NCBI GenBank assembly: GCA_963169815.1
Contig: CAUJDC010000007.1
Location: forward strand, 1-36,482
DNA: 36,482 nucleotides
Origin: Patescibacteria group bacterium
GTDB taxonomy: Bacteria > Patescibacteriota > Gracilibacteria > UBA1369
Direction: 5' to 3'
Positions 1 through 36,482 of the stretch are shown one piece after another. The position numbers and the translations under genes are program-made. Numbering within the stretch: position 1 is the first letter of the stretch; each line of letters begins with the position of its first letter. The notes below the pieces were generated by a model, which saw only the letters and a program-made list of their open reading frames with translations, ran no database searches and was not told the origin of the DNA.

Positions 1-1946
1 AAGAGTATTTGCTGTTTGTCCATGGCTTCACGGAAATTAAAGGCAGACTTGGTCTGACCAATGGTATTTCTCATGATTGAGTTAGTGATAAATGGACCAA
101 ACTTGGAAGAGAAGTAAGGAATCATTTCTTGCTTCTCACGATCTCCTGTATGAGCATATTCATGGTCCCAGAATGATTTAACTATCGGGTTTTTAATTTT
201 ACTGACTTTGTATTTCATAAATTCGTCATCAACGAAAATACGTGGCACATCAATCAAAGTAGCGCCTTCATCCTGATCTTCCATTAAAGTTAAACAGGCG
301 TTACGGAAATAATGCTGAATACGTGGACCAAAAATTTCATCACCGAAAAGCTTAATGAAGATCTCAGTGGCTTGGCTGGAAGCCATGTCCATTTCTTCTG
401 GGGTTTTAGCTTCGAGCATATTTAAGCCCATAGGTCTGTCTGTATCTGCTGGATTAAAAACCACACAGTCTTTCGCCCTTTCTTTGGGAACAAATGTTAC
501 TAATTCTTCAATTAAATCTCCATGTGGATCAATTACACCTACACCGTCGCCAACCTGAATGTCCTGTCTGGCCAGGAAACTTAAAAAAACGGATTTTCCC
601 GAACCAGATTTTCCAATGCAGTAATGATGTCTAGTACGATCTTTTCTGAGCATTCGAATTTCTTTTTTCACGCCACGATGGACATTGTAACCGAGTAAAA
701 TACCTTCTTTTGGGATTTCGACAGGTGCAGGAAGAACTTTGTATGGTAACCAGTTGATGCTTGGAGTGTGATTGTATCTACTGCAAGGTAAATGATAAAT
801 GGAAGTAATTTCTTCTGGTCCCATGATATTATTTTTTTCTCCAAAAATCCAAAATTTGGTATCAATGTAACGACCCTGATAATTGTGGGCCATAATAGCA
901 TTGTTGATAAAATCTATAGGGATGACCCTTCTGGTTTGGAACCAGTTTGAAGATTCATCACGGAACATGCTGAAAGCCAAACTGACATTATTGGTAATTT
1001 CCTCTGCTCTATGACTGGTTTTGGCTGAAGCAAAGTAACGGATAACTGTTCTATACATTGGTTGAGCTGCCTTTTCACCCATTTTCTTTGACCTTTCCTC
1101 GAGTGGTTGAAGCATGCGGACAAAACCGGTCTGACTATCTGGTTTTTCTTTGATAACTTTTTCATAACCAAAGAATAACCCGACAATAATTGAATTCAAA
1201 AAACCTAGACCCGGAATTGAAAACTTTTTAATACTTTTGCCTTTAAATAATATTGAAGCGTTGTGTTCGATTAGGCGATTGTACTTACGACTGCGTATTG
1301 GTCTCATAGTTACTTGAATGCCGGCGATTTCGTCATCTTCTAATTTTGAAAAGATATTAGTTAGATCATTAATAGGATCGTTTTCGGTTTGTTTGTAAGA
1401 TTTGAATGGAAACCAGAAAGGTTGAGTAAGATAAGCAAAGTATAATTTTAATTTATTACCCTTTTCAGTTAATTGGTATTTCTCCACAGGAATAATATCT
1501 GCATTTGGATAATATGAAGTGATCTGTTTTTCTAAAAGTTCACGATAAACTTTTGGAGTTGCTAGGTAAAAATCAATTAATTTTTTTTGAGCAACTATTT
1601 CAAAGGAGATAATATTGGAATCAAAAAGCGTTGTTTTGATAATATTTCTTAAACTGAGTTCAGAAATTTCATGGATATTACGAAAACACTGTTCCATGAC
1701 GCTAACTTTTTCTTTAAAGTCTTTTTCTTCTTTTTTTTCATTGTCCTTCTGAGAGTCTTCACGTGGTACGCGTATTTTTAAGTAAACGTTGCTCTGGTTT
1801 TGCCAGGAAATAAAGATCGCTTTAACTGTCCATCGAATTATGCGAAAACAAATGCCAATTGAAATAACCCAGATAAGCAAATTGATCAGACCAATGGTCC
1901 AATCTCCTTGCGTTATTTGTTCGATGGGATTTACTATTTCTGGCAT
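1..1946 (-). CDS. TraG/VirD4-like membrane-anchored ATPase, partial (C-terminus beyond window)
   Basis: An open frame runs from an ATG at 1946 off the left edge, giving about 648 residues without a stop. Seen: one hydrophobic segment near residues 18-38, then a soluble region, then a P-loop GKSGSGKS at about residues 445-452 followed by the strand VGVIDPHGDL. Downstream blocks such as FNPADTDRPMGLN and FGPRIQHYFRNACLTLM match the second ATPase at 14831-17302 almost position by position, so the two are paralogues. Family knowledge: such proteins are VirD4/TraG/HerA-like motors that pump DNA or protein at the membrane. The gene lies 32 nt downstream of glyS on the same strand and may be the last gene of that operon. 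No relaxase, pilin or other mating-pair genes are nearby, so the substrate is unknown. The Walker B region and C-terminus are outside the window. Confidence 0.85.
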   Translation of the reverse strand, partial: MPEIVNPIEQITQGDWTIGLINLLIWVISIGICFRIIRWTVKAIFISWQNQSNVYLKIRVPREDSQKDNEKKEEKDFKEKVSVMEQCFRNIHEISELSLRNIIKTTLFDSNIISFEIVAQKKLIDFYLATPKVYRELLEKQITSYYPNADIIPVEKYQLTEKGNKLKLYFAYLTQPFWFPFKSYKQTENDPINDLTNIFSKLEDDEIAGIQVTMRPIRSRKYNRLIEHNASILFKGKSIKKFSIPGLGFLNSIIVGLFFGYEKVIKEKPDSQTGFVRMLQPLEERSKKMGEKAAQPMYRTVIRYFASAKTSHRAEEITNNVSLAFSMFRDESSNWFQTRRVIPIDFINNAIMAHNYQGRYIDTKFWIFGEKNNIMGPEEITSIYHLPCSRYNHTPSINWLPYKVLPAPVEIPKEGILLGYNVHRGVKKEIRMLRKDRTRHHYCIGKSGSGKSVFLSFLARQDIQVGDGVGVIDPHGDLIEELVTFVPKERAKDCVVFNPADTDRPMGLNMLEAKTPEEMDMASSQATEIFIKLFGDEIFGPRIQHYFRNACLTLMEDQDEGATLIDVPRIFVDDEFMKYKVSKIKNPIVKSFWDHEYAHTGDREKQEMIPYFSSKFGPFITNSIMRNTIGQTKSAFNFREAMDKQQIL

Positions 1947-1978
1947 TTTTTTATTTTTATCTTATTATTTTAGCACAT

Positions 1979-3391
1979 TTAAGCCATTTTTTCGATTAAG
2001 TAGGCTTTTAAATCAGTTGTTTTAATGCGCTCTTGTGTCATAGTATCACGATGGCGAATTGTTACTGTCTGATCCTCTAAAGTCTGGAAATCGAAGGTTA
2101 AGCAGAAAGGTGTGCCTATTTCGTCCTGGCGACGATAACGTTTACCAATAGAGCCTGAAGTGTCAAAATCTATTCTAAAGTTCTTAATTAGCTCGTTGGC
2201 AAGCTCTTGCGCTTGTTCATTGAGTTTGTTAACTAAAGGTAAAACTGCGACTGTAATTGGGGCAATTTTAGGTAAAAACTTCAGAACTACCCTGGTTTCG
2301 TCATTTTCTACTTTTTCTTCGTGGTATGAACTTAGAAGTATGGCGAGGGCGAGTCTTCCTACACCAAAACTGGGTTCAATTACGTGTGGCGTGAGTGTTT
2401 TGTTGGTGTATGGGTCGAGGTAAGTGAGTTTTTGGCCAGAGAATTTTTCATGCTGTTTGAGATCGAAATCAGTTCTGTATGCACCAGCGGCAATCAATTC
2501 AGACCAGCCAAAAGGATATTGGAATTCTACATCAGTTGTTCCTTTGGAATAATGTGAAAGCTCATCTGGATCATGGTCACGCAATCGAACACGTTTTTTA
2601 TCAATGCCTAATTTTTCAGTAACGAAGTCCATGCTGTCGCTTTTCCATTTCTTAAATAGATCTTCCCAAGGAGTTTGTTCTGGATCAAAGAAATATTCGA
2701 TTTCCATTTGTTCGAATTCCCGTGTGCGGTAGATAAAATTGCCCGGAGTTATTTCATTTCTAAAAGCTTTACCTATTTGAGCTATACCAAATGGTAATTT
2801 TTTTCTACTAGTTTCTAAAACATTTTTGAAATTAACAAAAATACCTTGAGCTGTTTCTGGTCTCATATAGATATCTTTGCCTTCATCTTCAACCACTCCT
2901 TGTTTGGTTTTAAACATTAGGTTGAATGCTTTTGGCTCTGTCCAATCAGATGATTTGCAATTAGGACAAGCGATTTTTTTCTCAGCAATGAAAGCCAATA
3001 AATCTGTGGGTGGAGTTTTTTCACCGGCCCAGTTTTTTGGTCTTTCATCTGAAGAGTTCTCATGAGCCCATTTTTCTACCATTTTATCGGCTCTTTCTCT
3101 AGCTTTGCACTTTTTACAATCCATTAAAGGATCGCTGAAGCCTGCGACGTGACCAGAAGCTTCCCAAACAGTAGGATTCATCAAAATGGCTGAATCAAGA
3201 CCAACCATGTCCATTCTTTTTTCAACGAAAGTACTCCACCAAGTGTCTTTAATGTTTTTGATCAGTTGGGATCCGAGTGGGCCGTAATCCCAAGAGTTAG
3301 CGAGTCCACCATAAATTTCAGAACCAGGAAAAATAAAACCACGACGTTTGCAAAGGGCGATGATCTTTTCCATCGTTACTACTTCTAGCAT
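1979..3391 (-). CDS. glyS: Glycyl-tRNA synthetase (dimeric, class II)
   Basis: Charges tRNA-Gly with glycine in the cytoplasm. The N-terminal signature CKRRGFIFPGSEIYGG with WDYGPLG is diagnostic of the alpha2 (eukaryote/Gram-positive-like) GlyRS, not the alpha2beta2 GlyQ/GlyS form. Class II motif 2 is seen as FRNEITPGNFIYRTREFEQ, motif 3 lies around PSFGVGRLALA, and the C-terminal anticodon-binding domain covers about the last 100 residues. Two Cys-x2-Cys pairs (DCKKCK and ACPNCK) suggest a bound zinc in the insertion. The 470-residue length is usual. The ATG at 3391 sits 2 nt after the stop of the DUF3467 gene; a second in-frame ATG at 3373, just before EKIIALCKRR, is an equally good start. 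Neither has a clear Shine-Dalgarno, so translational coupling to the upstream gene is likely. Confidence 0.96.
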   Translation of the reverse strand: MLEVVTMEKIIALCKRRGFIFPGSEIYGGLANSWDYGPLGSQLIKNIKDTWWSTFVEKRMDMVGLDSAILMNPTVWEASGHVAGFSDPLMDCKKCKARERADKMVEKWAHENSSDERPKNWAGEKTPPTDLLAFIAEKKIACPNCKSSDWTEPKAFNLMFKTKQGVVEDEGKDIYMRPETAQGIFVNFKNVLETSRKKLPFGIAQIGKAFRNEITPGNFIYRTREFEQMEIEYFFDPEQTPWEDLFKKWKSDSMDFVTEKLGIDKKRVRLRDHDPDELSHYSKGTTDVEFQYPFGWSELIAAGAYRTDFDLKQHEKFSGQKLTYLDPYTNKTLTPHVIEPSFGVGRLALAILLSSYHEEKVENDETRVVLKFLPKIAPITVAVLPLVNKLNEQAQELANELIKNFRIDFDTSGSIGKRYRRQDEIGTPFCLTFDFQTLEDQTVTIRHRDTMTQERIKTTDLKAYLIEKMA

Positions 3392-3393
3392 AT

Positions 3394-3654
3394 TTAATTT
3401 GAATTATTAGATTTATTCTTGTTTCTCCAATCGAGCATGGCATTGGACAAAACATTCATCAAACTCTCAGCAGTGCGATGTGTAAGATTCACTCTGCTGA
3501 CTAATTTAATTGTTGCTTCTGGCAGATTCGGTATCATGTAGCCGAAGTCCAAAATTACTTCATTGTTGTTAACATGTATGGAAATGGCATTGGAGAAAAT
3601 CCCCTGCTCCATTTGTGACTCAATCTTTAAATTGATTTTATTTTGTTCGTTCAT
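3394..3654 (-). CDS. DUF3467 family small protein
   Basis: An 86-residue protein with the pattern of DUF3467: a glycine followed by a short strand (GIFSNAISIHVNNNEVILDFGYMIP), then a second strand and a C-terminal helix containing LTHRTAESLMNVLSNAM. The family is widespread in bacteria with no established biochemical role; I do not assign one. Its start overlaps the end of rlmN by 17 nt and its stop lies 2 nt before the upstream glyS start codon, so all three are almost certainly one transcript with coupled translation. The C-terminal tail is Asn/Lys rich and probably disordered. Confidence 0.8.
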   Translation of the reverse strand: MNEQNKINLKIESQMEQGIFSNAISIHVNNNEVILDFGYMIPNLPEATIKLVSRVNLTHRTAESLMNVLSNAMLDWRNKNKSNNSN

Positions 3655-4681
3655 CCTGTTTTTGCTTATTCTTATTTGCTAATTGTCCACAGGCAGCTGC
3701 AATGTCCTGTCCCATAGTGACTCTAACTGTAACACTGATGCCGTTTTTTTGTAAGATATTTTTGAATTTAATAATGTTTGTTTTTTCACTGCCAGTGATG
3801 CCGGCAATGTCAGTTGAATTGTAAGGAATAATATTGATATGAGTTAATTTGCCATTGCTAATTTTTGCCAATTCTTCAGCGGTTTCAGGTTGGTCGTTGA
3901 TGCCGTTTAACATTACATATTCAAAAGATACCCGTCTGTGAGTTTTTGCAGTATAGGCGTTGATTGAATCGAGTAATTCATCAATTTTCCAGCGACGGGC
4001 AACGGGCATGATGGACTCACGCATAGGCTGAGTAGGAGCATGCAAAGATAGTGCAAGATTAACCTGGAGAGGTTCATCAGTTAGTTTTTTTATACCATCG
4101 ACAATACCGGAAGTAGAAAGCGTGATACGACGAGCAGCTAAGTTTAGATAATCTGGATGATTGAGCATGCGAACAGATTCTAGAACATTGTCATAATTCA
4201 TAAATGGCTCTCCCATACCCATGTAAACGATATTGGAGATTGATTCACTTTGTTTTAATAAGTGAATATGAAAATAAAAAACCTGATCAAAAATTTCCTC
4301 TGCAGTTAGATTTCGGCCAAATTTCATTGTACCGGTCGCGCAGAACTTACAGCCCATCTGGCAGCCTGCTTGGCTGGAGATACAAATTGAATTTCTGCCG
4401 TCTTTATAACGCATTAAAACTGCTTCAACTTTTTGTCCGCCATTTATTTCAAAAAGGGCTTTTTCAGTGTTTTTTTTTGAAGAAACTATATGCAATACTG
4501 GTTTGATACTCAGCACTGGCAAAGCTTCAATGAGCTGTTGCTTTAATTCCACAGGTAATACCTGAATTTTGTGATAATCTGTTTTACCTTCTTTAAAAAC
4601 TGCGTGTAAGAACTGTTTTACTCTAAATTTTGGAGCGCCGAGTTTTTGGAAAACCTCTGACACTTCTTTAATTGTCTTCAT
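3638..4681 (-). CDS. rlmN: 23S rRNA (adenine-2503-C2)-methyltransferase
   Basis: Radical-SAM enzyme that methylates C2 of A2503 in 23S rRNA, and in some bacteria A37 of certain tRNAs. The radical-SAM cysteines are in CQMGCKFC at about residues 107-114. Also seen are the family blocks VYMGMGEPFMNYDNV, LALSLHAPT and FEYVMLNGIND, and a C-terminal region with VTVRVTMGQDIAAACGQL, where the conserved catalytic cysteine lies near the end. The frame is open up to 4777, but the extra N-terminal 32 residues would overlap the divergent promoter region, and family proteins begin near MKTIKEVSEVFQKLGAPKFR. I therefore place the start at the ATG at 4681 (347 residues). First gene of the rlmN, DUF3467, glyS operon. 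Confidence 0.95.
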   Translation of the reverse strand: MKTIKEVSEVFQKLGAPKFRVKQFLHAVFKEGKTDYHKIQVLPVELKQQLIEALPVLSIKPVLHIVSSKKNTEKALFEINGGQKVEAVLMRYKDGRNSICISSQAGCQMGCKFCATGTMKFGRNLTAEEIFDQVFYFHIHLLKQSESISNIVYMGMGEPFMNYDNVLESVRMLNHPDYLNLAARRITLSTSGIVDGIKKLTDEPLQVNLALSLHAPTQPMRESIMPVARRWKIDELLDSINAYTAKTHRRVSFEYVMLNGINDQPETAEELAKISNGKLTHINIIPYNSTDIAGITGSEKTNIIKFKNILQKNGISVTVRVTMGQDIAAACGQLANKNKQKQDERTK

Positions 4682-4770
4682 GGACTGTTGTATGGATTCT
4701 AACAACAGAATTTTAGGGGCTTTTATGCTCTTTGTATAGAGAAAATGTGAAAATGATATAAATTCGGTTT

Positions 4771-4798
4771 TTGACAATTGTGAGTAATAGAATATTTT
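4771..4798 (+). promoter_or_regulatory. Candidate promoter of the OmpR-like regulator
   Basis: TTGACA at 4771-4776 and TATTTT at 4793-4798, separated by 16 nt, end 20 nt before the ATG at 4819. The -35 box is perfect, the -10 box is weak. It lies in the gap between the divergent rlmN and regulator genes. Confidence 0.45.
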
Positions 4799-4818
4799 CT
4801 ATTCTTAACCTCAAATTT

Positions 4819-5484
4819 ATGACATTAGTAATTGTTTCAAAAACACTTAGGTCAGCGATAGGTTTGCAAAATGCTTTAAGGCTGGAAAGCCTAAGTTGCA
4901 CCGCCATGAGCTTAGACAAAGAAGAAAAACTTATTGATTATTTTCAGTCGTTGGAGGTTCTACCCAGAGCAGTTATACTAGATAGATTGAATTGGAACCT
5001 TGATTTAATTTCAGAATTTTTTAGCAAAACTGAAGTATTTATCATTACTGATAAAATTGAGCTAGTTTGTTTTTCTGAAAATATTTTTGAAGAAATTTTG
5101 ATTAGAGTTTATTTTGCACCGATTAATTTACAAATGTTGGCAGACGATATTAAGGCTGTTACTAGACTTAAACATAAATTGGTGACTGGACTTTTAATTT
5201 TTGATAGCTTTCAAATAAATCTGAACACTAGAACAATTTCTGACGGCAAAAAAGAAGTTGCTTTAAGAAATAAGGAGTTTGATCTGTTAGCTTATTTAGC
5301 TAGAAACAAAGGGAAAGTCGTTAGCAGAATAAATATTTTGGAGGAAGTTTGGGACATGAATGCTAGTGTATTGACTAATACGGTTGATGTTCATGTTAGT
5401 AGAATTAGAAATATTTTTAAAAAAGAATTTGGTGTAAATCCGCCAATTAAAACCATTCCTTGCAGTGGATACATAATTAATTAA
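4819..5484 (+). CDS. OmpR-like winged-helix regulator with degenerate receiver domain
   Basis: About 221 residues. The C-terminal 100 residues are a typical OmpR/PhoB winged helix: LRNKEFDLLAYLARNKGKVVSR, ILEEVWD, TNTVDVHVSRIRNIFKK and a final wing ending IKTIPCSGYIIN. The N-terminal part has receiver-like secondary structure, but the usual acidic pair after strand 1 is missing (LVIVSKT), and the strand-5 lysine is replaced (YFAPIN). An aspartate at VILDRLNW could occupy the phosphoacceptor place. It is therefore probably not controlled by ordinary phosphotransfer; no histidine kinase is nearby. The frame is open from 4771, but that start would sit inside the promoter -35, so the ATG at 4819 is preferred. 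Target genes are unknown. Confidence 0.8.
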   Translation: MTLVIVSKTLRSAIGLQNALRLESLSCTAMSLDKEEKLIDYFQSLEVLPRAVILDRLNWNLDLISEFFSKTEVFIITDKIELVCFSENIFEEILIRVYFAPINLQMLADDIKAVTRLKHKLVTGLLIFDSFQINLNTRTISDGKKEVALRNKEFDLLAYLARNKGKVVSRINILEEVWDMNASVLTNTVDVHVSRIRNIFKKEFGVNPPIKTIPCSGYIIN

Positions 5485-5547
5485 ATTTGAGTTTGCTTTT
5501 TTAAAAGAATAGATTAAAAATGTTGCCAGAGTTGCTAAATTAATAAT

Positions 5548-5576
5548 TTGGCTTTTGATTTAAAAACACATAAAAT
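5548..5576 (+). promoter_or_regulatory. Candidate sigma-A-type promoter of first sigma4-HARE gene
   Basis: TTGGCT at 5548-5553, 17-nt spacer, TAAAAT at 5571-5576, ending 14 nt before the ATG at 5591. The implied leader would be only a few nucleotides and no Shine-Dalgarno is visible. Confidence 0.5.
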
Positions 5577-5590
5577 TTAAAACTAAAAAT

Positions 5591-6628
5591 ATGTCGATTA
5601 CAACAGTAGAAAGCTTTGTTAAGAATATAGAAAATTTTCTTTTACTCCTTACACAAAAAGAAAGATTTGTAGTCGAAAGAAGATTCAATTTGGATCAAAA
5701 AGAAAAAGCAACTCTCGAAGAAATTGGGCAAAAATTTTCTGTTACTAGAGAAAGAATTAGACAAATTGAAAAAAATGCTCTGAACAAATTAAGAAGAAAT
5801 TTAGAAAACTGCCCATTAATTGATGCAGGTAATTTAGCTTATGAATACGTTGAAAGTTTTGGTGGAGTGGTTAAGGAGGACAATTTGATTGCTAAGATTT
5901 TGAATATTAAACCTGAATATAGCAAAGAATCGCTTCAGTTAATTTTTTCTATTGATAAAAGATTAGCCAGAATCCCAAACACAGTTTCTTTTCATCCTTA
6001 TGTGAAAATGATTCAGCTATCTCAAGCAAGCTTGGAAAACGTTTGTCGTCTGGCTGTAGAAGCTCTTGGCAAAGCTAAAAGCACTATGCTTGTCGACACC
6101 CTTGCTAAACAAGTATTAAATGACAAAACTTTACAATTATCTCAAGACGCTTTCTTGTCATTAATACAAGTTGATAAAAAAATTAAACTGATTGATGAAA
6201 AAACTGTTGGTCTTTATGAATGGAGAAATATTAATCCACGCACATTGAGAGACAAGATTTTCTTTGTTTTAAGAAATCAAAAAGAGCCTATGCATTTTGT
6301 TGACATTGCCAATAGAATTATTGAGTCAGGTTTTGATAAGAAAAAAATCAACTTGCAGGCAGTTCATAATGAACTGATCAGACATGATGATTTTATTTTA
6401 ATCGGAAGAGGAATTTATGGTTTGAGCGAATGGGGCTATAAGAGTGGTACTGTAGCGGATGTAATTGCCAGAATACTTGGAAATAAAGACTCTATGAGTC
6501 AGGAGGAAATTGTCGCGGAAGTCCTAAAACAAAGAAAGGTTAAACCGATCACCGTGATATTGAGTTTGAAGAACAAATCTCAATTTATGAGAGTTGGTCG
6601 TAAGCAATATGCTTTAAAAGGAGCTTAA
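5591..6628 (+). CDS. Sigma-70 region 4-like HTH fused to HARE-type winged helices (paralogue 1)
   Basis: A 345-residue protein. Residues about 19-72 match sigma-70 region 4, including LEEIGQKFSVTRERIRQIE and the following KLRR, the part of sigma that binds the -35 element. There is no region 2 or 3, so it cannot act as a complete sigma factor. Residues about 214-282 (NPRTLRDKIFFVLRNQKEP, FVDIANRI, AVHNELIRHDDF, GRGIYGLSEWG) match the HARE-HTH domain known from RNA polymerase delta subunit and HB1/ASXL proteins. The last 60 residues look like a second, shorter winged helix (VADVIARIL to RKQYALKG). The middle region about 73-210 is unassigned. Inferred role: a DNA-binding transcription modulator interacting with RNA polymerase. 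The gene at 9940-11031 is a full-length paralogue. Its end overlaps the convergent 6625-7539 gene by 4 nt. Confidence 0.85.
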   Translation: MSITTVESFVKNIENFLLLLTQKERFVVERRFNLDQKEKATLEEIGQKFSVTRERIRQIEKNALNKLRRNLENCPLIDAGNLAYEYVESFGGVVKEDNLIAKILNIKPEYSKESLQLIFSIDKRLARIPNTVSFHPYVKMIQLSQASLENVCRLAVEALGKAKSTMLVDTLAKQVLNDKTLQLSQDAFLSLIQVDKKIKLIDEKTVGLYEWRNINPRTLRDKIFFVLRNQKEPMHFVDIANRIIESGFDKKKINLQAVHNELIRHDDFILIGRGIYGLSEWGYKSGTVADVIARILGNKDSMSQEEIVAEVLKQRKVKPITVILSLKNKSQFMRVGRKQYALKGA

Positions 6629-7539
6629 ATTTTGACTAAATTACCCTTAAGAGGACTATTTTGCTTGATTTTGAGATAGTTCTCTTTTATTTGTTGATAA
6701 ATTTGTTTCTCTGATTCTTTATTGGCTTTGACCAGAGATTTCGCAGCGTAATTCATTGCTATAACGTTTTTCTCATCTATTAAAAGTATTCTTTCGCAAA
6801 GTTGAATGGCACTGTCATAACTTTTTTTGATGTACAGAGTTTTAATTTCTTCAATTGTCTTGAAAATAAAATCCTTCTGGCTTTCTATTCGATATTCCTG
6901 ATAACGGTTTTTTGTTTTAGTAATTAAATTTAATACTTTTTGGTTTTCACTGTCTATCTTTTTTAACTTTAATAAAAAAATAATTGTGTCTTCGTACTTT
7001 TGGCTATTTAACAAACCGTCATTTTCTTTAAGCAATTTCCCAATCCAAATTTGCTTAACTTTTTGTTTGAGCGAATTGATGTGTGCTATATCAAAATTGC
7101 TTGTGGTGAATTGATCCAATTTAGTCAGTGTTTTTTCAAAATCTAAAGTTTCTCCCTTTTCTTTTACCTCTTTTTCTAGATCTTTAATGACGGCATTTCT
7201 TTTATCTTGATATGAGGCGTCCATCATTTTTTTGGCAGCAACAATTTTATCTCCTATGATGGGAAAATCATTGATGTAGGTTTGAAGTGGAGCAATTTTG
7301 CCTAGATATTCTTCATACTTTCCTTCCTTAAGCAACTTTTCCAAATTATTAAGTTCTGAGACAATTGCTCTTTCATTATGCCTTTTTACTTCGTTTTCTA
7401 TTTTATTTTTTTGTTTAATAAACCCGCCATTCTCTGGGTCCAAGGCGAGAATTTGATTGACCAGCTTATAGGCTTCAGCCCATCTCTCACTGGCAATCAT
7501 TTCATCGATTTTCTGTTTGATTTCTTTGGTTGATTCCAT
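6625..7539 (-). CDS. Helical-repeat (TPR-like) protein of unknown function
   Basis: A 304-residue lysine- and glutamate-rich protein with no signal peptide or membrane segment. It contains degenerate helix-turn-helix units that resemble TPRs: AEAYKLVNQILALDPENG near residues 18-35, EDTIIFLLKLKKIDSEN near 183-199 and DSAIQLCERILLIDEKN near 243-259. The rest is predicted as long charged helices. Such proteins usually act as cytoplasmic scaffolds; no partner can be named here. The gene is convergent with the first sigma4-HARE gene and overlaps it by 4 nt; its 3' coding sequence carries that gene's apparent terminator. Confidence 0.75.
   Translation of the reverse strand: MESTKEIKQKIDEMIASERWAEAYKLVNQILALDPENGGFIKQKNKIENEVKRHNERAIVSELNNLEKLLKEGKYEEYLGKIAPLQTYINDFPIIGDKIVAAKKMMDASYQDKRNAVIKDLEKEVKEKGETLDFEKTLTKLDQFTTSNFDIAHINSLKQKVKQIWIGKLLKENDGLLNSQKYEDTIIFLLKLKKIDSENQKVLNLITKTKNRYQEYRIESQKDFIFKTIEEIKTLYIKKSYDSAIQLCERILLIDEKNVIAMNYAAKSLVKANKESEKQIYQQIKENYLKIKQNSPLKGNLVKI
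6649..6692 (+). terminator. Intrinsic terminator of first sigma4-HARE gene, inside the opposing gene
   Basis: AAGAGGACTAT at 6649-6659 pairs with ATAGTTCTCTT at 6676-6686 (11 bp, one G-U), with a 16-nt loop and a T-rich tail to 6692. It lies 20 nt after the stop at 6628 and within the C-terminal codons of the convergent gene. Confidence 0.65.
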
Positions 7540-7587
7540 TTAATTTAATTTATCTTACAATTGTAGCATATTCTTGGCTTAATTTCA

Positions 7588-7616
7588 TTCAAAAGTACTC
7601 TTTTTTATGCTATAAT
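7588..7616 (+). promoter_or_regulatory. Near-consensus promoter with extended -10, giving a nearly leaderless mRNA
   Basis: TTCAAA at 7588-7593, 17-nt spacer, TATAAT at 7611-7616, preceded by TGC so that an extended -10 (TGnTATAAT) is formed. The -10 box overlaps the ATG at 7615, which rules that codon out as the main start. The next in-frame ATG at 7627 is about 4 nt from the expected start of transcription. Confidence 0.75.
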
Positions 7617-7626
7617 GAGTTTAGTT

Positions 7627-8115
7627 ATGGACAATAAAGCTTTAAAATTAGGTAATAATGTAGAGTCTCAAGAAACTTTGGAGTCATCCTTAAAAGATTT
7701 AGGCACTTCGACAGAAGTAGTTGAGGCTAAGGAGTCTATTGCACGTAATATTGATCAGACGGCTGAGGATTCCGCAGAGGGCCAATTTAGTGAAAACAAT
7801 AAAAAAGATAGTGGCAAATACAATCAAGCTGCGAATGACAATGCTGTTAAAGCGGAGGCCAGGGTAAAAACACTTCCTAGCGTGTCTGTCATGAAAGAAC
7901 AGACTATTACAGCTATTGAGCAGGAATTAGCCAAAACTCAACAAGAAATTGAGCAAGCATTGTCTTCTAAGGTGGTTCCTTTTGAATTAAATGAAAAAGT
8001 ACGCCGAGCAAGATTCCTTAATGGATTACTTGGAGAATTAAAGAGAGCGGTAAAACTTGCTGAGGATTTTGTCATGAATCTATGGAAGCAGTACGTTCAG
8101 GGAAGGAAGAATTAG
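7627..8115 (+). CDS. Small acidic, helical protein of unknown function
   Basis: About 162 residues. The N-terminal two thirds is acidic and low in hydrophobics, probably disordered (Glu/Ser/Asn rich up to about residue 85). The C-terminal part forms two helices: a Gln/Glu-rich coiled coil (TAIEQELAKTQQEIEQAL) and an Arg/Lys-rich amphipathic helix ending in KLAEDFVMNLWKQYVQG. No signal peptide. An ATG at 7615 gives four more residues, but it lies within the -10 box, so the ATG at 7627 is chosen. The stop overlaps the convergent glycosyltransferase by 4 nt. The strong promoter suggests a well-expressed product; I do not recognise a family. Confidence 0.7.
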   Translation: MDNKALKLGNNVESQETLESSLKDLGTSTEVVEAKESIARNIDQTAEDSAEGQFSENNKKDSGKYNQAANDNAVKAEARVKTLPSVSVMKEQTITAIEQELAKTQQEIEQALSSKVVPFELNEKVRRARFLNGLLGELKRAVKLAEDFVMNLWKQYVQGRKN

Positions 8116-9749
8116 CCTTTAGCTTTACGGCTCTTTTGAGTGATGTTGAAATCGAGACGCTTATTTAAGATGAGTCTGGTTTGTGCATCTATGGCAGGAA
8201 TTGCACTCAAACAAACTGAAACTATTGGAACTAATAACCATTGTAAGAATAAGCTGACTTTTTTCCAAAGACTCTTTTGACTTTCAAATGGAATAATTCT
8301 GGCACTGATAATAATACAGATGATAATACCTATTGAGGCGATATTCATCAGATTGCTCATCATGATTGGCAAATTGTGGCTAAGGACTGTGTCTCTAAAA
8401 GCGCTATTAACAATACTTGGTACTGCTCCTGCAAATAATAAAATTACTGGTCCAGTAGCCCAAAAGAAAACGCTTTCTAAAAAGTGTAAGCATTCGTAAA
8501 CTTTTCTGCTTAAAGGAATTTCTTTGGCAGCCAACATATTGAAGACTATATATGGAAAATCGCTAACTCCCCAAGCCCAACGTCTGAGTTGTTTATACTG
8601 ACTTTTAATAGTGGCTAAATAGGAGTCACTGAGTACCGCATCCATGTATACTGGGCTGTAAATATTTTCTAAATAATGTCGACCATTATAAACAAAAAAT
8701 GCTGTCCAGAATTGTCTGGAGTCGTCTTGAACTACTTGCGTGTCCCAATAATCAAAATCGATAACCGATTGAAAACTCATGGAGCGAGAAGAGAAACTTT
8801 TGTTTTCATCTTTTCTGAGACTGACTGAGAGTTGCCAAAATGAACAAGAAATGGCTACCAGCCTATTGAAAACAGGCACATCCCAGATATTATTGTGATA
8901 AAAAGGCACTGGTTGATACCCAACCTCTACTCGATTTTCTGTTATGCAATAACGATAAGTTAATTCACTGAGGAAATACTGACTAATAACTGTGTCAGCA
9001 TCGAAACTGGATAAAATTACCTGATCATAGTTGATTTTCTTTTCATCCAAGTATTTTTTAAGTTCTTTGGCTGACCAAGTAGCATTTCCTGCTCTTCCTC
9101 TAAGCTCATTTGGCAAATTTGATGGATGGTAACTTACTAGAAAATCCATGAATTTCCAGCCGTATTCTTTTTTTAGTTGATTGTAAATATTCTCAGCACT
9201 CTCTTTTTGAGATTCTTCACAGGCAAACATGAAGATAACTTTTTTCAGATCGTAATTGCTTTGGGCATATGAGTCTAATGAGCTTTTTACCACTTCTAAT
9301 GATTCATTAGCTCTAACTAGTGTGATGCAGTGAATAACTTCACTGGGTTTTAAATAACTGTTGCTTTTTTGTAGGCGAGAAACCCTCTCTAATAGCTCGG
9401 CTTTGAATGATTTACCCTTATTTTCAAGGATAAGATGATCATAGGCATTGTCGGCCAGTTGATTCAGAATTTCTGGATGTTCTAGATCAATTAACAGCTT
9501 ATTCCAATCTACCTTTTGAGCTCTTTGGCTGAAATGGAAAGATTTAGATAGATTATAGGCAAAATGAAAAGTTCTAAATACCCAAATCAAGGTATACCCG
9601 ATAATCAAATCTGCTGTAATTACAGGAAAAAACAGTGACCCAACAATAACCAGAAAAAAGGCTGACCAGGTTAATAATCCAGGTATCATTTCTACTAAAC
9701 GCCAGTATTTGTGTCTCTTAATTAGGCTTTTGGGACTAGTCTTAGACAA
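8112..9749 (-). CDS. Membrane family-2 glycosyltransferase (cellulose synthase-like)
   Basis: A 545-residue membrane protein. Two hydrophobic segments lie at about residues 25-65, then a cytoplasmic GT-A domain with the DxD motif FDADT (D250, D252), a QDDS motif near residue 340 that may supply the catalytic acid, and the processive-type QLRRW at 387-391. Several membrane spans follow (about 415-520). These features match inverting processive GT2 enzymes that polymerise or export surface glycans; the sugar is not predictable. The start codon is TTG at 9749: the frame is open upstream to about position 9800 with no ATG, and the next ATG is about 20 codons in. Its 3' end overlaps the convergent small gene by 4 nt. 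Confidence 0.82.
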   Translation of the reverse strand: MSKTSPKSLIKRHKYWRLVEMIPGLLTWSAFFLVIVGSLFFPVITADLIIGYTLIWVFRTFHFAYNLSKSFHFSQRAQKVDWNKLLIDLEHPEILNQLADNAYDHLILENKGKSFKAELLERVSRLQKSNSYLKPSEVIHCITLVRANESLEVVKSSLDSYAQSNYDLKKVIFMFACEESQKESAENIYNQLKKEYGWKFMDFLVSYHPSNLPNELRGRAGNATWSAKELKKYLDEKKINYDQVILSSFDADTVISQYFLSELTYRYCITENRVEVGYQPVPFYHNNIWDVPVFNRLVAISCSFWQLSVSLRKDENKSFSSRSMSFQSVIDFDYWDTQVVQDDSRQFWTAFFVYNGRHYLENIYSPVYMDAVLSDSYLATIKSQYKQLRRWAWGVSDFPYIVFNMLAAKEIPLSRKVYECLHFLESVFFWATGPVILLFAGAVPSIVNSAFRDTVLSHNLPIMMSNLMNIASIGIIICIIISARIIPFESQKSLWKKVSLFLQWLLVPIVSVCLSAIPAIDAQTRLILNKRLDFNITQKSRKAKG

Positions 9750-9783
9750 TTTTTGCTTATATGGATTAAAAGACCGGAATAGG

Positions 9784-9812
9784 TTGACAATATATTATTA
9801 TTTCAGTATTAT
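9784..9812 (+). promoter_or_regulatory. Distal promoter of second sigma4-HARE gene
   Basis: TTGACA at 9784-9789, exact 17-nt spacer, TATTAT at 9807-9812. It is one of two near-perfect boxes 97 bp apart upstream of the gene at 9940. If used, it gives a leader of about 120 nt. Confidence 0.6.
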
Positions 9813-9880
9813 GGCAACTATTTCGCATTGGTGCTAGTGATTGGTAACATATAAACTGTTGAGTATGTCAAATTTCTTGC

Positions 9881-9909
9881 TTGACAACATTGTGACTAAA
9901 ACATATATT
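9881..9909 (+). promoter_or_regulatory. Proximal promoter of second sigma4-HARE gene with overlapping inverted repeat
   Basis: TTGACA at 9881-9886, exact 17-nt spacer, TATATT at 9904-9909, 30 nt before the ATG at 9940. The -35 box is also the right arm of an inverted repeat, TGTCAA (9866-9871), 9-nt spacer, TTGACA (9881-9886), which could be an operator. Confidence 0.7.
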
Positions 9910-9939
9910 CTAGCTCCGAAGCAATATTAAGAAAAAGTT

Positions 9940-11031
9940 ATGACTCAAGACGTAACCAATGTACATACACAGGAAAAGGTTAATTTGACCGCCGTGATTG
10001 AAGACTTGTTTATGGTATTAACTACCAAAGAAAAGGATGTTATTGTGAAACGTTTTTGTTTGGACAATAAGCCTAAGCAGACTTTAGAAAAAATCGGTCA
10101 GGCTTTTTCAGTTACTAGAGAAAGAGTAAGACAAATTGAAAAGATAGCTTTGGGTAAATTACGCAGAACTGTTGAAACTACTAAACTAAGCGGCATTAAT
10201 AAAACTGCCAAAGATATTTTGAAGGCTAATGGTGGCATTCTTTTAGAAAGTAAGCTTGTAGCTGAACTTATCTCTAAAATCGGTAGCACTCAGGAAGTTG
10301 AAGCTCATATTGTTAAATTGGCTCTCAATATCAATGCTGACCTGGTTAAGTTCGAAAAAACTAATGTTTACAAGCCATTCTGGAAGATGAACACTATTTC
10401 TTTTGATGATATCAAATCAGTTATTACTACTGGTATTGGTGTTTTGAATAAGAAGGGAGATACCTATAATGATGAAGAACTTGTTAAAGAAGTTCAACAG
10501 GTTTTTGCTGAAAACGGCAAACAAGTTGAGGCTAATTTTGTACTTTCTGCTATGGAAGTTGATAAGCGTGTGAAGAGAGTGGGTGAAGGTTTTGGTCTTA
10601 CGTCATGGAGACATATTAATCCAAGAAGTATCAGAGATAAAGCTTATATCGTCTTGAAAAAATCTTCTGAACCACTGCACTTCGTTGAAATTGCTAACAT
10701 GATTGCATCTTCTGGTTTTGATAAAAAAGTTGTTACTACTCAAGCTGTACACAATGAATTAATCAGATATGACCAATTCGTTTTGGTTGGTAGAGGTCTC
10801 TATGCCCTCAGAGAATGGGGTTTTAAAAAAGGTACAGTTGCTGATGTAATTGAAGGACTTCTTAAAAAGAAATCTCCTCTCACAAAACAAGAGATTATTG
10901 CTGGTGTTTTAAAACAAAGAAAAGTTAAAAAAGGAACTATCTCTCTTAATTTGCAAAAGAACCCTCAATTTGTACGCGTAGGTAGGGCTGTTTATGCACT
11001 CGATGATGCAATGAAGGGTGCGACTGCTTAA
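9940..11031 (+). CDS. Sigma-70 region 4-like HTH fused to HARE-type winged helices (paralogue 2)
   Basis: A 363-residue paralogue of the protein at 5591-6628, colinear over its whole length. Sigma region 4 is at about residues 26-79 (LEKIGQAFSVTRERVRQIE, then KLRR). The HARE-HTH domain is at about 226-295 (NPRSIRDKAYIVLKKSSEP, FVEIANMI, AVHNELIRYDQF, GRGLYALREWG) and a C-terminal winged helix at about 297-358 (VADVIEGLL to VGRAVYALDDA). As in the paralogue, sigma region 2 is absent, so it is unlikely to open promoters alone; a role as RNA polymerase-associated modulator or repressor is inferred. Two consensus promoters precede it and an intrinsic terminator follows 21 nt after the stop. A weak AAGAAAA stretch upstream of the ATG is the only candidate ribosome site. 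Confidence 0.87.
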   Translation: MTQDVTNVHTQEKVNLTAVIEDLFMVLTTKEKDVIVKRFCLDNKPKQTLEKIGQAFSVTRERVRQIEKIALGKLRRTVETTKLSGINKTAKDILKANGGILLESKLVAELISKIGSTQEVEAHIVKLALNINADLVKFEKTNVYKPFWKMNTISFDDIKSVITTGIGVLNKKGDTYNDEELVKEVQQVFAENGKQVEANFVLSAMEVDKRVKRVGEGFGLTSWRHINPRSIRDKAYIVLKKSSEPLHFVEIANMIASSGFDKKVVTTQAVHNELIRYDQFVLVGRGLYALREWGFKKGTVADVIEGLLKKKSPLTKQEIIAGVLKQRKVKKGTISLNLQKNPQFVRVGRAVYALDDAMKGATA

Positions 11032-11052
11032 TTAGTTGTATTTTTTAGTGGG

Positions 11053-11080
11053 AAGACCTATTCTCGGATAGGTCTTTTTT
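11053..11080 (+). terminator. Intrinsic terminator between sigma4-HARE gene and HIT gene
   Basis: AAGACCTAT at 11053-11061 pairs perfectly with ATAGGTCTT at 11068-11076 (9 bp, 6-nt loop), and T6 runs through 11080. It ends only 10 nt before the HIT start codon, leaving little room for a separate HIT promoter, so it may also work as an attenuator. Confidence 0.8.
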
Positions 11081-11090
11081 AGTTTCAAAT

Positions 11091-11402
11091 ATGTCTTCAA
11101 TTTTTACAAAAATCATCAATAAAGAAATTCCTGCAAAGATAGAGCATGAAGATAATTTATGTATTGTTATTCATGATATACATCCTAAGGCCCCAGTTCA
11201 TCTTTTAATTGTGCCAAAGAAAGAAATTGCGACTATTATGGATGCCAGTGATGAAGATCAGGCGCTGCTTGGACATTTGCTAATAGTTGCGCGAGATATG
11301 GGTAAGAAGCTTGGTTTGGAAGGATATAAGTTACAGTTTAATGTCGGCTCAAAAGGAGGTCAGGAAATTTTTCATATTCATTTGCATTTACTTGGCAGCT
11401 AA
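11091..11402 (+). CDS. HIT family (Hint-like) nucleotide hydrolase
   Basis: A 103-residue cytoplasmic protein of the histidine triad family. The catalytic triad motif is H95-I-H97-L-H99-L-L, and the N-terminal IFTKIINKEIPAKI block is typical of Hint-type enzymes, which hydrolyse purine nucleoside phosphoramidates and AMP-lysine. The in-vivo substrate in bacteria is uncertain. The length is slightly shorter than most Hint proteins because the chain ends soon after the triad (LGS). It starts 10 nt after a terminator and is followed 21 nt later by tRNA-Leu on the same strand, so the two may share a transcript. Confidence 0.92.
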   Translation: MSSIFTKIINKEIPAKIEHEDNLCIVIHDIHPKAPVHLLIVPKKEIATIMDASDEDQALLGHLLIVARDMGKKLGLEGYKLQFNVGSKGGQEIFHIHLHLLGS

Positions 11403-11423
11403 CATATATTTTTAGCACTTTCT

Positions 11424-11509
11424 GCTGGGGTGGCGAAATTGGCAGACGCACTAGCCTTAGGAGCTAGCGCCCAAAAGGCATGGAGGTTCAAGTCCTCTCC
11501 CCAGCACCA
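11424..11509 (+). tRNA. tRNA-Leu (anticodon UAG), CCA encoded
   Basis: Acceptor GCTGGGG (11424-11430) pairs with CCCCAGC (11499-11505), followed by A and an encoded CCA. Anticodon stem CTAGC/GCTAG encloses the loop CTTAGGA with TAG at 11458-11460. A long variable arm (GCC...GGC) marks a class II tRNA, and the T arm has TTCAAGT. All stems pair. Confidence 0.97.
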
Positions 11510-11516
11510 AAAAGTT

Positions 11517-12743
11517 TTAACTAGTAAGTCCAATATAAGGTAAATAAAGACGACTGATCGGGTCTACATCTGATCGACTTTTCATAGTACTGCCCAAAGT
11601 GATGGTTTCGCGACCGTATTTGTCGGTGATGGAGTCAATCTGTTCGAATAAAGAGATTTGGCCTGGGGTTTCTAATTCATTTGGAAATAGCTTTGGATTT
11701 AGCTCATCTGAATGATAGAAGCCTGAAGTGATTATTCCTGAACTACGGTAAGGCAGGTCTGATTGATAAAGTAAATCGAAAGCATTTTTGACTAGTTTTA
11801 CTATGGCGATCTCTGAGTTGAGTTCCTCTGGTAAACGTATTTCTTGCCCATAGGTTTTGTAGTCTTTACCGCGGAGCATTAGAGTTACGTAGGTAGTTTT
11901 AAGCTTCTTGCGACGTAGATGCCAGAAAGCCATGGAGAGATTGGTGAGAACTTGCTGATAAATAAATGCTTTGTCGGTACTAACTTTGAAAGAACGGGTG
12001 CGGGCAAGAGATTTTGGTAATTCATCTTTAGAATTTACTGGCCGGGCAGAATAGCCCGAAAGCTCCATCTGCATCTCGAGGCCTATTTTACCGAGTAGTT
12101 TCTGGAGTTTCTCTGGAGAGCTTTGGACGAATTCTAAAGGAGTGTTAATGCCATGTTTTTGAAGTAAAGCTCTGGTGTTACTACCGAAGCCCTTGATATC
12201 GCTCAAAGTTCTTGTAGCTAAAAACTTTTCAATATCTTTGGCACCGACAACTGTTAAACCATCTGGTTTTTTAAAGTTGCTGGCCGTTTTGGCTAACACC
12301 TTGGTATTGGAAAGACCAATCGATACAGTGATACCGAGATGTTTCTTGATGGTGTCTTTGATATCCTGACAGATTTCCCGGTAGGGTTTACGGTACAGGC
12401 GGCGGAGTCCTTTTAAATCGATGTAGCATTCGTCGATGCTGGCTACTTCAACGTCAGGAGTGAATTGATGAATGATTTCCAAAAAGCTGCGCTGATAAAG
12501 TAGGTAGCGACGGAAATTTCCTGGGACTACAACCACTTCAGGATGGGCTTTTTTGGCTTCCCAAATAGAAACCCCGGTTCCTATACCATATTTTTTGGCC
12601 TCGTAGCTGGAAGCGATAACGCATCCTCCGCCCATGCCAGTAACTAGAACTGGCTTGTCTTTGAGTCTTGGGTCATAGGCCTGCTCAACGGATGCGAAGA
12701 AAGCGTTGCAGTCGATGTGGGCTATGGCTGTGGGATAGGAAAT
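11517..12743 (-). CDS. dinB: Y-family DNA polymerase (DinB/Pol IV-like), apparent ATT start
   Basis: Error-prone translesion polymerase, about 408 residues. Motifs: IAHIDCNAFFASVEQ at the N-terminus (first metal-binding Asp), EVASIDECYIDL (catalytic acidic pair), a helix-hairpin-helix around LSDIKGFGSNTRALLQKHGI, and the little-finger domain to the end, where TPGQISLFEQID resembles a beta-clamp-binding motif. The first ATG (12635) lies after the N-terminal catalytic block, so it cannot be the true start. Between the in-frame TAA at 12768-12770 and 12635 there is no ATG, GTG or TTG. Homologues typically begin MSYPxAIAHID, which aligns with the codon ATT at 12743. It lies 42 nt downstream of lexA on the same strand and is probably SOS-controlled through the lexA promoter. 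Alternatives are an ATA start at 12725, a lost start codon or a base-call error. Confidence 0.85.
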   Translation of the reverse strand: MSYPTAIAHIDCNAFFASVEQAYDPRLKDKPVLVTGMGGGCVIASSYEAKKYGIGTGVSIWEAKKAHPEVVVVPGNFRRYLLYQRSFLEIIHQFTPDVEVASIDECYIDLKGLRRLYRKPYREICQDIKDTIKKHLGITVSIGLSNTKVLAKTASNFKKPDGLTVVGAKDIEKFLATRTLSDIKGFGSNTRALLQKHGINTPLEFVQSSPEKLQKLLGKIGLEMQMELSGYSARPVNSKDELPKSLARTRSFKVSTDKAFIYQQVLTNLSMAFWHLRRKKLKTTYVTLMLRGKDYKTYGQEIRLPEELNSEIAIVKLVKNAFDLLYQSDLPYRSSGIITSGFYHSDELNPKLFPNELETPGQISLFEQIDSITDKYGRETITLGSTMKSRSDVDPISRLYLPYIGLTS

Positions 12744-12785
12744 TCTGTTAAGTATAGTAGGAATAGATTAAATAATATGCTTGCC

Positions 12786-13436
12786 TTAGCTTAGATAGCG
12801 GCGGACTGTGCCTATGACGATTCCCCAAATCTCAGTCCCCTCCTCTAATTTGATTTGATAATTCTGAGAGCTTTCAGCTTTGAGATACTTCTGGCCATTT
12901 TCTTCGATGAGACGTTTAACGGTAAAGCCGCTTGGTAAGTGAGCCACGATAATTTGACCTGGCTTGGCATCTGTTCTTTTTTCTACCAAGAGAAGATCAT
13001 CTGGCATAATTCCGGCCTTTTCCATGGAATTTCCTCGCACTTTGAGAGCGAAAGTGTTAGAAGGACTGCGGATTAGATACTGATCAACGGTAAGCATTTC
13101 GCGACCAGCGTCTTCAGCTGGGGCTTGAAAGCCAGCTGGGACGCCTTCTGGGTAATATGGGATAGAAAAGGCTGCTTGAACTGCCTGCGTGATTTTACTG
13201 AAAAAATGGGGTTTTTCGGTGATACCAGTTATTTTACCTTTGGTATTTTTCTTTAAATAACCTTTTTTGATTAAAGACTGAAGATGAGAAAAGACTGTAT
13301 TAGACGATTTCAGACCGAGTAATTGATTGAGGTCTCTAGTAGATGGAAAGTATCCCTCTCGCTCGTAAAAGGCCTTGATTTGACTCAATATCTGCTTTTG
13401 TTTGGGGGTTAAATGGTCTTGGGGCCAACGAACCAT
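12786..13436 (-). CDS. lexA: LexA-type SOS repressor with self-cleaving S24 peptidase domain
   Basis: 216 residues. The N-terminal winged helix (residues 1-70: LTPKQKQILSQIKAFYEREGYFPS, LGLKSSNTVFSHLQSLIKKGYL) is the LexA DNA-binding domain. The C-terminal S24 domain has the scissile Ala101-Gly102 (VPAGFQAPAED, close to the UmuD form), the nucleophile Ser137 in GNSM and the general base Lys174 in FTVKRL. All autoproteolysis residues are present. Known role: binds SOS boxes and is cleaved when stimulated by RecA filaments on single-stranded DNA. The promoter contains a Gram-positive-type SOS box, so the gene is autoregulated. It is followed by dinB, an arrangement like umuD-umuC or lexA-dinB pairs. 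Confidence 0.93.
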   Translation of the reverse strand: MVRWPQDHLTPKQKQILSQIKAFYEREGYFPSTRDLNQLLGLKSSNTVFSHLQSLIKKGYLKKNTKGKITGITEKPHFFSKITQAVQAAFSIPYYPEGVPAGFQAPAEDAGREMLTVDQYLIRSPSNTFALKVRGNSMEKAGIMPDDLLLVEKRTDAKPGQIIVAHLPSGFTVKRLIEENGQKYLKAESSQNYQIKLEEGTEIWGIVIGTVRRYLS

Positions 13437-13459
13437 GGTAAATTGGTTAAATTTACCAT
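13435..13459. repeat. Inverted repeat covering the lexA start codon and leader
   Basis: ATGGTAAAT at 13435-13443 and ATTTACCAT at 13451-13459 are perfect 9-bp arms with a 7-nt centre. The repeat spans the expected transcription start and the lexA initiation codon (13436). It could be a second operator or an mRNA hairpin hiding the start codon. It does not match the SOS box. Confidence 0.7.
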
Positions 13460-13488
13460 ATGATATAGAACAGTCGTTCTATTGTAAA
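13460..13488 (-). promoter_or_regulatory. lexA promoter with SOS box in the spacer
   Basis: On the minus strand, TTTACA (13488-13483), 17-nt spacer, TATCAT (13465-13460). The palindrome ATAGAAC-N4-GTTCTAT at 13465-13482 fills the spacer exactly. Its core GAAC-N4-GTTC is the LexA (DinR) box of Gram-positive bacteria. LexA binding here would directly exclude RNA polymerase, giving SOS autoregulation and, by position, control of dinB. Confidence 0.88.
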
Positions 13489-13505
13489 GATGAATTATGA
13501 ATTAA

Positions 13506-14714
13506 CTATTTATTGGCTAAGAATTTATCTTTTTCGGTGTTTTGAGCAATGATGCGGCGAGTATCAACACGAGAATTTAGAATCGCTGCTAATTCCTGGC
13601 GGGTAGAAGGTCCAGCAGTTCCGGCTCCAAGGGTGGTTTCGTTAGCAATAAGTCCCCTACTTTGCTGAAATTTGAAAACTGCATGTGCTGTAACTTCTCC
13701 ATAATAACCGGTTGGTTCGATGCCGAAAAGATTTAATTTCTTAAGTTCTGTTTGTAATTCTAGAACGGCTTGGCCAGAATCACCCAATTGGAGGTCACGA
13801 TCCAAGAAACTAAGGCCATTACCAGCTAAGAGGATTTTTTCGGATTGAACGTCCCCTGCTGCAGCTTGTGCTACTGGAAGGAGATTTTCTTGATGATTGA
13901 CGGATGGGGAAAGACCATTTAAAGCTTTGTTCAGGATTTTTCTGGTTTGAGGTCCAAAGAAACCTGCTCCAAAATCATTGTTGGAATCGATAATTTCGTA
14001 ATCTAATTGGAATTTCAAAGTAGAGTTATACAAATCCTGATCAAAAGTATCATTTATAGTTTCTTTGAAATAACCGAGTTTTTGGAAATTTTGTTTGATT
14101 GTGGCAATTTCTGAATCCTGGTCGCCAATACCGTAATCAGCAGGATTGTCTACTGAAGTTACAGCAGCGGAGTGACTTGGCAGATCGGCTGATGAAATGG
14201 TTGATAAATCGATATTCTCTTCGATATTGGAATCTACTCCATAAACTACTACCTTCACATTACGACGGCCCCAACGTAAGGCACGATTAAGGCCTTCGTC
14301 TCCTGAGCCCATCCAGACATCGAGACGATTGAATTTCTGCCCTCTTTCGCCAGCAGAAACAATAGCGCCACCACGATCGTGTACGGCGACAGTTCCAATT
14401 CCTGGAATAAGCATCTTTGTTCCGAAAGGAATGGTCTTTGGAGCAGCGATCATACCAGGAAAAACTGGAGTACCGTCAGCACCATGAGTACCATTACCAT
14501 TGAGCTTTTTATCTGCTTCTAGAGAGCCTTTAATATAACGCTTTTGTCCTTCTATTGGAGAATAATAAGCAGTGATAGTGAAAGTCGTCTCGTAGGGAAA
14601 GATTTGTACTTCTGAAATACTATCTTCCGCATCTTGAGCGAAAGCCATCCCTGGTGCGAGTCCGAGCAAAGCTGCCAAGATAGTGAAATGAATTTTTAAT
14701 GACGAAGATTTCAT
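13506..14714 (-). CDS. Secreted 3D-domain protein with two peptidoglycan-binding domains
   Basis: A 402-residue exported protein. The signal peptide occupies residues 1 to about 26 (KIHFTILAALLGLAPGMAFA). Residues about 45-160 form a 3D (double-psi beta barrel) domain like those of MltA, RlpA and YabE/Rpf2-type proteins, with VAVHDRGGAI and RLDVWMGSGDEGLNRALRWG; the acidic residues HDRG, RLDVW and the later GSGDE fit the three-aspartate signature. Two PG_binding_1 repeats follow at about 205-262 (LGYFKETINDTFDQDLYNSTLKF) and about 312-378 (ELQTELKKLNLFGIEP, YYGEVTAHAVFKFQ). Likely role: a peptidoglycan-cleaving lytic transglycosylase-like enzyme at the cell surface. The ATG at 14714 follows an extended -10 promoter and an 18-bp palindrome. 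Confidence 0.88.
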   Translation of the reverse strand: MKSSSLKIHFTILAALLGLAPGMAFAQDAEDSISEVQIFPYETTFTITAYYSPIEGQKRYIKGSLEADKKLNGNGTHGADGTPVFPGMIAAPKTIPFGTKMLIPGIGTVAVHDRGGAIVSAGERGQKFNRLDVWMGSGDEGLNRALRWGRRNVKVVVYGVDSNIEENIDLSTISSADLPSHSAAVTSVDNPADYGIGDQDSEIATIKQNFQKLGYFKETINDTFDQDLYNSTLKFQLDYEIIDSNNDFGAGFFGPQTRKILNKALNGLSPSVNHQENLLPVAQAAAGDVQSEKILLAGNGLSFLDRDLQLGDSGQAVLELQTELKKLNLFGIEPTGYYGEVTAHAVFKFQQSRGLIANETTLGAGTAGPSTRQELAAILNSRVDTRRIIAQNTEKDKFLANK

Positions 14715-14719
14715 CGGTA

Positions 14720-14750
14720 GGATTTATTGATAAATCCCATTATTATAGCA
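14720..14750 (-). promoter_or_regulatory. Extended -10 promoter and palindrome upstream of the 3D-domain gene
   Basis: On the minus strand TGC-TATAAT (14750-14742) is an extended -10; the -35 is poor. Between it and the ATG at 14714 lies GGATTTAT-TG-ATAAATCC (14720-14737), perfect 8-bp arms. It would sit over the transcription start and leader as an operator or RNA hairpin. Confidence 0.55.
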
Positions 14751-14830
14751 TAAAAAAGACCTTAATCGGCCACACTAGCCTTGTCAGATCTAGAGGGTAT
14801 TGTTTAATTCAAAGTCACTAAAAAGTCAAA

Positions 14831-17302
14831 CTATTCGGTGATACCGATGCGACGAATAATTTCTCTTTCCACAAATTCTCTGTCTCGACCAAATTTGAGG
14901 CGGGAGAGTTGTTTAATTGCTTCACCAACTTTATCATCGCCTTTTTCTAGCCATGGGAGTGGTACTGAAATAGAGAATGGCACTGAGGGTTGGCCGTCTA
15001 TAGCCAATTTAATCACCCCTTTAAAGGCGTCCAAATTGATCAAATCTTGGGCGGTGAAAGTAGGGGCCATTTCTTTATTCATGTACTCAGCATCAGTAGC
15101 ACCGATTTTGTAGCACATCATAGTACCTACGTTACCGAAAACAGCGTCTTTTACCTTTGACTTGCCATCTTCCCCCTCTAATTGTGCAATATACTGATGG
15201 GCCATGTTTAAGCTGAGGCGGTATTTACGTGCTTCAGATAGAATGCTTTCGATGGAATCGGTGATGTAGTTTTGGAATTCATCAATATACATGAAGAAAT
15301 CAGTGCGTTCTTTTTCGGGAATTCTTTGACGACGCAAGGCGGCCATTTGGAGTTTGGAAACAATCATTAAACCAAGTAGCTTGGAGTTGATATCACCTAC
15401 TTCACCTTTGGAAAGATTCATGAGAAGAATTTTTTTGCTTTGCATAACGTCCATGAAATCGAAGGCGGACTTGGTTTGACCAAGAATATTTCTCATCATC
15501 GTGTTAGTGATGAATTGACCAAACTTGGCAGCGAAATAAGGGATAATTTCTTGTTTTTCGCGAGCACCAGTCTTGGCCATTTGATCAAACCAGAAAGATT
15601 TAACCACTGGATTTTTAACATAACTAACACGTTCTTTTTGGAAATCATCATCGGTAAAAAGACGAACTATATCAACCATGGTACCGCCTTCAGGATGCGC
15701 CATCAGAGTCAAGCAACCGTTACGGAAATAATCCTGAATACGAGGACCAAAAATTTCATTACCGAAAAGCTTGATCATGATATTCATTGAATCCAGCGCT
15801 ACCAATTCTTTTTCATCGTCAGATTCAGCTTCTAATAAATTAAGGCCCATTGGGCGGGTCTGATCTGAAGGGTTGAAATAAATAACATCGTCAGCTCGAG
15901 AACGAGGGATGAATGGCAGAGTTGTGTCAATGAGTGAGCCATGTGGATCGATGATTGCCAAGCCATCATTATTGCGTAGATCCTGGCGAATCATGATTTG
16001 GAAAATGGAAGATTTACCAGTACCTGTTTGGCCAATCACGTAGAAGTGACGAAAGCGATCCTGACGTTTCATGCGAATTTCTGTAGTAACCCCACGGAAA
16101 TGATTGTGCCCAAGTAGCAAACCTTCTTTTGGTAGGTTTTTTGGAGCTGGAGCGATTTTAAAATTTTGCCAATGAATGCCCGGAGTTTTATTGAAACGGA
16201 TATTAGGCAAATGAAAGATAGAAGACAGTTCTTCTGAAGAAAGAATTGCCAATTTTTTATTAATGCGTTGCTTGAAGGGATAATCGAATTTTCTGAGGAT
16301 GTAATCCTCAACAATCTGACGATCTTTGTAGCCTTTTACGCTGGAGAAACTATTGGCATTGGTTGAAGTATACTGCGCAAAAGTACTAACTATATTAGTT
16401 AAATTGGACTTCACTTCTCTTTCATGTTTAGAAGCACAGACAACTCTGATAATAGTTTCATAGCCTTTGCCGCTGTTTTTTTGTTCTAAATCTTTGATTT
16501 CTTCATCGGTCATTGGAGTAGTACGGCCAGCTGGTTCAGGACCTTTGTCAGACTTGTTTTCTGCTGGCATCATGAACTTGATAATACCCAAAATTAAATA
16601 GAGCGGATTGAGGCTCAACTTTTTTTTCTTTGGCTTCTGATTGACCATGTTTTTTGCTTCTTCCCGACCAGCCTTTTGCCATTTATCAACCGGTTTAATC
16701 ATAATCTGCACGACTGCGCCATCATCAAAATTCAATTTAGAAAGTGCATTGGTCAAATTATTAATTGGATCGGAGCTAAGTCTTTGATAACTCTTAATTG
16801 GATACATATAGTGCTTGCCCAGAGTGAGAGCTTTAGCAGCTGTGATGCTATTAGGTTTGAAAATATTGTACTCTTCAGTTTGCTCAACCATGGCATCTGG
16901 GTAGAAACCAGTGATTTGTTTTTCTATTAAACTAGATAATTCTGATGGAACTACTACATAAAAATAAATTTGATCTTCTTGGACAACATATTCTAAGGAA
17001 ATAAAATCTTCACCAGTGTAATCATTCTGCCATTTTCCGGAATAAATTGAATGTATGGAATCGTAAAGTTGAGCGCCGATCGCGATAGCTTCTTTGAAGT
17101 CCTTGGCGCCAGAACTTTGGTCCTGGTCCATTTCTTCTTTAGATTCCTTTTTGGGCATTTGAACTTTCAAAAAAACCATATTCATGGATCTCTTGAGATT
17201 GTGGTAGCGCAAGATCTGCAGGCGGGTATATAAGAAAAGCAGGTAGAGCACTGCGGCTAAACCTGCGTAGATCAAGGTATTTAAGATGATATTTGTTAAC
17301 AT
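14831..17302 (-). CDS. TraG/VirD4-like membrane-anchored ATPase (complete paralogue)
   Basis: 823 residues. One transmembrane segment at about residues 5-27 (IILNTLIYAGLAAVLYLLFL), a soluble N-terminal domain to about 400, then the motor: Walker A GQTGTGKS at 424-431, AIIDPHGSLID, Walker B MYIDEFQNY with D674-E675, and a sensor-like region LNMAHQYIAQL. A charged stretch near 230-265 is probably a linker. The order matches coupling-protein/HerA-like hexameric motors. It shares all major blocks with the partial protein at 1-1946. The gene starts 14 nt after aspS on the same strand and is the last of the tsaE, dnaE, aspS run. No conjugation partners are present, so a role in DNA uptake, pilus function or protein export is only inference. 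Confidence 0.88.
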   Translation of the reverse strand: MLTNIILNTLIYAGLAAVLYLLFLYTRLQILRYHNLKRSMNMVFLKVQMPKKESKEEMDQDQSSGAKDFKEAIAIGAQLYDSIHSIYSGKWQNDYTGEDFISLEYVVQEDQIYFYVVVPSELSSLIEKQITGFYPDAMVEQTEEYNIFKPNSITAAKALTLGKHYMYPIKSYQRLSSDPINNLTNALSKLNFDDGAVVQIMIKPVDKWQKAGREEAKNMVNQKPKKKKLSLNPLYLILGIIKFMMPAENKSDKGPEPAGRTTPMTDEEIKDLEQKNSGKGYETIIRVVCASKHEREVKSNLTNIVSTFAQYTSTNANSFSSVKGYKDRQIVEDYILRKFDYPFKQRINKKLAILSSEELSSIFHLPNIRFNKTPGIHWQNFKIAPAPKNLPKEGLLLGHNHFRGVTTEIRMKRQDRFRHFYVIGQTGTGKSSIFQIMIRQDLRNNDGLAIIDPHGSLIDTTLPFIPRSRADDVIYFNPSDQTRPMGLNLLEAESDDEKELVALDSMNIMIKLFGNEIFGPRIQDYFRNGCLTLMAHPEGGTMVDIVRLFTDDDFQKERVSYVKNPVVKSFWFDQMAKTGAREKQEIIPYFAAKFGQFITNTMMRNILGQTKSAFDFMDVMQSKKILLMNLSKGEVGDINSKLLGLMIVSKLQMAALRRQRIPEKERTDFFMYIDEFQNYITDSIESILSEARKYRLSLNMAHQYIAQLEGEDGKSKVKDAVFGNVGTMMCYKIGATDAEYMNKEMAPTFTAQDLINLDAFKGVIKLAIDGQPSVPFSISVPLPWLEKGDDKVGEAIKQLSRLKFGRDREFVEREIIRRIGITE

Positions 17303-17316
17303 TAAGCTGATTTTGC

Positions 17317-19083
17317 TTATTTTTGTTTGATGGTGAGATGTAACTCGTCAATTGTTTCAGTTGGCATGGCAGCAGGTGCTCCCAGCATGAGATCTTTTGC
17401 TTTGGAATCTTTGGGGAAAGCCATTACTTCGCGGATATTTGGTTCGTCCTGATATATCATTAGCATTCTTTCGAGGCCCAAGGCTAGTCCGCCGTGTGGA
17501 GGCGCACCATAAGTGAAGGCTTCAAGTATGTGACCAAAACGGCGTTCAGCATCTTCAGAAGATATTTTCAGTAAATCAAAGATTTTTTTCTGGAGTTTTT
17601 GATCGTGAATTCTGATGCTTCCACCACCAATTTCATACCCATTGAGGACTATATCATAGGCCTTGGCAATTGTCTCCGCGGGATTTGTATCTAAAACGCT
17701 CATCTGATCATCTTTAGGCGAAGTGAATGGATGATGCGCCGCAGAAAGTTGACCTGAAACTGAGTCTTTTTCGAACATTGGGAAGTCGTAAACCCAAAGG
17801 TAGGCCAATTTATTTTTATCGCGAAGACCAAATCTTTCTGCACAAGCTAAACGAACTTGACCTAAAGAGTTGCAAGCAATTTCAAAACTGTCTGCTCCGA
17901 AAAATAGCAGGTCGCCCGTTTTAGCGCCAGATCTGTCAACGAAGGCCTGAATTTCTTCTGGTGTGAAGTGTTTAACTAAAGATGATTTTGGACCGTCTTC
18001 AGCAATTTGAATGTAGGCTAAACCTTTAGCACCGTGTACTTTGGCGAGTTCTGTTAAATCATCAATTTCTTTTCTAGTAAGTTCAAGTCCGCCCTCAACT
18101 TTGAGACATTTCACAACGCCGCCTGATTTGATAGCTCCATTGAAAACTGTGAAGGCAGTCTTTTCTGCGATATCTGAAACATCTACAATTTTCATTTCGA
18201 AACGGATATCTGGCTTGTCTGACCCGTAAGATTCCATGGCTTCTTTCCAAGTGATGCGTGGGAAAGGTTTGCTGGCGAGTTGCTTGTGAGAAACTAATTT
18301 TTCACTTAATTCAATTAAAAGTTCTTCAATTAAATTAATGATGTCTTCTTGATTAACGAAAGACATTTCCAAGTCCACTTGAGTAAACTCTGGTTGGCGA
18401 TCACCACGCAAATCTTCATCACGGAAGCAGCGGGCGATTTGTACATAACGATCGAAACCAGCTACCATCAAAAGTTGTTTGAGCTGCTGAGGAGATTGTG
18501 GCAGTACAAAGAAAGTTCCAGGATAAATTCTAGATGGTACCAAATATTCACGGCTGCCTTCTGGTGTGCCCTTGATCAAAATTGGAGTTTCAACTTCGAT
18601 GAAATCTTTACGATCAAAGAAGTCACGCATCATTTTTACAACCTTGTGACGCTGCACGATATTGTTTTGAAGTCTAGATTTTCGCAGGTCGAGATAACGA
18701 TATTTGAGACGTAGTTCTTCATTTACATTCGATTCGTGATCGATTTCGAAAGGTGTTGTTTTGGCCGCATTCAATGTTTCGAATTCTTCAATTAGAACTT
18801 CAATTTCGCCGCTTTCCATGTTGGCATTGGCTTGACCATCTGGGCGAAGGCGAACTGTGCCAGTTATTTTGATGACGAATTCTGAGCGAGCTTCATTGGC
18901 GGAATGATGTGCTGTGGAAAAAGTATTTGGATCAGTGACGGCCTGAGTTAGTCCATAGCGATCTCTGATATCAATGAAAATTACTCCGCCATGATCTCTA
19001 CGACGATGTACCCAGCCACATAATGTGACTGTTTGGCCTACATGATTTTTGTTGAGTTGATTATTTGTATGTGTTCTAAGCAT
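17317..19083 (-). CDS. aspS: Aspartyl-tRNA synthetase (bacterial type)
   Basis: 588 residues, the usual length for the bacterial enzyme. N-terminal OB-fold anticodon-binding domain at residues 1-110 (TVTLCGWVHRRRDHGGVIFIDIRDR). The class II core follows: motif 2 as ARCFRDEDLRGDRQPEFTQ and motif 3 as GGLALGLERM near the C-terminus. The bacteria-specific GAD insertion lies at about 285-410. Charges tRNA-Asp; whether it also charges tRNA-Asn cannot be decided without knowing if asnS or gatCAB is in the genome. It lies 45 nt downstream of dnaE, with the second TraG-like gene 14 nt after its stop. Confidence 0.96.
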   Translation of the reverse strand: MLRTHTNNQLNKNHVGQTVTLCGWVHRRRDHGGVIFIDIRDRYGLTQAVTDPNTFSTAHHSANEARSEFVIKITGTVRLRPDGQANANMESGEIEVLIEEFETLNAAKTTPFEIDHESNVNEELRLKYRYLDLRKSRLQNNIVQRHKVVKMMRDFFDRKDFIEVETPILIKGTPEGSREYLVPSRIYPGTFFVLPQSPQQLKQLLMVAGFDRYVQIARCFRDEDLRGDRQPEFTQVDLEMSFVNQEDIINLIEELLIELSEKLVSHKQLASKPFPRITWKEAMESYGSDKPDIRFEMKIVDVSDIAEKTAFTVFNGAIKSGGVVKCLKVEGGLELTRKEIDDLTELAKVHGAKGLAYIQIAEDGPKSSLVKHFTPEEIQAFVDRSGAKTGDLLFFGADSFEIACNSLGQVRLACAERFGLRDKNKLAYLWVYDFPMFEKDSVSGQLSAAHHPFTSPKDDQMSVLDTNPAETIAKAYDIVLNGYEIGGGSIRIHDQKLQKKIFDLLKISSEDAERRFGHILEAFTYGAPPHGGLALGLERMLMIYQDEPNIREVMAFPKDSKAKDLMLGAPAAMPTETIDELHLTIKQK

Positions 19084-19128
19084 GAATATAGTAAAAAATT
19101 GTGCGTGAATTTGCCTGTAAAACTTAAA

Positions 19129-22100
19129 TCAATTGAGTAGATTTTGCAATGTTTTTAAATTGTCTGGAGTGGCTTCAAAAGTTAATTCGGTCTTAAGTTT
19201 TTTACTTTTACCCTGATCATTTAGTTGTAGTTCGACCAAGTGTTGGCCTGGTAGACTTGAAATCAATTGTTTTAAAGCAGTAAACTGGCTAGATTCAAAC
19301 TTGGCGGGAACTTTAATTAACAATCTATTTGAGTTGAGTTCGAGGTTAGTTGTAGTTGAAATCGGTGCTGTTATGGTCGCGGGTGCATTTGCCGGAACAT
19401 TATCTTGTTTGGACTTGGCTTCTTCCTGTTGCTTTAATTTATCTAAATCAAGGTTTGGGTGACGTTTTTGAATTTTCTCGTGTGGATTATAAACGCCACT
19501 GTCTTGTGCATTTTTAATCATAGTTTCGAGAGAAGCTGGCTTAACTTCATACACACTTAATTGGAGACCGCGACGGAATTCTAACTTCCCTTCGACGACT
19601 AAAATTTGGTCTTCTTTGATTTTGAATTTCACTTCGGCATAGGCTTTAGGGAAAATCACTAAAGAAATTTTGGATGTGGAATCTTCCAACTCAGCGTAGG
19701 CCATGGCGGCGCCCGCTCTGGTAATAACGGTTCTAATGCTGGTTAATATACCCGCAATTTTGATAGTTTTATCTAAATCTTTATTGGTTAAATCACCGAT
19801 CAATTTTACCTTTCTCTTGAGATATTCTGTTAAGCCTTTGAGTGGTGAGCCAGAAACGTAAAGGCCAAGAAATTCTTTTTCTTTTTTCAAGCGTTCCATT
19901 GCGCTAGTTGGAAGTGGGACTGGCATTTTGATGCGTTCTTTGGCTGGTCCTGATTCTTCACTAAATGTGTCAAAAAGACCTGCTTGATCATCACTTTTAG
20001 AGGAAGCTTTTTCGATATTTTTGGCATAATCTGAAATCAATTCGTAATTTTCGGCCAAAGCGCGGCGATCGCCCAAATCGTCTAAGGCTCCGGCATATGC
20101 TAAACATTCAATAGTCTTTTTATTGAGTAGCTTGGCTGGTAAACGTGAAGCAAAGTCTTCCAGTGATGTGAATGGACCATGCTTGTCACGTGACTCAATA
20201 ATTTGATTAATAGCACCTTCTCCCAAGCCCTTAATAGCGCTTAAACCGAAACGAATTTGTTTTTCCTTGATCACTGAAAAACTGGAAACGGATTGATTGA
20301 TTGATGGCGGCAAAACATCAATACCCATTTCACTACAATCAGACATTTCTTGAGCAATTTTTTCAGTATTATCATGATCCGCACTGAGCAAAGCGGCCAT
20401 TAATTCAGTTGGGAAGTGAGCTTTGAGATAGCAGGTGCGATAAGAAATCATGGCATAGCAAGCGGCGTGAGATTTATTGAAACCGTAACCAGCAAATGGC
20501 TCAACTACTTTTTCAAAAATTTCAGTTGCGTGTTTTTGACTATGGCCACAGGTGATTGCACCCTGAACAAATTTATCTTTTTGTTCAGCTAAAGCTTTCG
20601 GATCTTTTTTACCAACGGCACGTCTTAAAATATCTGCTTCTCCCAGACTGAAGCCTGAAAATTTTCTGGCTATTTGCAATATCTGTTCCTGATAAATGGC
20701 AATACCATTGGTTTCTTTCAAGATTTCCTCAAAAGACGGATCTTGATATTTAATGGTTTCTGGTTTGTGTTTTCCTTCGATATAAGTAGGAATCCACTCC
20801 AATGGGCCTGGACGATAAAGTGAAATCATCGCCACTATATCGTCAAACTTGGTTGGCTTTAATTCCTTAATATATCTGCGCATACCAGAGGATTCCAGCT
20901 GGAATACACCGGTTGTATCCCCTCTTTGTAAAACTTCGAAGGTTTTACTGTCATTGAGAGGAATTTTGGTAATGTCTATTCTTTGACCAGTTCTTTGCTC
21001 AATCAAATTTAATGCCTTTTCAATCAGGGAAAGATTCTTAAGACCAAGGAAGTCCATTTTAAGCAGCCCAATGTCTTCCAGGTATTTCATCGAATACTGA
21101 GTAACTATACCTTCACTACCATCGGTAGCTTTTTGCAAAGGCGTAAAATTAACCAAAGGTCTGTCAGCAATAATTACAGCACAGGCATGCGTTCCAGCAT
21201 GACGAACTGTCCCTTCTAATTTAATGGCATTATCAAGTAAAGCTTTAGCTCTTGGATCGTTCTGGTACAAAGAACTAAGATTTGGATCTTTTTCTTTAGA
21301 AATGATCAGTGGTGTATGTTTGCCAAGAATTGGTTGTGGAACAGCCTTAGCGATATTGTCTACCTCAGAATAAGGGTAGCCCATACCACGTCCTACATCT
21401 CTAACTGCCGCTTTGGCTGACATGGTTCCGTAAGTAATTACCTGTGACACGCAATCCTTTCCATATTTGTTAATGGTGTATTCCAAAACTTCATGACGAC
21501 GATGATCGGCGAAATCGATATCGATATCAGGCATGGAGACACGATCTGGGTTCAAGAATCTTTCAAATACAAGACCATGTTCAATCGGATCAAGTTCAGT
21601 AATTTTCAGAGTGTAGGCGATAATGGCACCCGCGGCTGAACCACGACCAGGCCCTACCATAATGCCATTGGTTTTGGCATAATTGATGAAATCCCAGGTA
21701 ATCAGAAAGTAGTCGTTGAAACCCATTTTATCAACTACACCTAATTCATAGTCTAATTGCTTTTGGGCCTGTTCCTGTCTTTCCTCTGGAATGAGTTCTT
21801 TGAGACCTTGTTCACACAGGAATCTTAAATACTCTTTGGAGGTTTCTCCATTGGGAGTTTTGAATTGTGGAATTAAGTACTGGCCAAATTTAATACTCAG
21901 ATCACATTGATCAGCAATTAACTGAGTATTCTCAATAGCTTCAGGTAAATCCTGAAATAAGGCACTCATTTCTTCTGGGGACTTGAGAGAAAAATCTCCA
22001 TCATAGCGATAGCGTTCAGGATTATTGATATTAGTTTGGCGACCGATACAAATCAAAATATCATGGCTGGTAGCGTCTGCTGGTTTGAGATAGTGGGGGC

Positions 22101-22710
22101 CGTGCGTGGCAACTATTTTGATCTTTAACTTTTTGGACAAATCTAAAAGCTTTGGCTCTGTTCTGGCATAGGAGGAAATTTCGGGATGTCTTTGAATTTC
22201 TATATAATAATCTTCACCAAAGACTGAATGATATTTTTGAGCTAATTGTTCCGCACGTTCATCCTGTCCATTGATGAGAAGTTGGGCTAATTCTCCCCAC
22301 TTACTACCACTTAGTACAATTAACCCCTCTGAATGCTGTTGTAAAACTTCGAAATCAATGCGTGGAACATGCAAATAGCCTTCCATAGAGGCAATAGTCG
22401 AAAGTTTAAGTAAGTTTTGATAACCTTGATTGTTTTTAGCAAGCACAGTCAGTCTATAGGTTGTTTTCTCTGACTCTGGAGAACGGTCAAAATGCGATGC
22501 GCACAGATAAAATTCACAACCGATAATGGCTTTGATACCTGCATCCTTAGCAGCTTTATAAAATTCTACTGCCCCATAAAGATACGCATTGTCAGTTAGA
22601 CCAATAGCAGAAAACCCCAATTCCTTGGCTTTTTTCAAGATGTCTTTGGGTGTTCCGAGAGCATCTAGAAGGCTATAATGAGAATGCGCATTAAGATGGA
22701 CAAAGCCCAT
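19129..22710 (-). CDS. dnaE: DNA polymerase III alpha subunit
   Basis: The replicative polymerase, 1193 residues. N-terminal PHP domain (residues 1-270, starting FVHLNAHSHYSLLDALGTP); the first histidine of the usual HxH pair is Asn7, so the metal site may be partly degenerate. Catalytic aspartates lie in PDIDIDF at about 394-400, and palm/fingers blocks include GRGSAAGAIIAYTL, SLYRPGPLEWIPTYIEGK and GYGFNKSHAACYAMISY. A helix-hairpin-helix region (IKGLGEGAINQI) and an OB fold (IKIAGILTSIRTVITRAGAAMAYAEL is its core, abbreviated here by position about 1000-1070) follow, then a C-terminal extension. It ends in TGA, evidence for the standard code. It begins 13 nt after tsaE. Confidence 0.97.
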   Translation of the reverse strand: MGFVHLNAHSHYSLLDALGTPKDILKKAKELGFSAIGLTDNAYLYGAVEFYKAAKDAGIKAIIGCEFYLCASHFDRSPESEKTTYRLTVLAKNNQGYQNLLKLSTIASMEGYLHVPRIDFEVLQQHSEGLIVLSGSKWGELAQLLINGQDERAEQLAQKYHSVFGEDYYIEIQRHPEISSYARTEPKLLDLSKKLKIKIVATHGPHYLKPADATSHDILICIGRQTNINNPERYRYDGDFSLKSPEEMSALFQDLPEAIENTQLIADQCDLSIKFGQYLIPQFKTPNGETSKEYLRFLCEQGLKELIPEERQEQAQKQLDYELGVVDKMGFNDYFLITWDFINYAKTNGIMVGPGRGSAAGAIIAYTLKITELDPIEHGLVFERFLNPDRVSMPDIDIDFADHRRHEVLEYTINKYGKDCVSQVITYGTMSAKAAVRDVGRGMGYPYSEVDNIAKAVPQPILGKHTPLIISKEKDPNLSSLYQNDPRAKALLDNAIKLEGTVRHAGTHACAVIIADRPLVNFTPLQKATDGSEGIVTQYSMKYLEDIGLLKMDFLGLKNLSLIEKALNLIEQRTGQRIDITKIPLNDSKTFEVLQRGDTTGVFQLESSGMRRYIKELKPTKFDDIVAMISLYRPGPLEWIPTYIEGKHKPETIKYQDPSFEEILKETNGIAIYQEQILQIARKFSGFSLGEADILRRAVGKKDPKALAEQKDKFVQGAITCGHSQKHATEIFEKVVEPFAGYGFNKSHAACYAMISYRTCYLKAHFPTELMAALLSADHDNTEKIAQEMSDCSEMGIDVLPPSINQSVSSFSVIKEKQIRFGLSAIKGLGEGAINQIIESRDKHGPFTSLEDFASRLPAKLLNKKTIECLAYAGALDDLGDRRALAENYELISDYAKNIEKASSKSDDQAGLFDTFSEESGPAKERIKMPVPLPTSAMERLKKEKEFLGLYVSGSPLKGLTEYLKRKVKLIGDLTNKDLDKTIKIAGILTSIRTVITRAGAAMAYAELEDSTSKISLVIFPKAYAEVKFKIKEDQILVVEGKLEFRRGLQLSVYEVKPASLETMIKNAQDSGVYNPHEKIQKRHPNLDLDKLKQQEEAKSKQDNVPANAPATITAPISTTTNLELNSNRLLIKVPAKFESSQFTALKQLISSLPGQHLVELQLNDQGKSKKLKTELTFEATPDNLKTLQNLLN

Positions 22711-22723
22711 GTGATTGATTTAT

Positions 22724-23194
22724 TTAATTACTTTTATCATGTATTTCAATCTGTCTGAAAGTGTTTTCGCCTTGATTTTTTAGAGATAAATCTATCTGCA
22801 ATATTTGTTTCACTTTGGAAAATAAGGCTTGCAGATCTAGTCGCTCTGGCCATTCTATGATAGTCAAAGCGTTAGGAAGAACGGAAATTTCTAAAAGTTC
22901 ATTCAGTAAAAATTGATCATGCCCGTTTAGTCGATAAAAATCCAAATGATTGATTTGAATGTGATCATTTTTATAGATGTTAATTAGGCTATAACTAGGA
23001 CTTTTGATGAGATTTTCGGCAAATCCGAAATGATTGGCTATTTTTTTAGTTAAAGCTGTTTTTCCAGCCCCTAATTCTCCGTTTAAAAGCAGTAAAGAAG
23101 GTTTTTTGAGGCTATTTTTTAGCTGTAAGGCTAGCTCGGAAAGCTCCGTTAAATCGTGGATTTGATGTATTTTCGGTGAATTTGGACTAGCCAT
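22724..23194 (-). CDS. tsaE: tRNA threonylcarbamoyladenosine biosynthesis ATPase TsaE
   Basis: 156 residues. Walker A is GELGAGKT at residues 39-46. The family blocks SPSYSLINIYKN, HLDFYRL and a Walker B-like IIEWPER are present. TsaE is the ATPase of the TsaBDE complex that makes t6A37 in tRNAs reading ANN codons; TsaB and TsaD are not in this window. First gene of a minus-strand run with dnaE, aspS and the TraG-like ATPase. It diverges from the M23/SLH gene, leaving a 70-nt region between their start codons. Confidence 0.94.
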   Translation of the reverse strand: MASPNSPKIHQIHDLTELSELALQLKNSLKKPSLLLLNGELGAGKTALTKKIANHFGFAENLIKSPSYSLINIYKNDHIQINHLDFYRLNGHDQFLLNELLEISVLPNALTIIEWPERLDLQALFSKVKQILQIDLSLKNQGENTFRQIEIHDKSN

Positions 23195-23210
23195 ATTTGC
23201 GCTTGATGGT

Positions 23211-23239
23211 TTGAAAAAATGTCGATTTTAGGGTATAAT
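23211..23239 (+). promoter_or_regulatory. Promoter of the M23/SLH surface protein
   Basis: TTGAAA at 23211-23216, exact 17-nt spacer, TATAAT at 23234-23239, 25 nt before the ATG at 23265. No Shine-Dalgarno is visible in the short A-rich leader. Confidence 0.78.
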
Positions 23240-23264
23240 ATGAAGATTTATAAAAATAAAACAA

Positions 23265-25274
23265 ATGAAAAGTTCTACCCTTAAAAATTCTATCATAGGC
23301 TACCTAGAAAAAAACTCCCGTCAAATTGTAACGATTGTTGGTGCCTTCGTTTTAGTAGGAGTTTTGTTTAGCACTAGCGTTTTTGACTTTCAGGCAAATG
23401 TGCTCGCTGGCAAGAAATCCGCTGCTTTTGATGGGACAACGGCTCCAATCAAGAGATCTCCAAATTGGGTAGACTTAGCTGCAGCTGACTGGAAATTACC
23501 TTATGATCAAATACCTCAAGATAAATTTATCGATTTTCCCACCTATGATCCAACAAGACTTGTTATTCCGACAAGCAGTTTAAATTACAAAAATCAATCT
23601 GATAAGTTGATTCGAGATGAGCAAGTGACTTTCAGTACACCTTATATGGGTGACTATAAACTTGATGGAATCGAATACGCAGGTAGCCATTTGGCCGTAG
23701 ATATCAAAGTACCAATGAATACTCCAGTTTACGCTATTGCCAATGCGGTTGTAGTGAAGGCTGCCAATCAATCCTCTGGTTTTGGTTATCATGTAGTTCT
23801 CAGACATGATGACGTTCCTTCATTTGATGATGCCAAAAACAAAACTACTTACTACTCAAACTATGCGCATTTGAGCTCATATATTGTGGCTGAGGGAGAT
23901 AGTGTTACTAAAGGTCAATTGATTGGTTATAGTGGAAGTTCTGGTACAGCTACTACTCCGCATTTACATTTCCAAATTGATAATGATCAGGCGCCATGGC
24001 ATCCATATTGGCCTTATACAAGCAAGGAAGCTTCTGACGCTGGCCTTACTTTCTGGGGCGCGGTAGATGCGGGTCTTGGCAAAGAAAAGGCGATGGCGAC
24101 TACAATCAATCCTTTAATTTATGTACAAAAATATAGGAATGGTAGTTCATCGAGTAATTCTAGCAACAACACTTCAACTCCAACACAGTCTACTACGTCC
24201 GCGACACTAAATAGCAGTATGTCGAGTACTACTCCAATGGAGCCTATAACTCCTACTAATACGAGCACGCCGGATCAATTACCTCCTACTAATAATACTC
24301 AGCCAACTACTCCTAGCGAGCCAGTGAATGTCATCAGTACACCAACTGTAGACGTTAATTCAGAAACAAATTTGGCCGCATTTGATTTGAAGTATAATGA
24401 AGCATTTAGCTTAAACGCTGAACAAACTTTTAAGGTAATTGCTTTGGACGCTAATGGTGAAATAATTAAAAACTTTGCTCCAAAGAACGAGGTCTCTATT
24501 AAATTAGAAAATGGTAGCGGTAATCTGAACAAAACTTATTTAACTGCTAATGATTTTAGAGATGGTTTTGCCGAATTTAAGCTTAAGCCAACTGCTGAAT
24601 TTGGACTTAGAGTATCAGTTTCGTACAATGGTGTAGGTAAAACTTCTAATGTAATTCAGGCAACTAGTTTTAGCGATTTATCGATAAAAGATGAAAATTA
24701 TGAAGCGATTAATTTCCTTAAAAACAATGAAATTGTAAGAGGTTATCCAGATGGTTCATTCAAAGCTAATAATCCAGTATCTAGAGTGGAAGCTTTGAAG
24801 TTTATTTATGAAGGACTTCATAAAGATGTGAAGACAAATGTCGTTTTAGAATTTAAGGATACTGATTCCAAAGCCTGGTATGCCAGATATGTAGCGTCTG
24901 CTCAAAAAGATGGCGTAGTTAAAGGTTATGAAGGAAATCTTTTTAAACCGACAAATTCAGTTACAAAGGCTGAATTTGTGAAAATGTTGATAGAATCTGC
25001 GGGTTATAATGCCAAAAATTATCAAGTTGGCAGTAAGCCATTTTCAGATGTAGAAATGAATGCTTGGTATGCGCCATACATTGCTTTAGCTAAAGAAAAG
25101 AATCTTTTAGACTCAAGCATTAATACATTCAAGCCTAATGAAGCAATGTCTCGTGGAGATGTGGCTCAACTGCTTTACAGGGCGGTCTTAATGTCGGCCT
25201 CTGGTAAAGTCAAATTTGAAAAAGGCATGGTGGTAAACGCTGATGACTTGGCGTCATTCTATGGACGTGTGTAA
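23265..25274 (+). CDS. Secreted M23 (LytM) endopeptidase with SLH repeats
   Basis: 669 residues. An N-terminal hydrophobic segment (about 22-40, VTIVGAFVLVGVLF) acts as signal or anchor. The LytM domain covers about 125-245: zinc ligands H142 and D146 (SHLAVD) and H235 in HLHF (233-236), plus YAHLSS, are all present, so the enzyme should be active on peptidoglycan cross-bridges. A Ser/Thr/Pro/Asn-rich linker (about 295-350) leads to an Ig-like beta region (about 360-470). Three S-layer homology repeats follow (about 475-520, 537-583, 600-645; FKDTDSKAWYARYV, FSDVEMNAWYAPYI). SLH domains usually bind pyruvylated cell-wall polymer, so this protein probably anchors at and remodels the envelope. 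It has its own strong promoter. Confidence 0.9.
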   Translation: MKSSTLKNSIIGYLEKNSRQIVTIVGAFVLVGVLFSTSVFDFQANVLAGKKSAAFDGTTAPIKRSPNWVDLAAADWKLPYDQIPQDKFIDFPTYDPTRLVIPTSSLNYKNQSDKLIRDEQVTFSTPYMGDYKLDGIEYAGSHLAVDIKVPMNTPVYAIANAVVVKAANQSSGFGYHVVLRHDDVPSFDDAKNKTTYYSNYAHLSSYIVAEGDSVTKGQLIGYSGSSGTATTPHLHFQIDNDQAPWHPYWPYTSKEASDAGLTFWGAVDAGLGKEKAMATTINPLIYVQKYRNGSSSSNSSNNTSTPTQSTTSATLNSSMSSTTPMEPITPTNTSTPDQLPPTNNTQPTTPSEPVNVISTPTVDVNSETNLAAFDLKYNEAFSLNAEQTFKVIALDANGEIIKNFAPKNEVSIKLENGSGNLNKTYLTANDFRDGFAEFKLKPTAEFGLRVSVSYNGVGKTSNVIQATSFSDLSIKDENYEAINFLKNNEIVRGYPDGSFKANNPVSRVEALKFIYEGLHKDVKTNVVLEFKDTDSKAWYARYVASAQKDGVVKGYEGNLFKPTNSVTKAEFVKMLIESAGYNAKNYQVGSKPFSDVEMNAWYAPYIALAKEKNLLDSSINTFKPNEAMSRGDVAQLLYRAVLMSASGKVKFEKGMVVNADDLASFYGRV

Positions 25275-25280
25275 AATCTG

Positions 25281-25309
25281 TTGATTCTATAGAAAGATTT
25301 ATTTAGAAT
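25281..25309 (+). promoter_or_regulatory. Candidate tRNA-Arg promoter
   Basis: TTGATT at 25281-25286, 17-nt spacer, TAGAAT at 25304-25309, with the tRNA beginning 25 nt later. GATTCTA (25283-25289) and TAGAATC (25304-25310) form an inverted repeat across the two boxes. A 12-bp palindrome CACTGCGCAGTG (25311-25322) lies at the expected start site. Confidence 0.6.
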
Positions 25310-25334
25310 CCACTGCGCAGTGAGTACTGTATAA

Positions 25335-25411
25335 GCGCCCGTAGCTCAGTTGGATAGAGCAGTGCCCTTCTAAGGCAAAGGTCACACGTTCAAATCGTGT
25401 CGGGCGCACCA
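25335..25411 (+). tRNA. tRNA-Arg (anticodon UCU), CCA encoded
   Basis: Acceptor GCGCCCG (25335-25341) pairs with CGGGCGC (25401-25407), followed by A and an encoded CCA. D stem GCTC/GAGC; anticodon loop CTTCTAA with TCT at 25369-25371; T stem ACACG/CGTGT with loop TTCAAAT. The top pair of the anticodon stem is a G-A mismatch (27-43); everything else pairs. Reads AGA/AGG. Confidence 0.97.
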
Positions 25412-25433
25412 TTTATTATCATTTTAGACGTGC

Positions 25434-25462
25434 TTGCAATTCTAAAATAATATGTTAGAATT
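25434..25462 (+). promoter_or_regulatory. Promoter with inverted repeat upstream of PH-domain gene
   Basis: TTGCAA at 25434-25439, 16-nt spacer and TAGAAT at 25456-25461 with TG one base upstream (extended -10). The 8-bp arms AATTCTAA (25438-25445) and TTAGAATT (25455-25462) with a 9-nt centre lie across the spacer and -10, a position suited to a repressor. Confidence 0.6.
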
Positions 25463-25484
25463 CGTCTTGAATTAAGCGCTTTGT

Positions 25485-26060
25485 ATGAAATTGCAGGTAA
25501 ACGAAAAGATTATTAAGGTATACCATCATCATTCAATTTTCTTCTTTTGGAGAAGCTTGAAGGCCTGGTCAGCTAGTTTACCTTTTTTCCTGGTACTTTT
25601 TATTTTAGGTCCTTCTATACCGAACTCAGTCTATTTTGTGACTTTCTTGACGATATTTCTATCCTTTGCAGTGATTAATATCTACGATTTTACTATGTAC
25701 TATCTGGATACTTTGGTAATAACCAATCAAAGAGTTGTCCATTTAGATTGGATTAATCCTTTTAAATATCTAGAGACTCAAGCTAGTTTGAATGACATTC
25801 AGAATATTGAATCTGAAGAAAATGGCTTTCTATCAAAGATACCGTGGTTGGATTTTGGAACGTTTTTGGTTGAAACTGCTTCAACCAGAACGGTGATTAG
25901 TTTTGCTGAAGCTCCTGATCCTGAAGGAATTAAATTCTTTGTGACCAATATGTCCAGAAAGCATCTAACCGTTGATGCTAGAGCAGTTGGTGAGAATAAA
26001 ACTGGCGTCTTCGCATTAAATAACAAAACCGAAAATAAAATTAGTAAAGTAGTCAGATAA
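25485..26060 (+). CDS. Membrane protein with bacterial PH-like (bPH2/DUF304) domain
   Basis: 191 residues. Two hydrophobic segments at about 30-50 and 52-75 form a hairpin in the membrane. After them comes a bacterial PH-like domain: LVITNQRVVHLDW, LNDIQNIESEENGFLSKIPWLDFGTFLVETAS, then a strand and a helix (about 145-165, DPEGIKFFVTNMSRKH). The block of hydrophobic hairpin plus xITNxRV and DIQ is the signature of bPH2/DUF304 proteins, which have no firm molecular role. It has its own promoter and is followed 38 nt later by ruvB. Confidence 0.82.
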   Translation: MKLQVNEKIIKVYHHHSIFFFWRSLKAWSASLPFFLVLFILGPSIPNSVYFVTFLTIFLSFAVINIYDFTMYYLDTLVITNQRVVHLDWINPFKYLETQASLNDIQNIESEENGFLSKIPWLDFGTFLVETASTRTVISFAEAPDPEGIKFFVTNMSRKHLTVDARAVGENKTGVFALNNKTENKISKVVR

Positions 26061-26098
26061 GAATTGCTTTGCTATAGTAGTGACACTTTAAAAGTGCT

Positions 26099-27127
26099 AT
26101 GGCTATAAAACGAAATACTAAAGAGACTAAATTAATGAGCGCTACTACTTCTGCTGGAAGCGATGAAGTTTTGGATTTTAATTTGCGTCCTAATAAATTG
26201 GATGATTATGTAGGCCAGGAAGAGGTGAAGCTCAATCTCAAATATCTAATTGAATCAGCAAGACTCAGAAAAGAACATCTGGATCACATTTTATTGCATG
26301 GCGCGCCAGGACTTGGCAAAACTACTTTGGCTAATATCATTGGAGCCGAAGTTGGCGTTAGTGTGAAAGTTACTTCGGGACCAGCTTTAGAAAAACAGGG
26401 GGATATAGCCTCCATCATAACAAATTTAAGAGAAGGCGATATTTTGTTTATTGACGAAATTCATAGACTTAAGCCAGCTCTGGAAGAAATACTTTATTCA
26501 GCTATGGAAGACTATGCGATTGATTTGGTGATAGGTAAAGGCCCTGCTGCCAAAACAATGAGGTTGAAATTGCCAAAATTTACTTTAATTGGAGCTACGA
26601 CAAAAGTAAGTATGTTGTCTTCTCCTCTTAGAGATCGTTTTGGTGCTGTATATAAATTGCAGTTTTATTCAATTGAAGAAATTGGAAAAATTATTACTAG
26701 ATCAGCTAATATACTTAATTTTGATTTGGAAAGTGAAGCAGCGGCAATGATAGCGAAAAGTGCTAGGCAAACGCCAAGAATAGCTAATAGACTGCTAAAA
26801 AGAGCTAGAGATTATGCCTTGGTTCATGGCAAGAATAATATCGACAAGGTTGTGGCAACAAAATGCTTACAAATGCTTGGCATAGATGAAATTGGCATGG
26901 ATGAGTCAGATCGACAAATATTAATCTCTATTATAGAGAAGTTTCGAGGTGGGCCGGTTGGACTTAATAGCATTGCGGCAATTGTCAGTGAAGATGCTGA
27001 GACGATAGAAGATGTTTATGAACCATATTTATTACAATTAGGAATGATGGAAAGAACGGCCAGAGGTAGGATTGCTACCGACTTGGCCTATAGTCATTTA
27101 GGATTTAACAAAACGAAAAATGCGTAA
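26099..27127 (+). CDS. ruvB: Holliday junction branch-migration helicase RuvB
   Basis: AAA+ motor that with RuvA moves Holliday junctions. 342 residues, usual length. Walker A GAPGLGKTT (68-76), Walker B IDEIHRL, sensor 1 GATTK, arginine finger region SSPLRDRFG, and the C-terminal winged helix (FRGGPVGLNSIAAIVSEDAETIEDVYEPYL is its core; about 280-335). The frame starts at 26099; a second ATG at 26135 (SATTSAGSDEVLDFNLRP) is possible. Upstream is an extended -10, TGC-TATAGT (26070-26078), and a 13-nt palindrome CACTTTAAAAGTG (26084-26096) next to the start. It overlaps the following lipoprotein gene by 8 nt. No SOS box is visible here. Confidence 0.96.
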   Translation: MAIKRNTKETKLMSATTSAGSDEVLDFNLRPNKLDDYVGQEEVKLNLKYLIESARLRKEHLDHILLHGAPGLGKTTLANIIGAEVGVSVKVTSGPALEKQGDIASIITNLREGDILFIDEIHRLKPALEEILYSAMEDYAIDLVIGKGPAAKTMRLKLPKFTLIGATTKVSMLSSPLRDRFGAVYKLQFYSIEEIGKIITRSANILNFDLESEAAAMIAKSARQTPRIANRLLKRARDYALVHGKNNIDKVVATKCLQMLGIDEIGMDESDRQILISIIEKFRGGPVGLNSIAAIVSEDAETIEDVYEPYLLQLGMMERTARGRIATDLAYSHLGFNKTKNA

Positions 27128-28439
27128 ATATATAGTGTTTGGCGTATTAGGCTTAACTTTTTTAATGGGCGGGTGCCAAAGCAACTCATCTTTAAATAGT
27201 GATACAGTTAGAAATAGCGTATTTAGACAAGAAAAACGTATAGGTGTTATTCAGTCGCTCGGAGGAGCTGCTGTTTCCAACAAAGCTACTCATCTCTTGA
27301 AAATGGATGATGGAAAAACCCTTTATCTAAGGACAAGTGACGTCGATTTAGCAAATGTTAAATATGCTGGCAAAAAAGTTGAAGTGGTCGGAGAAATTAC
27401 TAGGACAACCGATGGTGGTCAGGTTATGCAGGTTAAAAATGTTGATATAGTAGATACAAATACTGATATGAGCAGTAATCAACCGCAATGGATTGAATAT
27501 GCTTCTAACAATCTCGGCATTACGCTCAAGTATAGAGACGACTTCCAGATCCGTGAGGCTGACAATAAAGTTTCTATAACGGCTAAGCCAGAAGAACAGA
27601 CTATGCTGTCAATGGAAAATGGGCAAGAAGATTCCGAAAACAGTGCTCCAGAAGTAGCAGAAATAGACATTCAATTATTAAGTGATTCTGCTGATTTTAA
27701 TCTCGCTGACGCAATGGGAATTGCTGATCTCAATAATCAATCCTTGCTAGAGGGCGGCTTTGTGAAGAGCAAAATCACTAAGCTGTCCTTGGATGCTTAC
27801 AAAAAATCTATTAATAATGGCGAGCAATTAGAGTTTTACTTCAGTAATAATTTTTCTTATAAAATTACTTTCAAGGCTGGATCAGACATGGACAATATAG
27901 TGAAGAATCAGAATATCTTTTATGATATTTTAGCTTCTCTTGATTTCGATACTTTAGAAGCCCATGATGGCAATTTGGATACTGAGATTTTTGAGTCACA
28001 TATTTTAGAGCAAGATCAAGCTGACGCGGAAAAAGTTTCAAATGAAAAGGAAGATGATGACAAGCAAATTACAGAATTGCCTTTAAGTACTGATGGCTAC
28101 ACTGAGTTCAAAAGTGAAAGCCAAAAGTTTTCTATTCACTATCCTAAAAACTACTATTTTGCCCCAGCTACTACTACAAATGCAGGCGCGATCCGTAGTT
28201 ATGACTTTGGTAACAAGCCTTTAGAGGAACAACCTGGAGACGTTAAATTAGACATTATCAGTGGAACAATTCCAACTGGAAAAGATTATAAGATAGGTGA
28301 GAATCAAGTAGTGCTTGTAGAAAAAGGCGACTTAAATGAGTATTATGTAAAGGTTGATTCGAAATTATTTCGTTTGACTGGTCCTTCTCCAAAACAAGCG
28401 ATTCTTCAACAGATGACCGGCAGTTTAACTGCGTATTAA
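27120..28439 (+). CDS. Surface lipoprotein, function unknown
   Basis: 439 residues with a lipoprotein signal (YIVFGVLGLTFLMGGC); Cys19 or close to it would be lipidated. A short beta domain follows (about 38-115: RIGVIQSLGGAAVS, LLKMDDGKTLYLRTSD, KKVEVVGEI), resembling an OB-like fold. Then come two copies of a beta-rich module beginning with Y-x-S-x-x-x-x-(I/F)-x-(L/I)-x-Y: WIEYASNNLGITLKYRDDF at about 120 and YTEFKSESQKFSIHYPKNY at about 325. These resemble the PsbP/MOG1-like extracytoplasmic modules. An acidic linker (about 285-320) joins them. It begins inside the last codons of ruvB (8-nt overlap), so translation is coupled although the functions seem unrelated. Confidence 0.75.
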   Translation: MRKYIVFGVLGLTFLMGGCQSNSSLNSDTVRNSVFRQEKRIGVIQSLGGAAVSNKATHLLKMDDGKTLYLRTSDVDLANVKYAGKKVEVVGEITRTTDGGQVMQVKNVDIVDTNTDMSSNQPQWIEYASNNLGITLKYRDDFQIREADNKVSITAKPEEQTMLSMENGQEDSENSAPEVAEIDIQLLSDSADFNLADAMGIADLNNQSLLEGGFVKSKITKLSLDAYKKSINNGEQLEFYFSNNFSYKITFKAGSDMDNIVKNQNIFYDILASLDFDTLEAHDGNLDTEIFESHILEQDQADAEKVSNEKEDDDKQITELPLSTDGYTEFKSESQKFSIHYPKNYYFAPATTTNAGAIRSYDFGNKPLEEQPGDVKLDIISGTIPTGKDYKIGENQVVLVEKGDLNEYYVKVDSKLFRLTGPSPKQAILQQMTGSLTAY

Positions 28440-28442
28440 GAT

Positions 28443-28483
28443 TTGACTTTTGACAATTGGCACTCTAAAATCATGAGTGCTAA
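28443..28483 (+). promoter_or_regulatory. clpC promoter with CIRCE operator (HrcA site)
   Basis: TTGGCACTC (28457-28465), 9-nt spacer, GAGTGCTAA (28475-28483) matches the CIRCE consensus TTAGCACTC-N9-GAGTGCTAA with one change. TTGACT (28443-28448), 17 nt, TAAAAT (28466-28471) place the -10 box inside the CIRCE spacer, so HrcA binding would block transcription. A second possible promoter is the extended -10 TGC-TAGAAT at 28555-28563, closer to the gene. Confidence 0.92.
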
Positions 28484-28586
28484 TTATCTAAAGCATAAGT
28501 ATAATTTTCGTAAAGTGTATTTTGTAACGCTAGGTTAATTTTAGGGCTTATTTATGCTAGAATTGTAGGAAATAACAAAATAAATT

Positions 28587-31217
28587 ATGGCAACAGAAGC
28601 AAATTTTGAAAAATTTACCAAGGAAGCTAAACAGGCTTTGGTGGTCGCGCAGGAAAAAGCCAAAGAGGCCAAGAGAAATTATGTTGGAACAGAGCATGTT
28701 TTGATTGGTGTTTTAAGTCAAAAAAACTCGCTGGGGGCTGCAATACTCTCTGGATTTGGTGTTAGCTTGGAAAATGTCGATATGGTTATTAAGAGCGTCG
28801 GTAGAGTAAATGCACCTCAAATTGGTCCACAGACCGGCTGGGGTGGTCTTTCTGGCAAAGCCAAGAAAGTAATTGAAGAAGCGGTGAGATCTGCTCATGT
28901 TTATAATCACAATTACGTTGGAACAGAACACTTGTTATTTGCTTTAGTTTGCCAGGATGAAACTGCAGCAACAGTGATTTTGGAAAATATGAAGGTTAGT
29001 ACATCAGAAATTAAAAACCAATTGGTTAAGAATTTTGAAAAAACAAATATGCAACAAGTTGGAGCTGGAAATCCACAGGTACAGCCTGGTGGCCAGCAAG
29101 TTAACCCGTTTGAGTTTTTCCTTAATGGTTTACAAGGCATGATGATGAATTCTAATGATACTGAAAAGAAAGCTCCATACAAAAAAGGAGGCAAAGAAGA
29201 AAAACCTTCTAAGACTCCAGCATTGGATTATTTCACTACGGATTTAACTACAGAGTGCAGACAAGGTAAACTTACTCCTGTAATTGGCAGAGATAAAGAA
29301 ATTGATCGTGCGATCAGTATTCTCTGTAGAAAAACAAAAAATAATCCGGTTTTTATTGGTGAGCCTGGTGTTGGTAAAACAGCTATTGCTGAAGGTATAG
29401 CTTATGCGTTAGTTGGAGAAAATGTGCCTGATACACTTTTAGATAAAAGGATTCTTTCTTTACAAATGGCTTCAGTGGTTGCTGGCACAAAATATAGAGG
29501 TGAATTCGAAGAAAGAATTAAACAAATAATTGATGAAGCTAGCGCTGTTGGGAATGTGATTCTTTTCATTGATGAAATGCATACAGTGATTGGCGCTGGT
29601 AGCGCTGAAGGTAGCCTGGATGCTTCAAATATTTTGAAACCAGCATTGTCTCGTGGAAAGATCCAGGTAATTGGTGCCACTACAACTACTGAGTATAGAA
29701 AACAGGTTGAAACAGATGCTGCTTTTGAAAGAAGATTCCAACCGGTAAAAGTTGAAGAGCCAAGTGTTGAAGATACTTTAAAGATTCTTCATGGTATTCG
29801 TGAAGGATTTGAAGAACATCATAATTTGATTATTTCTGATGAGGCAATTGAGGCTGCGGTAAAACTTTCCAAGAGATACATTAATGATCGTTACTTGCCT
29901 GATAAGGCTATCGACTTATTTGACGAGGCATCATCAGTAAAGAGAATTAGAACTCGTGGCAATAATGACAAGATTAGAAAACTCCAAAAAGAGTTGGCTA
30001 AAATTATTAAAGAAAAAGAAGAAAGTGTGAGCAGACAGAATTATGAATATGCAGCTGAACTGCGAGACAAAGAATTGAAAGTGTTAAAGGAAATTGAAAA
30101 TTCTAAATTTGTAAAAATCCCTAGAGATAAAAGAGAAATCGTTACTCCTGATGACATCGCTCGAGTAGTTGGCCAGATGACTGGCATCGATGTAGCGAGA
30201 CTGGTTAAAGATGATAAGGCCAGGTTGATTGGTCTCGAAGAAAAGTTGCAAAAGAGAATTATTGGTCAAGATGAAGCGGTTAAAGCTGTATCACAGGCCA
30301 TTCGCAGATCTCGTGTTGGCATATCTGACGAAAAAAGACCGATTGGTTCATTCATCTTTATGGGACCTACTGGTATCGGTAAAACTGAATTGGTTAAAGC
30401 TCTTGCACAGGAGGTTTTCAATGACAAGGATGCTTTGATCAAGATAGACATGAGTGAATTCATGGAAAGGCATAATACATGTAGATTTGTTGGTGCAACT
30501 GCTGGTTATGTTGGCTATGAAGATGGTGGACAATTAACTGAAGCTGTACGTAGAAAACCTTATGCTGTAGTACTCTTTGATGAAATTGAAAAAGCGCATC
30601 CAGATGTATTCAATCTCTTGTTACAAATCCTAGAAGATGGATCACTTACTGATGCGAAAGGTAGACTGATTGATTTCAAAAATACTATTATCGTTCTAAC
30701 AACTAACATTGGCTCAAAGAGACTTACTGAAAAAGCTGCTCCTATTGGGTTCAATCTAAACACCGATGAGTTAGGCAAGGCAGAACAGGATTATGAAAGA
30801 TTAAAGGGAGATGTTTTGGAAGAATTAAAGAAACATTTTAGACCAGAATTCTTGAATAGAATTGATAAAACTTTGGTATTTAAAGCACTAACACATGCTA
30901 ATATCAAAGATATTGTTAAATTGCATATTGATAAGCTCCAAAAGCGCCTTCAACCTAAACAAATTGTTTTGGAAATGCCTGATTCCGCTTTGGATAAATT
31001 AGCTGAGCTGAGCTTTGACGCAGAATATGGCGCGAGACCAGTAAGAAGAAAAGTGCAAGAATTAGTTGAAGATCAATTAACTGAAGGCTTCCTCAATGAA
31101 AGTTTCAATGAAGGAGACACCATCGTAATCGGTTTAGATAAAGACAAAATTTTACTTTCAAAGAAGGCTCCAAAGAAAATAGCTAAGGTAAAGAAAATTG
31201 AGAAGTTAATTGCTTAG
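28587..31217 (+). CDS. clpC: Clp protease ATPase subunit ClpC
   Basis: 876 residues. Two Clp_N repeats at 1-150 ([28 protein letters not shown] and [11 protein letters not shown]) bind adaptors or substrates. After a Gly/Lys-rich linker, AAA domain 1 has Walker A GEPGVGKT (258-265) and Walker B ILFIDEMH. The middle domain contains a UVR-like coiled coil (about 470-505, [12 protein letters not shown]-type; here [12 protein letters not shown]), which separates ClpC from ClpA and ClpB. AAA domain 2 has Walker A GPTGIGKT (593-600), Walker [13 protein letters not shown], and an IGFN motif near 720 that fits the ClpP-docking loop. It should unfold damaged proteins for ClpP. Regulated by heat shock through CIRCE. 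The stop is 1 nt from the end of convergent rsmE. Confidence 0.95.
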
Positions 31218-31218
31218 T

Positions 31219-31956
31219 TTAAAGTAATTGCAATAAGCCGAGGCCAACTATCACTGCGGTCTCGGTTTTTAAAATATTTGGGCCGAGGTTGATTTTGGTT
31301 ACTCTTTGATTTTCTGAAAGTATGGTTTTTTCATTTTCGCTGAATCCCCCTTCTGGTCCGACCAAATAGTATCCTTGAGATATTTCTGATGTGGGCTTTG
31401 TCGAATTATCTCTTTCCATAGCCACTATTACAGGCCCTTGTGTGGCGCTCATGAAGACAGAGATACTGGCGTGTTGAAAGATTTTTGGGCAGATTGCTCG
31501 CTCTGATTGTTCGGCTGCTTCAATAATTATTTTCTCTAGACGATCTTGACGAAGTTGATGAGAAAAATTACTTAAGTCTGATTTGATTAAATGTATTTCT
31601 CGACAACCTAGTTCAACAGCTTTTTCTAAGATGAATTCTAATTTAGCTGGCTTATTAGGAAGGCAAATCGATAAGGAGATTTGTTTGGTAGAAGTTTCAG
31701 ATAGTTGGTGGAGGGATTCTAATGTAAGCCGCATCCCCTTCTTGCTTAGTTCAGAGATTTTAAAATGATACTCCTGATTGTTAGATTCGGAGTTATTGAG
31801 ATTCATCAGAATGATTTGATCGCCTGTCTTGGACCGAAACACATTAATAAGCTGATGTAAAATATCATCTTCAGTTTTGTCCAGAAAGTAGCTTGCGCCT
31901 GGAGAAAGTGCTGGCAATTGGCTGTGACGAAGGATAAAACGCTTGGTATTTGGCAT
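31219..31956 (-). CDS. rsmE: 16S rRNA (uracil-1498-N3)-methyltransferase
   Basis: 245 residues of the SPOUT superfamily. N-terminal PUA-like domain (to about 75), then the knotted methyltransferase domain with AVELGCREIHLIKSDLS, YYLVGPEGGFSENE and the C-terminal knot INLGPNILKTETAVIVGLGLL. These are the RsmE family hallmarks for m3U1498 formation on the 30S subunit. The start ATG at 31956 has no Shine-Dalgarno and diverges from rpsA, 121 nt away. The convergent clpC gene ends 1 nt from its stop, and its own last codons encode the clpC terminator on the opposite strand. Confidence 0.94.
   Translation of the reverse strand: MPNTKRFILRHSQLPALSPGASYFLDKTEDDILHQLINVFRSKTGDQIILMNLNNSESNNQEYHFKISELSKKGMRLTLESLHQLSETSTKQISLSICLPNKPAKLEFILEKAVELGCREIHLIKSDLSNFSHQLRQDRLEKIIIEAAEQSERAICPKIFQHASISVFMSATQGPVIVAMERDNSTKPTSEISQGYYLVGPEGGFSENEKTILSENQRVTKINLGPNILKTETAVIVGLGLLQLL
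31236..31271 (+). terminator. Intrinsic terminator of clpC, inside rsmE coding sequence
   Basis: AAGCCGAGGCC (31236-31246) pairs with GGTCTCGGTTT (31259-31269), 11 bp with two G-U pairs and a 12-nt loop, followed by T5 at 31267-31271. It begins 18 nt after the clpC stop and lies antisense to the last 15 or so codons of rsmE. Confidence 0.7.
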
Positions 31957-31993
31957 GATTTTGCTTGACTATTTAAATAAAAACCCTTAAATT

Positions 31994-32066
31994 ACTCGAG
32001 CCTGATGAGGATGGATTGACTAGTAGGCGTCCTATCTAAGGTTTTAATTATTAACCCTACTCGAGT
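31994..32066 (+). ncRNA. Structured, possibly pseudoknotted 5' leader of rpsA
   Basis: P1: ACTCGAG (31994-32000) pairs with CTCGAGT (32060-32066). P2, stacked directly on it: CCT (32001-32003), GAT (32004-32006) and AGGAT (32008-32012) pair with AGG (32039-32041), ATC (32034-32036) and GTCCT (32029-32033), with bulges at G32007 and at 32037-32038. The P2 loop carries TAGG (32024-32027), complementary to CCTA (32056-32059) in the P2-to-P1 joining strand, allowing a pseudoknot. P1 ends 11 nt before the start codon. No Rfam family is recognised. Candidate promoters are TTGGCA-17-TTAAAT (31950-31978), which would include P1, or TTGACT-16-TTAAAT (31965-31992), which would not. The TACTCGAG copies (31993-32000, 32058-32065) could instead be paired DNA operators. 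Confidence 0.5.
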
Positions 32067-32077
32067 CAAATTCAAGT

Positions 32078-33280
32078 ATGAGTAAAACTGCTACAACAGA
32101 TCAAGGTTTTCTGTCACAAATTCCAGATTTCAAGTTGCCTATGCCAGGTGATTTGGTGGAAGGTGAAGTAATTGCCATTTATAAAAATAAGATTCTCGTT
32201 GATATCGGTGGCATTGCTGTCGGTTTAATCAGCGGACGCGAAGCTAAGGACAGTGGCGACACTTTGAAATCACTACAAGTTGGTGATCAAGTTAGCGCTT
32301 ATGTAATCGAAGGTGAAAATGAAGAAGGTTATATCGTGATGTCTCTCAGAAAAGCTTCTCAAGAAAAAACTTGGAAGAAATTCTTGGACGCCTTTGAAAA
32401 AGGTTTGGTTATCGAAGTATCTCCGAACGAAGCTAATAAAGGTGGCTTACTTCTTGATATCGATGGCATCAAGGGTTTCATCCCTGTTTCACAATTGGCT
32501 CCTATGCATTATCCACGTGTAAATGGTGCTGACGCAAATATGATTTTGCAGAGATTACAGGAATTGGTTGCTATCAAATTCAGAGTTAAAATCATCAATA
32601 TTGACAAGGAAAACGGCAAACTGATTCTTTCAGAAAAAGCTGCTATGGAAGAACAAAGAGTATCTGCACTTGAGGATCTTAAGATTGGTGATACTGTTAA
32701 AGGAAAAATCTCAGGTGTGGTTAAATTTGGTATCTTCGTTGCTTTCAATGGCTTGGAAGGTCTCGTACACATCTCTGAAATTGCCTGGGGTCATGTTAAG
32801 AATCCTTCAGATTACGGCCGTCTCGGGCAAGAAGTTGATGTACAGGTTATCGGTATCGAAGGAGACAAGATCTCTCTTTCAATGAAGAGACTTACAGAAG
32901 ATCCATGGTTGGAAGCTGCTAAAAACTATAAGATTGGTACTATTATTGAAGGTGAAATTAATCGCATCACTCCATTCGGTGCATTTATCAAACTTAGCGA
33001 TGATATTAATGGTCTTATTCACGTAACTGAAATTTCTGCTGAAAAAGAAATTAAAGACCCATCAGAAGTTTTGAATGTTGGTGACAAGATCAAAGCAAAA
33101 GTAATTGCTATTGAACCAGATGAACATCGCGTCGGTCTTTCTATTAAAGCTTTAACTGCACCAACCGATGAAGAGGGTGAAAAAAAGGCTAAAAAGACTA
33201 AAAAAGAAGAGGATGTAGAGAGTGATTCAGAAGATGAAGACAAGCCAAAAAAAGTTGTTAAGAAAAAAGCTAGTAAGTAA
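32078..33280 (+). CDS. rpsA: 30S ribosomal protein S1 (four S1 domains)
   Basis: 400 residues with four S1 RNA-binding OB folds at about 20-90, 105-180, 205-272 and 287-360. The third and fourth carry the best RNA-binding consensus (KFGIFVAFNGLEGLVHISE, PFGAFIKLSDDINGLIHVTE). The last 35 residues are an acidic/lysine tail. E. coli S1 has six domains; four is common in Gram-positive and CPR bacteria. S1 recruits mRNA to the 30S subunit, which is relevant because most genes here lack a clear Shine-Dalgarno. In other bacteria S1 represses its own translation. Preceded by a structured leader and followed by a large terminator hairpin. Confidence 0.94.
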   Translation: MSKTATTDQGFLSQIPDFKLPMPGDLVEGEVIAIYKNKILVDIGGIAVGLISGREAKDSGDTLKSLQVGDQVSAYVIEGENEEGYIVMSLRKASQEKTWKKFLDAFEKGLVIEVSPNEANKGGLLLDIDGIKGFIPVSQLAPMHYPRVNGADANMILQRLQELVAIKFRVKIINIDKENGKLILSEKAAMEEQRVSALEDLKIGDTVKGKISGVVKFGIFVAFNGLEGLVHISEIAWGHVKNPSDYGRLGQEVDVQVIGIEGDKISLSMKRLTEDPWLEAAKNYKIGTIIEGEINRITPFGAFIKLSDDINGLIHVTEISAEKEIKDPSEVLNVGDKIKAKVIAIEPDEHRVGLSIKALTAPTDEEGEKKAKKTKKEEDVESDSEDEDKPKKVVKKKASK

Positions 33281-33292
33281 GATGAATAGTAT

Positions 33293-33389
33293 AAAAGCCT
33301 GTTACTCACACCTGAAGGGCCCGGCAGTCGCATGAACTATATAGCGACTCCTCAAGCACTCGGCCTGCGGTGTTCGTAACAGGCTTTTT
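33293..33389 (+). terminator. rpsA terminator with a 70-nt internally folded loop (possible small RNA)
   Basis: AAAAGCCTGTTAC (33293-33305) pairs perfectly with GTAACAGGCTTTT (33376-33388), followed by more T. The 70-nt apical part is GC-rich for this genome and folds further: ACACC/GGTGT (33308-33312 with 33369-33373), GGGCC/GGCCT (33317-33321 with 33362-33366) and AGTCGC/GCGACT (33326-33331 with 33344-33349). Usual terminators have loops of 3-10 nt, so this may be a distinct structured RNA ending in the terminator. Confidence 0.7.
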
Positions 33390-33402
33390 ATTTTGGTATT
33401 GT

Positions 33403-34176
33403 TTAGACAAAGCGAGCTTTGATTGGAGTCTGGCCATCTGTGTGCGCATAAAGGAATCCGTCTCGAGTGACAGTTCCACTGTGATCAAATGTTTTCAAAG
33501 TGGTTAGCTTGATCCGTCCATTAAAAGCAGAAACCGTAGTTTGAGTAGAATTATCCTCTGTGGTTGTAAAGGAGACACCAAAACCTTTTAGATCGGAAAT
33601 TAACTGATCTTGTTTGGCAGCAATTTGAGGAGTCCCAGTGATATTAACTAAATTACTTGAAGGATTTTTTCTTAACCAATTATAGATTTTGTAAGCATGA
33701 GGTGCTCCATTATAGGCGTAGAGACAATCATATAGATTAAAACTAGAAATTGACGACGGTATTTCTGGAGAGTAATTGATGAAGTTAAAGATATATGCTC
33801 CGCCACCGCTGTGAGCATCAAGAGCAATTGATTGAGGAGCTGAATTGGTAGCAGTTCTAACTCTGGATACAATGACTTCATGTATCTTTGTGACATTAGT
33901 TGGATTTGAGCTGAGATAATTTGGCCATTTGGATCCGGGAGGCGCAACAAAAGCTATTATTATGTTTCGTCCTGGTCTGGAAGCTCTTAATTCAGCAGAC
34001 TGTCTTTGCAAAAGTTTCGCTTCTGATAAGTGATTGGCCCCATTAGGGGTGGCGAAAATAATCAGCTCATGAGGTTTGTTTGGATCGAATTCATTACCAT
34101 AATCAAGAGAAACCAGAGCTTTTCCACCTTCAATTTCAAAAGTTTCGTACTTAGAAATTAATTCAGGCTTTTTTTT
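33403..34176 (-). CDS. Alpha/beta-hydrolase-like region, probably translated as a -1 fusion with the SGNH gene
   Basis: About 257 codons are open after a TGA at 34177-34179, with no ATG before residue 50; the first start-like codon is a TTG at 34011, inside the fold. The coding pattern begins at once (PELISKYETFEIEGGKALVSLDY, by position 34100-34170), then PHELIIFATPNG, a nucleophile elbow AHSGGGAY (Ser codon 33808-33810), and a possible catalytic His in KTFDHSGTVTRDG. This order fits an alpha/beta-hydrolase, without a closer family. The frame is -1 relative to the SGNH gene and the two meet at A9 (34169-34177, minus strand). One extra A in the mRNA, or a -1 ribosomal shift, would make a single 901-residue protein. 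A lost or miscalled base would look the same. Confidence 0.6.
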   Translation of the reverse strand, partial: KKKPELISKYETFEIEGGKALVSLDYGNEFDPNKPHELIIFATPNGANHLSEAKLLQRQSAELRASRPGRNIIIAFVAPPGSKWPNYLSSNPTNVTKIHEVIVSRVRTATNSAPQSIALDAHSGGGAYIFNFINYSPEIPSSISSFNLYDCLYAYNGAPHAYKIYNWLRKNPSSNLVNITGTPQIAAKQDQLISDLKGFGVSFTTTEDNSTQTTVSAFNGRIKLTTLKTFDHSGTVTRDGFLYAHTDGQTPIKARFV

Positions 34177-36107
34177 TCAGCCTCGTCAACAGTCTCCCAA
34201 ATTTCGGTAGCCTGGAATTTGCCATATTTGCCAGTTGCCTCCTGTTTATTGTGTTCTGTAAAAATAGCGGTGTAAGTTTTTCCTTGGAATTTGACAGTTT
34301 TCTTTGTGCCGTAAGCTGCTCCGCTAGCGATGAATTCTTGATTAACTTTGGAAGTAAACTCACCTAACTCTGGACTGTACTTAGCTGGTCTCATGCCACC
34401 AGTTTCGTATTTTGCTCCTGCTACTGCGCTACTTTCTGGTTTTTGATTAGGATCTGCTGGCTCGCCCATAATGCCTTGGATAGCTTTGGCCATGGCTGCG
34501 TAGCCTTCCGGATTAAGATGAACTCCATCTGGAGCCTTGTATGAAAAGGCCAATACATCTGAATTATTGTCATCAGCCAATCCCCCTTCAGATACTTTTT
34601 TATGTAGAGCAATTACTTTATATGGCCCGGCTTCTTGGCCGGCCATCTGTTCAATTTGTTGATTGACCCAAATTCTTATGGCATTTTTTTCTTCAAATTT
34701 TTCGGTCAAAGTAGGATAAGTGCTTTGCCCAAACGGAGGAATAGTACAATTGAAAACTTTTATATTGTACTTTTTGGCAATAGCCCAAATTTCTTTATAA
34801 TTATCTAAAATGCTTTTTTGAGTTGGATTGCCACCTAAATCATTAGTACCGCCGTCGATCAAAAGAGATTGATTGCGGTATTTTTCAAGATAACCACTTT
34901 GATCAAAATTGCGGATTTCGGCGAGTATGGTTGAAAGAGTCTTGCCGACCTTGGAGTGTCGCTCTACTTTGTTTGCACGAATCTTGCCTATTGCTCCCTC
35001 CATAAGAGAATCTCCAAATGCCAATAGTTGGTCTATACCTTCTGGAGATCCTTCTTTGGATTCTTTTGAGGCGCCTGCTTGTTCTGGAGAAGCTGGTGCG
35101 TCAGCATCTGATACCCTTTCAGAACTCTCGCCACCAGATGATCCACCACCGCTGTGTCCCACAGGACTTTTCCCACCAGATGATTCCCCTGCGCCTCCGC
35201 CTTTATGTTTTCCACCACCGCCGTGTCCCACAGGACTTTTCCCACCAGGCTGGACAGGCTTTATATCTGATTGGACGGTTGGTTCGACAACGACTGGAGT
35301 GTTTTGAACTTTAAGGAATTTATCCAGGCTGCTTGAAAATTTTTCTGGATCGCCGTCTAAAAGTTTTAAGGCATTGACTGCACGTGGATCTGTGGCTAAA
35401 TTTTGATGGTATTTCTCCAAGGCTTCAGTTACACGCTTGGCGTTTTCTTTGGTTGTCATGTGTAAAATAGTTTCAGGTCTCGCCAACTTTATGTCCTTGA
35501 ATTTTGGATTTTTGGATAAATCTTCCTGGAATCTTTCCAAATTGGCAGTCAGAGTTGCAATTGTATCGACTTTTTGTCTATCAACTTTAGTTTCTCCTTG
35601 TGGAGTTTTCAGGGTTACAATAACGGTGTTTCCCAAATCCTGTTTGTGTTTTTTGAGTTCTTCAATAAATTTCGCCTGATCAAATTTGCTTGGATCATCA
35701 ACGTAATTGAATAAATAAGTTGTTTTAGCGTTGGCTTCAGGTTTTTCTGGGAAAGTCACCTTGCCCATAATGTTTAGATCACCAAAAGTAAAAGGTTGCT
35801 CAACATTACCGTTAGTAATCTTAGCTTTTTGGTTATCTACTTTAAGACCAGTTAAGACTTTTGGTATTTCTGGGAGTTTGGCCTTGGCTGCTTCAGGTTT
35901 TTTGTCAGCCACAGCTGCCTGTTTACCTGAATCAATAGCAGCACTTTTTGCCATTTTTCTGCTTTCTGAAACTGCAGTTTCCATCAATTTGGCCACTTTT
36001 TCTTCGTCAGTTAGTTGCTTTGCTGCTTCACTCCCCTTCTCTACCTCAAATATCAGTCTCTTGGGGAGAAAATAGTTCGAGTTTTGATTATTGAGAAAGT
36101 GATTCAT
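34158..36107 (-). CDS. SGNH/GDSL hydrolase with long N-terminal region; reading frame ends just after an A9 run
   Basis: 649 residues from the ATG at 36107, which has AAGG just upstream; the TTG at 36125 is less likely. Residues 1 to about 280 are Lys/Glu-rich helices and a small beta domain (PFTFGDLNIMGKVTFPEKPEA). A Gly/Ser/Pro-rich linker (about 285-350) includes a duplicated GGKSPVGH unit. The SGNH domain at about 355-550 has block I FGDSL (Ser367), block III GGTNDL (Asn422) and block V DGVHLNP (Asp527, His530), so the triad is complete; it should be an esterase or deacetylase. A beta-rich tail (about 575-645) ends in EAEKKSLN. It overlaps the upstream 36088-36480 gene by 20 nt. No classical signal peptide is visible. 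Confidence 0.82.
   Translation of the reverse strand: MNHFLNNQNSNYFLPKRLIFEVEKGSEAAKQLTDEEKVAKLMETAVSESRKMAKSAAIDSGKQAAVADKKPEAAKAKLPEIPKVLTGLKVDNQKAKITNGNVEQPFTFGDLNIMGKVTFPEKPEANAKTTYLFNYVDDPSKFDQAKFIEELKKHKQDLGNTVIVTLKTPQGETKVDRQKVDTIATLTANLERFQEDLSKNPKFKDIKLARPETILHMTTKENAKRVTEALEKYHQNLATDPRAVNALKLLDGDPEKFSSSLDKFLKVQNTPVVVEPTVQSDIKPVQPGGKSPVGHGGGGKHKGGGAGESSGGKSPVGHSGGGSSGGESSERVSDADAPASPEQAGASKESKEGSPEGIDQLLAFGDSLMEGAIGKIRANKVERHSKVGKTLSTILAEIRNFDQSGYLEKYRNQSLLIDGGTNDLGGNPTQKSILDNYKEIWAIAKKYNIKVFNCTIPPFGQSTYPTLTEKFEEKNAIRIWVNQQIEQMAGQEAGPYKVIALHKKVSEGGLADDNNSDVLAFSYKAPDGVHLNPEGYAAMAKAIQGIMGEPADPNQKPESSAVAGAKYETGGMRPAKYSPELGEFTSKVNQEFIASGAAYGTKKTVKFQGKTYTAIFTEHNKQEATGKYGKFQATEIWETVDEAEKKSLN
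35142..35248. repeat. Two 38-bp direct repeats in the SGNH gene linker
   Basis: Copies at 35142-35179 and 35211-35248 differ at one base (position 11) and are 69 bp apart, an exact multiple of three. They encode the repeated GGKSPVGH(G/S)GGG linker. Copy number may vary by slipped-strand events without breaking the frame. Confidence 0.9.
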
Positions 36108-36480
36108 TGCCTTTTTTCTGAGCAATTGCCCAGTTTAAGAAATTGATTGATTGTCCTCCTAGGAATTCTTCGTACTGACCATTTTTATGCATAACGAACT
36201 CTACTTCTTGACCGAAAAACGCTTCTTTGTGAGAAACTTTAGCTTCTGTAGATTTGGCCATTTCCGCTTTTAAGTTTTCGATAATTTGCTGATATTTGGC
36301 TCTTTCTTCAGCAATTGGGTTCAATTTTGAGTCAATTTGTTCTTTGAGTTCCAGACGGGCTGTAAAGCTTTCGCGGACAGTCTGACTTACCTTGTTAAGA
36401 TTTTGCGCTTCCTTATCAGCAAAACTCTCTTTTGAATTAAGATTTTGATAAATTAGTCTGTTAGTTAATTTTTTGGTCAT
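36088..36480 (-). CDS. Small coiled-coil protein of unknown function
   Basis: 130 residues, starting at an ATG 2 nt from the window edge; the true start could lie further upstream. Residues about 25-80 form a charged helix with coiled-coil character (LELKEQIDSKLNPIAEE, YQQIIENLKAEM). The C-terminal 45 residues look beta-rich (GQEVEFVMHKNGQYEEFLGG). No signal or membrane segment and no recognised family. Its last 20 nt overlap the start of the SGNH gene, so the two are co-translated. Confidence 0.65.
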   Translation of the reverse strand: MTKKLTNRLIYQNLNSKESFADKEAQNLNKVSQTVRESFTARLELKEQIDSKLNPIAEERAKYQQIIENLKAEMAKSTEAKVSHKEAFFGQEVEFVMHKNGQYEEFLGGQSINFLNWAIAQKKGNESLSQ

Positions 36481-36482
36481 AG

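Follow-up and report, generated by a model that had tools for sequence, protein, structure and literature searches.

The leader of Escherichia coli rpsA, the gene for ribosomal protein S1, folds into a defined series of hairpins. To our knowledge, S1 autoregulation has been little described beyond the Proteobacteria, and we know of no leader RNA with a demonstrated function in the Patescibacteria (CPR). In E. coli, free S1 competes with 30S-bound S1 and thereby represses the rpsA mRNA, which has no canonical Shine-Dalgarno (SD) sequence (PMC10931766). AU-rich strands and H-type pseudoknots are known ligands of protein S1 (PMC10931766, PMC7708055), and a pseudoknot obtained by SELEX is bound by S1 with nanomolar affinity (cited in PMC7708055). 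In the tisB mRNA, an H-type pseudoknot at the 5' end is needed for the binding of both S1 and the 30S subunit (PMC7708055).

Here we describe the rpsA leader in a genome of “Candidatus Peregrinibacteria” (class Gracilibacteria, Patescibacteria; 1.09 Mb, 99.9% complete). The stretch that we analyzed, referred to below as the window, comprises 36,482 nucleotides of contig CAUJDC010000007.1. Profile searches identified the rpsA product through matches to Pfam PF00575 (4.6e-50, in three stretches) and to the NCBIfam family “30S ribosomal protein S1” (1.2e-89, under the equivalog cut-off). The gap of 121 nt between rpsA and the divergent RsmE gene contains the leader element, and a minus-strand promoter-like site falls within the rpsA leader. 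Farther downstream, a reading frame of 655 aa at 34158 to 36125 (minus strand) combines a GDSL lipase/acylhydrolase domain with repeated GGKSPVGHGGGG-like segments.

Architecture of the rpsA leader

The comparisons described below indicate that the window's rpsA leader is an H-type pseudoknot of two crossing helices. We call these helix S1 and helix S2, names that are distinct from protein S1. The features of the region are as follows:

31219 to 31956, minus strand: RsmE, 16S rRNA m3U1498 methyltransferase family, divergent from rpsA
31965 to 31993, plus strand: predicted rpsA promoter from a consensus scan, with -35 box TTGACT (31965 to 31970), a 17-nt spacer and -10 box TAAATT (31988 to 31993)
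31994 to 32000, plus strand: ACTCGAG, the 5' arm of a previously drawn outer stem (P1), whose partner at 32060 to 32066 overlaps helix S2
32001 to 32013, plus strand: helix S1, 5' strand CCUGAUgAGGAUG, with G32007 bulged; core at 32004 to 32013, CCU extension possible
32014 to 32017, plus strand: loop L1, GAUU, with a length of 2 to 8 nt set by the extent of S2 pairing
32018 to 32027, plus strand: helix S2, 5' strand GACUAGUAGG, extendable by UU at 32016 to 32017
32028 to 32041, plus strand: helix S1, 3' strand CGUCCUAUC (32028 to 32036), with a UA bulge; AGG at 32039 to 32041 is an optional extension
32042 to 32055, plus strand: loop L3, A/U-rich single strand UUUUAAUUAUUAAC, the proposed contact of protein S1
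32056 to 32067, plus strand: helix S2, 3' strand CCUACUcgAGUC, with C62 and G63 bulged; extendable by AA at 32068 to 32069
32068 to 32077, plus strand: spacer to the rpsA start codon, without an SD sequence
32078 to 33280, plus strand: rpsA, ribosomal protein S1, 400 aa with repeated S1 domains

The core of helix S1 pairs 32004 to 32013 with 32028 to 32036, and the CCU and AGG extensions lengthen it to 32001 and 32041. Helix S2 has 10 to 12 bp (32016/18 to 32027 with 32056 to 32067/69) interrupted by a 2-nt bulge, and its 3' end lies 8 to 10 nt 5' of the AUG. L2 is 0 nt long, and L1 measures 2 to 4 nt when S2 has 10 to 12 bp. Because such an L1 is short for a complete S2, helix S2 may be limited to a 6-bp core; perhaps only AGUAGG/CCUACU (32022 to 32027 with 32056 to 32061) pairs in the knot, the outer pairs being optional. 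The hallmarks of an H-type fold (crossing helices, a short L2, and single-stranded L1 and L3) were found in the leaders that we compared, with a median L2 of 0 nt in the window's family and in Peribacteria and 4 to 5 nt elsewhere and with L3 lengths of 16 to 17 nt.

A preliminary description of this DNA had drawn a 7-bp outer stem, P1, enclosing an 11-bp inner stem, P2, with a minor 4-bp knot between the loop and the joining strand. As letters, the strands that it named can pair: ACTCGAG (31994 to 32000) with CTCGAGT (32060 to 32066), CCU-GAU-AGGAU (32001 to 32012) with GUCCU-AUC-AGG, and UAGG in the loop (32024 to 32027) with CCUA in the joining strand (32056 to 32059). The drawn element also ends, as described, 11 nt before the ATG at 32078. 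P2 corresponds to helix S1 and the 4-bp knot to the core of S2, but the knot is not minor, being part of a helix of 10 to 12 bp.

The enclosing stem P1 was not supported. Promoter consensus predicts transcription of rpsA to start at about 32000, so that the 5' arm of P1 probably lies at or upstream of the start and P1, whose 3' arm competes with helix S2 for the same nucleotides, is probably absent from the RNA. In all three groups compared, a median of 6 to 8 nt separates the -10 box from the first helix, a spacing with which the window's promoter position agrees, and the distance from the end of helix S2 to the AUG has a median of 9.5 to 12 nt across leaders. Since both distances are short, the knot constitutes nearly the whole leader, extending in the window from the predicted mRNA 5' end to ~10 nt before the AUG. 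An alternative -35 box (TTGGCA, 31950 to 31955) would move the start to about 31985 and rescue part of P1; it is weaker and fits the relatives more poorly. P1 combined with an upstream AAAACC/GGUUUU pairing was the initial top solution for the window. It was dropped for two reasons: a bulge-tolerant search gave a better solution that matches the register of the relatives, and the strands involved are lost from the RNA given the position of the promoter. Separately, two members of the window's family (L006 and L007) carry a terminator-like inverted repeat (AAAGCCCC..GGGGGCUUUUU; AAGCCCUUACA..UGUAAGGGCUUUUU) overlapping the promoter as well as the first strand of the knot, which is possibly linked to transcription control.

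To score pseudoknots, we used a scan that allowed bulges and compared each sequence with its dinucleotide shuffles (threshold, q ≤ 0.05). The window's knot was matched by 0.5% of shuffles of the 110-nt upstream (q = 0.005) and by 0.27% when the 78-nt predicted transcript was scanned (q = 0.0027). Of 31 ORF upstreams scanned in the window, none had a lower pseudoknot energy than that of rpsA, and only one, belonging to an ORF antisense to the 34158 to 36125 reading frame, had a lower q. Minimum free energy (MFE) folding gave the leader region no unusual stability (z = -0.89), a value that says little because MFE folding is unable to represent a pseudoknot.

Covariation and distribution of the pseudoknot

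The comparison covered 103 nonredundant rpsA upstreams from the window's order and from Peribacteria and was later extended to other Gracilibacteria families and other Patescibacteria classes. Nearly all of the early rpsA upstreams showed, by eye, one topology in different letters. Peribacteria leaders share a near-invariant block, UGCUCGUGCRRG, so the columns flanking it could be compared independently of pairing. Their pair matrix contained one clean diagonal, with pairing at (-1,+2) in 94%, (-2,+3) in 97%, (-3,+4) in 97%, and (-4,+5) in 71% of leaders (permutation z up to 6.3), and duplexes with a leader's own partner strand had a mean of -10.7 kcal/mol versus -5.6 (standard deviation, 0.43) with swapped partners. 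In an alignment of 35 Peribacteria leaders (A1), helix S1 had compensatory changes in each of its nine pairs and helix S2 in two of its seven. Paired cells made up 84.6% of this alignment, versus 70.8% after shuffling and 34 to 49% in slid registers, and the Peribacteria covariation score was 0.429, versus 0.187 for shuffled and 0.09 to 0.21 for slid controls.

Leaders of the window's order were judged too divergent to align reliably, and the covariance model accordingly covers the Peribacteria form only. For the window's family and order, we used a strand-swap test in which the transcript start was set from the promoter alone and each leader's own strands were compared with those of other species. 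Own strands paired far better in helix S1 (Z = -15.1) and in helix S2 (Z = -17.1), with none of 2,000 permutations reaching either value, which indicates that both helices are under selection for RNA pairing in this order. The window's own S2 strand was the best of 61 for pairing its target, and its own S1-helix strand was the third best of 61. The preliminary description had proposed a covariation check on the rpsA upstreams of relatives, and its outcome is that pairing is kept in both helices. A DNA similarity search with the window's leader returned weak matches only, none at another rpsA, as expected from the sequence divergence of these leaders; the comparison holds no sister copy because rpsA of the same-genus genome is cut short at its N-terminal side.

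Because the scan constraints were tightened after an initial look, we compared groups with equally treated controls and used tests in which the choice of strands is independent of pairing. At q ≤ 0.05, the scan detected the pseudoknot in 12 of 12 leaders of the window's family, 91% of its order, 61% of Peribacteria, and 55% of other Gracilibacteria families, against a background of 3% for rpsA leaders in other classes of the phylum and 4% for upstreams of other genes. With these outside shares at background, the element is specific to rpsA among the tested genes and to the class Gracilibacteria, where it sits consistently in the 5' untranslated region of this ribosomal protein gene. Within the class, rpsA leaders of families f105 (UGA-recoded; L222, L227, L229, and L230) and f109 (L221 and L226) are mostly without a detectable pseudoknot and retain a UUUUAUUUUUUAA-like strand before the AUG; the element was possibly lost or replaced there.

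The Peribacteria covariance model had matches in 19 f18 genomes. In 18 of them there was one strong match, of 43 to 73 bits, and in the nineteenth one of 24.9 bits; every remaining match scored ≤23 bits. Ten of the strong matches and the 24.9-bit one lie directly upstream of already known rpsA coordinates, and the other eight all have an S1 reading frame downstream (several of these eight loci were already in the training set of the model, and at least L287 is new). The model did not detect the window. Peribacteria and the window's order share a topology and not a sequence, so it is topology, position, and gene that unite the two clades.

Proposed role of the leader in S1 synthesis

The comparison shows a conserved, covarying pseudoknot, its position in the leader, and its specificity for rpsA. 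We think it reasonably probable that the rpsA leader of Gracilibacteria is a ribosomal protein leader whose H-type pseudoknot provides S1 autoregulation; S1 binding, competition with the 30S subunit, and feedback on this mRNA are steps that we infer by analogy. In the proposed mechanism, 30S subunits would be recruited to the SD-less rpsA mRNA via their own S1 protein, which would bind the pseudoknot and the G-poor single-stranded L3 and unfold the knot. With S1 in excess, free S1 would occupy the same site and block initiation, closing a negative feedback loop, and the leader would thereby probably let the cell sense its free S1 level and adjust S1 production. L3 is 83% A+U and 6% G in leaders of the window's family and order, and 86% pyrimidine and 1% G in Peribacteria.

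The preliminary description was right that the window's rpsA has no SD, but this is not distinctive. An SD 4-mer precedes none of the 24 ORFs of ≥150 aa in the window and ~4% of the other genes in the order's loci (L001 to L115), and it occurs in 0 to 8% of Gracilibacteria rpsA leaders versus 32% of those in other Patescibacteria classes. With the SD nearly absent clade-wide, SD-lessness is not special to rpsA.

A clade without SD sequences could also employ the knot as a constitutive S1-dependent standby or recruitment element, aiding the initiation of an abundant protein without any feedback, as proposed for tisB, whose 5'-end pseudoknot is required for S1 and 30S binding (PMC7708055). Other abundant proteins in the same genomes are likewise without an SD, though, and the element is restricted, among the tested genes, to rpsA, which favors feedback over a general standby role; we regard the constitutive role as unlikely. 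It appears quite improbable that another protein or a ligand recognizes the knot, or that the knot chiefly shields the mRNA 5' end from decay, its link to S1 being only positional. The predicted transcript begins with the knot, which would suit a shield, but a generic stabilizer would be expected on more mRNAs, and other genes stand at the 4% background. The preliminary description had suggested an undescribed ribosomal protein leader or a riboswitch; covariation, gene specificity, and the lack of an Rfam match uphold the leader, but a small-molecule riboswitch is not favored because outside Peribacteria the topology alone is conserved, leaving little conserved sequence to form a ligand pocket. 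Finally, the CTCGAG repeats at 31994 and 32060 flank the leader as ACTCGAG/CTCGAGT copies, with promoter-like sites on both strands, and might be DNA operators for a repressor of divergent rsmE/rpsA promoters with no RNA element at all, but this is hardly credible, as the other family leaders do not show these repeats, whereas all 12 leaders of the family score for the pseudoknot, and as covariation of both helices reflects selection on RNA pairing.

Relation to described leaders

A search of the window against Rfam 15 found two tRNAs and no match on the leader, and a search of twelve rpsA loci at E ≤ 1 gave a single sub-threshold match, to nuoG, that lies outside the leader; the Rfam search likewise gave no sequence relation to the E. 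coli rpsA leader. We found no description of an S1 leader of such shape and no paper on Peregrinibacteria and pseudoknots in a literature of which most subscription papers are not searchable, so a prior description is possible. A survey of ribosomal protein leaders (PMC7247131) lists 20 candidates, none for S1/rpsA or a Patescibacteria lineage, and its main text contains no occurrence of “rpsA,” “bS1,” or “pseudoknot”; a 2024 survey of 50 genomes mentions neither rpsA nor Patescibacteria.

On balance, we lean slightly toward the view that Gracilibacteria control S1 by a class-specific, S1-sensing pseudoknot that makes up the whole rpsA leader and is distinct from the E. coli fold and from tisB-type knots. 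If true, a lineage hardly using the SD sequence would have a solution of its own to S1-RNA recognition. The covariation-supported knot also hints at a central place for S1-dependent initiation in these reduced genomes. The knot is a small (~70-nt), testable RNA for studying S1 recognition of structured mRNA in SD-poor bacteria, and the leader family can be modeled and deposited.

The candidates of Eckert and Weinberg 2020 (PMC7247131) are likewise supported by covariation and confined to one lineage and to ribosomal protein genes. The rpsA initiation region of gammaproteobacteria (PMC10931766; Boni 2001 and Tchufistova 2003, via PMC10931766) similarly combines a structured leader, no canonical SD, and AU-rich single strands, and E. 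coli rpsA shares the proposed competition between free and 30S-bound S1, with feedback demonstrated there and inferred here; its fold is set apart by description, since an H-type knot is absent from the account in the review PMC10931766. The tisB knot and the S1-binding SELEX pseudoknots (PMC7708055) are also H-type, with S1 as the likely partner, and that of tisB also lies at the mRNA 5' end. However, tisB is a toxin mRNA whose knot activates translation from ~100 nt upstream of the ribosome-binding site, whereas the Gracilibacteria knot lies right next to the start codon of rpsA, the gene for S1. The E. coli rpsO (S15) operator is, in the same way, a pseudoknot next to the start codon of a ribosomal protein mRNA, with S1 involved in its unfolding (PMC7708055, PMC10931766), but it differs in gene and ligand, and the rpsO site entraps the 30S subunit.
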